Source: a bacterium (GTDB lineage: Bacteria > Bacteroidota > Bacteroidia > B-17B0 > Aurantibacillaceae). From it: a stretch of DNA of 64,000 nucleotides. Positions 1 through 64,000 of the stretch are shown here, in pieces (positions within the stretch are counted from its first letter, which is position 1; each line of letters begins with the position of its first letter). The stretch covers positions 124,001 through 188,000 of the forward strand of contig JAQSCW010000018.1 in the NCBI GenBank assembly GCA_029945625.1, read 5' to 3'. Below the pieces are notes generated by a model that did no database searches, was not told where the DNA came from, and saw only the letters and a list, made by a program, of their open reading frames with translations. A program made the translations under genes and the position numbers.

Positions 1-136
1 TAAATTCTATTTTTTTACCTACCGATTTCTCTGAGGCCACGGGTATCAATTCGGTAACAGGGAAATTCCTTTCCGCCAAAATTTCCAACATTTTTGTGCC
101 CACCAATCCCGTGGCGCCAACTACTGCAATTTTCAT
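1..136 (-). CDS. asd: Aspartate-semialdehyde dehydrogenase, N-terminal fragment cut by the window edge
   Basis: The first 45 codons are readable on the minus strand and begin MKIAVVGATGLVGTKMLEIL. The GATGLVG glycine motif at residues 7-13 is the NADP-binding turn of aspartate-semialdehyde dehydrogenase, which reduces aspartyl phosphate on the route to lysine, threonine and methionine. The following residues (ERNFPVTELIPVASEKSVGK) also match the start of that family. The gene runs off the left end, so the catalytic cysteine is not visible. A TAnnTTTG promoter element lies 18 nt upstream of the start codon. N-acetyl-glutamyl-phosphate reductase shares the fold but is less likely given the ASEKSVGK segment. 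Confidence 0.85.
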   Translation of the reverse strand, partial: MKIAVVGATGLVGTKMLEILAERNFPVTELIPVASEKSVGKKIEF

Positions 137-154
137 GTGTAATTAATAAGGAGA

Positions 155-162
155 CAAAATTA
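155..162 (-). promoter_or_regulatory. Bacteroidota -7 promoter element for asd
   Basis: On the minus strand this reads TAATTTTG, a full match to the Bacteroidota -7 consensus TAnnTTTG, 18 nt upstream of the asd start codon. No clear -33 TTG was found at the usual spacing. Confidence 0.5.
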
Positions 163-185
163 GGGAAAAATTTGAGGTTTTTAAG

Positions 186-215
186 ACACAGATTTCACAG
201 ATTGCGCAGAGATAG
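186..215. repeat. CAGATT-type periodic intergenic repeat
   Basis: A short tract with about 9-nt periodicity (CACAGATTTCACAGATTGCG) lies in the asd-cvfB gap. The same word family occurs in inverse orientation at 323-400 and again at 44595-44632 and 46542-46690. The tract codes for nothing recognisable. Confidence 0.55.
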
Positions 216-322
216 GATGAGATGCAAAAAAATCACGGGCTACATAAGCAAACGAGTAGACTGTAAAAATGGAAAGTCAAATCAGCGCCTTTCCTAAATT
301 CCAGCATCATCATCCTACCGCC

Positions 323-400
323 ATCTGTGTAATCAGCGTAATCTGCGTCTCCTTCTGTTGCATAGCGCCCCTGAATCCTAATCAGCGTTCTCAGCGTTCT
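323..400. repeat. CAGATT-type periodic repeat, inverse orientation
   Basis: Two blocks (323-352 and 372-400) carry words such as ATCTGTGTAATCAGCG and AATCAGCGTTCTCAGCGTTC. They are the reverse complement of the 186-215 type. With that tract they form a loose inverted pair filling most of the 266-nt gap between asd and cvfB. Nothing else was seen in this gap apart from the asd promoter. Confidence 0.5.
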
Positions 401-402
401 AT

Positions 403-1281
403 TTACTCCGGATCTTTGGGAGCTTCTTCCGCGGCCTCCGGTTCCACTTTCGGTGCTGCATACACGCCATCAGGTTTAATGATCACCCTGCGCTGACGGT
501 ACAAAATCCCAATCGATTTCTTAAACGTGGCTTTACTCATACTGAAAATTTCTGCTATTTCTTCGGGCGAACTTTTATCATGCAAATTCAAATAACCGTT
601 ATGGGTTTCAATATATTCCATTACGGTTTCAGTTGCCGATAAAACGTTTTTAAATCCGCTTTTTTGCAGACTTATGTCCACCAATTTATCTTCACGAATC
701 GTTTTTACATAGGCGATTAATTCGTCGCCAATAAATACGTCTTGATAAATATCGTTGTGATAAATGAGCCCTTTGTATTGGCCATTGATGATGCAGCTGT
801 AACCCAGAGGAGACTCTTCATAAAGCATCACCTCTACTTCTTGGCCTCCCTCAAGTTTGAGGTCATCGTTTGGAATGAACTGGTCAATTCTTCCCGATCC
901 CACAATTCGTTTGGAAACTTCGTCGAGGTGAACATGCACAACGTAGTATTTATCGGGTTCCATTTTGTATTTCTGCTCCGCAAAAGGAACAAAAAGATCT
1001 TTCTCCAAGCCCCAATCCATAAAGGCGCCAAATTCGGTTACCGCACTTACGCGCAGACAAGCAAAACCATTTAATTGCACAGCAGGCTTTCGTGTGGTGG
1101 CAATCAATCGGTTCTCAGAATCGTTGTAGATAAAGACCTCTAGTTTTTCATTTACCTTAATTTCGCCTTTTATGTACGAGGCAGGTAACAGCACTTCGTT
1201 ATTGTCACTATCTCCCAAATGTAAACCAACAGCGGTTTCCCGCAAGACCTTCAATTTATTTATTTTTCCAATTTCAATCAT
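403..1281 (-). CDS. cvfB: S1-like RNA-binding protein of the CvfB/YitL family
   Basis: This 292-residue protein resembles CvfB: consecutive S1-like OB folds followed by a C-terminal winged helix. The segment TEFGAFMDWGLEKDLFVPFAEQ is the typical S1 core. The C-terminal stretch from about residue 235 (SPEEIAEIFSMSKATFKKSIG) is a helix-turn-helix that precedes a wing. Family members bind RNA in the cytoplasm and influence virulence-gene expression in Firmicutes; the role in Bacteroidota is not established. The start was placed at MIEIGKINKL because that is where family similarity begins and because a TAnnTTTG element sits 7 nt upstream; an in-frame ATG at 1371 would place the promoter inside the gene. 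The tail is acidic and proline/alanine rich (about 15 residues). Confidence 0.8.
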   Translation of the reverse strand: MIEIGKINKLKVLRETAVGLHLGDSDNNEVLLPASYIKGEIKVNEKLEVFIYNDSENRLIATTRKPAVQLNGFACLRVSAVTEFGAFMDWGLEKDLFVPFAEQKYKMEPDKYYVVHVHLDEVSKRIVGSGRIDQFIPNDDLKLEGGQEVEVMLYEESPLGYSCIINGQYKGLIYHNDIYQDVFIGDELIAYVKTIREDKLVDISLQKSGFKNVLSATETVMEYIETHNGYLNLHDKSSPEEIAEIFSMSKATFKKSIGILYRQRRVIIKPDGVYAAPKVEPEAAEEAPKDPE

Positions 1282-1288
1282 GTGGCAG

Positions 1289-1296
1289 CAAAGGTA
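1289..1296 (-). promoter_or_regulatory. Bacteroidota -7 promoter element for cvfB
   Basis: The minus strand reads TACCTTTG, a full TAnnTTTG match, only 7 nt from the cvfB start codon. Transcription would start at or next to the ATG, so the message is probably leaderless or nearly so. Confidence 0.55.
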
Positions 1297-1334
1297 AGGG
1301 TAATAATCAGGAGAATCGGATTCCTTAATGAATT

Positions 1335-1367
1335 TTGGGAAGCATTTAAATTTTACGAGTACATTTG
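1335..1367 (+). promoter_or_regulatory. Bacteroidota promoter for the EamA transporter
   Basis: TTG at 1335-1337 and TACATTTG at 1360-1367 are 22 nt apart, matching the -33/-7 architecture. The -7 element ends 10 nt before the transporter ATG, implying a very short leader. It is divergent from the cvfB promoter. Confidence 0.6.
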
Positions 1368-1377
1368 CCACCCTCTT

Positions 1378-2250
1378 ATGACGTCAAAAATGCTATCCTG
1401 GATCATTCTCATTGTGCTGTCACTTGTATGGGGAAGCTCGTTCATACTCATGAAACGTGGCCTCGACGCTTATAGCAGCGATGAGGTGGCCGCCCTCCGA
1501 ATTTCCATTGCATTCTTGTTCCTGAGCCCGCTCTACCTCCGTCATTACAAGATAGATCTGAAAAAATACTTCAAAGGATTGTTTTTGATGGGTGTCTTCG
1601 GGAACCTCATTCCGGCTTTTTTATTCACCAGAGCCGAAACTGAGATTAGTAGCAGTTTAGCGGGCATGTTAAACGCTTTGACTCCTATTTTTGCGGTATT
1701 GGTGGCACTGGTATGGTTAAAGATCAAACCATCAGGGACAAAAATAAGCGGGGTAATTGTGGGCTTTTTGGCGGCGGTGAGTTTGATGCTGTTCGACAGA
1801 AGCACCAATACTTTTCAGAATTTTAAATACGGGAATCTCATCCTGATCGCCACTATTTGTTATGCAATAAGCATGAATAGTATCAAGAAGTACCTCGGGG
1901 GACTCAATTCGGTAGCAGCCACCCTTTGGGCCTTTACCATTACGGGTCCTATGGCAATCATTTATCTGCTTGGGGCCACCGATTTTGTGCAACATTTTCA
2001 CGAAAGTCCTAAAGCCTTGCCCTCACTGGGCTACGTCTTCATTTTGGCGGTGGCAGGAACGGCCTTATCGGTGATCCTTTTTAACATCTTGATCAAAAAA
2101 GCGGGGGTCTTGTTTGCCAGCAGCTGTACCTATTTAATTCCGGTGGTAGCCATCCTGTGGGGCCTGTTTGACGGTGAAAATGTTAATTTTCCTCAGATTT
2201 TGAGTATGGGGGCCATTATTTTGAGTGTTTATTTGATCAACCGTGACTAA
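1378..2250 (+). CDS. EamA/DMT-family inner-membrane transporter
   Basis: This 290-residue hydrophobic protein has about ten membrane segments in two EamA repeats. The first opens with the family signature LVWGSSFILMKRGLDAYSSDEVAALR, where WGSxF is typical of drug/metabolite transporters. The second half ends with ASSCTYLIPVVAILWGLFDGE, the matching motif of repeat two. Substrate cannot be told from sequence; members export amino acids, metabolites or drugs. The start at 1378 follows the promoter at 1360-1367. The in-frame ATG at 1282 would add 32 non-hydrophobic residues across that promoter and was rejected. ATG at 1390 is an alternative. Confidence 0.85.
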   Translation: MTSKMLSWIILIVLSLVWGSSFILMKRGLDAYSSDEVAALRISIAFLFLSPLYLRHYKIDLKKYFKGLFLMGVFGNLIPAFLFTRAETEISSSLAGMLNALTPIFAVLVALVWLKIKPSGTKISGVIVGFLAAVSLMLFDRSTNTFQNFKYGNLILIATICYAISMNSIKKYLGGLNSVAATLWAFTITGPMAIIYLLGATDFVQHFHESPKALPSLGYVFILAVAGTALSVILFNILIKKAGVLFASSCTYLIPVVAILWGLFDGENVNFPQILSMGAIILSVYLINRD

Positions 2251-2253
2251 AAA

Positions 2254-2284
2254 TTTGTACTTTACTAAGAATTGAGTATATTTG
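2254..2284 (+). promoter_or_regulatory. Bacteroidota promoter for rplU-rpmA
   Basis: TTTG at 2254-2257 and TATATTTG at 2277-2284 are separated by 19 nt, a complete -33/-7 pair. It directs the ribosomal protein operon with a leader of about 40 nt. Confidence 0.7.
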
Positions 2285-2328
2285 CATCCCTTTTTAAAGG
2301 AAATTATAAACAATTTAAAATCAATTAA

Positions 2329-2820
2329 ATGTACGCAATTGTAGAAATAGCCGGGCAACAATTTAAAGTGGAACGTGGAAACAAAGTTTACGTTCACCGC
2401 CTAGAGGCTAATGAGGGCGACAAAGTTGAGTTTACGCAGGTGTTGTTAACCGACGACGCCGGTAAAATCTCAGTTGGAAACCCTACCGTAGATGGCGCCA
2501 GAGTAGCAGCCACCGTTATTGGTCACCTAAAGGGTGATAAAGTAATCGTTTTCAAGAAGAAACGCCGCAAGGGGTATCAGAAATGGAACAACCACCGTCA
2601 GTCTTTAACGCAGATCCTCATTCAGGGTGTGTTAGGCAAAGGTGAAACCGTGAAGGACGAATTGGCGCACCAGCCGCGTTTAGTGCGCGTACAAGGTCTT
2701 AAATCCAGGCCGGTTGCCGCAGTGGCTGAAGTAGTTGAAGCTCCGGTAGCAGAAGCCCCGGTAAAGAAAGCTGCTCCTAAAAAGGCTGCAAAAAAAGTAA
2801 CTAAGAAAAAAGAAGATTAA
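2329..2820 (+). CDS. rplU: 50S ribosomal protein L21 with a lysine/alanine-rich C-terminal tail
   Basis: The first 103 residues are standard L21 (MYAIVEIAGQQFKVERGNKV, then FKKKRRKGYQKWNNHRQ, which contacts 23S rRNA). The protein is 163 residues, about 60 longer than the usual bacterial L21. The extension from about residue 118 is alanine/valine/proline rich and then strongly basic (KKAAPKKAAKKVTKKKED). Such tails are known in several Bacteroidota L21 proteins; their role is unknown, and rRNA or DNA contact is an inference. It is the first gene of the rplU-rpmA operon, with 78 A/T-rich nt before rpmA and a terminator after it. Adenylate kinase in this window has a similar but longer tail. Confidence 0.95.
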   Translation: MYAIVEIAGQQFKVERGNKVYVHRLEANEGDKVEFTQVLLTDDAGKISVGNPTVDGARVAATVIGHLKGDKVIVFKKKRRKGYQKWNNHRQSLTQILIQGVLGKGETVKDELAHQPRLVRVQGLKSRPVAAVAEVVEAPVAEAPVKKAAPKKAAKKVTKKKED

Positions 2821-2898
2821 TAACCAAATTGAAAATGATAAATTAAGAATGTTAAATTTTTAATTTTAATTTTTTAAATTTTTAATTCAAATAAGAAA

Positions 2899-3159
2899 AT
2901 GGCACACAAAAAAGGCGCGGGTTCATCAGATAATGGTCGCGATTCACACAGTAAGCGTTTAGGCGTGAAAATATTTGGAGGTCAAACTTGTATCGCGGGA
3001 AACATCATTGTTCGCCAGCGTGGTACCAAGCACAACGCTTCAGTAGGAGTTGGCATGGGCAAAGACCATACATTATATGCATTAGTTGACGGGAAAGTAG
3101 TTTTCAAAAAGAAAAGAGACGACCGTTCGTATGTTTCAGTAGTTCCTGTTGAGGGATAA
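2899..3159 (+). CDS. rpmA: 50S ribosomal protein L27
   Basis: The 86 residues match L27 over the full length, from [20 protein letters not shown] to the conserved [24 protein letters not shown] region. The N-terminal tail reaches the peptidyl-transferase centre in known ribosomes. There is no Firmicutes-style cleavable leader before AHKKG. It is the second gene of the L21 operon and is followed 19 nt later by an intrinsic terminator. Confidence 0.97.
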
Positions 3160-3178
3160 GAAACGTTTTCAAAGGATT

Positions 3179-3210
3179 AAAAAGCCCTCCGTGAAAGCGG
3201 CGGGCTTTTT
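3179..3210 (+). terminator. Intrinsic terminator after rpmA
   Basis: AAAAAGCCC at 3179-3187 pairs with GGGCTTTTT at 3202-3210, with a smaller inner CCG/CGG pairing. The 3' arm ends in a T run. Confidence 0.85.
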
Positions 3211-3267
3211 CCGTTTTTAATAGTCACGAAATAATTTATTATTTAGACGATACTTAAAAACAAGCAT

Positions 3268-3275
3268 TAAATTTG
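3268..3275 (+). promoter_or_regulatory. Bacteroidota -7 element for the serS operon
   Basis: TAAATTTG is a full TAnnTTTG match 25 nt before the serS ATG. No good -33 TTG is seen. Confidence 0.45.
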
Positions 3276-3300
3276 TTCCACCTTTAATCATCATATTATT

Positions 3301-4575
3301 ATGTTACAGCTTAACTACATTCGCGATCACAAAGAAGATGTTCTCAAACGACTGGCCATCAAAAACTTCAAAGATGCTGATTCGATCATTACTACTGTTA
3401 TTGATCTTGATAACAACAGGAAGACTGCCCAAAAACAAGGCGACGACATTAAGGCGGAAGCAAATGTGTTGGCCCGTCAAATCGGTGAGCTGATGAAAAC
3501 AGGAAAAAAGCAGGAAGCGGAAGAAATGAAATTAAAAACAGCTGAATTAAAGAATACTGAAAAAGTACTGGATGAGAAATTAAAAAAGATAGAGGACGAT
3601 ATTCATAAATTACTGGTTACAGTTCCTAATTTGCCACATGTGTCGGTGCCCCTTGGTAAAACCCCCGAAGACAATGAAGTGTTGCGCGAAGAAGGAACAA
3701 AACCCACTCTTTACAATGGCGCGAAACCCCACTGGGAATTAACTACCCAATACAACATCATCGATTTTGAATTGGGTGTGAAATTAACCAGCGCAGGTTT
3801 TCCCGTGTATAAAGGAAAAGGAGCGCGTTTGCAAAGAGCACTCATTAATTTTTTTCTCGACCGCGCAACCGCTCAGGGATACATGGAAGTACAGCCTCCC
3901 ATTTTGGTGAATGAAGACAGTGGTTACGGCACCGGCCAGTTGCCCGACAAAGAAGGCCAAATGTACCATGTTGGTATCGACAATTTGTATTTGATTCCTA
4001 CTGCAGAAGTACCAATCACCAATATTTACCGTGATGTGATTTTGAAAGAAAGTGATCTGCCAGTTAAAAATTGCGGCTACACTCCCTGCTTCAGAAGAGA
4101 GGCCGGCAGTTATGGAAAAGACGTTCGGGGTTTGAACCGCTTGCATCAGTTTGATAAAGTGGAAATCGTGCAAATTGCACATCCCACAAAAAGTTACGAA
4201 ACCCTCGAGGTGATGCGTGATTACGTGGCCGGACTCTTAAAGGAACTAGAATTACCTTATCGGATCTTAAAATTATGCGGGGGCGATATGAGTTTTGGAA
4301 GCGCACTCACCTACGATCTGGAAGTGTGGAGTGCGGCACAAGAACGCTGGCTGGAAGTAAGCAGCGTGAGTAACTTTGAAACATTTCAAACCAACCGTCT
4401 CAAATGCCGGTACAAAGACGAAAAAGGGAAGACTCAGCTAGCACATAGTTTGAACGGCAGTGCCCTAGCTCTTCCACGAATTGTTGCAGCCTTGCTCGAA
4501 AATAATCAGGTAGAAGGCGGAGTTATGATCCCAAAAGTTCTTGTTCCATATTGTGGTTTTGATAGGATCAATTAA
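3301..4575 (+). CDS. serS: Seryl-tRNA synthetase
   Basis: This 424-residue class II synthetase charges tRNA-Ser with serine in the cytoplasm. Residues 1 to about 110 are the long antiparallel coiled coil that binds the tRNA variable arm (many K/E heptads). Motif 2 is CFRREAGSYGKDVRGLNRLHQF near residue 263, and motif 3 is HSLNGSALALPRIVAALLENNQ near residue 381. Length is normal. The stop codon shares bases with the ATG of the next gene (TAATG), so a lipoprotein gene and ybeY follow in one operon. Confidence 0.97.
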   Translation: MLQLNYIRDHKEDVLKRLAIKNFKDADSIITTVIDLDNNRKTAQKQGDDIKAEANVLARQIGELMKTGKKQEAEEMKLKTAELKNTEKVLDEKLKKIEDDIHKLLVTVPNLPHVSVPLGKTPEDNEVLREEGTKPTLYNGAKPHWELTTQYNIIDFELGVKLTSAGFPVYKGKGARLQRALINFFLDRATAQGYMEVQPPILVNEDSGYGTGQLPDKEGQMYHVGIDNLYLIPTAEVPITNIYRDVILKESDLPVKNCGYTPCFRREAGSYGKDVRGLNRLHQFDKVEIVQIAHPTKSYETLEVMRDYVAGLLKELELPYRILKLCGGDMSFGSALTYDLEVWSAAQERWLEVSSVSNFETFQTNRLKCRYKDEKGKTQLAHSLNGSALALPRIVAALLENNQVEGGVMIPKVLVPYCGFDRIN

Positions 4576-5156
4576 TGCGTAATGCGACGTATATTTTTTG
4601 TATTCTGATAGCCGGACTTTTATTGTCCTGCACACGAAGTGATCTGTATGCCCGTAAATCTAAAAGTCTCGACAGCCTCAATGGCTCCGTTACGGCGATG
4701 ACAAGAGAACTCGAAAAGATAGATACCTCTTTGTTAAAAAGATCAATCACCCGCTACACGTATTATAAACAGTTTGTTCAACAAAACGTGAGTGACACGC
4801 TTAGCAGAACAGAAGCAGATTATTTGCAACATTTCCTTTCAGCAGGCGAAAATTTGGAGCATGTTCAATCCAACATCCAGCAGGTACTTTTAAGAGCTCA
4901 ACTCATTAATTCGCAATTGCAGAATTTGGCAACCGACATTAGAGACAAATCCATCGAAGAGACGAGCGTAGGGATATACAGCAGTCGCGAAAGGATTGAA
5001 GCGGGCAAGATTACAGAACTTGGGTATGCGCAACAACGTCTTTTTATGAACGCGATGGACGAATACAAAAACTCACTAAAGGGGGTGGAACTACTTATTC
5101 AAAGCAGAAACCATGGCGATCTTCCTGTAATCATTAAAGACACGATTTCACTCTAA
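4575..5156 (+). CDS. Predicted lipoprotein of unknown function
   Basis: The 193-residue product opens with a lipoprotein signal peptide (CILIAGLLLSC; the lipobox cysteine is residue 19). The rest is charged, hydrophilic and largely helical, with probable coiled-coil segments (for example NIQQVLLRAQLINSQLQNLATDIRD). No enzyme motif was recognised. It is translationally coupled on both sides: its ATG overlaps the serS stop and its end abuts the ybeY ATG. The likely location is the periplasmic face of a membrane. Function cannot be inferred from the flanking translation-related genes. Confidence 0.75.
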   Translation: MRNATYIFCILIAGLLLSCTRSDLYARKSKSLDSLNGSVTAMTRELEKIDTSLLKRSITRYTYYKQFVQQNVSDTLSRTEADYLQHFLSAGENLEHVQSNIQQVLLRAQLINSQLQNLATDIRDKSIEETSVGIYSSRERIEAGKITELGYAQQRLFMNAMDEYKNSLKGVELLIQSRNHGDLPVIIKDTISL

Positions 5157-5569
5157 TGGCCATAACATTTCAGAAACAAGACATTGATTTCAAAATTCGA
5201 GCGATCTCAAAAAAAAGTTTGTGGGTAAAAAAAATAATTGAACTGGAAGGAAAAACGACCGGACAGATCAATTTTGTTTTTATGGACGATGCCTCACTTC
5301 TTAAAAAAAATATTCAATTCATGGAGCACACTACCTTTACCGACATCATTACGTTTGATTATTGTGAAAAGTTGAAAGTGAGTGGGGACATTCTGATCAG
5401 TATTGAACGGGTGGAAGAAAATGCGGAGAAATTCGGAGTGGAGTTTGAAACGGAATTGCTAAGGGTGATGATCCACGGTATTCTGCACCTCTGCGGATAT
5501 GGCGATAAATCTAAAGCCGCACGCGACCTCATGCGCAAGAAGGAAGACCTGGCTTTGAAGAGGTACTAA
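5156..5569 (+). CDS. ybeY: Endoribonuclease YbeY, Bacteroidota-type with a substituted third metal ligand
   Basis: This 137-residue protein belongs to the YbeY family, which acts in 16S rRNA maturation and late 30S quality control. The active-site helix reads MIHGILHLCGYGD. H107 and H111 match the first two zinc ligands of the H-x3-H-x5-H motif, but position 117, normally His, is Asp. To my recollection other Bacteroidota YbeY proteins also lack this His, so this looks like a lineage variant rather than decay. The upstream segment FMEHTTFTDIITFDY corresponds to the usual LN..YR..d..TDVLSF block. The start overlaps the lipoprotein stop (TAATG). The gene is convergent with the TonB-like gene, 2 nt away. 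Confidence 0.88.
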   Translation: MAITFQKQDIDFKIRAISKKSLWVKKIIELEGKTTGQINFVFMDDASLLKKNIQFMEHTTFTDIITFDYCEKLKVSGDILISIERVEENAEKFGVEFETELLRVMIHGILHLCGYGDKSKAARDLMRKKEDLALKRY

Positions 5570-5571
5570 GT

Positions 5572-6372
5572 TTATTGTCCCAATGTTTGCGAGGAATAGC
5601 CCACATTACGATTCACGTTTCTAAGACTGAAGGTGATGGGATAGCTGGTTTTATAACGCACCAACTCTCCATTCAACTCCGCCGGTTGCCATTTGGTTTT
5701 CTTAATCAGGCGCATGGCTTCTTCGGTACAGCCACCGCTTACGTTGCGCACAGCGCGGAGCCCTGTTACAAACCCGTTGGTTTCTACAACAAATTCAATT
5801 ACAACCGTGCCTTCCAGTGATTTTTCGATGGCCAGCTTTGGATATTCCAGTTCAGTGAGCAAAAACCCGTTAAGGCCTTCTTCTCCGTTTTTAAAGTATT
5901 CAGGTGAACGATCGGCATGTGAATGGATACTAAACGAGCTATCGGCGGGTAGTTCTGATTTTACCAGAAACTTACTTTTTTGTTTGTAATAGTGTTTGTA
6001 TTTCTCAACCGATAATGACAGGCTCAATTCATAAGGAATCAAAGGATCAGGCAGACTCTTTTTGAATTTCATGAATTTGAGGAGACGTTTCACTTCTTTT
6101 TGAACAAGCAAATTATTGATCGTTGATTTGATAATACTCTTCGAGGCATTACCCGCCGAGTCGATGATAATGAACACCTCGATATTATCGTGATAGTCGG
6201 AATAAAGAATTGTTTTGGGCAATGTAAGTTGTGTTTGCAGCACTTGCTCAAGCTGTTCGTTGCCGCCCACAGGTTCCGTCTTCATGGCATTATAATGTTC
6301 AAGGTCCTGTGCTGTAACTCCTAAAGTACAAAGCAAAATAAAACGATAAAGACACCCCTTGAGCATAAACAA
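5572..6372 (-). CDS. TonB C-terminal domain-containing protein
   Basis: This 266-residue exported protein has an N-terminal signal peptide (cleavage near TAQ). Its C-terminal domain (about residues 178-250) is a typical TonB CTD: YPKLAIEKSLEGTVVIEFVVETNGFV, then GCTEEAMRLIKKTKWQPAELNGE and SYPITFSL. An earlier segment (about 55-125) resembles a degenerate second copy (VFIIIDSAGNASKSIIKSTINNLL). There is no membrane anchor plus Pro-rich linker as in a classical TonB, so it may be a periplasmic relative rather than an energy transducer. It is a single gene flanked by ybeY (convergent) and the DUF5686 gene. ATG codons at residues 1 and 3 are both usable. Confidence 0.75.
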   Translation of the reverse strand: MFMLKGCLYRFILLCTLGVTAQDLEHYNAMKTEPVGGNEQLEQVLQTQLTLPKTILYSDYHDNIEVFIIIDSAGNASKSIIKSTINNLLVQKEVKRLLKFMKFKKSLPDPLIPYELSLSLSVEKYKHYYKQKSKFLVKSELPADSSFSIHSHADRSPEYFKNGEEGLNGFLLTELEYPKLAIEKSLEGTVVIEFVVETNGFVTGLRAVRNVSGGCTEEAMRLIKKTKWQPAELNGELVRYKTSYPITFSLRNVNRNVGYSSQTLGQ

Positions 6373-6474
6373 AAATAACTAAAAAGAGCCACAATTCAGA
6401 CGGTCATATCTCTGTGCAACCGGAATTGACTTTTTGGAAAGTGAAATGTAAGTTCTTTGTAATGGAAAGGCAGA

Positions 6475-8937
6475 TTAGAATGAATTTACAATTCCAATGG
6501 TAAACCCCTGTTTAAGCTTGCTGTCGGGCGCATAGCCCAACACATAGTCGATTCTTATTATTTTGAAAACCCGTTCAAGGCCAAAATTCAATTCATAATA
6601 GTAACGAAGTTGGTTACTCGTTAACGCATGAAAACCAATCACTTCCTGAACTTTTAATTTTTTTACCAGCGGAATCTGCCCTATGATGGAACCCTGAAAA
6701 TGATGCTCGGCATGTAATTCTGTAAACCACTTGTCGGCACTAAATGAATAGTAAGGCAACAACCTGAAACTGCTGAGGTAATCATTGGTATTAAAAATAG
6801 TTTGGTTGCCCAAAAAATGGGTATAATCCATAAAGTAGAGTTTTTTTGCAGAAAGAAATCCACCACCCCTCAGGCGGTAATTGAACCGGCCAAATAAACC
6901 GAGTTTAACGGCGTCACTCACGGTTGCGGTGGCCAGATCGTAATTGGCAGAAGTGTTCATTACGGGAAAAGCCTTTTTGTATGACACACTGAGGCGGGGA
7001 TATTTACTTCCGGTAATGATTTTCTGTCCGGGTAAAGTATGGTATTTTTGTTTAAAACGGAATGAAAACTGGAATTCCGCGGTAAGGGCTCTGTTGGACG
7101 TGAATGCAGAGTCATCGGTGCTTGTGTGCTGGGGATCGTTGCTGCTGAACCATTTGTTTTTATCATCCACCAAAAGCAGGTCGCTTGTATTTCGCAAGGG
7201 GTCGCGTTGCATGTAGCGAATAGTTGTATTTGAATAAATACCATTGGTGAGTTCTGAATAATAAAAACCTTCCACTCCACTTTCCTTGTATATTTTCATA
7301 TAGTTGTTATTGAGAAAGAGGGTGTAAAGTGAATTCACGAGGGGGGTAATAGGTTCCATACGATTAAACTGCTCTGCGATGGATTTCACCTTAACCCCAA
7401 AAGTGCTGCGTTTTATGGGGTCAAATAAATAATTATAGGTAAGCTCTCCTCCCCAAAGCATGTTTGAAAAGCCGTACCTCACTTTTGCGCCGAGATTGTA
7501 TTCCTTATAATTCTCATATTTTTTGGTCATGTTAAAATAATAACTCAAGTTCAATCCTTCAACCGTGTTGTATTGAACACCATTGGTAATAAGGCCCGGT
7601 AAGGAGAGATTAAAATTTGTTTTGGTGACCTTGTAATTATATCCAAAAAAGATATTTGCCACCTTCAGGCGGTTGCTCACTTTGTCAACCGAATCTTTAT
7701 ACCGGTCTGTGTCACGCACTTTCACAAGGCTGTCCTTTTGCCGATAATCTACGGATTCTTCTGCGGTTAAAGGGACAGCCCTGTGTTCGTTCCAATAAGT
7801 AGAATCCTTTTTGTTGGAGCCTTCCATCACCAGCAATACTTCATTCTTAAAAAAGTTTCTTTCAAACACCGGGTTGAGATCATACCCACTGATGTGGGCA
7901 TTAAAATAACCGCTGCCTTTAAAACCAAATGCCTTAAAATCAAATCCAAAATTTAACGTCACGGGCATCCACACACTATCGCCTAATATTGGGGCGTACA
8001 GTTGTTTGATATACAATGTATCTACAAATTCAATCTTCACCTCTTTCGTAAGAAGCAGGTCCACACTTGTGATACGCCAGGTGCTATCTTGTATATAAAT
8101 CATCCCTGCAAAGCAGGCATCTGTTTTTCGTTTTGGCACCACCATTATTTTGTGAATGGGTTTGCCTTCGCCGGTGATGGTACCTTGTAAATAATAACGG
8201 TAGAAAAGAAATGCATTTTCATTTAGCGGAGAAACAAAGGGTCTTCCGCTCAGATTACCCATCTCAACCAGATTGTTGTAGAAATTGAGTTTCATGTCGC
8301 TAAGTTTATTAAAGCTGAAGGAACGGTTGTCACCACTCACTTTACTGCTGTACATGATCTCTTTTTGCTCGTTGGGTTTTTCATAATGGTATTTACTTTC
8401 GCTCTCCGACAGATAGATCACTCCCTTGATATCATTGGTGTCGCTCAATTCGCCACCAAATAGTTTGATCAAACCTTTAATGTTTTTTGGCAATTCTTTG
8501 ACCTTTTGCAGCCCTTTAATATAGGCATTGCAGGTGTAAGCGGGTAACTGATCCTGAAAGTACTTTCTTTTGCCAATTGCCTTTCGTATGATGGGATAGG
8601 CAGGATCTTCACCTGCACTCACATCAATTTCTTTTAACGAAATGCCATCGGGTTTCAAATTTACGTTCAGTACTTTGTTCGAATTCAGTTCTACGTGCTC
8701 TGTACGTTTCGAATAGCCAATGTATTCGTAAATGATCTTATAAGTCCCGGGCGGCAGTTTTAAAGTATACTGACCATTCATATTACTGTTTACCCCCACT
8801 GAAGTGCCTTCTACCAAAATAGTGGCAAAGGGCAGCGGCTCTTTGTTGTTACTTATAAGGCCCGATAACACATATGTTTGAGAGATTCCCCATTCGGTGA
8901 AGAGTGTGAAAAATAAAATGAAATATAATTTCTTCAT
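6475..8937 (-). CDS. DUF5686/carboxypeptidase-like regulatory domain outer-membrane protein
   Basis: This 820-residue protein has a signal peptide (MKKLYFILFFTLFTEWGISQ). A carboxypeptidase regulatory-like domain follows (about residues 22-105: SGLISNNKEPLPFATILVEG, then GQYTLKLPPGTYKIIYEYIGYSK). A long DUF5686 region comes next, beginning DPAYPIIRKAIGKRKYFQDQ, whose aromatic alternating strands suggest an outer-membrane barrel ending in a terminal Phe. Family function is unknown. The start MKKLYF at 8937 was chosen because it begins the signal peptide; an in-frame ATG at 9000 would overlap the DUF4159 gene and hide the signal. It lies last in a minus-strand run with folP and DUF4159. Confidence 0.85.
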   Translation of the reverse strand: MKKLYFILFFTLFTEWGISQTYVLSGLISNNKEPLPFATILVEGTSVGVNSNMNGQYTLKLPPGTYKIIYEYIGYSKRTEHVELNSNKVLNVNLKPDGISLKEIDVSAGEDPAYPIIRKAIGKRKYFQDQLPAYTCNAYIKGLQKVKELPKNIKGLIKLFGGELSDTNDIKGVIYLSESESKYHYEKPNEQKEIMYSSKVSGDNRSFSFNKLSDMKLNFYNNLVEMGNLSGRPFVSPLNENAFLFYRYYLQGTITGEGKPIHKIMVVPKRKTDACFAGMIYIQDSTWRITSVDLLLTKEVKIEFVDTLYIKQLYAPILGDSVWMPVTLNFGFDFKAFGFKGSGYFNAHISGYDLNPVFERNFFKNEVLLVMEGSNKKDSTYWNEHRAVPLTAEESVDYRQKDSLVKVRDTDRYKDSVDKVSNRLKVANIFFGYNYKVTKTNFNLSLPGLITNGVQYNTVEGLNLSYYFNMTKKYENYKEYNLGAKVRYGFSNMLWGGELTYNYLFDPIKRSTFGVKVKSIAEQFNRMEPITPLVNSLYTLFLNNNYMKIYKESGVEGFYYSELTNGIYSNTTIRYMQRDPLRNTSDLLLVDDKNKWFSSNDPQHTSTDDSAFTSNRALTAEFQFSFRFKQKYHTLPGQKIITGSKYPRLSVSYKKAFPVMNTSANYDLATATVSDAVKLGLFGRFNYRLRGGGFLSAKKLYFMDYTHFLGNQTIFNTNDYLSSFRLLPYYSFSADKWFTELHAEHHFQGSIIGQIPLVKKLKVQEVIGFHALTSNQLRYYYELNFGLERVFKIIRIDYVLGYAPDSKLKQGFTIGIVNSF

Positions 8938-8974
8938 GAAGCGTTCGCGATTTAGGCGATTTCCAATCGAGTTT

Positions 8975-9676
8975 TCATTTGGCAACTTTATTTTTGTCAA
9001 AACCTGTAAAGGCGTATGAAATTAAGTTGGCGCCCATTTTCAACGCTTTAGTTCTTGTTTCCTCGCTATCGTTGTGAATTTCTGAGCTTTCCCATCCGTC
9101 ACCCAAATCACACTCAAAATCGTAAAAGCACACTACGCGTCCGTTGTAGATTAGCCCAAATCCTTTTGGGGCACCTTTGTCGTGCTCGTGTATTTTTGGC
9201 AGTCCATTTGGAAAATCGAATTTCTGGTGGTAGATGGGGTGATCAAAAGGAAGTTCTACCAGATCCAATTCAGGAAAGATCTTTTTAAGCTGCGAACGAA
9301 TAAATTTATCCATGCCATAATTATCGCTTATGTGAAGAAAGCCCCCGCCCATGAGGTAGTTCCTGAGATTTTCGGCCTCCTCACTTGAAAAAACCACATT
9401 GCCATGTCCCGTCATATGAATGAACGGGTAATTTATAAGCTCGGCACTCCCCGCATCCACAATAGCTTGCTCAGGATTTATAGTGGTTTTTAGGTTGTCA
9501 TTACTAAACTTGATTAAGTTTGGAAGCGACGTTTCTAAATTGGCATACCAATCGCCGCCACCATTGTATTTTAGCAGACCCAGCTGGCAGGAGTAGGGAG
9601 GAGCCGGTGCCGCTGAGAGTAAAATAAAACTGCTGAGCACGAGCATAGTTCGTTTAAGAAAGGGAAGTTTTTTCAT
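8975..9676 (-). CDS. DUF4159 domain exported protein
   Basis: This 233-residue protein has an N-terminal signal sequence (LVLSSFILLSAAPAPP) and then a DUF4159 domain. Recognisable blocks are LLKYNGGGDWYANLETSLPNL, the PFIHMTGHGNVVFSSEEAENLRNYLMGGGFLHISD core, and the closing FYDFECDLGDGW. The core resembles glutamine-amidotransferase-like folds, but no complete catalytic triad is evident. It starts 9 nt after folP and ends 37 nt before the DUF5686 gene, so the three are probably co-transcribed. Its location is periplasmic by inference and its function unknown. Confidence 0.85.
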   Translation of the reverse strand: MKKLPFLKRTMLVLSSFILLSAAPAPPYSCQLGLLKYNGGGDWYANLETSLPNLIKFSNDNLKTTINPEQAIVDAGSAELINYPFIHMTGHGNVVFSSEEAENLRNYLMGGGFLHISDNYGMDKFIRSQLKKIFPELDLVELPFDHPIYHQKFDFPNGLPKIHEHDKGAPKGFGLIYNGRVVCFYDFECDLGDGWESSEIHNDSEETRTKALKMGANLISYAFTGFDKNKVAK

Positions 9677-9685
9677 GATATCTGT

Positions 9686-10543
9686 TTAAGCATTTTCGTA
9701 AAACTGAACTAATTGAATGGCTTGTCTGGCTTCCTTTACATCATGCACTCGCAAGAGCGAAGCCCCGTTAAGTAAAGCAATGGTGTGAAGTACCGTAGTG
9801 CCGGTGAGTGCCGTTACGGGGCTGGTGCCGATTACTTGGTTGATCATGCCCTTCCTCGAGATGCCCGCTAAAACAGGGAACCCTAATGAGGTGAACTCCT
9901 TTAGCCCTTTTAGAAGTGTAAAGTTGTTTTCGAGAGTTTTACCAAAACCAAAACCGGGATCCAGGATGATCTTATGAAAGTTCATGTCCAAGAGCGTTTT
10001 CACTTTTGCGCGAAACATATTCCTAATTTCATCCAGCAGGTGAATGTACTTAGGGTCTTGCTGCATGGTTTGCGGTGTTCCCTGAATGTGCATGAGTATA
10101 TAAGGCAGGTTCAATTCTGCAATGGTATCAAACATTTGGTCGTCGAGACTCCCGCCCCCAATATCGTTGATCATGTCGGCCCCCTCTAATGCGGCTTGTT
10201 TTGCAATAGCGGCTCTGTAGGTATCGATGCTGATTACAACTTTTGGAAATCGCTTTCTGAGCCCTTTTAAAATAGGTTCAAGTCTTTGCCACTCCTCTTC
10301 TTTGCTGATTATTTTGGAATTGGGTCGAGAAGATGCTGCACCTATATCGATGATATCGGCTCCCTGACCGATTTTCTCTTCCACGTCAAATAGCACATCC
10401 TCGATCGAACTGTATTTTCCACCATCATAAAAACTATCGGGAGTGAGGTTTACAATAGCCATGATGAGGGGCTTAGTAAATTGTATTATTTTATCGCCGG
10501 CCCAATATTCAATTGGTTTTATTTCGTTATTTTTAGTGCTCAT
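9686..10543 (-). CDS. folP: Dihydropteroate synthase
   Basis: This 285-residue enzyme condenses p-aminobenzoate with dihydropterin diphosphate in folate synthesis; it is the sulfonamide target. Family blocks in order are IMAIVNLTPDSFYDGG, the GASSRPNS version of the pterin/diphosphate loop, SIDTYR, INDIGGG, the canonical DPGFGFGKT, and SRKGM with RVHDV near the end. The start MSTKNNEIKP was chosen because the family begins there; a more upstream ATG at 10591 would run into the divergent gene. The start codon is only 6 bp from the start codon of the divergent DUF1599 gene. Neighbouring folP with DUF1599 and BT_3928 genes is common in Bacteroidota. Confidence 0.95.
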   Translation of the reverse strand: MSTKNNEIKPIEYWAGDKIIQFTKPLIMAIVNLTPDSFYDGGKYSSIEDVLFDVEEKIGQGADIIDIGAASSRPNSKIISKEEEWQRLEPILKGLRKRFPKVVISIDTYRAAIAKQAALEGADMINDIGGGSLDDQMFDTIAELNLPYILMHIQGTPQTMQQDPKYIHLLDEIRNMFRAKVKTLLDMNFHKIILDPGFGFGKTLENNFTLLKGLKEFTSLGFPVLAGISRKGMINQVIGTSPVTALTGTTVLHTIALLNGASLLRVHDVKEARQAIQLVQFYENA

Positions 10544-10549
10544 AAAACT

Positions 10550-11086
10550 ATGCAAACCACATCGCAACAATACGACGTCGCCATTTCGCAATGTAAAGAT
10601 ATCTTTTTAAAGAAAATGAAAGATTACGGTACGGCCTGGCGCAACTTGAGACCAAAATCCATTACCGATCAAATTTTTATTAAGGCCCAACGCATTAAAA
10701 GCATTGAGGAAAAAGGTACTCAAAAAATTCAGGACGATATTAAGGGAGAATACATTGGCATTATTAATTACTGCGCGATCGCCCTGATGCAGCTCGATCT
10801 AACAAATGATGCCCGGCTGGAACTTCCATTTGAGGAAGTGGAGAACTTATATACCAAACACCTTTTGGTTACAAAAAAGTTGATGGAAGACAAGAATCAT
10901 GACTATGGCGAAGCCTGGCGTGATATGCGCATCAGCTCCCTCACCGATCTTATTCTCATGAAGATTTTCAGGGTAAAACAAATTGAAGACAACAATGGCA
11001 AAACCATTATTAGTGAAGGCGTTGATGCGAATTATATGGACATGATCAATTATTCGGTGTTTGCGCTGATAAGACTGGGTGCCTGA
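10550..11086 (+). CDS. DUF1599 protein with two tandem domain copies
   Basis: This 178-residue cytoplasmic protein consists of two copies of DUF1599. Copy one reads KKMKDYGTAWRNLRPKSITD, with IKGEYIGIINYCAIALMQL later. Copy two reads EDKNHDYGEAWRDMRISSLTD, with DANYMDMINYSVFALIRL. The shared pattern is DYGxAWRxxRxxSxTDxIxxKxxRxxxIE. The biochemical role is unproven; links to nucleotide metabolism are suggested by family context only. It is divergent from folP by 6 bp between start codons and is followed by the BT_3928 gene 71 nt downstream. ATG at 10550 begins the conserved domain. Confidence 0.88.
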   Translation: MQTTSQQYDVAISQCKDIFLKKMKDYGTAWRNLRPKSITDQIFIKAQRIKSIEEKGTQKIQDDIKGEYIGIINYCAIALMQLDLTNDARLELPFEEVENLYTKHLLVTKKLMEDKNHDYGEAWRDMRISSLTDLILMKIFRVKQIEDNNGKTIISEGVDANYMDMINYSVFALIRLGA

Positions 11087-11157
11087 ATCGTTAAAAAAAA
11101 TTAATTAGTTTCAGTTCTTTCTTCTGCTCTCTACCTTTAAGATCTTACAATCAAGCT

Positions 11158-12477
11158 ATGAAAAACTTTCTATCCTCTAAATTGTTTCGTTTCATCTGGT
11201 CTGCCGCGCTTGCCGCTTTGCTTTTTGTAACGTGCCCCCCCTGTTTCAGCAGCACCACCTTGGCCATTGTGTTGGGCATTTTGTTGGTACTTGTAAATGG
11301 AGCTGACCTCATTGCTAAAGCGCCAATCTTAACGCATGTTTCCCGCATTCTGGTTGGTTGTTTGTTTATTTTTTCAGGCTTTATAAAAGCGAACGACCCC
11401 TTGGGATTCAGTTATAAGCTGAAAGAGTACTTTGAAGTATTTCAAAACGATACGGGCATGGCGTTTTTCGAATACTTTGCTCATATGGCATTGCCCTTGG
11501 CCATACTCGTTTGTGCGAGCGAGATAGTTTTAGGAGTTATGCTGCTGATTGGCTTTCGACGAGACCTCACCTTGTGGCTTCTATTTGCACAGATCGCCTT
11601 TTTTACTTTCCTCACGTTTTATTCGGCCTGCTATAATAAAGTAACGCATTGCGGCTGTTTTGGCGATTTCTTGCAACTAAAGCCATGGGAAAGTTTCTGG
11701 AAAGACATTGCCCTAATGATCCTGATCACGCTCCTGTTCTCCGGCAGAAAACACATCAACCCTTTGTTCTCGCCTTTTGTAGTGAGCAGCCTTTTTACCT
11801 TAGGCTTGATCTTTTCACTGGCATTTCCCATGTATGCTTACCGAAATTTGCCGCCACTCGATTTTAGAGCGTATGCTCCGGGCATGAATATCAAAGAGAA
11901 CATGAAATTTCCTTCCACCTATTCTCCCGCAGTGATTGAAACCGGTTTCATTTACGAAAACATAAAGTCCGGTGAAAAGAAACATTTTGATTTGAAGAAC
12001 TATCCATGGCAGGACACGCTGAATTGGAGGTGGTTCGCAACGGATAATGTGGTGGTAAAAGAAGCGGTGGATGCGCCTAAGATTACCGATTTCGCTGTTA
12101 ACAGCAGCGAGGGAGTGAGTATTACCGACTCCATTCTAAATGAAAAAAATTACAGTTTTTGGTTAGTCGTGCATGCTCTTCCCGAAACCGACGATGATGC
12201 CAAACTCATGGCGCAAATCAATGATTTTTATAAATTGGCTGCACAAGATACGGTCCATTTCTTTGCACTCACCTCAAGCGGCGCCTCTGAAATTGACGCG
12301 TTTAAACACAAATACAATGCTTTGTACGATTTTGCAACAGCAGACGATATTGTATTAAAAACCATGATTCGAAGTAATCCGGGTTTGATGCTCATGAAAA
12401 ATGGAACGGTTATTGCCAATTGGCATCACACAAATTTCCCAATATATAGCGTGGTAAAGCAAACGCTCATGAAATAG
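11158..12477 (+). CDS. BT_3928-type DoxX/MauE membrane protein with a C-terminal thioredoxin-fold-like domain
   Basis: This 439-residue protein has about eight membrane segments. The DoxX/MauE-like core (about 55-200) holds ILVGCLFIFSGFIKANDPLGF and the HCGCFGD motif (C165, C167) seen in MauE-type redox membrane proteins. The soluble C-terminal part (about 255-439) looks like a divergent thioredoxin fold with a terminal NPGLMLMKNGTVIANWH strand, but no CxxC there. An extra CPPC (C26-C29) sits in the first hydrophobic stretch. Homologues in Bacteroidota neighbour DUF1599, folP and tpiA, but tpiA is absent here. Electron transfer for periplasmic thiol chemistry is an inference. A strong terminator follows. 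Confidence 0.82.
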   Translation: MKNFLSSKLFRFIWSAALAALLFVTCPPCFSSTTLAIVLGILLVLVNGADLIAKAPILTHVSRILVGCLFIFSGFIKANDPLGFSYKLKEYFEVFQNDTGMAFFEYFAHMALPLAILVCASEIVLGVMLLIGFRRDLTLWLLFAQIAFFTFLTFYSACYNKVTHCGCFGDFLQLKPWESFWKDIALMILITLLFSGRKHINPLFSPFVVSSLFTLGLIFSLAFPMYAYRNLPPLDFRAYAPGMNIKENMKFPSTYSPAVIETGFIYENIKSGEKKHFDLKNYPWQDTLNWRWFATDNVVVKEAVDAPKITDFAVNSSEGVSITDSILNEKNYSFWLVVHALPETDDDAKLMAQINDFYKLAAQDTVHFFALTSSGASEIDAFKHKYNALYDFATADDIVLKTMIRSNPGLMLMKNGTVIANWHHTNFPIYSVVKQTLMK

Positions 12478-12501
12478 AACTCAGCATTTTTTGAAGACGA
12501 G

Positions 12502-12527
12502 AAAGCCCGGAAACACCGGGCTTTTTT
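12502..12527 (+). terminator. Intrinsic terminator after the BT_3928 gene
   Basis: A perfect 9-bp stem AAAGCCCGG / CCGGGCTTT with loop AAACA, followed by T residues. Confidence 0.9.
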
Positions 12528-12737
12528 AATTATGGGAAAATAAAATTTTACCGCCGGCCTGTTCCCAATTGAAAAATCGCTGAGCAAATCGGATATTATC
12601 TAGAAAGAGTTGTGTCCACATGGGCGCCTAGTGCGAAAAGAAGTTTTATATCTTATCTTTTAAAGAGTCTCCGGGCTTTTGACATGCGACTATTAAAAGC
12701 GGTTCTTGAGGGCGACAAAATCACCCCGGGGAAGGGC

Positions 12738-12765
12738 AAAAAAAACCCCGAATGAACGGGGTCTT
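12738..12765 (-). terminator. Intrinsic terminator after the desaturase
   Basis: On the minus strand GACCCCG pairs with CGGGGT around a short loop and is followed by eight T residues, 19-46 nt past the desaturase stop codon. Confidence 0.85.
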
Positions 12766-12783
12766 TAATTTAAATGGGCGTAA

Positions 12784-13875
12784 TTAGGCTCTCCCTAAAC
12801 GCCACAGCATAAGTTGGTGCGACCAAAGGGCGCCCACAAATGTTTTGCGGCTCTTATAGGGTACATCAAATTCTTTAGCTGTAGCCTCCACAATCTTAGA
12901 GATTTTTGGGTAGTGCACATGAGAAATCGTTGGAAAAAGGTGATGCTCCACTTGATAATTGAGTCCGCCAACGAGCCATGAAAAAATAGGGTCGCCATTG
13001 GCAAAATTCATAGTGGTTTGCATTTGGTGTATAGCCCAATGGTTTTCTATACTTCCTGCATCTGTTGGCAAAGGAAACTCAGTTTCTTCCACCACGTGAG
13101 CAGGCTGAAAGATCATGGCAAGAACCAAACCGGCGATATAATGCAATACCACAAATCCGGCCAACCATTCAATAAATCTCATTTCGGGAACCAGGAAGTA
13201 AGGCAGAAGCATATACGCATAGTAAATAACTTTAGACACAATTACAATTCCCAATTCTTTTGCCAGGGTGGTATTTGCAGTTTTCAGCATCCCCTTCTTT
13301 TCGTAACGCAGTAACTGTCTGAAATCTTTGGTAGTGCTCCACATGAGGGTCATCATTCCGTAAAAGAACCAGGCATATAGAAATTGCAATTTATGAACCC
13401 ATTTTCTTTTGGCGTGTGGTTCAAAACGTAAAAACCCAGGAGGAGCAATATCTTCATCGTGTTCGTGAACATTGGTGTACGTATGGTGAATCACGTTATG
13501 CTGAATCCTCCAATTGATGGAATGGCCACCTAACATATTGAGCGATAAGTAGCCAAGAATTCCATTCAGCTTCACATTTTTACTATAACTGCCGTGATTG
13601 GCATCGTGCATCACACATAAACCAAGACCCGCCATGGCAAAACCCATTACCGCAGATAATAATAACCAAATGAGTTTACTGTCAAAAACATTAAAAATGA
13701 TAAGGAAATAAGGAACCAAGTAAGCGGCAAACATGAATGCCGTTTTTAGATACAGGTTCAGATTTCCGTTTTTACTTAGTTTATTGTCCCTAAAGTAAGT
13801 ATCTACCCGCTTTTTTAGCTCGGTATAAAACTCACGGTTAGAATTGTTGAAACGAATGCTTGTTGTTTTACTCAT
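12784..13875 (-). CDS. Membrane fatty-acid/acyl-lipid desaturase
   Basis: This 363-residue integral membrane di-iron enzyme introduces a double bond into acyl chains. All three histidine boxes are present: H90-DAN-H94, H126-NVI-HH131 and QVEHH at 308-312. The Q at the start of box three is typical of front-end (delta-6-like) or linoleoyl-CoA-type desaturases. Hydrophobic segments lie near 45-85 and 205-255. There is no fused cytochrome b5 domain, so electrons must come from a separate donor. It is a single gene with its own promoter and terminator. The substrate and the position of desaturation cannot be read from sequence. Confidence 0.92.
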   Translation of the reverse strand: MSKTTSIRFNNSNREFYTELKKRVDTYFRDNKLSKNGNLNLYLKTAFMFAAYLVPYFLIIFNVFDSKLIWLLLSAVMGFAMAGLGLCVMHDANHGSYSKNVKLNGILGYLSLNMLGGHSINWRIQHNVIHHTYTNVHEHDEDIAPPGFLRFEPHAKRKWVHKLQFLYAWFFYGMMTLMWSTTKDFRQLLRYEKKGMLKTANTTLAKELGIVIVSKVIYYAYMLLPYFLVPEMRFIEWLAGFVVLHYIAGLVLAMIFQPAHVVEETEFPLPTDAGSIENHWAIHQMQTTMNFANGDPIFSWLVGGLNYQVEHHLFPTISHVHYPKISKIVEATAKEFDVPYKSRKTFVGALWSHQLMLWRLGRA

Positions 13876-13914
13876 TATTTTTTTGCTTTGTTAATTTCTA
13901 TTTTTTTACGCAGG

Positions 13915-13945
13915 TAAAGATAATATTATAAGTTCAATTAATCAA
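13915..13945 (-). promoter_or_regulatory. Bacteroidota-type promoter for the desaturase
   Basis: On the minus strand TTG at 13945-13943 is followed after 20 nt by TATCTTTA (13922-13915), one mismatch from TAnnTTTG. The leader would be about 35 nt. Confidence 0.45.
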
Positions 13946-13949
13946 GGCG

Positions 13950-14318
13950 TCAAAATTTCGTAATTTTTATTATAAAGGCCTTATTATCAAGTGTATCGGT
14001 GTATTTTCGTTTTATAAAAACAAGGGTTGTTTGCCCCACAGCCAAGGCCCTCAGGTTAAAGTAGATGCCTTTTTCATTGCCGTGCCAAACTTCGTTAACA
14101 CGTTGAACAACAGAGGCGTTATAATCTCCCTGCAGTTGCCAATTTGCCCCGGTGCGATGATCCTCCTGCAAATTGATCATAAAATTGCTGTTTTTAGGTA
14201 TTTCATTGATGGCCGGTGCTTCCTTTTTTACTTCATGAGGTTTGCATTGCCCGCAAAATAGACCAAAGAAGATGATTAGTGACAGACTTTTTAGTGATGT
14301 GGAAACCAAGAATGACAT
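13950..14318 (-). CDS. Small exported protein, possibly chagasin-like (I42) inhibitor fold
   Basis: This 122-residue protein has a hydrophobic leader (SLKSLSLIIFFGLFCGQC) that could be a lipoprotein signal. The mature part has a layout reminiscent of chagasin-type cysteine protease inhibitors: an N-terminal DHRTGANWQL loop (compare NPTTGY.W), a GNEKGIYFNLRALAVGQTTLVFIKRK strand pair (compare G.GG...F...A...G...L.F.Y.R), and a closing KAFIIKI strand. The diagnostic RPW motif is missing, so this is tentative. The start MSFLVSTS lies 2 nt after the stop of the vWA gene, which suggests coupling in the fabG-vWA operon. Confidence 0.6.
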   Translation of the reverse strand: MSFLVSTSLKSLSLIIFFGLFCGQCKPHEVKKEAPAINEIPKNSNFMINLQEDHRTGANWQLQGDYNASVVQRVNEVWHGNEKGIYFNLRALAVGQTTLVFIKRKYTDTLDNKAFIIKITKF

Positions 14319-14320
14319 AG

Positions 14321-16441
14321 TTAAATGGATAAATACCGCTTTCTGAAGAACCATTCAATGGCCAATGTCAGCAAAATGATCCAAAACAGCCACTTTATTT
14401 CAATGATCGCCAAGGTGGAACTTTGTGAATAAGTGATAGGTTTGATGCGCTCATTTTTGAGCAACTCGGCACTGAGGGATTCTATCTGCGTGGGATAATA
14501 TAATTTTGCTCCGCTTCGGCGGGCGATTTGGTATAAAATTTGATGATTCGCTACCGTATTTATCTTTTCAGCGATAACTTCTTTCACGGCGAGCACTCCT
14601 TTCTTCACATAGCGCTCTCCATTTGCATTTGCAAGGGCCTCGTAGGTATAATCCCCGGGATTTAACAAGCCAATGTTAAGGTGGTAGGAACCGCTGCTTT
14701 TGCTAAAGGTATAATTGAATTTTTTAGTATCAGAATTTGACAGTACCAATGTTATCTCCGGATCCATTATGCGTTCGTAACTCTTGTTATAAACTTCGGC
14801 AGCAATTTCAAAATTCTGATTTTCCCGGATGATTTTAGGGGCCGTTAACCTAAAGAAACTTTTATCGCTTTTTACCGAGAGATACTGTATGGTTTTACCA
14901 ATAAGTTCAGAAAAAAGGGCGTGATTTTTATGCTCGGCAAAATCTTTGAATTTCCATTTCCATAATCCATCAGCCACAAAAGTGGAAAACTTTAGTCCGT
15001 TTGTTTCGCCAAAAAAGAAGATGGGATTTTCGGTTTCAATTACACCAATTCGCTGTTTTAGTATACTATTAGTCCCGTTCGACACCGGGTAGGAGCCCAT
15101 TGGGACACTCAAAGCAGGCAAATCATGGAGCAACTTTTTAAGATCATCGCTTAAGGTAAAAAGGTTGAAGGTGGTGTTGAGGTAGGGCTCTGCGTCGTCG
15201 AATTGGTGCGCGGAGGCGCCATTTACATTAATACCCGGCACAAGGGTATTAAATTTTGGCTGGATGATCCAAAAAGGAATTCCTTTGTTTTTACATTCCT
15301 GCAAAACAAGTGATTGCGCCGATGAATAACCGTGTAAAATAACCAAACTGTAGGGAGTGAGAGGTGTATTAAATTCTGAAAAATAAGCTTCCCGTATTTC
15401 GTAATTTGGATAAGCAGAGAGCACTTCTCTCAATGCCGAGAGATCGGGATGTGGTGCATTTGCCAGAAGCAGGATCTTTTCTTTATTGTTTATGGATTCA
15501 ATCAGAAATGATTGTGAGTTATTTGAAATGTTCTTTTCTCCCTCGAGCTCGGTAACAGTTACAAGGTATTTCGCTATACCGGCCTTTTCCATACTTAAGG
15601 TAAAAGAGCAGGTGGCAATAAACGCCTCTGAATTTACCTTAAGCACTTGATTTCCTTTTTCAACACCATTCTGCCACAGTTTCACCCGTACTTCCTTGTC
15701 CCTAAATTTTTTGACCTGAACAACTACCTCAACCGGAAAATTATTACCTGCATAAACGATTTCATTGTGGTTTATTTTTTGAATCTGCACGTCACGAATC
15801 TCATTGGTGTCGCCCGTGGCAATGGTATATATTGGGAACCCGAGCTTCTCGGCCGAATATAAGGGATTGGCCCCTTTATTATAAATACCATCGCTGGTAA
15901 GAATGAGGGCCCCAATATTTTGATTTGAATAATTATTGTCAATCAGGTTCAACAGGGCGTCCATATCCGTTTCTTTCTCATCAAAACTGGGATTGGAGCC
16001 GGGGATAGCAGTATTACCAAAAAGAAGGTCTTTTACGCTGTATTTTTCCTGCAAAGCCACTCGCAGGGCAGAGAGAGATGTTAACAATTCCGATTTCGCA
16101 TAGCCACTATCATGAGCAGCTACCATTGAACTTGAATTGTCGAGGGCCATCAAAATGATAGGATTTTCCGTTTCCTTGCTAACACTTTTTAATACTATAT
16201 TTAAGAGAAGCAGAACCGAAAGGGTAGTACTTACCAGGCGGAGAACAAACATGCCTCGTATAGCTGCCAAAGGGACTTCGCCGGTTTTTTTAGTTTTGAA
16301 ATAGAGCCAAAAAGACAGGGCCAAAGCAAATGCAAGGCTAAGAACAAAAAAATACCAGGGACTGTTGACTATGATTTTTGAAAGCACAAGACGAAATGTT
16401 ATAGTCGGAAAAACCTGACTTAAGTGAGCATGCCGCCACAC
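14321..16441 (-). CDS. vWA-domain membrane protein
   Basis: This protein of up to 706 residues has two N-terminal membrane segments (about 28-47 and 65-85), a von Willebrand A-like domain starting near residue 95 with MIDAS motif D101-N-S103-S-S105, a long periplasmic-type region of beta strands, and a final membrane segment (IKWLFWIILLTLAIEWFFRKRY). The layout resembles Bacteroidota vWA/BatA-related proteins with glutamine-amidotransferase-like segments (ILLLANAPHPDLSALREVL). Function is unknown. The first ATG overlaps the fabG 3' end by 22 nt; GTG at 16387, just before the first membrane segment, is an attractive alternative start. It is co-directional with fabG and the small gene behind it. 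Confidence 0.75.
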   Translation of the reverse strand: MWRHAHLSQVFPTITFRLVLSKIIVNSPWYFFVLSLAFALALSFWLYFKTKKTGEVPLAAIRGMFVLRLVSTTLSVLLLLNIVLKSVSKETENPIILMALDNSSSMVAAHDSGYAKSELLTSLSALRVALQEKYSVKDLLFGNTAIPGSNPSFDEKETDMDALLNLIDNNYSNQNIGALILTSDGIYNKGANPLYSAEKLGFPIYTIATGDTNEIRDVQIQKINHNEIVYAGNNFPVEVVVQVKKFRDKEVRVKLWQNGVEKGNQVLKVNSEAFIATCSFTLSMEKAGIAKYLVTVTELEGEKNISNNSQSFLIESINNKEKILLLANAPHPDLSALREVLSAYPNYEIREAYFSEFNTPLTPYSLVILHGYSSAQSLVLQECKNKGIPFWIIQPKFNTLVPGINVNGASAHQFDDAEPYLNTTFNLFTLSDDLKKLLHDLPALSVPMGSYPVSNGTNSILKQRIGVIETENPIFFFGETNGLKFSTFVADGLWKWKFKDFAEHKNHALFSELIGKTIQYLSVKSDKSFFRLTAPKIIRENQNFEIAAEVYNKSYERIMDPEITLVLSNSDTKKFNYTFSKSSGSYHLNIGLLNPGDYTYEALANANGERYVKKGVLAVKEVIAEKINTVANHQILYQIARRSGAKLYYPTQIESLSAELLKNERIKPITYSQSSTLAIIEIKWLFWIILLTLAIEWFFRKRYLSI

Positions 16442-17166
16442 ACATTAATGCACTGGCCTGTGATGTAGGTGCTGAGGTCGCTTGCCAGGAATAGGGTGAG
16501 GTTAGCTACATCTTCGGGTGAGCCGCCACGTTTGAGAGGAATAGCATCGCGCCATTGTTGAATCACCTTTTCATCGAGGGCACCTGTCATTTCAGTTTCA
16601 ATGAAGCCCGGGGCGATGGCATTGCTCCGAATGTTTCGTGAACCAAGTTCCAGGGCAATGGATTTTGTGAAACCAATAATTCCTGCTTTTGACGCAGCGT
16701 AATTACTTTGTCCGGCATTTCCTTTCACTCCCACTACTGAACTCATATTTATAATTGATCCTTTTTTGGCTTTGAGCATGGGGCGCTGAACCGCTTTTAC
16801 CAAATTAAATACCGATTTGAGATTGGCGTTGATCACTTCATCCCATTGCTGCTCACTCATGCGCATCAGCAGGGTGTCGCGCGTGATGCCGGCATTGTTC
16901 ACAAGCACATCAACGGTGCCAAAGTCCTGTACAACAGCATTTACCAGTTCTTCGGCGGCTTTGAAATTGGCGGCATCACTTTTGTAAGCCTTCGCCTTTA
17001 CTCCGAGCGCCTGTAGTTCCAGCTCAATTGCCCTCGCTTTTTCGTCGGAACTCACGTACGTGAAGGCAATTTGTGCCCCGTTTTTTGCAAAGGTAGTGGC
17101 GATGCCTTTGCCGATTCCGCGGGTTGCTCCCGTAATTAAGGCCACTTTGTTTTGTAATAGCTGCAT
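16420..17166 (-). CDS. fabG: 3-oxoacyl-[acyl-carrier-protein] reductase
   Basis: This 248-residue short-chain dehydrogenase has the full FabG signature: cofactor loop TGATRGIG (12-19), NNAG (90-93), catalytic S143, Y156 and K160 in the SSVVG and YAASK blocks, and the closing TGQCINVCGG. It reduces 3-oxoacyl-ACP in fatty-acid elongation. Other SDR enzymes share the fold, but the overall match and GSPEDVANLTLFLASD are typical of FabG. It has its own promoter upstream. Confidence 0.93.
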   Translation of the reverse strand: MQLLQNKVALITGATRGIGKGIATTFAKNGAQIAFTYVSSDEKARAIELELQALGVKAKAYKSDAANFKAAEELVNAVVQDFGTVDVLVNNAGITRDTLLMRMSEQQWDEVINANLKSVFNLVKAVQRPMLKAKKGSIINMSSVVGVKGNAGQSNYAASKAGIIGFTKSIALELGSRNIRSNAIAPGFIETEMTGALDEKVIQQWRDAIPLKRGGSPEDVANLTLFLASDLSTYITGQCINVCGGMLT

Positions 17167-17185
17167 AATTTTGAATGTGAATTTT

Positions 17186-17193
17186 CAAAGATA
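17186..17193 (-). promoter_or_regulatory. Bacteroidota -7 element for fabG
   Basis: The minus strand reads TATCTTTG, a full TAnnTTTG match, 19 nt before the fabG start codon. Confidence 0.5.
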
Positions 17194-17443
17194 GGGTTTA
17201 ATTTGAAAGCTCGGAAAAAAGCAGGGAGCGAAGGGATTTGATTTTGGCACAGCATTTGCAACAGCTGGAATAGACCGAAACTCGCATTTACACAAGATCG
17301 GATTTGGCCTCAAAAAGCCCAAGAAAAGAAAGGAGAGCAGGCGTTCTGTTTTTTTCTCAAAAATAGTGAGGAGAAGCGCAAAATAAGGAGGTCAAATATT
17401 TCCGGGATTTGTATTATATTAGGAAATTCTAGCAAGGTATTTG

Positions 17444-17451
17444 TATATTTG
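17444..17451 (+). promoter_or_regulatory. Bacteroidota -7 element for the T9SS cargo
   Basis: TATATTTG, a full TAnnTTTG match, ends 21 nt before the ATG at 17473. No -33 TTG at good spacing. Confidence 0.5.
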
Positions 17452-17472
17452 TAAATTGTTAAATAAAAAATT

Positions 17473-20172
17473 ATGAGAAAATTACTAGCGTTCCTTTTTA
17501 TCTGTGCGAGTTTTTATTCTAAGTCACAAGCCATTTGCGCCGGATCGAGTGCTACTCTAAGTGCCCCCAACCCAAGCAACCTTGGTCAGCCCTCGTATAC
17601 CTTGCTCCCTGGCGGATCTAGCAATAATACAGGTATTTTTGTTGTTTCTCCTCTCACTACCACAACATATACGTTTTTGACCAGAGGAACCAGCGGCAGT
17701 TCAGTAATAACAACCTCTTCGGTAACAATCCTTACGGTAAATCCTCAACCTAAGGTGGTTCCCACCGTCACTTCGGCTAATTGTACCAGTACTGTGAGTG
17801 GTTTTAACCTCAATTTAACATTTACGCCATTATCTCCCGTTCCGGGCTATACGGTGCTTTGGGGTCCGCCGCTACCTCCTCCAAACATTCCTATCGGAAT
17901 TCTGTCACCCCAACAAACCAGCGTGGCCACCGGCGTTTCTCCGGGGTCCTACGAGGCTACAATCACAGCTGTTGGAGGTTGCCAGGTTCTTGTTAATTTC
18001 ACCATTAATCCCGCTCCAGCTCCCGCTACCTTTTCGTTAATGCCGTATGGCAGTGTTTACACGCTTACCTGTGTCCAACCCACTATTGATGTAACGGCGT
18101 CAAATATCGCCAATACCTATACGTGGTCAAATACATCCTCTCTTCCTATTATTTCACAAAGTGTGAATTTGAATGTTGGTAATTTAGGGACTTGGTCCGT
18201 AACAGGTCAAAATACCACCTCGGGATGTGTTAAAACACTCACATTCCAGCTGGTGCAGAATGTCAATACACCTACATCAACCATCAGCCAGTCTTTGATC
18301 GCCATCACATGCGGAAGCGCCATTCCAACAATTTCTATGACCGCTACTCCCAGTGTTAACATCACACATTACATTTTCGATCCTTTGGGTGGAATCTTCA
18401 TTGCCAACTCTTACACCGCTATTTATACTCCGGGAGGGCCGGGCACTTACACCTATGACTTAATGGATAACGTGAGTGGTTGTAAATCCACAAAACATTT
18501 TACAATCACTTCCACATCTGGTTTCCCTACATATAATGTTACGAGCCCCGATAGCTTTACGTTGGGTTGCACTACCAAAAGCGTAGCCACGATTAATATA
18601 AATGGAGCCGCAACATTTCCTACCCCGGGTGGTGCAATATCATATACTCTCATCGGGCCTCCAACAAGCACAACAATTCCAACAGGAACAAATGTACTTA
18701 GTCCATTTAGTACTTACACGATTAATATACCTGGTACCTGGACGGTTATTGTGAAAGACAATAGCAACTTATGTGAAACGCGAACCCCTATTTCTATTCT
18801 GCAAAACACTTTTGCGCCGGCCATAGCGGCTTCTGCATCTTTAGATTTATATGTATTGGATTGTACTAATACAGTGACAATTCTTCAGGGGTTCAGCGAA
18901 ACACCCAATATCTCCTATAATTGGTCTTTTCAAGGTACTCCAAGCAATTTCCCCGGCAGTACAGTGACTGTTATCGTTAACAAGATCGCCCCTACAACTA
19001 CAATTATTAATACGTATACTTTAACCATCACCGATCTTAGTAGCACGTGCAAGAGTACGACCGTGATCACCATGCGTCAAAATCTATTTGTTCCTAAGGT
19101 GGGCTTCGCACTTGGAGTGCCAGGCATCACGTGTCAAACCCCTACCGTGGTGCTCACCAATACAAGTACTTCCGGCATTCCGGCAAATACATATCCGGTG
19201 ATTTATCCCGTTATTGGGTATATTTGGTCAGGACCCAGTCCGCAGCCAACCGTGCAGGTGAGTACGACTTATGTGGCTTCAATTGTGGGTACCTATACGT
19301 TGGTCGGAAAAGATCTGAACAACGGGTGCTTTGGGGTTGCCACCGGTTCTGTTGATGACCTTAGGGATTACCCTGTCGTGAATAATCCAACGGCGCCGGT
19401 AGCATCTGTACTGGATTGTGGGGCTACATCGACTAAAGTATACCCTGCTATTACCTCTCCTACAAACTCACTTGCCTACCTATGGAAGGCCCCTAATATT
19501 GCATCTGTTAGCTGTAATACGTGCTTCTCTTTAACTACAAATTTTCCCGGAACTTATACTATTACCGTAACAAATACCTTAAATTTCTGTGCCACCAGTT
19601 CTACCATGTCGGTAAAAAATGGCTCACTCACAGGGGCATTTGAGGTTGATCATGATAAAGGGTACGCCCCTTTAAGTGTGAGTTTTATCAATAATTCGTT
19701 CTCCAGCAATTCAAAAGACAATATCAATTCGAATTGGGGATTTGGAAATGGCACTACCTCTGTGTCGGTTCAGGCCAGTGTGAGCCCTGTGGTTGTTTAT
19801 TCTCAGCCAGGTACCTATAGTGTGGTACTGTATGTGAATAAAGGCGCTTGTTTTGATACGGCCACTAAATTTATTACCGTGGAAGTGCCTTCAAAACTGG
19901 AGATTCCTAATATGTTTACACCAAACGGGGATGGAATTAACGATTTATATTTCTTAAAAACTTCGAATCTAACCGAAATCAATTTCAGGATCATTGACCG
20001 TTGGGGTCATTTGGTATATGAACTTACAAGTTCTACCGGAAACGTGTTATGGGATGGTAAAAACCAAACCGGGGCTGAGGTGGCTGAGGGCGTTTATTAT
20101 TTTACGTTGAGCGCTACGGGCAAAGATGGCGTTTCTTATAACGAAAAAGGTCAGATTACACTACTGAGGTAG
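17473..20172 (+). CDS. Large secreted protein with PKD domain and type-B T9SS (CHU_C) sorting domain
   Basis: This 899-residue exported protein begins with a signal peptide (MRKLLAFLFICASFYSKSQA). Most of it is a series of Ser/Thr/Pro-rich Ig-like repeats with paired cysteines (recurring patterns such as GTYTYDLMDNVSGC and YTLTITDLSSTC). A PKD domain follows at about 715-810 (YAPLSVSFINNSF, then QPGTYSVVLYV). The last 88 residues are the gliding-motility-associated C-terminal domain: IPNMFTPNGDGINDLYF, RIIDRWGHLVYE, WDGKNQTGAEVAEGVYYF. This domain targets T9SS type-B cargo to the cell surface in known systems. The cargo function (adhesin or surface fibre) is inference. It is monocistronic and ends at a terminator. 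Confidence 0.9.
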   Translation: MRKLLAFLFICASFYSKSQAICAGSSATLSAPNPSNLGQPSYTLLPGGSSNNTGIFVVSPLTTTTYTFLTRGTSGSSVITTSSVTILTVNPQPKVVPTVTSANCTSTVSGFNLNLTFTPLSPVPGYTVLWGPPLPPPNIPIGILSPQQTSVATGVSPGSYEATITAVGGCQVLVNFTINPAPAPATFSLMPYGSVYTLTCVQPTIDVTASNIANTYTWSNTSSLPIISQSVNLNVGNLGTWSVTGQNTTSGCVKTLTFQLVQNVNTPTSTISQSLIAITCGSAIPTISMTATPSVNITHYIFDPLGGIFIANSYTAIYTPGGPGTYTYDLMDNVSGCKSTKHFTITSTSGFPTYNVTSPDSFTLGCTTKSVATININGAATFPTPGGAISYTLIGPPTSTTIPTGTNVLSPFSTYTINIPGTWTVIVKDNSNLCETRTPISILQNTFAPAIAASASLDLYVLDCTNTVTILQGFSETPNISYNWSFQGTPSNFPGSTVTVIVNKIAPTTTIINTYTLTITDLSSTCKSTTVITMRQNLFVPKVGFALGVPGITCQTPTVVLTNTSTSGIPANTYPVIYPVIGYIWSGPSPQPTVQVSTTYVASIVGTYTLVGKDLNNGCFGVATGSVDDLRDYPVVNNPTAPVASVLDCGATSTKVYPAITSPTNSLAYLWKAPNIASVSCNTCFSLTTNFPGTYTITVTNTLNFCATSSTMSVKNGSLTGAFEVDHDKGYAPLSVSFINNSFSSNSKDNINSNWGFGNGTTSVSVQASVSPVVVYSQPGTYSVVLYVNKGACFDTATKFITVEVPSKLEIPNMFTPNGDGINDLYFLKTSNLTEINFRIIDRWGHLVYELTSSTGNVLWDGKNQTGAEVAEGVYYFTLSATGKDGVSYNEKGQITLLR

Positions 20173-20195
20173 CAGGTTTTTGCGCACTATTTTGA

Positions 20196-20222
20196 AGACC
20201 CGGCGAAATGCCGGGTTTTTTT
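20196..20222 (+). terminator. Intrinsic terminator after the CHU_C protein
   Basis: ACCCGGC (20198-20204), loop GAAAT, GCCGGGT (20210-20216), then a T run. Confidence 0.9.
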
Positions 20223-20253
20223 ATGATGCGTTTTTCAATTGCAAATAAAAGCT

Positions 20254-20261
20254 TACTTTTG
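20254..20261 (+). promoter_or_regulatory. Bacteroidota -7 element for sucC
   Basis: TACTTTTG, a full TAnnTTTG match, ends 18 nt before the sucC ATG. Confidence 0.5.
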
Positions 20262-20279
20262 AGGCACACAATATAATCT

Positions 20280-21476
20280 ATGAACATTCACGAGTATCAG
20301 GGTAAAAGCATTTTGAAGAGTTTTGGAGTGGCTATTCAAGAAGGAATTGTTGCGGAAACCACCGAGCAGGCAATTGCAGCTGCAAAAGAACTCAAACAAA
20401 AATATAACAGCGATTGGGTAGTTGTGAAAGCTCAGATCCATGCCGGCGGCAGGGGAAAAGGGGGCGGTGTAAAACTAGCCAAGAACTTGGATGAAGTGAA
20501 AGAAAAAGCCGGCCAAATTCTTGGCATGCATTTGATTACGCCGCAAACCAGCGCCAAGGGAAAATTAGTAAGTAAGGTATTGATCACGCAAGATGTTTAT
20601 TATCCGGGACCTACACCCACTAAGGAGTTTTACATGAGTGTATTGCTTGACCGTGCAAAAGGCCGAAACACCATCGTATATAGCACGGAGGGAGGGATGG
20701 ATATAGAACATGTGGCTGAGCATACCCCTGATAAGATATGGAAAGAAGAAGTAGATCCACGGGTGGGTCTGCAGGCATTTCAGGCCCGAAAAATCGCCTT
20801 TAATCTGGGCTTAAGTGGAAACGCCTTTAAAGAAATGGTAAAATTTGTAACCAGTCTTTATAAAGCCTATGACAGCATCGATGCCTCTTTGTTTGAAATA
20901 AACCCTGTATTGAAAACCAGTGATGATAAAATCATAGCGGTAGACAGTAAGGTGTCGTTCGACGATAATGGTTTGTTTCGTCACCCCGAGTACGAAGCCA
21001 TGCGTGATATAACGGAAGAAGACCCTACCGATTTGGAAGCCCGGAACGCGGAATTGAACTATGTGAAATTGGATGGCAACGTGGGGTGTATGGTAAACGG
21101 TGCAGGTTTGGCAATGGCCACCATGGACATCATCAAGCTGAGCGGGGGAGAACCGGCCAATTTCCTTGATGTGGGTGGCACCGCCAATGCCGAGCGCGTT
21201 GAAAAAGCATTTCGAATTATTTTGAAAGATAAGAACGTAAAAGCCATTTTAGTGAATATTTTTGGCGGAATCGTCCGTTGCGACAGGGTGGCTCAAGGCA
21301 TTGTAGATGCATACAAAAACATGGGTACTATCAATGTACCTATCATTGTGCGACTTCAGGGCACCAATGCCGACCTTGCAAAGAAATTAATTGACGAATC
21401 GGGCCTAAAAGTGTATTCTGCAATTGAGTTTAGTGAAGCGGCGCATCTTGTAAATAAATTATTAAAAGCTAATTAA
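20280..21476 (+). CDS. sucC: Succinyl-CoA synthetase (ADP-forming) beta subunit
   Basis: The 398-residue sequence matches SucC throughout: MNIHEYQGKSILKSFGV, the ATP-grasp segment VVKAQIHAGGRGKGGGVKLA, FEINPVLKT, and the C-terminal CoA-ligase block ANFLDVGGTANAERV, VNIFGGIVRCD, VRLQGTNAD. It couples succinyl-CoA cleavage to nucleotide phosphorylation in the TCA cycle, as a heterotetramer with SucD. sucD is not adjacent, so the subunits are encoded apart, unlike in E. coli. It has its own promoter and no visible terminator. Confidence 0.96.
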   Translation: MNIHEYQGKSILKSFGVAIQEGIVAETTEQAIAAAKELKQKYNSDWVVVKAQIHAGGRGKGGGVKLAKNLDEVKEKAGQILGMHLITPQTSAKGKLVSKVLITQDVYYPGPTPTKEFYMSVLLDRAKGRNTIVYSTEGGMDIEHVAEHTPDKIWKEEVDPRVGLQAFQARKIAFNLGLSGNAFKEMVKFVTSLYKAYDSIDASLFEINPVLKTSDDKIIAVDSKVSFDDNGLFRHPEYEAMRDITEEDPTDLEARNAELNYVKLDGNVGCMVNGAGLAMATMDIIKLSGGEPANFLDVGGTANAERVEKAFRIILKDKNVKAILVNIFGGIVRCDRVAQGIVDAYKNMGTINVPIIVRLQGTNADLAKKLIDESGLKVYSAIEFSEAAHLVNKLLKAN

Positions 21477-21573
21477 AAAAACCTATATTTAAGTCGTGAA
21501 ATAAGCCTCAGTGCGTGGTTTCACCTCGAAGTAAATAGCAAATTCAATAATATTCTAATCAACATACAAACAA

Positions 21574-22461
21574 ATGAACAAATCAACGTTATTATTTTTG
21601 TCTGCAATTACTGCCCTCTCACTCAGCAGCTGTGGTGGTGGAGAAAAAGCAGATGAAACAGAAGCTGTAGATTCCACGAAAACAGAAGAGCCGGCATCAC
21701 CGGTTACAGAAACTTTTTTCCAGGTGCCTTCACCCGGAGAAATGCTCACATTTATAAAGATGGTTGGTGGAAAGAACAACAAGAATATTACGTTCTTAAA
21801 TCCTCCTGCCAACGAAAAAAATTACAGTGACGCAAAAGCGAAATCTCTCAATTTTGGAATTTATACCTGCGATCTTAGTTACTGCAGTATTTTTGAGATT
21901 GGTTCAGAGTCTCTCAAATATTTCAAAACCGTTAAAATAATGGGAGATGAGATAGGGGTATCTACTGCCATTAAACCTGAGGTCCTTAAACGTCTGGAAA
22001 CAAACATTGGTTCACCTGATTCTCTGGCGGTGATCACCGATGACGTGTATTTCTCTTCTTTTGAAGCTCTTGAAGACAGTAAACAAGGTCCAACCCTTGC
22101 TCTAGTGGTTGCCGGCGGTTGGCTGGAAAGCATGTACATTGCCACCAACCTTGCCAAATATGAAAAGAACAGCCCCATCATTGAACGTTTGGCCGATCAA
22201 AAATACACACTTGAAAATCTTATCGAATTTTTGAAAAAACATGAAGCAGATCCAAACGTTGCCGCTGTGAAAGGTGATTTTGAAGGCTTGCTGGCAGAAT
22301 TCAACAAAATTGGAGAACAAGACGCAAAACCATTAAAATCGAACGAGTCAAAAGCTGCTACTCTGGGCGGAGGAAAACAGCTTGTGATCACTCAGGAAGT
22401 GTACGACGCGATCGCGAAAAAAGTAAAGGAGATTCGTAACTCATATACCTTAACCAAATAA
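21574..22461 (+). CDS. Predicted lipoprotein, unknown function
   Basis: This 295-residue protein has a lipoprotein signal with lipobox LSSC (Cys20), followed by GGGEKADETE. The acidic stretch just after the cysteine could act as a Bacteroidota surface-export signal, but this is inference. The body is mixed helical with no catalytic motif recognised. Blocks such as FGIYTCDLSYCSIFEIG and GGWLESMYIATNLAKYEKN look conserved. It starts 97 nt after sucC and is followed 10 nt later by another exported protein, probably as a two-gene operon. Confidence 0.75.
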   Translation: MNKSTLLFLSAITALSLSSCGGGEKADETEAVDSTKTEEPASPVTETFFQVPSPGEMLTFIKMVGGKNNKNITFLNPPANEKNYSDAKAKSLNFGIYTCDLSYCSIFEIGSESLKYFKTVKIMGDEIGVSTAIKPEVLKRLETNIGSPDSLAVITDDVYFSSFEALEDSKQGPTLALVVAGGWLESMYIATNLAKYEKNSPIIERLADQKYTLENLIEFLKKHEADPNVAAVKGDFEGLLAEFNKIGEQDAKPLKSNESKAATLGGGKQLVITQEVYDAIAKKVKEIRNSYTLTK

Positions 22462-22471
22462 TATTAGAAAA

Positions 22472-22960
22472 ATGAAATACTTTTTATCATTACTAGTTGC
22501 GACTGCCTTTAGTACCTCCGTTTTCTCACAAACGAGTGTGTGTGGTCAATTTCATAAGAAATATTGTGTGTTTGAATCAGACAAGGAAACCGGCAAATGG
22601 CAATACAATGCCCAAAGCAAAAGCGGTTTGTTCAATCAGGGTATGGTATCAAAATTACGTTGTGTAATTTACAAAGGCATGGATTATCGCATCTCCGTGT
22701 GTTGCGAGACTATCTTGGGTGAAAAGGTAGCTTATAAGATCTACGATGCCCGTACCAATGAATTATTGTTCGATAATAAAACTGCGGAAGACACGCAGCA
22801 ATTTGAGTTTCAAAGCGTGAGTACGCGTCAGTTGATTATTGAGGTGGTGGTTCCTAAAGGCGCTACCGAAAAAGACAAACACAAAGCTGCTGATGCTGCT
22901 TGTGTTGGTTTACTTATTGAACACAAACTCACCGATAAACAAGGATTTTCGCAATACTAG
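22472..22960 (+). CDS. Small exported protein, unknown function
   Basis: This 162-residue protein has a signal peptide (MKYFLSLLVATAFSTSVFSQ) and a compact, probably beta-rich body with seven cysteines (FHKKYC, LRC, ISVCC), which suggests disulfide bonds. No family was recognised. It follows the lipoprotein gene by 10 nt and ends just before a strong terminator, so the pair forms a unit. Confidence 0.75.
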   Translation: MKYFLSLLVATAFSTSVFSQTSVCGQFHKKYCVFESDKETGKWQYNAQSKSGLFNQGMVSKLRCVIYKGMDYRISVCCETILGEKVAYKIYDARTNELLFDNKTAEDTQQFEFQSVSTRQLIIEVVVPKGATEKDKHKAADAACVGLLIEHKLTDKQGFSQY

Positions 22961-22977
22961 TCCCTATTCTTATTTGA

Positions 22978-23008
22978 GAAACCCAACCCCAATAGGTTGG
23001 GTTTTTTT
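22978..23008 (+). terminator. Intrinsic terminator after the lipoprotein/exported-protein pair
   Basis: A perfect 9-bp stem AACCCAACC / GGTTGGGTT followed by a T run. The panB promoter element begins 4 nt later. Confidence 0.9.
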
Positions 23009-23011
23009 ATT

Positions 23012-23019
23012 TAATTTTG
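23012..23019 (+). promoter_or_regulatory. Bacteroidota -7 element for panB
   Basis: TAATTTTG, a full TAnnTTTG match, ends 16 nt before the panB ATG and directly follows the preceding terminator. Confidence 0.5.
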
Positions 23020-23035
23020 ATCCAAATCCATCATT

Positions 23036-23851
23036 ATGTCGGTTCATAAGGAAATAAAAAAAGTAACTACCAACGTATTACACGAAATGAAGTTGCGCGG
23101 TGAAAAAATCGCCATGCTTACTGCTTATGATTATACGATGGCAAAGATTCTCGATAGTGCCGGCATTGATGTGATATTGGTGGGCGACAGTGCCAGCAAT
23201 GTAATGGCGGGACACGAAACAACATTGCCCATTACGTTAGATCAAATGATTTACCATGCGGGAAGCGTGGTGCGTGGGTCGAAACGGGCTTTGGTGGTGA
23301 TCGATCTGCCTTTTGGTTCGTATCAGGGAAATTCGAAAGAAGCGCTCACCTCAGCTATTCGCATCATGAAAGAAAGCGGAGCACATGCCGTAAAGATGGA
23401 AGGTGGCCGGGAGATCAAAGACAGTGTTGAACGGATTCTTACTGCCGGAATCCCGGTAATGGGGCACCTTGGACTCACCCCACAGAGCATTTATAAATTT
23501 GGAACTTACGAAGTACGTGCCAAAAAAGGAGACGAAGCAGAACGTTTGTTGGAAGACGCGAGTCTTTTAGAACAATACGGTTGTTTTGCCCTGGTGCTCG
23601 AAAAAATACCCGCTACCCTGGCAAAAGAAGTGGCAAAAAGTATTTCCATTCCGGTAATTGGAATCGGAGCCGGAGTGGGTGTTGACGGACAGGTTTTGGT
23701 AACGCACGACATGTTAGGGATGACCCATGAGTTTAGTCCGCGCTTTTTAAGGAGGTACTTGAATTTATACGAGAGTATGGGTACCGCCTTCGAGCAATAT
23801 ATTAAAGATGTAAAGAGCTGCGATTTTCCGAGCGATAAAGAACAGTACTAG
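23036..23851 (+). CDS. panB: 3-methyl-2-oxobutanoate hydroxymethyltransferase
   Basis: This 271-residue PanB makes ketopantoate for pantothenate and CoA. Family blocks are [22 protein letters not shown] (the usual TAYDY start), [20 protein letters not shown], the VKMEGG segment, [12 protein letters not shown] and [18 protein letters not shown]. The metal-binding aspartates and catalytic glutamate positions are intact by eye. It is a single-gene unit; panC and panD are not nearby. Confidence 0.95.
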
Positions 23852-23864
23852 GCCAAACTGAAAA

Positions 23865-24740
23865 TTACCTGATCTTAATTTTTTCTGCCTGTAGCACCTC
23901 TTTGGTGGCGCTATTAAATGCAATCACTACCAAATACACTTCTTTGTCATTAACGGGGCGCCCCTTCTTCATCGTCATCACAGGGAAATTTGAAAATGAA
24001 AGTGTGGTATCAGTTTGCGCTGTGATGGGAGCGGTTTTTAAGCGTTTTCCCCATATTTCGGCGTCAGGGATAGTTCCAAGTGCAACATGATCGAAAACGT
24101 AATCAGGAACATCTATCCCGTGGTAATCTTGCATGCCGATAATACCATCTTCCACAAGTAACGAAATAAGTTCAATATTTGCACTAAAGGCGGTTTTGAA
24201 ACTTGCTTTGATAGTGGCGTTTAGTGATCTCACCACAGTATCATAGCGGGTGTTAACGTCAAGTTTTACCACAAAAGGTTCGGTGGTTGATTGGGCCACT
24301 GCGCCTGACCATTTTGTTCTCAGTAATAAAACGCTGCTGCTGCCGGGATAGACTTTACGATTTACCATGCCACTTGGGAATGCAATAATATTAAAGTTGT
24401 TCTTCCAGGCATCACCGGCAGTTGTGCGGAAATCATTGGTGAACGTTGGAAGCGCTAAATCTGCAAAACTACCTGCATGTACCGCAATAACCACTAAATT
24501 TTTAGGATATTGTTCTGCAAGGGCCGTGGCAGTTTGAGCTGCGTCGGGACAGTTTGGGCACGTTTGACCGGTATAATCCTCCAGCAAACTTTTTTTGAAG
24601 TTACTAACGTCAGAATTGTTTTTCTCAACGAATTGAGTTCCTATCACTACATCTCGTTTCACAATTGGGTTAGTAATTTTGTCACAAGCAATAAAACACG
24701 TGGCAGTGAATGGAATTAGTATAAATAACAACTTTTTCAT
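23865..24740 (-). CDS. Omp28-related lipoprotein with thioredoxin-like CxxC
   Basis: This 291-residue lipoprotein (lipobox FIAC, Cys19) belongs to the Omp28-related family. The N-terminal domain contains SLLEDYTGQTCPNCPDAAQ, where C61-P-N-C64 sits at the active-site position of a thioredoxin-like fold. VIAVHAGSFADL follows. The C-terminal half (about 175-291) is a beta domain. A periplasmic or outer-membrane thiol function is inferred from CxxC. It is the last gene of a minus-strand group with DUF6029 and TlpA, a combination that supports envelope redox work. Confidence 0.85.
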   Translation of the reverse strand: MKKLLFILIPFTATCFIACDKITNPIVKRDVVIGTQFVEKNNSDVSNFKKSLLEDYTGQTCPNCPDAAQTATALAEQYPKNLVVIAVHAGSFADLALPTFTNDFRTTAGDAWKNNFNIIAFPSGMVNRKVYPGSSSVLLLRTKWSGAVAQSTTEPFVVKLDVNTRYDTVVRSLNATIKASFKTAFSANIELISLLVEDGIIGMQDYHGIDVPDYVFDHVALGTIPDAEIWGKRLKTAPITAQTDTTLSFSNFPVMTMKKGRPVNDKEVYLVVIAFNSATKEVLQAEKIKIR

Positions 24741-24764
24741 GCGATCAAATTAAGACTAAAGGTA

Positions 24765-26468
24765 CTAAAAAGTACTGGTAATGGAAATAGCAACCCCATT
24801 GGATGCAGGCACTGTTCGGCATACACCGCCCACACAAAAGATCCCCTGACGTTGTTTTCCGTAACTCATTGAGATGCGGTGCGGACCGTTGGTATAGCCG
24901 GCAGTGAGCAGAAAATAATGCAGTTTCTTTGATTCCACAGGGTTCCCGTAATTGTATTGGTCAAGTACAGCAATAAAAACATGTGTGTTGGGTGTCCATT
25001 CGATCATGCCAACCGCCCAACTTCCCAAATTGAGCGTGTCGTTATTGTCTCTAAACATACCCTGCCCTTCAAAACGAATGGCCGAATTAGACTTGTATTT
25101 ATAGGTGATATCGGCGACAACGATGTTGGATTTTGCATTCTTGTATTTTCCTTTTGGCGTGTTATGCTGCACAATATTTAAGTTATTGAACTGATTGCAT
25201 AACATAAACGTTCCCTTTACTTTTTTGGTGAATTTTTTGCTCACTTCCAAAAAGAGGTCATGGTAAAGATCTACCCCTGCTTCGTTCCATTTGGTATAAT
25301 AGAGATTGGAAGTGGTAGTGCTATCGTCAACGTTATGCTGTTTGAGTGCATTGGCGTGTGAATAATTAAGAGTGATCTCCATGCCGTATTTTCCACCTAA
25401 AGGACTTCCTTTTTGCAGTTTGTACTGCAATTCACCCATTCCACCCACTTCGCCGGTAGGTTGTGTAGCATAAGGACTGAAGGCCGGCATGAGGTAGGTG
25501 TGTTGTCTGGTAGTTGCCGGAAGGTAATTGATCATAAGGTTTTGAAGTGTGGCGTCACGTTCGCTACGGTAACTCATGTTATCAATTCGTTTTAACTGGA
25601 GCAAGAATGAAAATCCTCTGGTGGCGTAGGATCCCGAAACAAATGCACCGTCTCCATATTTATAGCTATAGTAAGTCTTTCCGGCCACTACCGAACTATT
25701 GGCAAGACTTGGATCATTTTCTTTGTACACATACTCCGCAAACAAATTAAATCCGCCGTTCATGATGTTGATTCTTCCACCGTATGCCCCTACGTTTTGA
25801 GGCAACACAAAATCAGGATCGTCATCTACCTGATATTTACTCACAAAACTTCCTCCTACGATTACTTTTGTTTTTGCTTTGGCGCCGGAAGAATCGAAGA
25901 GTTCGTTGATGTTAATTTCACCATCTACCCCCCGCACGATGCCTTCGCCGGTGGTGAAGAAAGAACGTTGCTTGCCCACAAGAGCCTTTAAAGTGATTCC
26001 TTTGTAGGGATTTGAAATCACCCGAATACCATCGAGCGAATTATCGTAAAGCAAGCCCGGCTCGTAATACGTCCTAAATAATAAACCGCTCCCAAACTGT
26101 TCGTAGATATTGCCCACCGTGATGTCGAGCAAATCGTCGCGGTAACGCACAAATCGGTTCACAATGCCTTGTCCTTTATATCGCTGATCAAACCCTTGCA
26201 TTACATTGTTATAGGCTTCGTAGCGGATGCCGGCCGAAAATTTTCCTTTGATATAGTTGACATTTCCAAAGGCATTTGATAACATCTTTTCGGGTACTTT
26301 AGGAGCACCAATTAAGCTGTCGGGATTATAATATTGAGCATCTATCTGGAAATTTCCATGAACGGAATTGATCTCATCGGAAACTGTTTGTGCATGGGAG
26401 TTGACTTGTAGTAGGACTATCAATAAAAAAGTAGCGGCGAGGCTACTTTTGTTAAAAAAGTTAAACAT
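24765..26468 (-). CDS. DUF6029 outer-membrane-type protein
   Basis: This 567-residue protein has a signal peptide (AATFLLIVLLQVNSHAQ). Its body is rich in alternating aromatic strands (VSGSYATRGFSFLLQLKRI, RISMSYGKQRQG) and ends in SITSTF with a terminal Phe, as expected for an outer-membrane barrel. It matches the DUF6029 family seen with Omp28-type genes in Bacteroidota. The start MFNFFNK was chosen because a full TAnnTTTG element ends 4 nt upstream; an in-frame ATG at 26486 would lie upstream of it. Two late cysteines (IFCVGGVCR) could pair. Confidence 0.8.
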   Translation of the reverse strand: MFNFFNKSSLAATFLLIVLLQVNSHAQTVSDEINSVHGNFQIDAQYYNPDSLIGAPKVPEKMLSNAFGNVNYIKGKFSAGIRYEAYNNVMQGFDQRYKGQGIVNRFVRYRDDLLDITVGNIYEQFGSGLLFRTYYEPGLLYDNSLDGIRVISNPYKGITLKALVGKQRSFFTTGEGIVRGVDGEININELFDSSGAKAKTKVIVGGSFVSKYQVDDDPDFVLPQNVGAYGGRINIMNGGFNLFAEYVYKENDPSLANSSVVAGKTYYSYKYGDGAFVSGSYATRGFSFLLQLKRIDNMSYRSERDATLQNLMINYLPATTRQHTYLMPAFSPYATQPTGEVGGMGELQYKLQKGSPLGGKYGMEITLNYSHANALKQHNVDDSTTTSNLYYTKWNEAGVDLYHDLFLEVSKKFTKKVKGTFMLCNQFNNLNIVQHNTPKGKYKNAKSNIVVADITYKYKSNSAIRFEGQGMFRDNNDTLNLGSWAVGMIEWTPNTHVFIAVLDQYNYGNPVESKKLHYFLLTAGYTNGPHRISMSYGKQRQGIFCVGGVCRTVPASNGVAISITSTF

Positions 26469-26472
26469 GGCG

Positions 26473-26480
26473 CAAAAATA
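26473..26480 (-). promoter_or_regulatory. Bacteroidota -7 element for the DUF6029 gene
   Basis: The minus strand reads TATTTTTG, a full match, 4 nt before the ATG, so the transcript would be leaderless. A TTG lies 16 nt upstream of it. Confidence 0.5.
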
Positions 26481-26521
26481 CGTCAATTTTTTGATTCAAA
26501 ACCAAAAAATATAGGCCCGTC

Positions 26522-27037
26522 TTAGTGCGAAAGTGCTTGCCCGGCAACTAGTTTCTTCACGTTCTCGTACAGTGCATCTTCGTCGCCTTCGGTATAGGAA
26601 TTGTGACTCCAAACAATTTTGCCGCTTCCATCTACCAGAAAGGTATGAGGAACATTGTTTACGTTCATAGCACGTTTAAAATCTTGGTTCTCGTCGAGGT
26701 AAATCTCAAAATCCCATCCCTTTGATTTCACATCGGTTACCACTTTTCCTGAGCTGCGCACATCGTCGATGCTGATCGCAATTAATTTCACCCCTGTTTC
26801 CTTGCTCCAATCGGCATAATTTTCCTGAATGGCATCCAGTTCTTTTTTACAAGGTTTGCACCAGGTGGCCCAAAAACTGATGATGATGGGTTTGCCGTTA
26901 TTGGAAAACGTGCTCGAATTCACTTTTGTACCATCCAGTCTTTTTACCGTGGTGGCCGGAATTTTATCGCCATCGCCGGCAAAAGCCAAAACGGTAAACA
27001 ATGAGATGAGGGCAGAAGTAAGGAGGATTTTTTTCAT
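26522..27037 (-). CDS. TlpA-family periplasmic thiol-disulfide oxidoreductase
   Basis: This 171-residue protein has a cleavable signal (cut near AFAG) and then a thioredoxin domain. The active site is ISFWATWC60-K-P-C63KKELDAI. The cis-proline loop is VNNVPHTFLVDGSGKIVW. It belongs to the AhpC/TSA-thioredoxin TlpA group, which reduces disulfides on the periplasmic side, often for cytochrome maturation. It is immediately upstream of DUF6029 and Omp28 on the same strand. Confidence 0.9.
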   Translation of the reverse strand: MKKILLTSALISLFTVLAFAGDGDKIPATTVKRLDGTKVNSSTFSNNGKPIIISFWATWCKPCKKELDAIQENYADWSKETGVKLIAISIDDVRSSGKVVTDVKSKGWDFEIYLDENQDFKRAMNVNNVPHTFLVDGSGKIVWSHNSYTEGDEDALYENVKKLVAGQALSH

Positions 27038-27077
27038 GTGCTTATAATTGGTGAATAATGCTTCAAATAATGTGCCG

Positions 27078-27085
27078 CAAATATG
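27078..27085 (-). promoter_or_regulatory. Near-consensus -7 element for tlpA
   Basis: The minus strand reads CATATTTG, one mismatch from TAnnTTTG, 40 nt before the start codon. Weak evidence. Confidence 0.3.
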
Positions 27086-27161
27086 GGGAAATTTTTTGGG
27101 AAGCGGGTTTAACGTTTTTTAATCAATGTTAAAAATCAGTTCGTGAGGAATTAATAAATGC

Positions 27162-27169
27162 TAATTTTG
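27162..27169 (+). promoter_or_regulatory. Bacteroidota -7 element for hemL-pgk
   Basis: TAATTTTG, a full match, ends 11 nt before the hemL ATG, implying a very short leader. Confidence 0.5.
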
Positions 27170-27180
27170 CGCTGATTTCT

Positions 27181-28464
27181 ATGAATAATACCACTTCCGC
27201 CTCCTTGTTTGAAAAGGCAAAAAACTACTTTCCAGGGGGTGTCAACTCGCCTGTACGCGCTTTTAGAAGCGTAGGAGGGACCCCACTTTTTATTGAACGT
27301 GGAAAAGGGTCGAGGATCTGGGATGCCGATGGTAATGAATTTATTGATTATTGCTGCAGTTGGGGACCGCTTATTCACGGTCATGCCAACGAAGGTGTAT
27401 TGGATGCGGTTGACAAAACGATGCGAAAAGGCACCTCTTTTGGAGCTCCCACGCGTTTAGAGAATGAACTAGCGGAATTAATATTGTCTAATAATCCTTA
27501 TATCCAAAAGCTGCGATTTTTGAGTAGCGGTACAGAGGCCGTAATGAGTGCCATTCGTTTGGCAAGGGGATTTACTAAACGCAATAAGATCTTAAAATTT
27601 GAAGGCTGTTATCATGGCCATGTTGATTCGTTGCTGGTGAAAGCCGGAAGTGGTTTGGTGACTTTTGGCAATTCGAGCAGTGCCGGTGTGCCGGAGGCCT
27701 TTGTAAACGAAACAATCACCGTGCCATTGAATAATAAATCGGCAGTAGAAGAAGCGTTTATGAACTACAGAGATCAAATTGCCTGTATCATCATTGAACC
27801 TGTGCCTGCCAATAACGGTTTGTTACTACAGGGAAAGGAATTTTTGAGTTTCTTAAGAGAGATCTGTTCAAAGAATAAATCGCTTTTAATCTTTGACGAA
27901 GTGATTAGTGGATTTAGATTAGGATTTTGCGGAGCGGCGGGTTTGTATGACATCCATCCCGATATTATCACGTATGGAAAAATTATTGGCGGAGGATTTC
28001 CTGTTGGGGCCTATGGCGCAAGCAAGGAGATTATGAGTTGTGTTTCGCCGGAAGGACCGGTTTACCAGGCCGGAACGCTGAGTGGAAATCCAGTGGCCAT
28101 GTCGGCCGGAATTGCGCAGTTGAAGCCCTGTTTAGAAAAAGGGTTTTACGAAGAGCTGGCGAAAAAAACTAACTATTTGGTGGATGGGATCATGAACGTG
28201 AATCCTTTTCCTCTTTTCAATCTATTCAGATTGGGTTCTATATTTTGGATTGCATTTAGTACGAAGCAGGCCATTGTAAATGCCGATCAAATTGATCCGG
28301 CGAGTATGAGTTTTTTCAAAATTCTTCATCATCACTTGCTCGAACACGGCGTATATCTGGGTCCCAGTGGCTACGAAGTTGGTTTTGTGAGCAGTGCGCA
28401 CAGTTATGAAGATTTGGATAAAACCATTAAGGCCTTTGAAATTTGTCTCAAAAAATTAGTTTAA
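27181..28464 (+). CDS. hemL: Glutamate-1-semialdehyde 2,1-aminomutase
   Basis: This 427-residue PLP enzyme makes 5-aminolevulinate in the C5 heme pathway. Diagnostic blocks are PGGVNSPVRAFRSVGG, RFLSSGTEAVMSAIRLARG (phosphate contact), EGCYHGHVDSLLVKAGSG, LIFDEVISGFR, and ITYGKIIGGGFPVGA with the Schiff-base lysine K267. Length is normal. It begins a co-directional unit with pgk (11 nt gap) and the small lipoprotein. Confidence 0.96.
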   Translation: MNNTTSASLFEKAKNYFPGGVNSPVRAFRSVGGTPLFIERGKGSRIWDADGNEFIDYCCSWGPLIHGHANEGVLDAVDKTMRKGTSFGAPTRLENELAELILSNNPYIQKLRFLSSGTEAVMSAIRLARGFTKRNKILKFEGCYHGHVDSLLVKAGSGLVTFGNSSSAGVPEAFVNETITVPLNNKSAVEEAFMNYRDQIACIIIEPVPANNGLLLQGKEFLSFLREICSKNKSLLIFDEVISGFRLGFCGAAGLYDIHPDIITYGKIIGGGFPVGAYGASKEIMSCVSPEGPVYQAGTLSGNPVAMSAGIAQLKPCLEKGFYEELAKKTNYLVDGIMNVNPFPLFNLFRLGSIFWIAFSTKQAIVNADQIDPASMSFFKILHHHLLEHGVYLGPSGYEVGFVSSAHSYEDLDKTIKAFEICLKKLV

Positions 28465-28475
28465 ATTTATAACGA

Positions 28476-29672
28476 ATGAAAACCGTTGACACCATCAATT
28501 TTGCAGCAAAGCGGGCACTGATCCGCGTTGATTTTAATGTGCCATTAAATGAACATTTCGAAGTAACGGATAACACACGCATTCGTGCTGCCATTCCAAC
28601 ACTAAAGAAAATTTTGAAGGACGGAGGGAGTATAGTGCTGATGAGTCATTTGGGAAGACCAAAAGAAGGCCCCACTCCTAAGTACTCCTTATCACATATA
28701 GTAAACGAGGTGAGCAAACAATTGGGAGTACCCGTACAATTTGCCGACGACTGTATTAGCGACGATGCTTTTAAAAAATCGGCAGCATTAAAAGCCGGGG
28801 AAGTATTGTTACTTGAGAACTTGCGATTTTACAAGGAAGAGGAAAAAGGAAATGAGGTATTCGCTCAAAAATTAAGTGCACACGGCACGGTGTATGTGAA
28901 TGATGCCTTTGGCACCGCTCACCGTGCTCATGCTTCCACTGCCGTTATAGCACGTTTTTTTGAACCTGCGGCGCGTTGTTTTGGTTACGTGATGGCCAAC
29001 GAAGTGGCCAGTATCGACAAAGTGTTAAATAAAACACAGAAGCCATTTACGGCTATTGTAGGAGGAGCGAAAGTGAGTGATAAGATCCTTATCATTGAAC
29101 AACTCATGAACAAGGCCGATAATATTATTATTGGCGGGGGAATGGCCTTTACGTTTATTAAAGCTCTGGGTGGAAAAATCGGTAAATCCTTATGCGAGGA
29201 CGATCGGTTGGAGGTAGCAAAGGATCTCATTTCTAAAGCGAAAGTCCGCGGAGTTAATTTATGTATTCCGGTAGATGCCGTGATTGCCGATAATTTTTCA
29301 AACGACGCCAACATTCAAGAGGTAGCAATTGATCAAATTCCTGACGGTTGGATGGGGTTGGACCTTGGCAGCAAATCGATACACTTGTTTGGTGACGTGA
29401 TTAAACAATCAAAAACCATTTTATGGAATGGACCGATGGGTGTTTTTGAAATGGAGAAATTTGAAAAAGGAACCAAACAAGCCGCATTCGATATTGTAGA
29501 GGCTACCAAAAAAGGTGCATTTTCATTGATAGGAGGAGGCGACAGCGTGGCTGCTATTAATAAATATCATCTGTCAGATCAGGTAAGTTATGTAAGTACA
29601 GGCGGAGGGGCATTATTGGAATACATCGAGCAAGGCACACTTCCGGGAGTACAAGCTATTGAAGGACAATGA
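28476..29672 (+). CDS. pgk: Phosphoglycerate kinase
   Basis: This 398-residue glycolytic kinase has all PGK blocks: [10 protein letters not shown] (substrate aspartate and asparagine), [50 protein letters not shown], the nucleotide-binding [10 protein letters not shown], and GGGDSVAAI. It lies 11 nt after hemL. Its stop codon overlaps the ATG of the small lipoprotein (ATGA). Confidence 0.97.
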
Positions 29673-29857
29673 AACTTAGTTTAGCTCTGATTGTTTGCGC
29701 CATGTTCTTGTACGCTTGTGAAAAGGAAAGGGTTTGTGAATGTAAAAATGCATACAGTACTTATGATGCTGGGCAATTGAAAACAACAAAGTCGCAGGCA
29801 AAAAAGAGTTGTAAAGAACTGTCGACCGCCGACACAGATTGTTACTTAAAAAAATGA
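29669..29857 (+). CDS. Small cysteine-rich lipoprotein coupled to pgk
   Basis: This 62-residue product has a lipoprotein signal with lipobox LYAC (Cys17) and four further cysteines (C23, C25, C48, C58), enough for two disulfides in a 45-residue mature domain. The start overlaps the pgk stop as ATGA, a typical coupling arrangement. No family was recognised. The four cysteines and perfect lipobox argue that it is real despite the size. Confidence 0.7.
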
Positions 29858-29892
29858 TCGGCTGACAAAAGGCAAAAAATTAGACACCTTAT

Positions 29893-30375
29893 ATGATAAA
29901 CATTCGCGTAGGTTTTGGTTACGATGTGCATCCCCTGGGAGAGGGGCGTGAGCTTTGGCTGGGCGGAGTGAAACTTGAATTCGACAAAGGCTGCGTCGGT
30001 CACAGCGATGCGGATGTGTTACTGCACGCCATTTGTGATGCCCTTTTGGGAGCCGCTAATTTGAGGGACATTGGATTTCATTTCCCGAACGACAATCCAC
30101 GATACAAAGGAGCCGACAGTAAATTATTACTGAAAGAAGTGGTGGCACTCCTGAAAGAAAAAAATTATGCCGTAGGTAATATTGATGCTACTTTGAGTCT
30201 AGAAGCACCCAAGATCAACCCACACATTAAGGCAATGCAACAGGTATTGGCTCCAATTTTGGAAGTGAGTGTGGAAGAGGTTTCTATAAAGGCAACAACG
30301 AACGAGAAATTGGGGTATGTAGGCAAAGGTGAAGGAGTGAATGCCTATGCCGTGGCATTGATCTATAAAAAGTAA
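29893..30375 (+). CDS. ispF: 2-C-methyl-D-erythritol 2,4-cyclodiphosphate synthase
   Basis: This 160-residue enzyme is the fifth step of the MEP isoprenoid pathway, acting as a trimer with zinc. GYDVH gives D11 and H13, and HSDADVLLH gives H45, the three metal ligands. DIGFHFPND and ATTNEKLGYVGKGEG are the other signatures. Length is typical. It follows the pgk lipoprotein by 35 nt and may be transcribed with it. Confidence 0.96.
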   Translation: MINIRVGFGYDVHPLGEGRELWLGGVKLEFDKGCVGHSDADVLLHAICDALLGAANLRDIGFHFPNDNPRYKGADSKLLLKEVVALLKEKNYAVGNIDATLSLEAPKINPHIKAMQQVLAPILEVSVEEVSIKATTNEKLGYVGKGEGVNAYAVALIYKK

Positions 30376-30424
30376 ATCGGTTCTGAAAGGACGAGCTAAT
30401 TTTAAATTATTTCCTTATCTTTAA

Positions 30425-31864
30425 ATGATGAGAACCCCAATACTCAACCTACTTATTTTCTGCATTTATCAAATTTCATATTCTCAGCCTCTCAATTATT
30501 ATTTTGGAAACTTGCATGCCCATACGGCCTTTAGTGATGGCAATAAGGATTCGCTGAGTTCGGGGGTTTCCAAACCGGACGCGAGTTATACCTATGCCAA
30601 GTTTTCTTCAAATTTCGATTTTTTAGGAATTTCCGAGCACAATCATTATTCTGCATTAAGGAATCCGGGTTTTAAATTGCCTCGTTATCAAATGGGATTG
30701 AACATGGCAGCGGCTGTTAACCAAAACAATTCTTTCCTTGCTTTATTTGGGATGGAGTATGGGACCTCTTCTAACAATAACGGCCATGTGATCATTTATG
30801 GATTCAATCAACTGATAGGTTGGGAAACGGCAGTGCCCGGAATGACGGGAAATAATTATAACATCTACAATGCAAAATCCGATTATGCTTCTTTATTCAA
30901 AAAGGTAAGAAACAATCCCGGATCCTTTGCTTATCTGGCACATCCTTACTGGACAGATTTTACCCTGGATGGCACCGATTCAAGCGCTTTGGCATTTATG
31001 CCTTACAATCAAATGTTCGACAGTGCCATTGTGGGCATGCCTCTGAGGAGTGGTAATGCCTTTAGCACTTTTGCCGATTACAATGATTATGCACCGGGTA
31101 ATTATTTCGCCTATTATAAAAAACTACTCTATTTGGGATATCATTTGGGGATAGGCTACGATCACGACAATCACTATACTAATTTTGGGCGAAGTAACGG
31201 AGGTCGACTCGTAATAATTGCTCCCTCACTAAATCAACCTAGCTTAGTTTCGGCGATGCAGCAGATGCATTTCTACGGAAGCGATGATGCCAATGCAAAA
31301 ATTGAATTTAACTTGAATGGGAATATCATGGGATCCATGCTAAGTGGTAGTTTTTTTCCCACTCTTCAGGTCACACATAATGACCCTGATCTTGAGCAGG
31401 CCGATACTATCAAGATTTGGAAAGGATTCAAAAACAATGGAGGTTCGTGGGCGTGGATCTTACAAACCACGGTGCATAGCAACCTGGCCTCTTATACAGA
31501 TTATTCAATCAGCGCCGGTACAGAATATTATTATTTCGCAGAAATCCGCCAGGCCGACGGGCAGTGGATGGTGACCTCTCCAATTTGGTATACCCCCACC
31601 ATACTGCTGAGTAATGCGGAAAATGATTCTGATTTAAAATTGAAAGTGTTTCCGAATCCGGCACGCGATAAATTAACCATAAGTTTTGGCGACTGCGGCA
31701 CTTATCATATTTCATTGACCGATCTCATGGGAAGAATCTTGCTGTCAACACAACGTGAAGAGAAAGATCTAACCATTGATCTGTCGGAATTTAAAAGAGG
31801 CGTTTACATACTCCAGGTTAAAACAACCAACTCTCAAGCTTTCAAAAAGATCAATGTGGATTAG
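30425..31864 (+). CDS. Secreted PHP-domain protein with T9SS type-A sorting domain
   Basis: This 479-residue protein has a signal peptide (LNLLIFCIYQISYSQ). A PHP-type metal-dependent phosphoesterase domain starts immediately after it: GNLHAHTAFSDGN carries the H31-x-H33 motif. GISEHNHYSAL, LAHPYW and the IGYDHDNHY segment supply further metal-binding histidines and aspartates. The last 75 residues are a T9SS type-A domain (LKVFPNPARDKLTISF, then GVYILQVKT). PHP domains are mostly cytoplasmic, so a secreted version implies extracellular phosphoester or related hydrolysis; this is inference. The 3' end overlaps the convergent sua5 gene by 14 nt. Confidence 0.88.
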   Translation: MMRTPILNLLIFCIYQISYSQPLNYYFGNLHAHTAFSDGNKDSLSSGVSKPDASYTYAKFSSNFDFLGISEHNHYSALRNPGFKLPRYQMGLNMAAAVNQNNSFLALFGMEYGTSSNNNGHVIIYGFNQLIGWETAVPGMTGNNYNIYNAKSDYASLFKKVRNNPGSFAYLAHPYWTDFTLDGTDSSALAFMPYNQMFDSAIVGMPLRSGNAFSTFADYNDYAPGNYFAYYKKLLYLGYHLGIGYDHDNHYTNFGRSNGGRLVIIAPSLNQPSLVSAMQQMHFYGSDDANAKIEFNLNGNIMGSMLSGSFFPTLQVTHNDPDLEQADTIKIWKGFKNNGGSWAWILQTTVHSNLASYTDYSISAGTEYYYFAEIRQADGQWMVTSPIWYTPTILLSNAENDSDLKLKVFPNPARDKLTISFGDCGTYHISLTDLMGRILLSTQREEKDLTIDLSEFKRGVYILQVKTTNSQAFKKINVD

Positions 31865-32822
31865 CATCGCTTGTGGCTGCTCGTTTTAAGCGGTCGTTGA
31901 TGGCTCTTCCCAGACCTTCGTCCGGGAGACGCTCGCAAAGTACTATTTCGGAACCATCTTCATCGGCCAAACGCAATATTCTAAAAAGATGAAGTGCTGC
32001 TTCCCTGAGGTCTTTTTTCGTTGACAAAGAATAGTGAATGTGGTGATGGCCACTCTGTTTTTTAGAACCAAAACTAATGAGGCTCATCGTTTTACCTGAG
32101 TGTTGTTTTAGGAGCTCCTGAAGATCGCCCAAATACAAAGGTTTTTTTGGGGCATAATGATTTTTGAGTTGACCCGGAGCTTTGGGATTGCTGGAGTTGT
32201 TGAGGCGAAGTTCGAGTGGGCCGGTTTTTTTTTCAATATCCTCGAGTGATAAGCCTCCCAATCGGTACACACAAACCATGTTATCTTCAATTCCTATAAT
32301 TGTGGATTCCAGACCCACTTGCGAGGGCCCCCCATCTAAAATATAATCGATCTTTTTGCCTAATTGTTTTTCCACGTGCAAGGCTTCGGTAGGACTCACA
32401 TAGCCAAAGGGGTTGGCGCTTGGCGCTGCGAGAGGCACATTGATGGTTTTAAGGAGTTCGAGCGTTAAGTGATGATCAGGCACTCGCACGGCCACTTGTT
32501 GTAGCCCTGAAGTGACAAGTGCGGGAATCACGTCTTTTTTTGGCAGCAACAAGGTCAATGGTCCCGGCCAAAACTGTTTTGCAAGGCCAAGCAAACGTTC
32601 GTCGTGGAAAGTAGCATATTTTTTTGCTTCAAGAAGAGAAGGAACATGAATGATAAGGGGATCAAAGAATGGGCGCTGTTTGGCTTCAAAAACTGAAAGA
32701 ACTGCTTCTTCATCGAGTGCATTGGCAGCCAAGCCATATACAGTTTCAGTAGGAATGGCCACTAATTTACCGGCGAGCAAGAGCTTCGCTGCTGCCTTAA
32801 TATCCCTGCCGATTTCTGCCAT
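31851..32822 (-). CDS. sua5: L-threonylcarbamoyladenylate synthase, two-domain Sua5 type
   Basis: This 323-residue protein provides threonylcarbamoyl-AMP for t6A37 modification of tRNA. The N-terminal YrdC domain (1 to about 200) includes IPTETVYGLAANALDEEAV, FEAKQRPFFDPLIIHV, FWPGPLTLLLPKK and PLAAPSANPFGYVSPTEA. The linker APGQLKNHYAPKKPLYLG and a C-terminal Sua5 domain follow, so it is the long Sua5 form rather than short TsaC. It overlaps the 3' end of the PHP gene by 14 nt, tail to tail. Confidence 0.93.
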   Translation of the reverse strand: MAEIGRDIKAAAKLLLAGKLVAIPTETVYGLAANALDEEAVLSVFEAKQRPFFDPLIIHVPSLLEAKKYATFHDERLLGLAKQFWPGPLTLLLPKKDVIPALVTSGLQQVAVRVPDHHLTLELLKTINVPLAAPSANPFGYVSPTEALHVEKQLGKKIDYILDGGPSQVGLESTIIGIEDNMVCVYRLGGLSLEDIEKKTGPLELRLNNSSNPKAPGQLKNHYAPKKPLYLGDLQELLKQHSGKTMSLISFGSKKQSGHHHIHYSLSTKKDLREAALHLFRILRLADEDGSEIVLCERLPDEGLGRAINDRLKRAATSDANPH

Positions 32823-33249
32823 GAGGTAAAGGTAGACAACGTTTAGTTTTATAAAAAGTATAGTTTTTACTCATTCTGCGCGCACCACTGAAAGTGTAGC
32901 AAGAATACCGGTTTCAAATTCGCGGCAGAACCGGTACACCGACACCCCATCAGACGCATCCATCGTACAGCCATTTCTCGCATCGCAGGCGCTAAATTTG
33001 CTGTTAAATGGAGGAGATGAAGCCACATGGATTATGGTGAAACATGATGCTTAGGCCAAACGGAGGTCTGCCCATCTAATTCTCTCATAAAAGAAGCAGA
33101 CTTTGAAGTTATTTTGGAAAAAAGCTCATTTTCTCGGTTTTTAGGTTGGGTTCGCACCAAGGTATGAATGAGGTAGATCATTTCGTGTTTCTTCCTTGAG
33201 GGCCGCAGACGCCGAAATAAAAAGCTATATTTGTAGCCCGCAAAATTAG
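32823..33249. other. Gene-free stretch upstream of hpt
   Basis: This 427-nt divergent spacer holds the hpt promoter at the right end. A minus-strand frame at 32871-33050 stays open for 59 codons and ends VYRFCREFETGILATLSVVRAE, but it has no good start and was not recognised. It may be a gene remnant or chance. Nothing else was identified. Confidence 0.5.
33226..33233 (+). promoter_or_regulatory. Bacteroidota -7 element for hpt-adk-obgE
   Basis: TATATTTG, a full TAnnTTTG match, ends 16 nt before the hpt start. A TTG at 33196-33198 is farther than usual (27 nt). Confidence 0.5.
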
Positions 33250-33786
33250 ATGATCCAGCTGATTCGTATACAGGATAAACAATTTAAACCTTTTATTACA
33301 GAGCAGAAGATCGCCGACGCTGTGAAGGGCTTAGCGTGTGCTATCAATGAAGAACTAAAAGATGAATTTCCTGTTTTTTTGGCGGTGTTAAATGGCTCGT
33401 TCATGTTTGCTTCAGATCTTTTAAAAGAGATCGACATTCCATGTGAGATTTCGTTCGTAAAAATGGCAAGTTATGAAGGCACCACAAATACAGGACGGAT
33501 TAGCGAACTGATTGGTTTAACGGAGGACCTAACAAATAGAACGGTGGTGATTGTGGAAGACATTGTAGATAGCGGAAATACCTTAGAGCGGCTCACCTAC
33601 GCACTCAAAGAAAGAAACGTAAAACAAATTAAAGTTGCCACGGTTCTCTTTAAACCGGATGCCTATAAAAAAGAGCTTCAGGTCGATTATGTAGGATTTA
33701 GTATCGGCAATGATTTTGTGGTGGGATATGGGTTAGATTATAATGGACAAGGAAGAAATTTAAAAGGAATTCACGTAATAGCATAA
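33250..33786 (+). CDS. hpt: Hypoxanthine phosphoribosyltransferase
   Basis: This 178-residue purine salvage enzyme converts hypoxanthine or guanine plus PRPP to IMP or GMP. The PRPP loop is VVIVEDIVDSGNT at 99-111. FLAVLNGSFMFASDLLKEI and the flexible-loop segment SYEGTTNTG are also in place, as is VVGYGLDYNGQGRNL near the end. It is the first gene of hpt-adk-obgE, with 9 nt to adk. Confidence 0.95.
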   Translation: MIQLIRIQDKQFKPFITEQKIADAVKGLACAINEELKDEFPVFLAVLNGSFMFASDLLKEIDIPCEISFVKMASYEGTTNTGRISELIGLTEDLTNRTVVIVEDIVDSGNTLERLTYALKERNVKQIKVATVLFKPDAYKKELQVDYVGFSIGNDFVVGYGLDYNGQGRNLKGIHVIA

Positions 33787-33795
33787 TAAATTAAT

Positions 33796-34863
33796 ATGGA
33801 AAGAATGTTGAATATTGTTTTGTTTGGCCCTCCGGGAGCAGGAAAAGGAACACAATCAGAAAATTTGATCAATAAATATGGATTGGTGCACTTAAGTACC
33901 GGAGATATCCTTCGTTCAGAAATTGCCAGGGGTACCGATTTGGGAAAGAAAGCCAAAGAAATTATGGACCGGGGAGAATTGGTGGGTGATGATATCGTGA
34001 TTGGCATGATAGAGTCGAAACTCGACGACAATACCCACGCAAAAGGATTTATTTTTGATGGATTTCCAAGAACAGCGGCTCAGGCTGTGGCTCTGGATGA
34101 TCTTCTTCAGAAAAAAGGAACCGGCATAAGCGGTATGCTTGCCCTAGAAGTTGAAAATGAGGAATTGGTAAAACGATTGTTGCTTCGCGGTCAGGACAGT
34201 GGACGACCTGATGACAAAAATGAAACGGTGATCCGCCGTCGAATTGAAGAATACAATAACAAGACGCTCCCCTTAAAAAATTATTACAGTGAGCAAGGAA
34301 AATTTCATTCCATTCAGGGAAGGGGAAGTATAGATGAGATTTTTAAATCGTTGGTTGATCGCATCGTTTTTTTAAATGCAGAAATGGATCTCACTGCTTT
34401 GGAAACCGATCTCGAACATTTGGATTTAACCATCCAGGATTTTGAAGTGGCCAACGATATTGCACCGGAATTACTGTTAGAAATTGATGCTATAAAACGC
34501 GCTGAATCCGAAGAGGCGGAAGAAAGAAAAGAGCTTAATAAAAGGAGTTCAAAGGTTCAACGCTTCGACAAACTCAGCGTGACAAGTTCAAAGTCTGAGA
34601 AAGCAATTGTGGTGAAGAAGAAGACTGTAAAAAAACAGACTAAGAAGGTGAATGCAAAAAAGGCTGTGAAGAAAGTGCTAAAGAAAACCGCGAAGAAGAG
34701 TGTGGTGAAAGCAAAAGGAAAACCGGCAAAAAAAGTAAATACAAAAAAGGTGGTCAAAAAAAGTAGTACCAAAAAACCGCTGAAAAAGATCGTTGCAAAA
34801 AAGGCCGTGAAGAAAGTAGTCGCAAAGAATAAGAAAAAGGCTAGCCCTAATAAACGTCGATAA
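33796..34863 (+). CDS. adk: Adenylate kinase with a long acidic linker and a histone-H1-like lysine tail
   Basis: Residues 1 to about 192 are a standard short-form adenylate kinase: P-loop GPPGAGKGT (11-19), STGDILR, GFIFDGFPRT (84-93), and a compact LID without zinc cysteines (RGQDSGRPDD). It interconverts AMP, ATP and ADP. The protein is 355 residues, against about 190 for the usual Bacteroidota enzyme. Residues 193-250 form an acidic helical extension (LETDLEHLDLTIQDFEVAND). Residues 266-355 are a tail of K, A, V and T in repeated KKxxKK/AKK steps, like histone H1 or HU tails. At the junction, SSK is repeated around VQRFDKLSVT (see repeat). Nucleic-acid binding or localisation by the tail is inference. 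Frame is intact to the stop and followed by obgE 60 nt on. Confidence 0.92.
   Translation: MERMLNIVLFGPPGAGKGTQSENLINKYGLVHLSTGDILRSEIARGTDLGKKAKEIMDRGELVGDDIVIGMIESKLDDNTHAKGFIFDGFPRTAAQAVALDDLLQKKGTGISGMLALEVENEELVKRLLLRGQDSGRPDDKNETVIRRRIEEYNNKTLPLKNYYSEQGKFHSIQGRGSIDEIFKSLVDRIVFLNAEMDLTALETDLEHLDLTIQDFEVANDIAPELLLEIDAIKRAESEEAEERKELNKRSSKVQRFDKLSVTSSKSEKAIVVKKKTVKKQTKKVNAKKAVKKVLKKTAKKSVVKAKGKPAKKVNTKKVVKKSSTKKPLKKIVAKKAVKKVVAKNKKKASPNKRR
34546..34593 (+). repeat. 30-nt in-frame insert flanked by perfect 9-bp direct repeats within adk
   Basis: AGTTCAAAG occurs at 34546-34554 and again at 34585-34593. Between them are 30 nt, so the added unit is 39 nt (13 codons, frame kept). The insert contains ACGCT (34560-34564) and AGCGT (34576-34580), an inverted repeat around CGACAAACTC. 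The layout looks like a small palindromic element inserted with a 9-bp target duplication. Confidence 0.6.
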
Positions 34864-34922
34864 TATTAATCTATCAATAAGTCAGGTGCCAACGAGTACC
34901 GGGCCTTTTTATTACCAAGAAC

Positions 34923-35930
34923 ATGGAAACCAGTTTTGTTGATTATGTAAAGATCTGTTGTCGCACGGGCAAGGGAGGGGCGGGAAGTGTTCATTTTCAC
35001 CGTGATAAATTTACCGCTAAAGGTGGACCGGATGGCGGAAATGGAGGCAGAGCCGGACATATAATTTTGAAGGGGAACAAACAATTATGGACCCTTATTC
35101 ATTTAAAATTCAGAAAACATGTAATTGCCGAGCCCGGAAATCCAGGGTCGAGTGGAAACAGTTCGGGTAAACAGGGCAAAGATGAATATCTGGAAGTGCC
35201 ATTGGGGACAATCGCCAGAGATGCGGAAACCGGCGAACAGTGCGGTGAGATCACAGAAGATGGGCAGGAAGTGATAATAGTGCACGGCGGAAGGGGAGGA
35301 CTAGGAAATGCAAATTTTAAAAATAGCACCTTGCAGAGTCCGCAATTTGCACAACCCGGAGAACCGGGAAAAACAGAATGGAAAATTCTGGAATTAAAAG
35401 TACTGGCGGATGTTGGTTTGGTTGGATTTCCGAATGCCGGAAAGTCGACCTTATTATCGGTACTGAGCGCTGCAAAACCCGAGATTGCCAATTATCCCTT
35501 TACCACTTTGGTGCCAAATCTCGGAATAGTGAATTACCGTGATTATAAAAGTTTTGTGATGGCTGATATTCCCGGTATTATTGAGGGAGCGCATGAGGGT
35601 AAGGGCTTGGGCTTGCGGTTTTTGAGACATATTGAACGAAATTCTTCCTTGCTATTTCTTGTAAGTTGTGATTGTAAGGATATTGTTGATGAATACAAGA
35701 TTCTTTTAAACGAGTTGGAAAAATATAGTCCTGAGTTATTGGATAAAAAGCGAATTCTGGGGATCAGTAAATCAGATTTGATGGATGCTGAATTGGAAAA
35801 GGAGATGAAAAAAGATCTCGACAAACGCTTAAAAGGCAAGGACAAGGTGCCAACTATTTTCTTTTCATCGGCCAGTCAGAAAAACCTTACCGAATTAAAG
35901 GATCTGCTCTGGGAGCAGTTGAATTCTTAA
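34923..35930 (+). CDS. obgE: Obg-family GTPase
   Basis: This 335-residue ribosome-associated GTPase has the glycine-rich Obg fold (1 to about 158: [39 protein letters not shown]) and then a GTPase domain: GFPNAGKST (P-loop), [26 protein letters not shown] (G3), and SKSD (G4). There is no extra C-terminal OCT domain, so it is the short form. It acts in 50S assembly and the stringent response in studied bacteria. It is the last gene of hpt-adk-obgE. A dispersed repeat follows its stop by 21 nt. Confidence 0.95.
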
Positions 35931-35951
35931 GGTAGTTCAGAGGTCACAATT

Positions 35952-36230
35952 AAAAGCTGGGGAGAAGGTTTTTGAGCCTGCCCCCATGAAGAGAAAAACT
36001 TACCAAGAAAACTTCCCGGTTTTTCTGATTTGGGCCTGCCCCCGCCTTTCTTTTTTTATTCCGTTTGGCGGGGTCGCGCTTTCCGTTGCAAGTCCTCGCC
36101 ACGCAAAGAGACAGGCGTGGCTGTGGGCTTTCCACTACAATCGCTCACGCAGCAAATTAGTTGTTTCCATTAATAAAATAAAATACAAGGAATAAATAAT
36201 ATTCATTTATCCAACAATTCGGCTTGATCC
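35952..36230 (+). repeat. Dispersed three-hairpin repeat, copy A
   Basis: This matches 55302-55521 almost base for base, apart from a 58-nt insertion in this copy. That insertion is bounded by GCCTGCCCCC at 35976-35985 and 36034-36043. Shared parts form three hairpins: CCCCGCC/GGCGGGG, GCCACGC/GCGTGGC, and GTGG/CCAC. No protein is supported; the 61-codon frame across it is arginine-rich and also lies on repeat sequence. It sits between obgE and a minus-strand lipoprotein gene. Function may be a structured RNA or a non-autonomous mobile repeat. The rest of the 388-nt gap (36231-36318) shows nothing recognisable. Confidence 0.75.
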
Positions 36231-36318
36231 GAAATAGATTAGTCATGAATTACACTGGATGCACACCTATTGTACACAAGATAAACGCTAGAAAAAATCA
36301 CTATGGAAAGAAGAAACG

Positions 36319-37053
36319 TTATTGGGAAATAGCAGATTCGAAGATACGCATTGGATGAGATAACATATCCAAACGGACCCAGCCGATTCTTTCTTTGCTT
36401 TTGGAAAGTAGTTTAAATCCTATGTAGTTTTTTTCAGCTGAAAAGGGAAACCCACAATCATCTTGATAGGTAATTTTAGCGTAGTTGATTGTATCTGGCC
36501 ATTGTCCCTGACCTGGCATTACCAAAAAATCAGTTCCCTCAAAAAGTAAACGATCACCACTTTCGAAAGAATCTTCAGGTTTTGAGTTTTCTCCCCGACT
36601 GGCATAAAAAATCTTAAACTGATTGGGTTTAATACTGGAAATGCTATCGAGTGCAGAAATCCTATGACAAGTAAATATGGTCTCCTTTGTTTTATAATGT
36701 AGGGTAATAGTATCGTTTACCTGCGAATCACTAAAAAGCATGTTTCTGTGCATGAATAGGGTGTCTGTTTTATGATCGCAGCGAAATCTTAAATTAGAAT
36801 TTAAATTCTGAAGTGTGTAACGGTAGCGGTAGTTGGGGCCCATAATTTTGACCGATTCAATTTTTAACATAAGATCGGGACTACCGTCCTTATCCAGATC
36901 AATATTTCCCGAACCATTAACTGATATAATGCTCATTTGATCGGCACTACCATATTCAATTTGCGGTAAATCCGATGGAACAGATACTTTTTTTGTACAG
37001 GAGTAGGGGAAAATAAGTGCAGAAAAAATAAAAAAGACTCTTATATTTTTCAT
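36319..37053 (-). CDS. Predicted lipoprotein, unknown function
   Basis: This 244-residue protein has a lipoprotein signal (lipobox YSC, Cys19). The segment GNIDLDKDGSPDL near residues 49-61 resembles a calcium-binding DxDxDG loop. The C-terminal part (KNYIGFKLLSKSKERIGWVRLD) resembles a pattern common to short Bacteroidota lipoproteins. No enzyme motif is seen. It lies alone on the minus strand between the dispersed repeat and hpd. Confidence 0.7.
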   Translation of the reverse strand: MKNIRVFFIFSALIFPYSCTKKVSVPSDLPQIEYGSADQMSIISVNGSGNIDLDKDGSPDLMLKIESVKIMGPNYRYRYTLQNLNSNLRFRCDHKTDTLFMHRNMLFSDSQVNDTITLHYKTKETIFTCHRISALDSISSIKPNQFKIFYASRGENSKPEDSFESGDRLLFEGTDFLVMPGQGQWPDTINYAKITYQDDCGFPFSAEKNYIGFKLLSKSKERIGWVRLDMLSHPMRIFESAISQ

Positions 37054-37177
37054 GACCCAAAAGATTAGGTGTAGGAGTTGTTAAACGAATTTATAAAAAA
37101 AAAGAACGTGCGGAATGTATTTAACATTTTAGCCGCAATCATTTAAAGGTTGACCACTTGTTTTAGGCATAAAAAGT

Positions 37178-37205
37178 AAATGCCCCGCGTAGTGCGAGGC
37201 ATTTT
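37178..37205 (-). terminator. Hairpin terminator after hpd
   Basis: AAATGCC and CGC pair with GCG and GGCATTT around a short loop, about 55 nt past the hpd stop. The T run on the minus strand is interrupted, so strength is uncertain. Confidence 0.55.
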
Positions 37206-37257
37206 ACAACAAAACTTATTCTTATTTAAAAGTGAGTATTTTTTAAGATGTCGTTTA

Positions 37258-38421
37258 CTAAAGTGTGCCCCTCAACGCTTGCTCTCTTTCGATCGATTCA
37301 AAAAGCGCCTTAAAATTACCGGCCCCAAATCCTTTGGCACCCATGCGTTGAATGATTTCGTAAAAAAGAGTGGGACGGTCTTCCACCGGTTTGGTAAAGA
37401 TCTGCAACAAATACCCTTCTTCATCGGCATCTACTAGAATGGAGAGTCGTTGAAGTTCCTTAATGTCTTCTTTCATCATATCACGGTGAACACCTAAACG
37501 CGTTGGAATTTCATCGTAATAGGCCTGCGGTGGCGGTGGTAAAAACTCTACCCCACGGGCTTTTAATTCTGCTACCGTTTTAATAATGTCGTCAGTAGCT
37601 AACGCTAAATGCTGAACCCCTGAACCTTCGTAAAAATCAATATATTCCTCGATTTGTGATTTCTTTTTTCCAACGGCAGGTTCGTTGATTGGAAACTTAA
37701 TACGTCCGTTACCATTGCTCATCACCTTACTCATTAATGCGGAGTACTCGGTGGTAATTTGTTTATCGTCGAAACTCAAAAAGTTTACAAAGCCCATTAC
37801 GTCCTCATACCATTTTACAGTAGCATTCATTTGGTTCCAGCCCACGTTACCTACCATATGATCGATGAATTTTAATCCCACTGGGGTTGGATTGTATTCC
37901 GTTTTCCAGGGCTTATATCCGGGCAGAAATGTGCCTTTGTAATTTTTACGTTCTACAAAAATATGCACTGTTTCACCGTAAGTATAAATCCCCGAACGTA
38001 CCACTTCTCCTTGTTCGTCTTTTTCAACGGTAGGCTCCATAAATGGTTTGGCCCCACGTTTGGTAGTTTCTTCAAATGCTTTGGTGGCATCTTCCACCCA
38101 CAAGGCAATCACTTTTACGCCATCACCGTGTTTTTTAACATGCTCACCAATGAGTGAATCGCTCACCAAGGAGGTGGTAAGTACCAGACGAATTTTGTCT
38201 TGTTTGAGCACATAGGAAGTGCGGTCCTTTACGCCTGTTTCCAATCCAGCATACGCCAGACTTTGAAAACCAAAGGCTGTTTTATAAAAGTGGGCCGACT
38301 GTTTGGCATTACCCACATAAAATTCAACGTAGTCTGTTCCCAAAAGGGGTAGAAAATCCTGAGCGCCTTCGAATATTTTTTCTAATCCGTATTCAACGTT
38401 TTTTACTTCTTTAGTTGCCAT
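37258..38421 (-). CDS. hpd: 4-hydroxyphenylpyruvate dioxygenase
   Basis: This 387-residue non-heme iron enzyme converts 4-hydroxyphenylpyruvate to homogentisate in tyrosine breakdown. The iron ligands are H188 (FIDHMVGNV), H271 (GVQHLAL) and E355 (LFYEIIQR). The N-terminal half is the catalytically silent VOC repeat (YVEFYVGNAKQSAHFY). The C-terminal GAKGFGAGNFKALFESIE helix closes the active site. No other tyrosine-catabolism gene is adjacent. HPD-like hydroxymandelate synthase is less likely with this tail. Confidence 0.95.
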   Translation of the reverse strand: MATKEVKNVEYGLEKIFEGAQDFLPLLGTDYVEFYVGNAKQSAHFYKTAFGFQSLAYAGLETGVKDRTSYVLKQDKIRLVLTTSLVSDSLIGEHVKKHGDGVKVIALWVEDATKAFEETTKRGAKPFMEPTVEKDEQGEVVRSGIYTYGETVHIFVERKNYKGTFLPGYKPWKTEYNPTPVGLKFIDHMVGNVGWNQMNATVKWYEDVMGFVNFLSFDDKQITTEYSALMSKVMSNGNGRIKFPINEPAVGKKKSQIEEYIDFYEGSGVQHLALATDDIIKTVAELKARGVEFLPPPPQAYYDEIPTRLGVHRDMMKEDIKELQRLSILVDADEEGYLLQIFTKPVEDRPTLFYEIIQRMGAKGFGAGNFKALFESIEREQALRGTL

Positions 38422-38672
38422 GATATTTGAATTTAGTTTCTACATTTTTTGGTAAGGTACAAAAGCAACCGAAAAAATAAATTTGCCTTGCGGACGATGA
38501 TTTTAGCAGTCGCAGCAACAAATGTAGCTATTTTAAAAAGAGCAGACAAATGCTAAATATCTCCCAAATATACTGGCCGGAATCAAGCATTAATCAGAAA
38601 TGGGTGGATAGGGACACCCGAAAAATGTGCAGAAAAAAAGTTTATTTCAAAGGAATTCTTATATTTACGGGA

Positions 38673-38680
38673 TAGATTTG
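38673..38680 (+). promoter_or_regulatory. Bacteroidota -7 element for the first LamG/T9SS gene
   Basis: TAGATTTG, a full TAnnTTTG match, ends 23 nt before the ATG at 38704. The rest of the 282-nt spacer from hpd shows nothing recognisable. Confidence 0.45.
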
Positions 38681-38703
38681 TTCTGAATAGCCCATATTAA
38701 CTC

Positions 38704-40392
38704 ATGATAAAAAGTATTTTTTTAGGCTTCTGCGTATTCGCAGTAACGTCACTCACTGCACAGATTAATCTCAGCTCGAGTTTAACGGCCTGCTATGCAT
38801 TAAACGGAAACGCCAATGATGCCATCAATTCACTTAATGGCGTATTGAGCAGCGTGACACCCACCGTTGATCGTTTTAACACAGTTAATTCGGCTTACCA
38901 CTTTAATGGCACCATTAGCAGCATGATCCATTTGCCCAATAACCCTTTACTAAAACCCAATGTAGTTTCAGTGTCGGCCTGGGTAAGAATTACTGCTATT
39001 ACCGGTTTTATGGATATTATTTTTACAAAGAATATCTGGAGTTCTTTTTTTACCGCCTATACCCTCACGCTTCAGGACAACGGTGCGGGGTATAAATTCA
39101 GAGTATACCGCCAAAATGGAGGAGGTAGTGACTTTGTTGAAACCTCTACTACTATCACTGCAGGCACATGGTACCATGTGGTGTTTACGATCGACAATAC
39201 AGACATGCGGATTTATTTGAATGGGGTTCTGGAAAACATATCACTGTGTTCTATAACAAGTTTCAGTTATGATTCCGCTAAGGACGTGATACTTGGGGGC
39301 ACTGATGAAATTGCCGTAAATAATCCATTTTATGGGTCACTTGATAATCTTCGTTTTTATAACCGCGTGATCAATGGGGCCGAGGCCGCCACACTGTACA
39401 CTCTTGATCCCGTTTGCGTAGCTCCGATCGGCGTGCCTCCGGTGGCATCCTTTTCGTCCTCAATTATACAAGTGTGTGAGGGAAAATCAGTCACCTTTTT
39501 TGATCAATCGTCAAACACCCCAACAGCTTGGAACTGGCAGGTACCGGGTGGAGCAACAGGAAACACAACATTAAGTGTTATTACTGTTACATATAATACT
39601 CCGGGCGTTTACACTGCCTCATTAACATCGTTTAATAATTTTGGCGCGAGTGCAAATACTGCCACGCAAACAATTATAGTTAATCCTAACCCTATTGTAA
39701 TAGCGGCCTCAAGTGCCTCGGCCATTTGTATCCCGGGAGGAACTGCCACCTTAAGTGCGAGTGGTGCAACATCTTTTACCTGGAGCAGCGGACAAATCCT
39801 TGGTTCGTTCACAGTTACGCCCTCTAATTCCAGTACGTATACTGTGGTAGGAAAAGATATTAATGGCTGTGTAAATAGTGCCACGGTTTCGATTGCCGTT
39901 TATCCAAATCCAACCGTAACAGCCATTGCCAGTAAAACCGCTGTGTGTGCCCCCGGCGGACCTGTCACTCTCACCGCAAATGGCGCCACTACCTATCTTT
40001 GGAGCGGCGGACAAACTGCATCTTCAATTACAGTGAGTCCTACTACAGGAACAACCTATACGGTTAAGGGCATCGACAGTAAAGGTTGCGCAAGTTCCGC
40101 CATTGTTACGGTCAATGTATTAAGCTGTACGGAAGTAACTGAACATCTTGCTTCGGACTTTAATATAACCGTTTTTCCAAATCCCAGTGAAGGTGTATTT
40201 GTTATCTCTTCAAGGGAAAAAACCCAGGCACATGTTCTAATTACAGATGTAACAGGAAAAGTTTTGTTAACTAAATTAATTGAACTTGGTTCAGACACTA
40301 AGATTGATCTTATTAATCAGCCTTCTGGTTTCTATTTTTTAAGAATTATCACTTCGGATACAGTTACTAGACTTAAGATAGTGAAGGAGTAA
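38704..40392 (+). CDS. Secreted LamG-PKD protein with T9SS type-A sorting domain (paralogue 1)
   Basis: This 562-residue protein has a signal peptide (cut after LTAQ). A LamG/concanavalin A-like domain spans about 25-235 (ACYALNGNANDAINSLNG, then WYHVVFTIDNTDMRIYLNGVLE and LDNLRFYNRVINGAEAATLY). A PKD domain lies at about 245-330 (SVTFFDQSSNTPTAWNWQVPGG). Two short Ig-like repeats follow, each with ATLSASGATSFTWSSGQ-type cores, and then a type-A T9SS tail (NITVFPNPSEGVFVISS, GFYFLRIIT). It probably binds surface glycans or other polymers outside the cell; this is inference from LamG. The next gene is its paralogue. Confidence 0.9.
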   Translation: MIKSIFLGFCVFAVTSLTAQINLSSSLTACYALNGNANDAINSLNGVLSSVTPTVDRFNTVNSAYHFNGTISSMIHLPNNPLLKPNVVSVSAWVRITAITGFMDIIFTKNIWSSFFTAYTLTLQDNGAGYKFRVYRQNGGGSDFVETSTTITAGTWYHVVFTIDNTDMRIYLNGVLENISLCSITSFSYDSAKDVILGGTDEIAVNNPFYGSLDNLRFYNRVINGAEAATLYTLDPVCVAPIGVPPVASFSSSIIQVCEGKSVTFFDQSSNTPTAWNWQVPGGATGNTTLSVITVTYNTPGVYTASLTSFNNFGASANTATQTIIVNPNPIVIAASSASAICIPGGTATLSASGATSFTWSSGQILGSFTVTPSNSSTYTVVGKDINGCVNSATVSIAVYPNPTVTAIASKTAVCAPGGPVTLTANGATTYLWSGGQTASSITVSPTTGTTYTVKGIDSKGCASSAIVTVNVLSCTEVTEHLASDFNITVFPNPSEGVFVISSREKTQAHVLITDVTGKVLLTKLIELGSDTKIDLINQPSGFYFLRIITSDTVTRLKIVKE

Positions 40393-40575
40393 TAGAATAG
40401 AAATCTCGGCTCAGTTGTTGAGCCCTAATGTCGTCATTTTGCGATAATTAATGGGTGTCTTTTTTCGGGTTCATGTTTTTTGGGGTTTCTTCAGGGTGAC
40501 CAAGATCATGTAAAACATGGCGCAATAGGACCTACATTAGTACTAAGGTTCTTCTAACATCATCCCATGCCACGA

Positions 40576-42033
40576 ATGAAAACCATACTAATTGCTTCAT
40601 TCATTTTGTTTTGTTATTTTAATAAGGCGCAAGTGAATCTGGATTCCAATTTAACCGCGTGTTACGCCCTGAATGGCAATTGTTATGAGCCTATTTCCGG
40701 ATTTACCGGTACCATGGGTGCGGTGAGCGGCACTGCAAACAGGAATAATATTTTGAATACTGCTTTGGCATTTAATGGCTCTACTTTAAGCATAGTGAGT
40801 CTGCCGGGAGACACCTCTCTCAAATCAAAGTCCATGTCTGTTTCTCTTTGGGTAAAAGCGCTACCGGGATTTAATTACAACCCCTATTTACTTTTTACAA
40901 AAAATTCTGCGTCGGCCCTTCGTGCGGCCTACTCCCTCGGTGTTGTAAACACATCGGGAGGAATGCGATTCCGAATAAGAAAATGTAATGGCTATTTAAT
41001 GGATAGTCTTGACGCTACATATAGTACCTATGTAAATACGTGGTATCATGTGTGTTTTACCATGGACAATTCATCCATCAAACTTTACATCAATGGTCTA
41101 CTAAATAGTGCCAAAACAACAACGGTGCAGTTTGACTACGCTCCGGGCAAGAAGATTTGTCTTGGCGGCACTGATGAACCCGGCCCTAACCAGTCATTTG
41201 CAGGAGTCTTGGACAATGTGAGATTCTATAATCGGATTTTAAGTGCGGCGGAAGTGAATCAACTTTACCAAATTGATCCTTCCTGCGTTTCGACTTCCAT
41301 GAGTCCGGTGGCAGCATTTTCTGTTCCGGTGCTGGGACTTTGCGCGGGGCAAAAGGTGGTAATGGTGGATCAATCTTTAAACAATCCCGAAATCTGGATG
41401 TGGCAGTCACCCGGGGCGGTAATTTCTAATTCAAACGATGTGTTGCCTGCAATCACCTTTTCCGCTGCGGGAATTTATTCGGTAAGTCTGCACGTTTCTA
41501 ATAGTGTAGGCACAAATTCAGTTTCAAAATTAATCACTATTGGTAACGTTTCTACAGTCAGCGTAACAACACCCGGTACGTTAATGTGCAGAGGTACCAG
41601 TGTATATTTGAGGGCCAATGGGGCAAGCACATGCACCTGGAGCACCGGACAAACAGGTACAGTTATTTTGGTGGCCCCATTAACGACTACCACGTATTCT
41701 ATTAATGGCACCGATACGATTGGCTGTTTGTTTCAGAGCAAACTGATTCAAAAAGTGGCTATTGATTGTTGGTCAGTGCATGAAGAAGAAGGACTTGGTA
41801 GTCTCATAATATTTCCAAATCCCTTTAAGGAGAAATTTGAAATCGCCTCTAAGAATCAAAGCGAACTCTCTTTTCAAGTGTTTGATGTTTTAGGAAATCT
41901 CCTGATGGAACTAGATAACAAAGAAGAACAAAAAAATAGGAGTTGTGATTTGAGTTCTTTTTCGGATGGGATTTATTTTTTGAAAGTCACGGAGGGCACA
42001 AAAACCCGGACTTTTAAAATGGTAAAAAATTAG
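40576..42033 (+). CDS. Secreted LamG-PKD protein with T9SS type-A sorting domain (paralogue 2)
   Basis: This 485-residue protein shares the plan of the preceding gene: signal peptide, LamG domain (ACYALNGNCYEPISGFTG, WYHVCFTMDNSSIKLYINGLL, LDNVRFYNRILSAAEVNQLY), PKD domain, one Ig-like repeat instead of two, and a T9SS tail (LIIFPNPFKEKFEIAS, GIYFLKVTEG). Divergence is substantial, so the duplication is old. The start MKTILIASF was preferred over an ATG 9 nt earlier because it begins the signal peptide. The gene is convergent with rimO. Confidence 0.9.
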   Translation: MKTILIASFILFCYFNKAQVNLDSNLTACYALNGNCYEPISGFTGTMGAVSGTANRNNILNTALAFNGSTLSIVSLPGDTSLKSKSMSVSLWVKALPGFNYNPYLLFTKNSASALRAAYSLGVVNTSGGMRFRIRKCNGYLMDSLDATYSTYVNTWYHVCFTMDNSSIKLYINGLLNSAKTTTVQFDYAPGKKICLGGTDEPGPNQSFAGVLDNVRFYNRILSAAEVNQLYQIDPSCVSTSMSPVAAFSVPVLGLCAGQKVVMVDQSLNNPEIWMWQSPGAVISNSNDVLPAITFSAAGIYSVSLHVSNSVGTNSVSKLITIGNVSTVSVTTPGTLMCRGTSVYLRANGASTCTWSTGQTGTVILVAPLTTTTYSINGTDTIGCLFQSKLIQKVAIDCWSVHEEEGLGSLIIFPNPFKEKFEIASKNQSELSFQVFDVLGNLLMELDNKEEQKNRSCDLSSFSDGIYFLKVTEGTKTRTFKMVKN

Positions 42034-42065
42034 CAGGAATACGATTCGGGAAAATTCTCTCTGCT

Positions 42066-43379
42066 TTATACAAGAGTGGCATACAAATCGAAATCGTTTG
42101 CTTCATAGATGTTCACATTGGCAAAATCACCAATGCGCAGATAGGTGTCTTTATCGGCTTTCACCAATACTTCATTGTCAACATCAGGACTATCGAACTC
42201 CGTACGGCCAATATAAAAATCGTTTTCCTTTCTGTCCACCAAAATTTTGTACGTCTTTCCAATCTTCTCCTGATTGAGTTTAAATGAAATCTCTTGCTGA
42301 ATGGCCATTACGGCGTCGGCACGTTTCTTTTTTATTTTTTCAGAAACATCATCTTTCAATAAATGAGCATGTGTGTTTTCTTCGTGCGAGTAGGTAAAGA
42401 TGCCAAGTCTTTCAAATTTTGTTTCTTCCACCCAACGCAGCATTTCTTCGTGGTCTTTTTCAGTTTCACCCGGATAACCTGCAATCAGTGTTGTTCGCAG
42501 TGCGATGCCCGGAACTTTTTCACGAATCTGATTAACAACATCTATCGTTTTTTGTTTAGTAATACCTCGCCGCATACTCTCCAGCATTTTATCGCTAATG
42601 TGTTGAAGCGGCATATCCAGATACTTGGCGACGTTCTTTTTAGCATTCATCACATCCATTACTTCCATCGGGAAGCCACTTGGAAACGCATAATGCAGGC
42701 GGATCCAATCGATCCCTTCCACATCACTCAATTGATCGACGAGGGATGCCAATTCACGTTTTTTGTAAATATCGAGTCCGTAATAGGTAAGATCCTGAGC
42801 AATTAAAAGAAGTTCTTTAGTGCCTTTTGCCGCAAGCGTTTTTGCCCTTGTAAGTAATTCTTCGATAGGTACGCTGATGTGTTTTCCGCGCATTAGAGGG
42901 ATAGCGCAAAAACTGCAGGGGCGATCGCACCCTTCGCTGATTTTAAAATAGGCATAATGTTGAGGAGTGGTTAATAAACGTTCTCCCACCAATTCATGTT
43001 TATAATTTGCCTTAAGTGTCTTTAAGAGTTTTGGCAGATCACGGGTTCCAAAATAAGCATCTACTTCGGGAATTTCTTTTTCGAGATCCGCTTTATAACG
43101 TTCGCTGAGGCAACCCGTCACATAAAGCTTTTCCACAGCACCTACTTTTTTTGCTTCTACGTACCGTAAAATGGTATCAATACTTTCTTGTTTGGCATTA
43201 TCCACAAAACCGCAGGTATTAATGATCACGATTTGGTGGTCGTCGCCGCTGCCTTCATGCTCCACGTCAAATTTATTGGCTTTGAGCTGCCCCATGAGCA
43301 CTTCACTGTCTACAAGATTCTTGCTACAGCCCAGCGTGACCACATTTACTTTGTTTTTTTTAAGCGTTTTGGTTTTCAT
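42066..43379 (-). CDS. rimO: Ribosomal protein S12 methylthiotransferase
   Basis: This 437-residue radical SAM enzyme methylthiolates Asp of ribosomal protein S12. The N-terminal UPF0004 domain holds C18 (TLGCSKN), C56 (NTCGFV) and C90 (TGCLS) for one cluster. The radical SAM motif is C151-DRP-C155-SF-C158. The spelling CDRPCSFCAIPLMRGKH and the lack of a MiaB-type N-terminus favour RimO over MiaB. A C-terminal TRAM domain follows (GKTYKILVDRKEND onward). It has its own short-leader promoter. Confidence 0.94.
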   Translation of the reverse strand: MKTKTLKKNKVNVVTLGCSKNLVDSEVLMGQLKANKFDVEHEGSGDDHQIVIINTCGFVDNAKQESIDTILRYVEAKKVGAVEKLYVTGCLSERYKADLEKEIPEVDAYFGTRDLPKLLKTLKANYKHELVGERLLTTPQHYAYFKISEGCDRPCSFCAIPLMRGKHISVPIEELLTRAKTLAAKGTKELLLIAQDLTYYGLDIYKKRELASLVDQLSDVEGIDWIRLHYAFPSGFPMEVMDVMNAKKNVAKYLDMPLQHISDKMLESMRRGITKQKTIDVVNQIREKVPGIALRTTLIAGYPGETEKDHEEMLRWVEETKFERLGIFTYSHEENTHAHLLKDDVSEKIKKKRADAVMAIQQEISFKLNQEKIGKTYKILVDRKENDFYIGRTEFDSPDVDNEVLVKADKDTYLRIGDFANVNIYEANDFDLYATLV

Positions 43380-43389
43380 TATCGAAGGG

Positions 43390-43397
43390 CAAAGATA
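43390..43397 (-). promoter_or_regulatory. Bacteroidota -7 element for rimO
   Basis: The minus strand reads TATCTTTG, a full match, 10 nt before the rimO start. Confidence 0.5.
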
Positions 43398-43507
43398 CGG
43401 TTTTATTTACACCTGCCGGGGTTCCAGTTACCGGGAAGTGGAACTTAAACTTGCCGACACATGAAAAATGTCATATCCCCCAAGGGGTATTAAAACCACA
43501 AAATGTG

Positions 43508-43515
43508 TATTTTTG
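43508..43515 (+). promoter_or_regulatory. Bacteroidota -7 element for the potassium channel gene
   Basis: TATTTTTG, a full match, lies 5 nt before ATG 43521. It overlaps an earlier in-frame ATG at 43503, which argues for the downstream start and a leaderless transcript. Confidence 0.5.
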
Positions 43516-43520
43516 ATGGT

Positions 43521-44576
43521 ATGTGGCACATGATCATGGGACATCGTTTATTTGTTCATTTGAGAACATTCCTTTCCGATTATTTTCGATTTCTAATCCC
43601 GCTCCTCATCGTTACCGGCCTTATGATTATTGGCACGGTGGGCTATATGCGCATCGACAATTACAGTTTGTTCGATGCTTTTTACATGACGGTGATCACC
43701 ATTGGCACGGTGGGGTACGGCGAGGTACATCCCCTCTCGGAAGCGGGCAGAATCTTTACTTCATTTTTAATTATAACCAGTTTTGCTACCTTTGCCTTTG
43801 CCATTACCAGTATCTCAAAATTTGTGGTGGATGGGGAGTTAAATCAACTTTTTAAAAAACGACAATTGAACGCCACCCTCGATAAACTCAAAAATCATGT
43901 CATTATTTGTGGCTTCGGTCGCAATGGAAGACAAGCAGCGCAGGTACTGAAGGCCTATAACAAGAGTTATGTGGTGATCGAGCGTGAAGGGGAAAGTTCA
44001 GAAAGTATCGGCGAACAAGCATTAAGTTTGATAATAAAGGGCGATGCCACGCAGGATGAGATGCTGATTAAAGCGGGAATTCATAGAGCAAAGGCACTCA
44101 TCACCACACTTCCTTCCGATTCGGCTAATTTATTTATTGTGTTAACTGCAAGAAATTTGAATGCGGGCCTCTTAATCATTTCGCGGGCAAGCGACGATAG
44201 TAGTGATAAGAAATTAAAAATTGCCGGCGCAAATAATGTGATCATGCCCGATAAAGTAGGAGGCGCTCATATGGCGAGTTTGGTAACACGGCCTGACGTG
44301 ATGGAGTTTCTTGATTTTATTACTATGCACAATAAAAGTGCCGTGAATCTGGAGGAGATCTCCTTCAAAAAGATTGCGGAAAATTGGAAAGACAAAACTC
44401 TGGGAGATATAGCAAAACTGAACGTAAGCGGCGCCAATATTGTGGGTTATAAGTCGGCTGAAGGAGACTTTGCTTTGAATCCAAACCCCGAAATAGTGCT
44501 ACGACAGAACTCGAAATTGTTTGTACTTGGCAATCAGGAACAAGTAAAACAACTCAAACTAATTTTGCAGTTGTAA
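43521..44576 (+). CDS. Potassium channel with RCK (TrkA-N/TrkA-C) regulatory domain
   Basis: This protein of about 351 residues has two membrane segments flanking a pore helix and selectivity filter TIGTVGYGE (near residue 60), the two-TM Kch/MthK layout. A cytoplasmic RCK domain follows: NHVIICGFGRNGRQAAQVL is the Rossmann start, KGDATQDEMLIKAGI the acidic loop, and DFALNPNPEIVLRQNSKLFVLG the TrkA-C part. It should be a tetrameric inner-membrane potassium channel gated by ligand binding to RCK. Several ATGs are close together (43521, 43530, 43536); 43521 is the first after the promoter element. Confidence 0.9.
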   Translation: MWHMIMGHRLFVHLRTFLSDYFRFLIPLLIVTGLMIIGTVGYMRIDNYSLFDAFYMTVITIGTVGYGEVHPLSEAGRIFTSFLIITSFATFAFAITSISKFVVDGELNQLFKKRQLNATLDKLKNHVIICGFGRNGRQAAQVLKAYNKSYVVIEREGESSESIGEQALSLIIKGDATQDEMLIKAGIHRAKALITTLPSDSANLFIVLTARNLNAGLLIISRASDDSSDKKLKIAGANNVIMPDKVGGAHMASLVTRPDVMEFLDFITMHNKSAVNLEEISFKKIAENWKDKTLGDIAKLNVSGANIVGYKSAEGDFALNPNPEIVLRQNSKLFVLGNQEQVKQLKLILQL

Positions 44577-44594
44577 CTTCCGATTCCATTGGCC

Positions 44595-44632
44595 GCTGAT
44601 TACACAGATTGCGCAGATTTTTCAGATTATTG
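44595..44632. repeat. CAGATT-type periodic intergenic repeat
   Basis: The tract contains CTGATTACACAGATTGCGC and TTTTTCAGATTATT, the same word family as at 186-215. It lies between the channel gene and a T9SS cargo gene. Confidence 0.55.
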
Positions 44633-44744
44633 AGGCATCTACATTTGATCACGGCATGGTTATCATTTTATTATTAATTAGCCGTCCTTTAATGGTTCCA
44701 CAACTGTATGAGTAATATCAGTTTAAGGCCAGTATATTTTTCGT

Positions 44745-44752
44745 TACATTTG
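44745..44752 (+). promoter_or_regulatory. Bacteroidota -7 element for the T9SS cargo at 44771
   Basis: TACATTTG, a full TAnnTTTG match, ends 18 nt before the chosen ATG and supports that start over an ATG at 44708. Confidence 0.5.
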
Positions 44753-44770
44753 ATAAAGAAGATAAAAATC

Positions 44771-46471
44771 ATGGTAGCCTTTCTCCGCTTTATTTTTTTC
44801 TTCACCCTTGTACAGGTTGTTAGGGGTCAGACGTTCAACTATGCCGGGCATGATGCTGTGGAAAAGACCTTTAATCTGACCGGGATTAATTCAAGATCAT
44901 ATTATATGATTAAAACGACTGGGATACCCAGTTGTTGTTCAGATGGAATTGCTCTTGTGGGCAGAATGGAGGATGGGTCGGAGTTTTTTCGAACTTATAT
45001 TACGGGAGATCCCTACACGAATTATGCGGGTGTTTGTATAACATCGCAAAAGAATCTTCTGGCTTATGGAGGTACGATTATGAGTGGCTGCGATTATGGT
45101 CGTGCACATTTCAGGGTATGCACAATTGATACTTTGGGAATTACCAAGTGGTCGTTCACAACATTTAAAAAGGTTGACCAGATCTTACCTCGTACAAACA
45201 GTACTTTTTTTATGCTTGCTACGGATTCGCTTTATCGCTTTAATCACCTCGGGACGTTATTGAGCAAACTACCTACGGGTTTGGGTGGGACAATTTCCGG
45301 AGCCGCCCTTCTAAACAATGGTAATATTTTGATTAGTTTTATGGCATCCGGCATTCCCAGGTTCAGGATCATTGACAGTACATGTGCGATCCTCCTTGAC
45401 AATCCAGTTACCGCTAATGTGAACAACTTGTTGCAGACTCCGGGTGGGTCTATCTATGGACTATCGGGCGGATGTTTACAAAAATATTCGCCTTCCTTAA
45501 ATCTACTATGTACTACCGCTACGGTCTTACCTGTTTCCTACGCAGTTTCAGCCTTTTTTTTCAGAAACGATTCCTTATTTGCGGCAGGGCAGGATGTGCT
45601 TCTTAAGCCTTCTTATTTGTTGTTCAATAATTCTCTCAATCTCCTCAACCAGTCTCTATCAAATCTGGAGAGTTTTAATTGTACCGGAATTTATGTGAGT
45701 AAAAAGAATGTTGTGAAAATAGTGGCATGGGGCTCAAACACGAGTTTCAGACACATTTATTCGGGTTATTTTCATACAACGATCGCAGGGACTTTAAATG
45801 GAAGAAAGGATGTGGGTGTGATCAGGGTGGTTGTCACCGGGGATTCTTTGTACAGCTCCACTGTATGGGGAAACAAAGTTTTTGGCGGAATTGCTACGGC
45901 TAATGTTACTGTAAAAAATTTCGGGAGCGATACTATAAATAATTTTAGATTGAATTATGTTTCATTTACCGGTGGCACCTCATTTTGTCTTCTTGGACTT
46001 TGCAAGCGCTACGAGCGTAAAATAGCTCCCGGTGATAGTGTTACTGTGGCAACCGGAACTTTTAACATTCAACAATTCAATTCAAGCGCCTTAAATCCGG
46101 ATGGGACCGTTAACCTGTCTTTCTGCCTAAGTACCACCGTGCCTGATGCAGAAAATGACATAGACATAACTAATGATGCAGCTTGTGGGGGAGTTATTAA
46201 TGAGGCATTGGGACTGAAGGAAGAGAGTAATTCTTTTTCCGATCTCAAGGTTTTTCCGAACCCCTCAAGCGGTACTCTCACAATCACAAATGACAAAATA
46301 ATTAACGCTATTCAAATTTTTGATGTTTGCGGCAGATTACAAAAGAACTTTGTTCCTAATGATCAGAGGATTGAGATTAATAACTGCGAACTTCAAAATG
46401 GACTTTATTTCATCAAGATCATTACCGAAAAGGGCACCGCGTCTCGAAAAGTCGTCTTTACAGCTGAATAG
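44771..46471 (+). CDS. Secreted protein with T9SS type-A sorting domain
   Basis: This 566-residue protein has a signal peptide (VAFLRFIFFFTLVQVVRGQ). The N-terminal two thirds have short repeated strands with GD/GS turns, perhaps a beta propeller (GIALVGRMEDGSEFF, NLLAYGGTIMSGCDYG, FFMLATDSLYRFNHLG). A middle domain with paired cysteines (FCLLGLCKRYERKIAPGDSVTV) looks like a CARDB/Ig-type fold. The T9SS type-A tail is LKVFPNPSSGTLTITND, ending GLYFIKIITEKGTASRKVV. Its function outside the cell is unknown. Confidence 0.85.
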   Translation: MVAFLRFIFFFTLVQVVRGQTFNYAGHDAVEKTFNLTGINSRSYYMIKTTGIPSCCSDGIALVGRMEDGSEFFRTYITGDPYTNYAGVCITSQKNLLAYGGTIMSGCDYGRAHFRVCTIDTLGITKWSFTTFKKVDQILPRTNSTFFMLATDSLYRFNHLGTLLSKLPTGLGGTISGAALLNNGNILISFMASGIPRFRIIDSTCAILLDNPVTANVNNLLQTPGGSIYGLSGGCLQKYSPSLNLLCTTATVLPVSYAVSAFFFRNDSLFAAGQDVLLKPSYLLFNNSLNLLNQSLSNLESFNCTGIYVSKKNVVKIVAWGSNTSFRHIYSGYFHTTIAGTLNGRKDVGVIRVVVTGDSLYSSTVWGNKVFGGIATANVTVKNFGSDTINNFRLNYVSFTGGTSFCLLGLCKRYERKIAPGDSVTVATGTFNIQQFNSSALNPDGTVNLSFCLSTTVPDAENDIDITNDAACGGVINEALGLKEESNSFSDLKVFPNPSSGTLTITNDKIINAIQIFDVCGRLQKNFVPNDQRIEINNCELQNGLYFIKIITEKGTASRKVVFTAE

Positions 46472-46541
46472 CCGGTTTTGCAGAAATTTCATTCCAATCG
46501 AAATTCACAAGATCCAGATTCTTTGACGTCCTCTTTCTCCT

Positions 46542-46690
46542 TTCTGTGTAATCCGCGAAATCTGCGGCAATTCTTATCAATTGTTGTCTTCGCGCAGACT
46601 CAGCTCAATAGCACAAACTCCGTACAATACTCTATCGGTTTTCTGAATTATCTGCGAAATCCGTGAAATCTGCGTCAATTCGTGTCTCTT
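46542..46690. repeat. Two blocks of CAGATT-type periodic repeat
   Basis: Block one (46542-46574) reads CTGTGTAATCCGCGAAATCT. Block two (46641-46690) reads ATCTGCGAAATCCGTGAAATC. Both are in the inverse orientation relative to 44595-44632. They fill the convergent spacer between the T9SS gene and priA. Confidence 0.55.
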
Positions 46691-46696
46691 AATATC

Positions 46697-49201
46697 TTAT
46701 ACCGGATCCACATCAATTGAAATACGATACCTCCAATTCTTAAAATTATTCTGAAGATCATTCAAAGACGTAAAGATGATCTGTCGTAACTCTTGACTGG
46801 ATTGCTGTTTGGGTGTTTTAATTAGAATGCGTTTGTAGAACTGATTTTTTATTTTCGAAATCAGCGGAAATTCAGGACCCAGTAAATTATCGTGAAAGGC
46901 CGGTTTTAGTAAGGTAAATAGTTCATGCGAGAGGTGATTTACTTCGTTTATATCTTTTGAGATCACATTGATTTCAAACAGACGTGAAAATGGCGGGTAA
47001 TTAAATTGTTTACGTTCTGCCAGAGTATCTTCAAAAAAGCCGAGATAATTGTTTGCTTTTAGAAACCCAATTACTTTGTGATCGGTTTGTGTGGTTTGAA
47101 TAAAGACCTTCCCGATTTCGCTGCTGCGACCTGCACGCCCCCGAACCTGCGTGAGCATTTGAAAGGCTTTTTCAAAAGAACGGAAATCGGGAAAATTGAG
47201 TAAGGAGTCTGCATTCAACACTCCCACCACACTCACATTATTAAAATCCAGACCTTTGGTTACCATTTGGGTGCCTATCAATATATCAATCTGACCGGTC
47301 TCAAAATCATCGATCAATTGTTTGTAGGCGTATTTGCTTCGGGTGCTGTCGAGGTCCATGCGTGCAATTTTTGCTTTTGGAAACAAGATCTCAATGTCCT
47401 CTTCAATTTTTTCGGTGCCCATTCCCTTGTAATGAAGTTGGTTGCTGCCACACGCAGAACACACCTTGGGGGGTGTCACCGAGTAGCCGCAGTAGTGACA
47501 TACTAATTTTTGCTGATGTTTATGGTAGATCAAGGATACGTCGCACTGCACACAGTGAGGCACATGGCCACATTGTTTACATTCGGTATAAGGGGCAAAA
47601 CCTCTTCGGTTCTGAAATAATATAATTTGTTCTTTTTTGTAAAGAGCCTTTTCTATCGCATTAAAAAGCGGGGGTGTTAAGGAGGCCTTCATTTGGTTGG
47701 AGGTCTCGTAATGATTCACATCACAAATTTCAAGAGCGGTTCCTCCACCCACAACAAATTGATTTTCGAGATTTACCAGTGCATATTTTCCTTGCTTTGC
47801 ATTATAATAACTTTCAACTGAAGGGGTGGCACTGCCCAGCAATACCTGCGCTTTGTGCAGAGAGGCCAGGTATAGCGCGGCATCTCGGGCATGATACCGC
47901 GGTGAGGGATCGTATTGTTTAAAGGAATTATCGTGTTCTTCGTCAACAATTACCAGACCTAAATTTGAGAATGGAAGAAAGAGACAAGAGCGCGCACCTA
48001 AAATGATCTTATAGGTATGTTGTTCAGTATGCCCATTCACCGTCGAGTTTTTGGAGCCCAGAACGTTATTCCAGATCTCCACGCGTTCGTTTTCACTAAA
48101 TCGAGAATGATACACCCCTACTATTTCACCGAACACCGCTCGCAACCGTGTGATCAGCTGAGTAGTGAGGGCTATTTCGGGAATGAGGAACAAAATCTGC
48201 TTGCCCTCCAGCAAAGTATCTTTAATGAGTTGAATGTATACTTCCGTTTTCCCGCTGCCGGTGACCCCATGTAACAGAACAGTTTTGTTTTGCGCAAAAC
48301 TTTCACGCACCTTAGCATACACGGATTCCTGTTGTATGCTTAACTTCTTAATGAGGTCCTTGCTTTTTTCATATAAGAGCCGACCTATCTCAAAGTGTTC
48401 TTCCAAAAGGATCTGTTTCTTCACCAGTGCTGCAATGGCGGCGGTATCACACTTTTTGAGTAGTTCACTTTTCCTGATCCAGCCGCTCGAATCAGTTTTC
48501 GACTTCGTTAAATGCAAAAAATAAAGGAGAGCTTCGGCCTGTTTAAATGATTTTTTTTCAAGGACACTAAGTGTTTCTTTTAATTTTGATTCCGTTTCAA
48601 GATCAGGACTGAGTTTGTAGAAGGCCTGTAATTTTGGTTTGTATTTGTCTTTTACATCTTCATACACCACAATGGCTCCTTTTTTGAGCAGGGTGTTTAC
48701 CGGCTTTTGAACGGCTTTAATTTTAAGCAGCGCGGCCAAATCTACAAACGTGAGTGCCGAACTTATCTGCAGCGCATCCAAAATAGTATGTTCTTTTGCA
48801 GAAAAATCAGTGTGATCACTTTGCTCCAGATCGAAGTCGGGATTTAGCTGAATGTGAGAGGTGCTGCTCAGTTTCAGTCCCGATGGCAAGGCCGAATTCA
48901 TCACATCGCCGGGATTGGCGCAATAATAAAAACTGATCCAATCCCAAAATTTTAATTGCAAGTCATTTACTATGGGTTTGTCATCGAGAATGGCTTCCAG
49001 GTACTTTGCCTCGTAGTTTTTTGGAGCGAGTTCGTGGATGTGGTAAATGATGCCGGTATAGATTTTTGATTTACCAAATTCTACCAGTACACGTTTGCCA
49101 CGCACCACTTCTTCGTTCAAATCAAGCGGCACCCGGTACGTGTATTTATTGGGTACACCTAAAGGAACGATGACATCGACAAATAAAGTTGAGCGGGACA
49201 T
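46697..49201 (-). CDS. priA: Primosomal helicase PriA
   Basis: This 834-residue replication-restart helicase has the N-terminal DNA-binding domain (FVDVIVPLGVPNKYTYRVP), Walker A GVTGSGKTEVYIQ, Walker B DEEHD, and a zinc-binding insert with eight cysteines (CKQCGHVPHCVQCD, then CHYCGYSVTPPKVCSACGS). Helicase motifs V-VI are QMVTKGLDF and TQVRGRAGR. The start at 49201 shares a base with the stop of the ZIP gene (TAATG), and MSRSTLFVDVIV begins the conserved domain, so the ATG further upstream at 49234 was rejected. It is the third gene of methyltransferase-ZIP-priA. Confidence 0.96.
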   Translation of the reverse strand: MSRSTLFVDVIVPLGVPNKYTYRVPLDLNEEVVRGKRVLVEFGKSKIYTGIIYHIHELAPKNYEAKYLEAILDDKPIVNDLQLKFWDWISFYYCANPGDVMNSALPSGLKLSSTSHIQLNPDFDLEQSDHTDFSAKEHTILDALQISSALTFVDLAALLKIKAVQKPVNTLLKKGAIVVYEDVKDKYKPKLQAFYKLSPDLETESKLKETLSVLEKKSFKQAEALLYFLHLTKSKTDSSGWIRKSELLKKCDTAAIAALVKKQILLEEHFEIGRLLYEKSKDLIKKLSIQQESVYAKVRESFAQNKTVLLHGVTGSGKTEVYIQLIKDTLLEGKQILFLIPEIALTTQLITRLRAVFGEIVGVYHSRFSENERVEIWNNVLGSKNSTVNGHTEQHTYKIILGARSCLFLPFSNLGLVIVDEEHDNSFKQYDPSPRYHARDAALYLASLHKAQVLLGSATPSVESYYNAKQGKYALVNLENQFVVGGGTALEICDVNHYETSNQMKASLTPPLFNAIEKALYKKEQIILFQNRRGFAPYTECKQCGHVPHCVQCDVSLIYHKHQQKLVCHYCGYSVTPPKVCSACGSNQLHYKGMGTEKIEEDIEILFPKAKIARMDLDSTRSKYAYKQLIDDFETGQIDILIGTQMVTKGLDFNNVSVVGVLNADSLLNFPDFRSFEKAFQMLTQVRGRAGRSSEIGKVFIQTTQTDHKVIGFLKANNYLGFFEDTLAERKQFNYPPFSRLFEINVISKDINEVNHLSHELFTLLKPAFHDNLLGPEFPLISKIKNQFYKRILIKTPKQQSSQELRQIIFTSLNDLQNNFKNWRYRISIDVDPV

Positions 49202-49932
49202 TAACTGACAAAATACGCTAAAATAATACCACAAGCCATCACCAGCACTTTACTAACATTGTATTTATGTTGTTCGCTGGTTTCAAACAAAATGGCAGTG
49301 GAAATATGAAGAAAGATCCCAATTACCAAGGCGAAGGCAGCCTGACTGTAGATCTCATAATTATGGAGTCCAAAGGCCTGCAACACAAAACTGCTGAGAT
49401 AACCCACGGGAGTCATCACGCTGAATAAAAAAAGCAGGAACCAGTTCTTTGTTTTGTTCGAACTGTGCTCTTTTAACAGCGAAACAAAGGCGATGGTGAT
49501 GGGGAGGTTATGAATTCCCAAACCTAAAATGAGTTGATAGTTTACGTGAGAATCGTGAAGGGCATTTGGATCATAAATAGGTAAACCCTCCAGGAAAGAA
49601 TGAAGCAGTAAGCCTATGATGATGCCGTTGGGAAGCTGTGTGTGACAATCGTTGCTATGCAGATGCACGTGGCCGTGTTCAATTCCTGCACTAAATGTAT
49701 CGATCACCAATTGCATACAAAACCCCAGCACAATAAACAAACCTACTAATTTGATATGTTCACTTTGAAAGGCTTCGGGCAACATGTGAATGATTGAAAT
49801 GGCAAACAGATATCCGGCACTAAAGGCCAGAATCAAACGAAGACGCGCTTGTGCGATTTTAAGACTAAACGCAAGAAGTCCGGTGAGGAGAATGGGGGCT
49901 GCAAGCGAAAATATGGCGAGAATAGAATTCAC
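49201..49932 (-). CDS. ZIP-family metal transporter
   Basis: This 243-residue inner-membrane protein has about eight membrane segments. HSFLEGLP in TM4 and GLGIHNLP in TM5 carry the metal-binding His/Glu residues typical of ZIP proteins. A histidine-rich loop (HGHVHLHSNDCH) lies between TM3 and TM4 and probably binds metal. Zinc or another divalent metal is likely, uptake by family. It is tightly packed: 2 nt after the methyltransferase and overlapping priA. Confidence 0.88.
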   Translation of the reverse strand: MNSILAIFSLAAPILLTGLLAFSLKIAQARLRLILAFSAGYLFAISIIHMLPEAFQSEHIKLVGLFIVLGFCMQLVIDTFSAGIEHGHVHLHSNDCHTQLPNGIIIGLLLHSFLEGLPIYDPNALHDSHVNYQLILGLGIHNLPITIAFVSLLKEHSSNKTKNWFLLFLFSVMTPVGYLSSFVLQAFGLHNYEIYSQAAFALVIGIFLHISTAILFETSEQHKYNVSKVLVMACGIILAYFVS

Positions 49933-49934
49933 AA

Positions 49935-50666
49935 CTATTTTTTAAAGATAAGGATCAATCGCTCAGAGGTTTTTTCGTCAAATGCTTCTAATTTGTAATT
50001 GCCAAAGGTGTGATGAAGTGTCAGTCCCGCACGTTCTGCAAATTGAAGGAAATGTTCTTTTCTTAAAAGGGAAACTGATTCTTCAAAGTAGTAATTTTTT
50101 TCTCCGCTGTTAAATTCAATGTGTTTTATGATGGCGTTGTTGGCGATCACCTTTCTGATTTCAAAAGTAATGTTTCCACGTTGTTCAACATAATCTGATT
50201 TAAAGGAGCTTAACACGCGTTCGGCGTTAAAAAAATCTACCACAAATTCTCCTTCTTTTTTCAAGGAACGGGCCACGTTTTCAAACACCAAAAAATTATC
50301 TTGAAAATCTTTAAAGTACCCCAAACTGGTAAAAACATTAAATACCGCATCAAAGAAATTTTCTTTGAATGGATCACGCATATCATGTACCAAAAACTCA
50401 AGTGTTGGATTACTGAACCCGGAGGCTTCGCGAATGCTGTTTTCCGCCAGATCTGTGCCAATCACATCAAACCCATTCTTGTTGAGTGCAATGGCATGCC
50501 GCCCTTTTCCGCAAGCCAGATCCCAAATCTTATAATGTGGTTTTAAGTCAAGTTTTGAACACAAATGATCAATGAAAGAGATGGCCTCACGGTCGTTCCG
50601 ATGATTATATAGTAAATGGTAGTAGGGCGAATTAAACCAATCAACATACCATTCTGCGTTCTCCAT
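49935..50666 (-). CDS. Class I SAM-dependent methyltransferase
   Basis: This 243-residue Rossmann-fold methyltransferase has motif I IWDLACGKGRHAIALNKNG (about 47-65), an acidic loop DVIGTDLAENSI, motif with HDMRDPF, and NVFTSLGYFKD. The target is not evident; the family includes small-molecule methyltransferases. It starts the operon with the ZIP gene and priA. Confidence 0.85.
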   Translation of the reverse strand: MENAEWYVDWFNSPYYHLLYNHRNDREAISFIDHLCSKLDLKPHYKIWDLACGKGRHAIALNKNGFDVIGTDLAENSIREASGFSNPTLEFLVHDMRDPFKENFFDAVFNVFTSLGYFKDFQDNFLVFENVARSLKKEGEFVVDFFNAERVLSSFKSDYVEQRGNITFEIRKVIANNAIIKHIEFNSGEKNYYFEESVSLLRKEHFLQFAERAGLTLHHTFGNYKLEAFDEKTSERLILIFKK

Positions 50667-50733
50667 GCCGCGAATTTAAAAAAAATAAAATCAGCAGGGA
50701 TTCAAAATCAACTGTTTGATGCCGGTGGAGCCT

Positions 50734-53406
50734 TTATTTTTTAATTACCGCCTTCACGTATTGAAACTTTTCATACGTTTTCCGATTCAACAGATAATCG
50801 CCCCGGTATTCGGGACCTCCAACCACTGAACTGAGGGAGAGTTTGATTTTGGCCGGATCAAGACCTTTGGCCTGCAGTGTTTTGAGCAGAAACTGCTTAA
50901 AGTTGTCAGCCCTGTCGGCAGCCAGCTTCGGATTGCCTCCTGCCGCGCGCATTGGCACTTTTGAGGCGCTACCGCTGATGAAAAGGGTGGCACCGGGTTT
51001 TTCAGCCAGAAGTTTTAAAGTGTATTCAATAAAATTTTGCCAATTCTGCTCTTTCTCGTTAATGGTAGTAACACCATAGGTATAATAAAATTCAAACCGT
51101 TGGCCAATTACCTCGCCCGAGCCACTGCTATCAACAGGTGTGCCCACCAATGAGCCGGGTGCATTGTAATCGAGGAAGATGGATTTAGAAAAACGTTTGG
51201 GTTTATCGGCCGGACCGGTAGTGAATATTATTTTTTCGGAGGCGGCATTATCTTTATAGGCCATTACTTCGTACTTCATTTCAGGAATGAGTGCTACGTT
51301 TTTAAGATTGCCATTGGCATCCGAAACCAGCTCCGTTTTTTGACCGTTTGCATCCGTAAGCACAATGTTGACCCCGGCAACAGGCTTTTTCGTTTTTGGA
51401 TGTTTGATGGCGAGATCCAATTGGAGATTTTGAGACGGTTCCACTTTAGGACTACCTTCCATGTAAATAACTTCACTCATAACCCTTGCCGTGCTTGTGC
51501 TGAAGGTGCTAATTACCGCGGTTTCAGATTTCTTATCATTTAGTTCCATGGTGATCGCGTATTTCCGGTCGGGAAGCAAAATAATGCTGTCAGTTCTGCC
51601 TTTTTCGTTGGAGGCAAAGATCTGTTTTCCACCGCCCAGTTCTTCCAGAATCACTTTGGCTCCTGAAACAGGCTTTTTATTCTTCACATTATCAAGCACC
51701 AGCGTATTTAACAAAATAGTGTTTTGGATCACCTTTATCTTTCCTACCATTCGAACCGGCTCCAGCGCCACTTCGCGCTTAATCTCCTGATACGCAAATT
51801 CATTACTCACAAAAATATCTTCATTGTAAAACTCCTCATGATTATTCACCTGATACGAGAAATTGTATTGTTTACCGGGTGGCAGAATGGTGGTAAACGT
51901 GCCATTAATAAATTTAGGGCGGTAAACACCAATTACCTCATTGCTTTCTTTATCTGTAACAACAATGGTGATGTTCTCGGGAAGGGTTTCGCCCTGCGCC
52001 GGTAGAATCTGCCCTTTGAACAAGGCAAGGTATGTTTCGCGGACTTCTTCGAGGGTGATTCTGTAAATATCTTTATTCCCGTATCCGCCGCCTTTGGAAG
52101 AAGAAAAATAAGCGCGTTTTGCATCAGGAGAGGTCACGTAAAAAAGATCATCATCAGTCGTATTAATGGGGTAGCCGATGTTCGTCACATTACTAAACTT
52201 ATTCTCTTCATTTAATGTGGCGTACAAAATGTCAAATCCGCCAATGGATTTTAAACCGTTGGAAGCAAAATAAAAAGTTTGACCGTCAGGGTGAATAAAA
52301 CCACCATCTTCATCGTATTCGGTATTGATATCTGGACCCATATTTAGAGCCTTGCTCCACTTGCCATTAGGTAATTTTACGCAACGGTAAATATCTTTTC
52401 CTCCAAAACCACCCGGACGTTCGGAAGAAAAAAACAAGACATTGCCATCGGTACTTAGGCAGGCGTGCGATTCCAGATAAGGGGTATTTACATCGTCGCC
52501 AAATTCTAACAAGGTGGCCCAGTCCTTCCCATTGTATTCTGTATAATAAATGTTTCCGTTACCTGCAGGCGTTTTACCGCCAAGCTCGTTCTTATACACA
52601 ATGAGCGTTTGTCCGTCAGGAGAAAGATTGATGGAAGCCTCATGGCCAAACGTGTTTATCCCAAGTGGAGTAGGTGGGCTCCACTCGCCCTTATTGTCCT
52701 TGTAAGAAACCACAATGTCTTCAAAGTCACTGCCATCCGAATCTTTCATGCCACCGGTATTTTCGGGGCGCCGTGTGGTATAGATGAGCGTGCGTTCATC
52801 GCCGCTGAGCACCGCACTGTAGTCGGGGTACGGGCTGTTAATCTTATCTCCCAAATTTGTGATCTTTACATTGAGTGGAAAATTGATCATTTGTTTTGCC
52901 AGATTATTGGTCACCACTTCGCGATCAAGCATTTTTACATACTCTTTATCCTTTGGATTCACATAAGGTTTAAAAGCATTAAATTCGACAAGAGCTTCTT
53001 CAAACTTATAATTAAAATGCAGGGCTTTTCCATAGTAAAAATGCGCCAATGGGGCCGCCGCCTTTTCGCCGGCATTATCTGACTTGTATTTGTTGGAAAT
53101 GTTCTTCACCGCTTTGCTGAGGTAATATTCTGCCTTTTCTTTCTGCGAGTCGGATTGCATATAGGAAATACCCAGCATATAATTGATGTTGGCCGACGTG
53201 GAATCAAATTCATAAGCTTTCTTAAAATTCTCAAGAGCTTTGTCGGGTTCGTTCTCTAACAAAAGGTAAGAACCCTCCATAAAGTAATCTTTGTAGCCCG
53301 GTGCTTTGTTCTGAGACCTTACGCCAAGCGAAAAGACACTCAGAAGAATAGTGAGCGCATAATTGGAAAAGAATTGTTTGGTGTTGCTGTAAAAGGACCT
53401 CATCAC
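50734..53406 (-). CDS. PorE-like protein: TPR, PD40 propeller, carboxypeptidase-like domain and OmpA-like C-terminus
   Basis: This 890-residue envelope protein has a signal peptide (LTILLSVFSLGVRSQ), TPR helices (about 40-150: GSYLLLENEPDKALENFKKAYEFD), and PD40/WD40-like propeller blades (about 195-460, with repeats of INLSPDGQTL, ACLSTDGNVLFFSSERPGGFGGKDIY and YFASNGLKSIGGFDILYAT). Carboxypeptidase-regulatory-like segments follow (about 560-720), then a divergent OmpA-like domain (about 790-890: LFISGSASKVP, LAADRADNFKQFL). This order is that of PorE, a component of the T9SS attached to peptidoglycan in Porphyromonas gingivalis. Whether this copy is the T9SS PorE or one of several paralogues cannot be decided here. 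A TAnnTTTG element lies 65 nt upstream. Confidence 0.85.
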   Translation of the reverse strand: MMRSFYSNTKQFFSNYALTILLSVFSLGVRSQNKAPGYKDYFMEGSYLLLENEPDKALENFKKAYEFDSTSANINYMLGISYMQSDSQKEKAEYYLSKAVKNISNKYKSDNAGEKAAAPLAHFYYGKALHFNYKFEEALVEFNAFKPYVNPKDKEYVKMLDREVVTNNLAKQMINFPLNVKITNLGDKINSPYPDYSAVLSGDERTLIYTTRRPENTGGMKDSDGSDFEDIVVSYKDNKGEWSPPTPLGINTFGHEASINLSPDGQTLIVYKNELGGKTPAGNGNIYYTEYNGKDWATLLEFGDDVNTPYLESHACLSTDGNVLFFSSERPGGFGGKDIYRCVKLPNGKWSKALNMGPDINTEYDEDGGFIHPDGQTFYFASNGLKSIGGFDILYATLNEENKFSNVTNIGYPINTTDDDLFYVTSPDAKRAYFSSSKGGGYGNKDIYRITLEEVRETYLALFKGQILPAQGETLPENITIVVTDKESNEVIGVYRPKFINGTFTTILPPGKQYNFSYQVNNHEEFYNEDIFVSNEFAYQEIKREVALEPVRMVGKIKVIQNTILLNTLVLDNVKNKKPVSGAKVILEELGGGKQIFASNEKGRTDSIILLPDRKYAITMELNDKKSETAVISTFSTSTARVMSEVIYMEGSPKVEPSQNLQLDLAIKHPKTKKPVAGVNIVLTDANGQKTELVSDANGNLKNVALIPEMKYEVMAYKDNAASEKIIFTTGPADKPKRFSKSIFLDYNAPGSLVGTPVDSSGSGEVIGQRFEFYYTYGVTTINEKEQNWQNFIEYTLKLLAEKPGATLFISGSASKVPMRAAGGNPKLAADRADNFKQFLLKTLQAKGLDPAKIKLSLSSVVGGPEYRGDYLLNRKTYEKFQYVKAVIKK

Positions 53407-53471
53407 ACTGGTTTGAATCTAAATTTTAAATGCAAAGCGCCCATATCGTCACAGTGGACGATGAACCGAAA

Positions 53472-53479
53472 CAAATATA
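53472..53479 (-). promoter_or_regulatory. Bacteroidota -7 element for the PorE-like gene
   Basis: The minus strand reads TATATTTG, a full match, with a leader of roughly 60 nt to the start codon. Confidence 0.5.
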
Positions 53480-53661
53480 AAATTTTTAATCAGAAAAGAA
53501 AATGACGCTATAGAAAGTACCACCCAATGTTATTAACCGTTCGATTCTCTGGTTACAACTAATAACCGCTGCTTGCCCCAATTGGCAACGCCCGAATGTC
53601 GCGTGCGGTGAGTTAGTGGCCAGAAAACTGATTGAACTACCTCATGAACAGCCAAAATGCC

Positions 53662-53669
53662 TATCTTTG
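53662..53669 (+). promoter_or_regulatory. Bacteroidota -7 element for prfC
   Basis: TATCTTTG, a full match, ends 16 nt before ATG 53686 and excludes a longer in-frame start at 53632 or 53644. Confidence 0.5.
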
Positions 53670-53685
53670 CGCGCACAAAATAAAA

Positions 53686-55266
53686 ATGACCTTACAAGAA
53701 GAAATAAAAAGACGCCGCACCTTTGCTATCATTGCCCACCCCGATGCAGGAAAAACGACCTTAACTGAAAAACTGCTGCTCTTCGGTGGCGCTATTCAAT
53801 CGGCAGGGGCGGTGAAGTCTAATAAAATAAAGAAGTCCACTACCTCCGATTTTATGGAGATTGAAAAGCAAAGAGGAATCTCCGTTTCTACCTCGGTGAT
53901 GGCGTTTGACTATAAAAATTACAAAGTAAATATTTTAGATACACCCGGACACGAAGATTTTGCGGAAGACACTTATAGAACTTTAAGCGCGGTTGACAGT
54001 GTGATTATGGTAATTGACTGTGTTAAAGGTGTGGAACCTCAAACTCGAAAATTACTGGAAGTGTGTCGCATGCGCCATACGCCGGTGATTGTGTTCATTA
54101 ATAAACTGGACCGTGAAGGACAAAATCCATTTGATCTGCTTGACGAAATTGAAAAAGAATTAAAAATAAAGGTCCGCCCCATGACCTGGCCCATAGGCAT
54201 TGGAAAGTCATTTAAAGGTGTTTACGATCTAAGTGGCAGTTCGTTGAACTTGTTTCAGGGTGATAGCAAAACCACTGTTGAAGAAACACTAAGGATCACC
54301 GATATCAACGATCCCATTATAGATAAACGCGTGGGGGCCGATTTTGCCAAACAATTGCGGGCCGATGTGCATCTCATCGATGGCGTATACGATCCTTTAG
54401 ATCCGCAAAAGTACCTGGAGGGCCACATCAGTCCGGTCTTTTTTGGAAGTGCCGTGAATAATTTCGGGATCAACGAATTGCTCGATTGTTTTGTGGAGAT
54501 TGCGCCCTATCCCAAAGATCGCGAAACAGAAGAAGGTATGGTACATCCCGACGATACCAAATTCAGCGGCTTTATTTTTAAGATCCATGCCAACCTCGAT
54601 CCTAAACATCGCGACAGGATTGCGTTTTTAAGAATTTGTTCCGGAAAATTCGAGCGTAATAAATATTATTTTAATGTGCGTGAAAAAAAGCAATTACGTT
54701 TTAGTAATCCCACCGCATTTATGGCTCAGCAAAAATCGGTAATTGATGAAGCTTTTCCCGGCGACGTGATTGGTTTATACGATGCCGGTAATTTTAAGAT
54801 TGGTGATTCTCTCACCGAAGGAGCCTCCTTGCATTTTAAAGGCATTCCAAGTTTTTCGCCCGAATTGTTTCGCTATGTTACCAATATGGATCCCATGAAA
54901 ACCAAACAACTTCAAAAGGGATTGGAACAATTAACAGATGAAGGTGTGGCGCAATTGTTCACCAAAAAAGCCGACGGCCGCAAGGTAATTGGTACTGTGG
55001 GAGCCCTACAATTTGAAGTGATCCAGCACCGTTTAAAATCCGAGTACAATGCAAGTGCCAGTTTTGATCAATTAAATTTATACAAAGCACTTTGGATTAG
55101 TTGTGAGGACAAAAAGAAGATGGATGCGTTTATGCTCGATCGCAGTGCCCACATTGCGTATGATAAAGAGCACCGTCCTGTATTTTTGGCGGAGAGTCCC
55201 TGGTTATTGCAAATGGCTCAGGAAAAATTTCCGGATATTCAATTTCATTTGAAAAGCGAGTTTTAG
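53686..55266 (+). CDS. prfC: Peptide chain release factor 3
   Basis: This 526-residue translational GTPase recycles RF1 and RF2. G1 is AHPDAGKTT, switch segment [14 protein letters not shown]3 DTPGHEDF and G4 NKLD. The later part ([25 protein letters not shown]) is typical RF3 rather than EF-G. Length is normal. Its last 33 nt (55233-55265) recur once at 57409-57441, beyond a T9SS gene, so the downstream region appears to have been rearranged or inserted here. Confidence 0.96.
55233..55265 (+). repeat. Left copy of a 33-nt direct repeat: end of prfC
   Basis: This matches 57409-57441 at 32 of 33 positions; the one difference is A to G at 55254, a synonymous Lys codon change. It covers the last ten codons of prfC plus two stop-codon bases. 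Confidence 0.8.
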
Positions 55267-55301
55267 ATTTTCCATTTTAGGGAATAAAATGGGTCAAGCG
55301 G

Positions 55302-55521
55302 AAAAGCCGGGGAGAAAGTTTTTGGGCGTGCCCCCGCCTTTCTTTTTTTATTCCGTTTGGCGGGGTCGCGCTTTCCGTTCCAAGTCCTCGCCACGCAAAG
55401 AGACAGGCGTGGCTGTGGGCTTTCCACTGCAATCGCTCACGCAGCAAACCACTTGTTTCCATTTATAAAAAAAATCCAAGGAATAAATTAGATGCATTTC
55501 CCCAACAATTCCGATTGATCC
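55302..55521 (+). repeat. Dispersed three-hairpin repeat, copy B
   Basis: This 220-nt copy lacks the 58-nt insertion of copy A at 35952-36230 and is otherwise nearly identical. Hairpin I: CCCCGCC 55332-55338 with GGCGGGG 55359-55365. Hairpin II: GCCACGC 55390-55396 with GCGTGGC 55407-55413. Hairpin III: GTGG 55415-55418 with CCAC 55424-55427. It begins 36 nt after the prfC stop. Like copy A, it lies downstream of a plus-strand GTPase gene and faces a minus-strand secreted-protein gene. Confidence 0.75.
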
Positions 55522-55531
55522 AAAAAAATCA

Positions 55532-55570
55532 ACACAGAGGAAACAGAGTTACTGAGTAACACAGAGAAAA
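55532..55570. repeat. ACACAGAG-type short periodic repeat
   Basis: ACACAGAGGAAACAGAG, then GTAACACAGAGAAAA, repeat the same word. It resembles the CAGATT-type tracts elsewhere in the window. Together with copy B it occupies the 351-nt gap between prfC and the T9SS gene. Confidence 0.45.
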
Positions 55571-55617
55571 TTTATGCTGTTTGAAAGTGCATTCAGATTG
55601 ATTGAAGCGAAAAAAAA

Positions 55618-57318
55618 TTACTCTTTCACGAGCTTAAACACCTCAGATTTCTTCTGAGATTGTATTTTCAAATAGTAAATGCCCGCCACCAAAGAAGATA
55701 TATCAATACTCGCGGAGCCATCTTTAAATTCCCTTCTTAGTATTTCCCTTCCGTTCAGATCACATAAAATTATTCGGCAGTTTTCAATACCCGCATTTTT
55801 TAGTGTGAATATCCCACTAGTTGGATTTGGAAATATGTTTACGATTTCATGGGATACTGTTTTATTCAAATTTGTGCAGGGATCAACCACCAAACTCAAT
55901 GTCGTTTCTCCAACGCAGCCATAACTGTTTGTGCCACGAAGTGTAAAGGTGGTACTTGAAAGAGGGTTTAACAAGAGCGAGGGGTCGTTTGAACTAGTTC
56001 CGTCATACGACCAGGTGTAGGTGAGAGCACCGCCCCCGTCTAAGGCTATTTCCTGGGTGGCGCAAATGGTAGAATTGACCGGACTCAAATTAATGCTCAT
56101 AACAGGAAGCGGAAAAACGTAAACAGTTGTAAATTTTTTCGACACACATCCGTTGGGGTTGAGACTTGTAACAGTATAGGAAGAATTGGAAGTCGGGTTC
56201 ACGGAAATGGTCGGTGATACGGGTCCGTTTACCCATGTATAACTGCTTACGCCCGACGCCGACAGGGTAATAGATGCTCCCTTACAAACACCCGGAATAG
56301 CCGGGCTTACCACAATGGGAAGAGTTGGCAAGATGGTGAGGGTAACATTTTTGTAGGTTGAGCAACCGAAAGCATTCGTCCCAATTACGGTATAGGAACT
56401 TGTTGAAGAAGGGGTAACAGTAACACTGTTTCCAATACTACCGTTACTCCAGGTATACGAATTTGCTCCAGAGGCCGACAGTACCGCTGGTTCGCCAGCG
56501 CAAACAACCGAAGGGTTGGCGAGCACCTGCACCTGAGGTGTGGGATTGACAACAAAATTATAATAACAGGTGTATTGGCAACTGCTACTCAGATAACCCA
56601 TAACGCAATAAACAGAGGGAGTGAAAGAAGCACTAAGTGTCATTGTGGTACTGGGTAAAAAGGAGCCGTTGCTCCAGGAATAAGTATTGGCAGGTGAACA
56701 GGCGGTTAAATTAACATTCTGACCTTCACAAATTGTGAAGTTATTCGGTGACGGGGGTATGCCGCTGGGGCCACACACCTGCGTAATTGAAAAGTCATCA
56801 AAGTTGAGATATTGAGACGTGCCCGTGTTGCTGCCTATACCCCTGATTGCTGCATAATAGGTGCCTGTTCCGGGAACAACAAATGTGCCGGACAAAAGTG
56901 AATATGCTGAGCTGATTACCGGACTGCTGGCTGAGGCAACCGCTACCATGCCTGAAGCGGACTGATTTTGTCCGATCATGATTGACAGGTTTGACCAATT
57001 TTGACCGCCGGTATTGTCGGTCATGTAAAATAAAGCAGCAGAATAGGTGGTCCCGGCATTTAGCAGAATTGCTTTTGAAAAAAAATAGTTCGTTCCGCCC
57101 GGGTTGTAATAAAATGCCGCGTATTTAGGTGCCGTGGTAAAAGTTAAGCAGGATATACTCGGACTTGATGCCGTCCAGCAAGCGGGCATTTGATTGTTCT
57201 GCGAAATTCCCTGAAAACCTTCATAATAGGGAACTGATGCTGCAGTACATTGGGCCCGCAAATCGAAATGAGTGCCAAGTAGCACAAAGAGAAATATAAA
57301 AGTGTAAATTGTTTTCAT
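55618..57318 (-). CDS. Secreted Ig-repeat protein with T9SS type-A sorting domain
   Basis: This 566-residue protein has a signal peptide (MKTIYTFIFLFVLLGTHFDLRAQ). An N-terminal jelly-roll or MAM-like domain (about 25-190: PYYEGFQG, MPACWTASSP, YLNFDDFSI) is followed by four Ig-like repeats with cores such as AVLSASGANSYTWSNGS and ITLSASGVSSYTWVNG. The T9SS tail is VNIFPNPTSGIFTLKN, ending GIYYLKIQSQKKSEVFKLVKE. The repeats resemble those in the two LamG proteins. The start MKTIYTF is preferred to an ATG 21 nt earlier because it begins the signal peptide. It lies inside the segment bounded by the two copies of the prfC tail. Confidence 0.88.
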   Translation of the reverse strand: MKTIYTFIFLFVLLGTHFDLRAQCTAASVPYYEGFQGISQNNQMPACWTASSPSISCLTFTTAPKYAAFYYNPGGTNYFFSKAILLNAGTTYSAALFYMTDNTGGQNWSNLSIMIGQNQSASGMVAVASASSPVISSAYSLLSGTFVVPGTGTYYAAIRGIGSNTGTSQYLNFDDFSITQVCGPSGIPPSPNNFTICEGQNVNLTACSPANTYSWSNGSFLPSTTMTLSASFTPSVYCVMGYLSSSCQYTCYYNFVVNPTPQVQVLANPSVVCAGEPAVLSASGANSYTWSNGSIGNSVTVTPSSTSSYTVIGTNAFGCSTYKNVTLTILPTLPIVVSPAIPGVCKGASITLSASGVSSYTWVNGPVSPTISVNPTSNSSYTVTSLNPNGCVSKKFTTVYVFPLPVMSINLSPVNSTICATQEIALDGGGALTYTWSYDGTSSNDPSLLLNPLSSTTFTLRGTNSYGCVGETTLSLVVDPCTNLNKTVSHEIVNIFPNPTSGIFTLKNAGIENCRIILCDLNGREILRREFKDGSASIDISSLVAGIYYLKIQSQKKSEVFKLVKE

Positions 57319-57408
57319 GGGTTTTATTTTAGTTTCCATAGCCCGGGTTTAAAATTACGGATGCTGTGCTCACTCCATTAAAGGTAGTTAAAATATGGCA
57401 TGAATGCA

Positions 57409-57441
57409 GGATATTCAATTTCATTTGAAGAGCGAGTTTTA
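57409..57441 (+). pseudogene. Duplicated 3' tail of prfC
   Basis: This is 32/33 identical to the last bases of prfC and still in frame after an ATG at 57404, giving [12 protein letters not shown] and stop TAA. The codon change AAA to AAG is silent. It is too short to be a functional gene and is best read as the right end of a duplication or insertion that displaced the original sequence downstream of prfC. Confidence 0.75.
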
Positions 57442-57464
57442 ATGGGATTTCATTAGGCATTGCC

Positions 57465-57700
57465 AATACTGGGAGCCAAGAGCCAAGACTTGTTCTGAGA
57501 AGAACAATGGATCATGAAATTCTGTCTTGGTTCCCTTTTCTCTTGATTCCTGCATCCCTTTTATAGTTAGTCAAGAGCCAATACCAAAGAGAGTCAAGAC
57601 GGCACCGTGGGGTAAATCCAATTCTCCAAATTCATTCTTGCTTCTCTTCGGTCTTGATTCCTGCATCCCTGCAATAAATTCAGCAAGAATCCCCAAGCCC
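57465..57700. repeat. Low-complexity repeat region with two exact copies of TCTTGATTCCTGCATCCCT
   Basis: The 19-nt word occurs at 57541-57559 and 57652-57670. Around it are related words in both orientations (AGAGCCAAGACTTG, TCAAGAGCCAATACC, GAGTCAAGAC). The 492-nt gap from the T9SS gene to sufA has no supported gene other than the prfC-tail copy. Confidence 0.55.
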
Positions 57701-57728
57701 TAAATTAACCTAAAAAGCCCCTAAAATA

Positions 57729-57760
57729 TTTGATTATGAGTAGGATTTATGGTATTTTTG
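57729..57760 (+). promoter_or_regulatory. Bacteroidota promoter for the SUF operon
   Basis: TTTG at 57729-57732 and TATTTTTG at 57753-57760 are 20 nt apart, a complete -33/-7 pair. The leader to sufA is about 45 nt. No obvious iron-responsive site was identified by eye. Confidence 0.7.
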
Positions 57761-57810
57761 TGCTTAATTAGAATCAATCTAATTTATAATTCATTTAAAA
57801 ACAAATAGTT

Positions 57811-58137
57811 ATGATCACTGTAACGGAAAATGCCAAAAGTCACGCCATCAATTTAATTAAAGAAGAAAATAGGCCGGCAGATACCTTTATTCGCGTAGGA
57901 GTAGATGGAGGAGGTTGCTCGGGATTATCATACCGCCTGGAGTTTGACAACCTCATTAAAGAAGGAGATCAGATGTTTGAAGATAAAGGCATCAAGATTG
58001 TGGTTGACCGCAAAAGTTTTTTATACCTAGTTGGCACCGAATTGGAATATACCGGCGGACTGAACGGCAAAGGATTTATTTTTAAAAATCCCAATGCCAG
58101 TCGTACCTGTGGTTGTGGAGAAAGTTTCTCGGTATAG
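57811..58137 (+). CDS. sufA: A-type iron-sulfur carrier protein
   Basis: This 108-residue protein has the three conserved cysteines of the HesB/IscA/SufA family: C36 in GGGCSGLSY, and C100 and C102 in TCGCGESF. It carries or transfers Fe-S clusters to apoproteins. Placement as first gene of the SUF operon fits SufA, though ErpA or IscA naming cannot be excluded from sequence alone. Confidence 0.93.
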   Translation: MITVTENAKSHAINLIKEENRPADTFIRVGVDGGGCSGLSYRLEFDNLIKEGDQMFEDKGIKIVVDRKSFLYLVGTELEYTGGLNGKGFIFKNPNASRTCGCGESFSV

Positions 58138-58210
58138 TAAAATGCATTTATGCAGAAAAGCCTAAACAAAAATATCATTGGATTCAGGATCCTAATTCTT
58201 GATTAACACG

Positions 58211-58411
58211 ATGGCAAGAATAATCATTCATAAAAATGTAAGTCCTGATGAGTTGCATGAGCAAAGACTCCGCGACGATTTTAAACTCAGTCACGAGGAG
58301 CGCATGAAGAAAGCATTTAAGCTTATGAGACTGGGGCTTTTGTTTTCGCAAAGAAGTAAGGCAGGATTTGGAAAGAAGATTATAATAAACGGGACTGATG
58401 GACGTGTTTGA
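58211..58411 (+). CDS. Small protein resembling the partner of nucleotidyltransferases (antitoxin-like)
   Basis: This 66-residue basic protein contains DDFKLSHEERMKKAFKLMRLGLLFS. This resembles small Bacteroidota proteins (SxEERxxKxFxLMxLS) that precede nucleotidyltransferase genes of toxin-antitoxin or mobile modules; I recall this association but cannot verify it here. A truncated reading frame that overlaps its end (58398-58442) starts like such a nucleotidyltransferase. ATG at 58211 was chosen; a TTG at 58199 is also in frame. Its insertion between sufA and sufB is unusual. Confidence 0.55.
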   Translation: MARIIIHKNVSPDELHEQRLRDDFKLSHEERMKKAFKLMRLGLLFSQRSKAGFGKKIIINGTDGRV

Positions 58412-58442
58412 GGAAGACATTGTATTTTTCTTAAGCAACTGA
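58398..58442 (+). pseudogene. Truncated nucleotidyltransferase-like start
   Basis: The frame reads MDVFEEDIVFFLSN then TGA, overlapping the small gene by 14 nt, as coupled genes do. Bacteroidota nucleotidyltransferases behind such small proteins often begin MD.F.EDF..FL..L. No continuation of that protein is seen after the stop before sufB, so only the first 14 codons remain. The identification rests on a very short stretch. Confidence 0.4.
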
Positions 58443-58517
58443 GGCATTTGACAAAGTAAATAAATTCAAGTCTTTACTTTAAAATGAGTGAAGCCATAAA
58501 AAAATTAGCGAAAAAAG

Positions 58518-59972
58518 ATGGACAACGAGGTATTGAACGAGCATATAAACAAAGATTATGAGTGGGGCTTCGTAACGGATATTGAAAGCGATACCTTTGC
58601 AAAAGGATTAAATGAAAATGTGGTGCGGGCCCTCAGCAAAAAGAAAAATGAACCCGAATGGATGCTCGAATTCAGGTTAAAAGCATTTCGCCATTGGCTC
58701 ACCATGAAAGAGCCTGAGAACTGGGCTCATCTCCATTATCCAAAAATTGATTTTCAAAACATCAGTTATTATTCGGCACCTAAAAAAGCACCGGAATTGA
58801 AAAGTCTGGATGAGGTAGATCCCGAATTATTAAAAACCTTCGAAAAATTAGGCATCTCTCTCGAAGAACAAAAACGCTTGAGTGGTGTGCAATCCAATAT
58901 TGCGGTGGATGCTGTGTTCGACAGCATTTCCGTAAAAACTACTTTCCGCGAAACACTTTCCGAAAAAGGGATCATCTTTTGTTCATTCAGCGATGCGGTG
59001 CAAGAGTATCCTGATCTTATTAAAAAATACATGGGCATGGTGGTGCCCTATACCGATAATTATTATGCGGCCCTCAATAGCGCGGTGTTTAGCGACGGTT
59101 CGTTTTGTTTTATTCCCAAAGGCGTGCGTTGCCCCATGGAACTGTCTACGTATTTCCGTATTAATTCCATTGGGACCGGGCAGTTTGAAAGAACCCTCAT
59201 TGTTGCCGACGAAGCAAGTTATGTTTCTTACCTCGAAGGTTGCACCGCCCCCAAGCGGGATGAAAATCAATTACACGCGGCCATTGTTGAAATTATTGCT
59301 CATAAAGATGCCGAAGTAAAATACAGTACCGTACAAAACTGGTATCCCGGCGATAAAGATGGTAAAGGCGGTATTTATAATTTTGTAACCAAGCGTGGTA
59401 TTTGTTTAGAAGATAATGCAAAAATTAGTTGGACACAAGTGGAAACCGGCTCTGCCATTACCTGGAAATATCCATCGGTGATCTTAAAAGGCAATAACAG
59501 TGTGGGTGAATTTTATTCGGTGGCAGTCACCGCGAATTTTCAGGAAGCAGATACCGGAACAAAAATGATTCACATCGGAAAAAATACCCGCAGTACCATC
59601 ATTTCAAAAGGAATAAGTGCGGGTCACAGCAATAACAGTTACCGCGGGCTGGTACAAATAAGAAAAGGAGCCACTAGCTCCCGCAATTTTTCGCAATGCG
59701 ATAGTTTGTTGATGGGCGATCAATGCGGTGCGCACACGTTCCCTTATATTGAAATTAAAGATAAAAGCGGCATTGTGGAGCATGAAGCTACTACCAGTAA
59801 AATTGGAGAGGATCAGTTGTTTTATTGTAAACAACGTGGCATCGACATGGAAAAAGCAATTGCATTGATTGTGAATGGCTACTGTAAGGAAGTGCTGAAT
59901 AAATTGCCCATGGAATTTGCTGTGGAAGCACAAAAATTACTTGCCATCAGTTTAGAAGGAAGCGTGGGATAA
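58518..59972 (+). CDS. sufB: Fe-S cluster assembly scaffold SufB
   Basis: This 484-residue SufB forms the SufBC2D scaffold. Signature segments are [26 protein letters not shown], the [19 protein letters not shown] block, [19 protein letters not shown], the [21 protein letters not shown] stretch, and the C-terminal RGATSS-type core plus [16 protein letters not shown]. Length is normal. A 25-codon out-of-frame open frame (58484-58561) overlaps the start. The next gene is not sufC but a membrane protein, 6 nt after the stop. Confidence 0.96.
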
Positions 59973-59978
59973 GCTTAC

Positions 59979-61727
59979 ATGGAGGCCGCGGATACAACAT
60001 ATAAATTTTCAAATTACGCCATTGTTCTCGCGGTGTTGCTTTCCATTGTTATCAGTATGGCGTTCAAATGGTCGTATACCCAAAACCCAATTAATTTTAT
60101 GGGAGGGGATGCAAAAGATTATTATTCCACTTTGGTATCCACGTTCATTACACACGATCTTCACAAACAGACGGCCGATGAATGGTATTTACTCAAAACA
60201 AACACCGGCACCATTAATGTTCACCCCATCGGTGTATCCATCTTGCTTCTGCCCTTTTTTCTGATCGCCTGGTTCATCGCATTTATTTTTGGTGCAGCGT
60301 TGGACGGTTATAGTTTTCCTTTTCAGGCTTCTGTGGCACTGGCCGCATTAACGTATGCTACTGTAGGACTGGTATATCTCAAAAAATTATTTGCTGCGCA
60401 TGCCATCAGCGACAAAACAGGCGCGCTCCTTATTATTCTTATTTATTTTGGCACGAACCTGTTTCACTATACTCTTTCAGAAGCAGGCATGTCGCACGTA
60501 TATTCATTTAGCCTGATCTCCGTTTTTCTATTTCATTCCTATTCGTTTGTGAAGGGCCGGTACAACCGAGACCTCTTGCTAAGCGCTCTTGTATTGGGAT
60601 TGATTTTGCTGGTGCGGCCAAACAACATTTTGATACTTCTGTCCATCTTTATGTGGTTCAGAAGTTGGAACGAGTGCAACTCCTTTTTTAAGTCACTTCT
60701 GAGCAACAAGTATTTTTATTTTGCGATGCTAATTGCTGCTTCTATTGTGTTTTTGCAAGGCATTGTTTGGTTCGTTCAAACCGATAGCTTTTTTCAAAAT
60801 ACCTATAAACGCGATGGGTTCTATTGGTTTCACCCGCAACTGCTCAACATGCTGTTTGGTTTTAATGCCGGATTTTTTATTTATACGCCTCTTTGTTTTT
60901 TACTACTCTTTGGAATGAGCGCCGTATTTAAAGAAAATCGTTTTGCATTTTATTCAACTGCTGCATTTCTTCTTGTGTTATTTTATTTCTTCTCCAGCTA
61001 TTGGGGCTATACTTATTTTGACGGACTAGGAATACGTGTTCTTATTGATTATTACGCGGTGTTTGCATTGTTGGGCGCCAAATTATTCGATTCGCTTTTA
61101 AACAGAGAACTGATTTACAATTCTGTATTGGCAGGATCATTTCTTTTGTTGGCAGTTAATCTTGTGTATACTTATCAGGCGAACAGAGATATTTTATTAA
61201 GGGCAGGAATGAATTTTAATAAATGGAAATATGTGTTCCTGCGCACAGATCCCAAATATCAGAATTGTTTGGGTGGGGCAAATGAACTGGTTCCTTACGC
61301 AAAACAATTGCCGCGCATGGCCTTACAGGCAGATCTTAAATTGGATCAGGCGTTTAACTTTAGCAATTCTGAATTTGGTCCGGGACTTTCTTTCGATAGC
61401 CTGGGTTTTGACACCAATCGCATCTCACTTAAATTAAATTTCGGCAGACGAGAGTTGTACGCGAATTCGAGCAATAAAGCGCTTATTTGTGTGAGTGTGG
61501 TAGATCTGGCATCAAAAAAAAACAAGGCCTACGAACAATTCAAATTGAACGAAACGCCCTCGCATACCTGTTGTGAGATTGCAGAGTACAGTTATACAAC
61601 AAATTTGGTGGGACAGTTTACGAAAGGAGATCGCCTGTCGGTATACGTTTGGAACATCGACAAACAATCATTTTTTCTCGAGAATTTAGAAGTAGAAGTT
61701 TATAATTATAATTATCAATTAAATTAA
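59979..61727 (+). CDS. Polytopic membrane protein, possibly GT-C-like, inserted between sufB and sufC
   Basis: This 582-residue protein has about ten to twelve membrane segments up to residue 405 and a soluble C-terminal part (about 410-582) of beta character. FMGGDAKDYYSTLVSTF in the first large loop and NVHPIGVSILLLPFF in the next recall the acidic loop and His-Pro motif of GT-C lipid-linked sugar transferases. YNRDLLLSALVLGLILLVRPNN also fits such proteins. This is suggestive only. It starts 6 nt after sufB and ends 10 nt before sufC, so it is co-transcribed with the SUF genes, though no link to Fe-S assembly is known. Confidence 0.75.
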   Translation: MEAADTTYKFSNYAIVLAVLLSIVISMAFKWSYTQNPINFMGGDAKDYYSTLVSTFITHDLHKQTADEWYLLKTNTGTINVHPIGVSILLLPFFLIAWFIAFIFGAALDGYSFPFQASVALAALTYATVGLVYLKKLFAAHAISDKTGALLIILIYFGTNLFHYTLSEAGMSHVYSFSLISVFLFHSYSFVKGRYNRDLLLSALVLGLILLVRPNNILILLSIFMWFRSWNECNSFFKSLLSNKYFYFAMLIAASIVFLQGIVWFVQTDSFFQNTYKRDGFYWFHPQLLNMLFGFNAGFFIYTPLCFLLLFGMSAVFKENRFAFYSTAAFLLVLFYFFSSYWGYTYFDGLGIRVLIDYYAVFALLGAKLFDSLLNRELIYNSVLAGSFLLLAVNLVYTYQANRDILLRAGMNFNKWKYVFLRTDPKYQNCLGGANELVPYAKQLPRMALQADLKLDQAFNFSNSEFGPGLSFDSLGFDTNRISLKLNFGRRELYANSSNKALICVSVVDLASKKNKAYEQFKLNETPSHTCCEIAEYSYTTNLVGQFTKGDRLSVYVWNIDKQSFFLENLEVEVYNYNYQLN

Positions 61728-61737
61728 AAAAGAGCAC

Positions 61738-62499
61738 ATGATCACAATAAAAAATCTTCGCGCATCGGTTGAAGGAAAAGAAATTCTGAAAGGCATCAAT
61801 TTAGAGGTGAAGGCCGGAGAAGTTCATGCCATAATGGGCCCGAACGGCAGTGGTAAGTCTACCTTATCAAGCGTATTGGCCGGCAAAGAAGAGTACGAAG
61901 TAACAGAAGGCACTGTACAATTTAATGGAAAGAACCTGCTCGATATGCCCGCAGAAGATCGCGCGCGTGAAGGCGTTTTTCTTGCCTTTCAATATCCGGT
62001 GGAGATTCCAGGAGTTAGCAATATTAATTTTCTAAAAACAGCCATCAATGAGATTCGCGCTTATAAAGGTCTGGATCCTATTGCCCCAAAAGATTTTTTA
62101 GACAGGGTAAAGGAAAAACAAAAATTGGTGGAACTCGATGGTAAATTGACCGGCCGCAGTGTTAACGAAGGGTTTAGTGGAGGAGAAAAGAAACGTAACG
62201 AGATTTTTCAAATGGCGATGTTGGAACCTAAACTTGCGATCCTTGATGAGACCGACAGCGGATTAGATATCGATGCGTTAAAAATTGTGGCCAGTGGGGT
62301 GAATGCATTAAAGAGTAAGGAAAATGCGTTTATAGTGATCACGCACTATCAGCGACTTTTGGACTATATCATCCCTGATTTTGTTCATATTTTATACAAT
62401 GGGAAGATTGTACGTTCGGGCGGAAAGGAATTGGCTCTTGAACTGGAAGCAAAGGGCTACGATGAAATTAAAAAACAATTTGAAACGGAATCGGTATAA
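61738..62499 (+). CDS. sufC: Fe-S cluster assembly ATPase SufC
   Basis: This 253-residue soluble ABC ATPase powers the SufBCD scaffold. Walker A is GPNGSGKST (34-42), the signature FSGGEKKRNEIFQM lies near 144, and Walker B with the SufC-typical LAILDETDSGLDIDAL follows near 165. ITHYQRLLDYI is the switch region. Length is normal. Confidence 0.96.
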   Translation: MITIKNLRASVEGKEILKGINLEVKAGEVHAIMGPNGSGKSTLSSVLAGKEEYEVTEGTVQFNGKNLLDMPAEDRAREGVFLAFQYPVEIPGVSNINFLKTAINEIRAYKGLDPIAPKDFLDRVKEKQKLVELDGKLTGRSVNEGFSGGEKKRNEIFQMAMLEPKLAILDETDSGLDIDALKIVASGVNALKSKENAFIVITHYQRLLDYIIPDFVHILYNGKIVRSGGKELALELEAKGYDEIKKQFETESV

Positions 62500-62516
62500 A
62501 TAAGAACAACCAAGCC

Positions 62517-62612
62517 ATGAATTATCTGATGCAAAAAATGAACACAAAGCAAAGGATAAAAATGTTGGCTATTAAAGTAAGTAAACAAGGACTTTTGTTT
62601 TGGTGTAATTAG
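62517..62612 (+). CDS. Possible 31-residue peptide between sufC and sufD
   Basis: An ATG-started frame (MNYLMQKMNTKQRIKMLAIK, then VSKQGLLFWCN) fills most of the 130-nt gap between sufC and sufD. It is basic and ends in TAG. No homologue is recognised and there is no independent sign of translation, so it may be chance. Confidence 0.2.
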   Translation: MNYLMQKMNTKQRIKMLAIKVSKQGLLFWCN

Positions 62613-62629
62613 TGTCCTAAAAATTAAAC

Positions 62630-63904
62630 ATGATCGCAGAAAAATCACATACCGCACAGTTCTTAATTGAGAAGATCTCGGCATCGGCCTCCAAAGTTGG
62701 ATTTGTAAATGATGCGGTGCTTACCAAAGCACTGCTGTACCTCGAGAACAAAGGCATTCCCTCCAACAAGAACGAAGATTATAAATACTGCAATGTGGAG
62801 GCCGTATTTAAAAAAGAATTTAAGAACCCCGAGCAAAGGTTCATTGGCATAGAGTCTATATCCCCCTACCGACTTCCGGGCACAATGTGTTTGGTAGTTG
62901 TAAACGGAACTTTTTTGGAACGATTGAGTGATGTAAATAAACTGGAAGGTGTAAAGATTACTCCATTCAATGAGTTGGATCAGGCAACAAAAAAGAAGAT
63001 CGGCTCCATTGCCAATGTGGAGAGCGATGGGTTAATTGCCCTTAATACTGCCTTTGCAGGAAACGGATTCCATTTAAAGATTGAAAAAGGAACACAGCTC
63101 CAAACTCCCATTCAAGTTATTTATGTTTCGGGCAGTGATGGAGAGAGTATTGTGAATCCCCGGAATTTGATTGAGGTGGAAGAACAGGGAAGCGCCACCA
63201 TCATTGAACAACAAGTACATATTGGCGAAGGAAAAGTATTCAGTAATTTATTAAGTGAAAAATTTGTAGCGAAGCAGGCGACGTTGATCTCCTATATATT
63301 TCAGAACGAAGGTCCATTGGGTTATTCGGTAAATACCAATCAGGTGGTGGTTGCAAAAGAAGGACATTACGATAATACCACCATTACCCTGGGTGGACAA
63401 TTGGTAAGGAACAACCATCAGGTGGTGTTGGCAGGTGAATATTCGCAGGCGCATTTAAACGGATTGTTCTCTGCAAAGCAACAACAAGTGGTAGATAATC
63501 ACACCCTCATGGATCATCAGGTACCAAATTGCGAAAGCAATGAACTGTACAAAGGAATTGTGAACGACAAAAGTACCGGTGTTTTTAATGGGAAAATTTA
63601 TGTGCGCAAGGACGCTCAAAAAACCAATGCCTACCAGAGTAGTAAAAATATTTTATTGAGCGACGATGCTACCATTAACACAAAACCGCAATTGGAAATT
63701 TACGCCAATGATGTAAAATGTTCGCACGGTACCTCCACCGGTAAGATTGATGAGAACGCCCTTTTTTACTTGAATGCCCGCGGTATAGGAAAAGAAAGTG
63801 GGAGAAAATTGCTCTTAGCTTCTTTCGCTCAGGAAGTGATTGATAAAATTGAGGTGGAGAGTTTAAGAGAACATATTACACACTTATTTGAAAGTGAGAT
63901 CTAG
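62630..63904 (+). CDS. sufD: Fe-S cluster assembly protein SufD
   Basis: This 424-residue SufD has the typical NKEDYKYCNVEAVF-like N-terminus (here NKNEDYKYCN). The beta-helix core contains YVSGSDGESIVNPRNLIEVEEQGSATIIEQ and DNHTLMDHQVPNCESNELYKG. The C-terminal motif is VKCSHGTSTGKIDENALFYLNARGI. It pairs with SufB and SufC in the scaffold. A cysteine desulfurase start follows directly. Confidence 0.95.
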   Translation: MIAEKSHTAQFLIEKISASASKVGFVNDAVLTKALLYLENKGIPSNKNEDYKYCNVEAVFKKEFKNPEQRFIGIESISPYRLPGTMCLVVVNGTFLERLSDVNKLEGVKITPFNELDQATKKKIGSIANVESDGLIALNTAFAGNGFHLKIEKGTQLQTPIQVIYVSGSDGESIVNPRNLIEVEEQGSATIIEQQVHIGEGKVFSNLLSEKFVAKQATLISYIFQNEGPLGYSVNTNQVVVAKEGHYDNTTITLGGQLVRNNHQVVLAGEYSQAHLNGLFSAKQQQVVDNHTLMDHQVPNCESNELYKGIVNDKSTGVFNGKIYVRKDAQKTNAYQSSKNILLSDDATINTKPQLEIYANDVKCSHGTSTGKIDENALFYLNARGIGKESGRKLLLASFAQEVIDKIEVESLREHITHLFESEI

Positions 63905-63905
63905 G

Positions 63906-64000
63906 TTGACAGAAGCAGAGAAAATAATTGACATTGGCTTGCAGTTTCCCATTTTGAAACAAAACATAAATGGGAATCCCTTGGTGTACTTCGATAACGG
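63906..64000 (+). CDS. sufS: Cysteine desulfurase SufS, N-terminal fragment cut by the window edge
   Basis: From a TTG at 63906 the frame reads (M)TEAEKIIDIGLQFPILKQNI and goes on to NGNPLVYFDN, the usual SufS opening before DNAATTQKP. It abuts the sufD stop (63902-63904). GTG at 63894 in the same frame is an alternative start. SufS supplies sulfur from cysteine for the SUF system. The catalytic residues lie beyond the window. Confidence 0.85.
   Translation, partial: MTEAEKIIDIGLQFPILKQNINGNPLVYFDN

Follow-up and report, generated by a model that had tools for sequence, protein, structure and literature searches.

SXT/R391 elements integrate at prfC, at the 5' end of the gene. SGI1 is a genomic island integrated at the 3' end of trmE (PMC8409611). 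For variable segments of bacterial genomes, homology-assisted illegitimate recombination and short-repeat events have both been named as sources (PMC2884548), and the class of short segments described there, 20-500 bp long and drawn from within-species comparison, has flanking repeats in 10-18% of cases, most of them shorter than 30 bp. In the window (the whole 64,000-nt stretch of DNA analysed here), a short direct repeat made of the 3' end of prfC flanks a 2.1-kb segment with no known mobile element inside. The features of the locus are listed in Table 1.

Table 1. Coordinates of prfC, the two copies of its 3' end, the segment between them and the right-hand neighbours in the window.
Feature	Position	Strand	Support or remark
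prfC (peptide chain release factor 3), 526 aa from the ATG common to relatives	53686..55266	+	GTP_EFTU, RF3_C (Pfam)
Left copy of the 33-nt repeat	55233..55265	+	Last 33 nt of prfC through the first two bases of the TAG stop
Dispersed repeat, Flavo-1-like RNA match on the minus strand (55360-55450)	55290..55526		At least 39 genome places; RF01705
T9SS cargo gene, 573 aa, Por_Secre_tail sorting domain	55618..57339	-	48 bits (cut-off 27)
Right copy of the prfC end	57409..57441	+	One silent A to G change; stop is TAA
Local repeat-rich stretch, right copy to sufA promoter	57462..57670		Repeat families D1, D12; related copies G000:C46:86851-87282
Conserved sufA promoter region, palindromic box (ATTAGA..TCTAAT)	57745..57810	+	Matches upstream of sufA in relatives
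SufA-type Fe-S carrier, right neighbour of prfC in the clade	57811..58137	+	Fe-S_biosyn

The repeated prfC end and the segment between its copies

An earlier note on this DNA had reported that the last 33 nt of prfC recur once, in the same orientation and with a single silent change, and a repeat scan of the window together with a genome search confirmed this. The two copies are identical at 32 of 33 positions, with a start-to-start spacing of 2176 nt, and they differ at the silent A/G and at the third base of the stop codon (TAG/TAA). The same note had allowed that the match might belong to a genome-wide repeat unrelated to prfC. With up to three mismatches, the 33 nt were found in their own genome (4.12 Mb, 55 contigs) at two forward places, which are the two copies themselves, and at none in reverse, so that no third copy of the core is present at this level; a reversed control pattern gave no place either. 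Exact matches in a public collection of named genomes came from one other record, JAJONO010000076.1. The right copy ends, as described, in a proper stop codon after an ATG, and an in-frame TGA directly before this ATG makes it a 12-codon remnant.

In contigs C18 and C2 (585 kb) the repeat scores 30, and two first-order Markov controls for these contigs contained one repeat of score 19 and none, respectively. Gene-end repeats were sought in C18, C2 and 30 T9SS loci as direct repeats scoring at least 22 and lying no more than 8 kb apart, with ORFs of at least 80 aa. Only the prfC repeat proved to be a clean pair in which one member lies at an ORF 3' end. Four other rows all represent one multi-copy repeat cluster at C2:349-355 kb, beside an 84-aa ORF, and one of the four is this same cluster met again in the overlapping locus L135. 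Other cargo genes flanked by copied gene ends, for which the earlier note proposed a search, were not found in this material. A scan of 44 loci from relatives, 421 kb in all, turned up no intergenic copy of a gene 3' end. It listed five repeats; one of them, in an outgroup, has its copies at the 3' end of one gene and within another, and just reaches the minimum score of 20.

prfC itself has full-length orthologues in congeners at 86-92% identity. The complete T9SS cargo gene previously noted on the minus strand between the copies was recovered with its sorting domain, and the genome encodes at least 150 Por_Secre_tail domains (150 of 224 candidates scored), so a T9SS gene at any single place is unremarkable. 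Besides the cargo gene, the only ORF of at least 80 aa between the copies is one of 81 aa, antisense within the cargo. No PF00589 hit was obtained on C18, the contig of the window, in agreement with the reported absence of an integrase as far as tyrosine families are concerned, and no PADLOC family was found in the cargo. When the whole segment was compared with 40 genomes of the genus, no long match appeared beyond the dispersed repeat and the sufA promoter, and the best cargo stretch was 68% identical over about 260 nt, in G017.

The repeat between the copies, described in the earlier note as having three hairpins, folds into several hairpins (fold z -2.13; 6 of 200 shuffles fold as well). 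It belongs to a family with at least 39 genome places including the window copy (40 of 117 candidates scored). At 36.7 bits, its match to the Flavo-1 RNA falls short of the gathering score (42), and no match at gathering level was found in the window, L149 or L167. A tie between this repeat and the insertion was considered and dropped, as no other member of the family was listed beside a copied gene end in the scans of C18 and C2.

The prfC-sufA spacer in related genomes

DNA following prfC was taken from 36 genomes, 33 of the genus and three of other families, together with sufA-side stretches including that of G060. An initial search of 36 genus relatives gave no true prfC hit in G005, G024 or G032, and G061 and G062 were left out of the downstream set. 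prfC is followed by sufA in the window and in G001, G004, G009, G010, G011, G013, G019, G022, G030 and G060. The other genus members have no sufA within the DNA taken after prfC, which extends about 0.6 kb to the contig end in G029 and 3.2 kb in G031. In a prfC tree of 36 rows, built without G060, the ten rows with adjacent prfC and sufA, including the window, fall within one 12-row clade, whose support (91/84) is below the tree program's own mark for firm support. The remaining two rows of this clade are G017, whose contigs break there, and G035, in which prfC and sufA are not adjacent. G017 is the nearest of the relatives compared, 81% identical in prfC DNA and 77% over the sufA region.

Relatives lacking the segment had been predicted to show a single-copy junction, and this is what five of them, all other species, display: in G004 (164 nt), G013 (148 nt), G019 (210 nt), G022 (172 nt) and G060 (151 nt) a single prfC end leads through a short spacer to the sufA promoter. 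The short spacer with one prfC end in five congeners indicates that the 2.1-kb segment, flanked by two prfC ends, is a gain specific to the window lineage. G004 at one point looked like a second case of a doubled end, because a 54-residue prfC end precedes sufA on a separate contig; this contig shares an overlap of 149 identical nt with the prfC contig, and the two hold a single gene split by assembly.

In 35 relatives (32 of the genus, three of other families), the DNA after prfC yielded no further copy of the gene end; five of them have an insert of their own at this place. Downstream of prfC, the top ungapped match to its end scores 7-14 in these relatives against 30 in the window, and an interior stretch of prfC used as a control scored 6-16 in the same scan. 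The scanned loci reach at most about 10 kb beyond prfC, the rest of the genomes being queried with the whole segment only; G004, with no downstream DNA, was omitted, and L031 (G017) and L040 (G029) contributed only about 216 and 558 nt. On the sufA side of G017, the 868 nt before the gene hold no prfC-end copy, the best match being 16/33 compared with 20-21 for the top random slices.

Over their coding bases the two copies are nearly identical (29 of 30), whereas in 27 of the 28 relatives compared (G022 not among them) the prfC end matches either copy at 22-27 of 30. The event therefore looks recent, and the duplication probably took place recently relative to most splits between these species. 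In G021 the prfC end matches the right copy at all 30 coding bases and the left copy at 29, and that of G022 is 94% identical to the right copy over 33 nt; given the closeness of these two, the likeness of the copies alone dates the event only roughly. A foreign donor, suggested by the G021 identity, was rejected, as the left copy also reaches 29/30 and the sequence past the stop has no significant match. By our estimate, an identity of 30/30 could possibly arise by chance among 28 relatives.

Longer prfC-sufA spacers occur in G001 (1974 nt), G009 (2072 nt), G010 (1521 nt), G011 (7184 nt) and G030 (2546 nt), the spacer in the window being 2544 nt. In G010, G030 and G011 minus-strand T9SS cargo adjoins prfC (29.6, 30.9, 41.6 and 47.4 bits, cut-off 27), and the window cargo has no tblastn match at 1e-5 in these three loci, i.e. 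it is unlike theirs. The G009 spacer encodes a PMT_2 protein and the G001 spacer a plus-strand protein without a Pfam match. From these differing inserts, the prfC-sufA spacer is likely to be an insertion hotspot in the clade. Not every insert need be an independent gain, as response regulators in the G030 and G011 inserts look alike by eye and the G001 spacer protein likewise resembles the last protein of the G011 insert, so that some of the content may be common by descent among G001, G011 and G030. Among the titles listed in a literature search, none concerned a prfC-sufA hotspot. A likely hotspot beside a housekeeping gene would mark a place where genes for secreted proteins turn over.

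With the window counted, six species have a readable insert, and in four of these minus-strand T9SS cargo comes right after prfC. The slot might accordingly be pictured as a preferred site of T9SS cargo exchange, where alleles anchored by homology in prfC are swapped between neighbouring species and the 33 nt are a fossil joint, although we consider this general form of the idea unlikely.

The order of prfC, insert and sufA in the window agrees with that in relatives, and this speaks against an artefact in which two contigs were merged through a short shared word. The assembly is a draft of 55 contigs, in nine of which a Flavo-1-like repeat lies no farther than about 215 nt from the contig start, and such a merger might be suspected on that ground; however, the copies differ by one base and the genome has no third one, and we regard an artefact as scarcely credible.

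Possible origins of the insert

The origin that we favour, at about an even chance, is a single illegitimate joint, made by accident and without a dedicated integrase, between two prfC-sufA alleles of which one carried the cargo and the other did not. An incoming molecule consisting of prfC with cargo downstream would have paired, by homology in prfC, with a chromosome carrying a cargo-free prfC-sufA locus, and its far end would have been joined by chance within the last 33 nt of the resident prfC. The product would be one whole prfC, the cargo and, before sufA, the leftover 33-nt end of the resident prfC. The joint, the order of events and the donor are all what we infer from the arrangement. 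A joint between two prfC alleles would make the repeat stop at the stop codon, where homology between alleles would end anyway, and its left edge is then simply accidental. The silent A/G and the TAG/TAA differences look like differences between alleles. The genome has no Ku homologue, which makes Ku end joining unlikely, and it does have a ComEC-type Competence domain, so uptake of DNA is possible.

Under such a joint the DNA to the right of the remnant would be resident spacer, and here the comparison is less favourable. The right copy lies 368 nt from sufA, against prfC-sufA spacers of 148-210 nt in the short-spacer relatives. When the sequence after the right copy was compared with the post-prfC spacers of four short-spacer relatives (all but G060), the best p was 0.09, in G019; a candidate match to the G019 and G022 spacers (ATTGCCAA) was discarded as not significant against control slices (p 0.09 and 0.34, respectively). 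The lowest p among 19 relatives was 0.03, in G003, as expected by chance with 19 compared. With no aligning spacer after the copy and a greater length, the right copy is only a putative end of the resident prfC. A recombination tract within prfC was also sought: no clear switch of nearest relative occurs along the gene, several relatives alternating at similar identity, and no donor tract was found.

In a rival account the cargo was in place before the repeat arose, and a polymerase that switched templates while repairing a break would have carried 33 nt of the prfC end into the cargo-sufA spacer. As later filler, the copy would say nothing on the arrival of the cargo. A single small event would suffice, the flanks of the two copies have no significant similarity (p 0.71 for the 60 nt upstream and 0.08 for the 60 nt downstream), and other species have cargo at this spot without a copied prfC end. 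Yet the end at the stop codon and the preserved orientation of prfC would then both be coincidence, and we hold this course of events to be unlikely.

The earlier note had set site-specific integration at a gene 3' end in the foreground, and the geometry does fit it: direct repeats that include the gene end lie on both sides and the reading frame is restored. The segment would on that account be the remnant of a non-autonomous element with a 33-bp core at the prfC 3' end, its integrase having acted in trans or since been lost. The single-copy empty site in relatives of other species is in line with this, although the rival models predict the same, and six tyrosine-recombinase hits are present on other contigs of the genome. 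Integration aimed at the gene end nevertheless fared poorly. C18, as noted above, encodes no tyrosine integrase, the segment has no terminal inverted repeats, the core has no third copy in the genome, no second prfC end follows prfC in the 35 relatives scanned, five of which have other inserts there, and neither a comparable case nor the use of the same core by other elements was found in the DNA of this genome or the relatives' loci that were scanned. We therefore judge it improbable.

A direct repeat that immediately bounds an inserted segment could also come from duplication of the target, the 33 nt being doubled when a staggered break around a captured fragment was filled, or from a tandem duplication followed by deletion. 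Inverted repeats were absent from the segment ends (60-nt ends, local alignment, p 0.87), and no transposase lies between the copies, where the T9SS cargo gene is the only long ORF. Target-site duplications of insertion sequences are usually shorter than 33 bp, and the length found here exceeds them; the tandem route needs two events; and on either route the end at the stop codon would again be coincidence. Both routes, taken together, seem to us a poor prospect. The alternative that the earlier note had offered, a local accident, reads better than targeted integration.

Comparison with known systems

Nothing was seen at this locus that would point to a new mobile element. The event is one scar of ordinary genome change and is ordinary in kind, and it illustrates how a repeat of a gene end can mimic an integration site while the evidence for one stays poor. 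The segment and SXT/R391 elements have the name of the target gene in common, but the segment lies at the other gene end and holds no element genes. As in SGI1-type islands (PMC8409611), a copy of the 3' end of a housekeeping gene lies on each side of the segment and the gene is left whole; unlike them, the segment comes with no tyrosine integrase, is only 2.1 kb long and has no second element found at its site. It is like the variable segments of PMC2884548 in having short direct repeats as flanks and no mobility genes. Those of the short class described there differ from it in scale and setting, as here 2.1 kb of DNA, a 33-nt repeat and a comparison between species are concerned, and the likeness is one of mechanism only.

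Dispersed repeats and a possible mobiliser

The repeat with a core resembling the Flavo-1 RNA family (RF01705) occurs in at least 38 further places in the genome, and in nine contigs of this same genome it lies no more than about 215 nt from the first base. The single Y1 transposase match could be its mobiliser. A multi-copy repeat cluster, whose units are spaced roughly 153-155, 308 and 370 nt apart, adjoins a T9SS gene and extends to a contig end.

Repeats and other features in the window and elsewhere in its genome (G000)
Feature	Window	G000 contig
Flavo-1-like repeat	55290-55526	
Repeat-rich stretch ahead of sufA	57462-57670	
Clustered copies related to that stretch		C46:86851-87282
Palindromic box ATTAGA..TCTAAT, upstream of sufA	57766-57790	
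Multi-copy repeat cluster		C2:349254-355471
Y1 transposase match		C29:49960-50202

The neighbourhood of prfC and sufA

The palindromic box, present too in the relatives' spacers that were read, is likely a regulator site for the suf genes. In three other species (G010, G030 and G011; loci L032, L033 and L037, respectively), T9SS cargo genes follow prfC immediately, on the minus strand.
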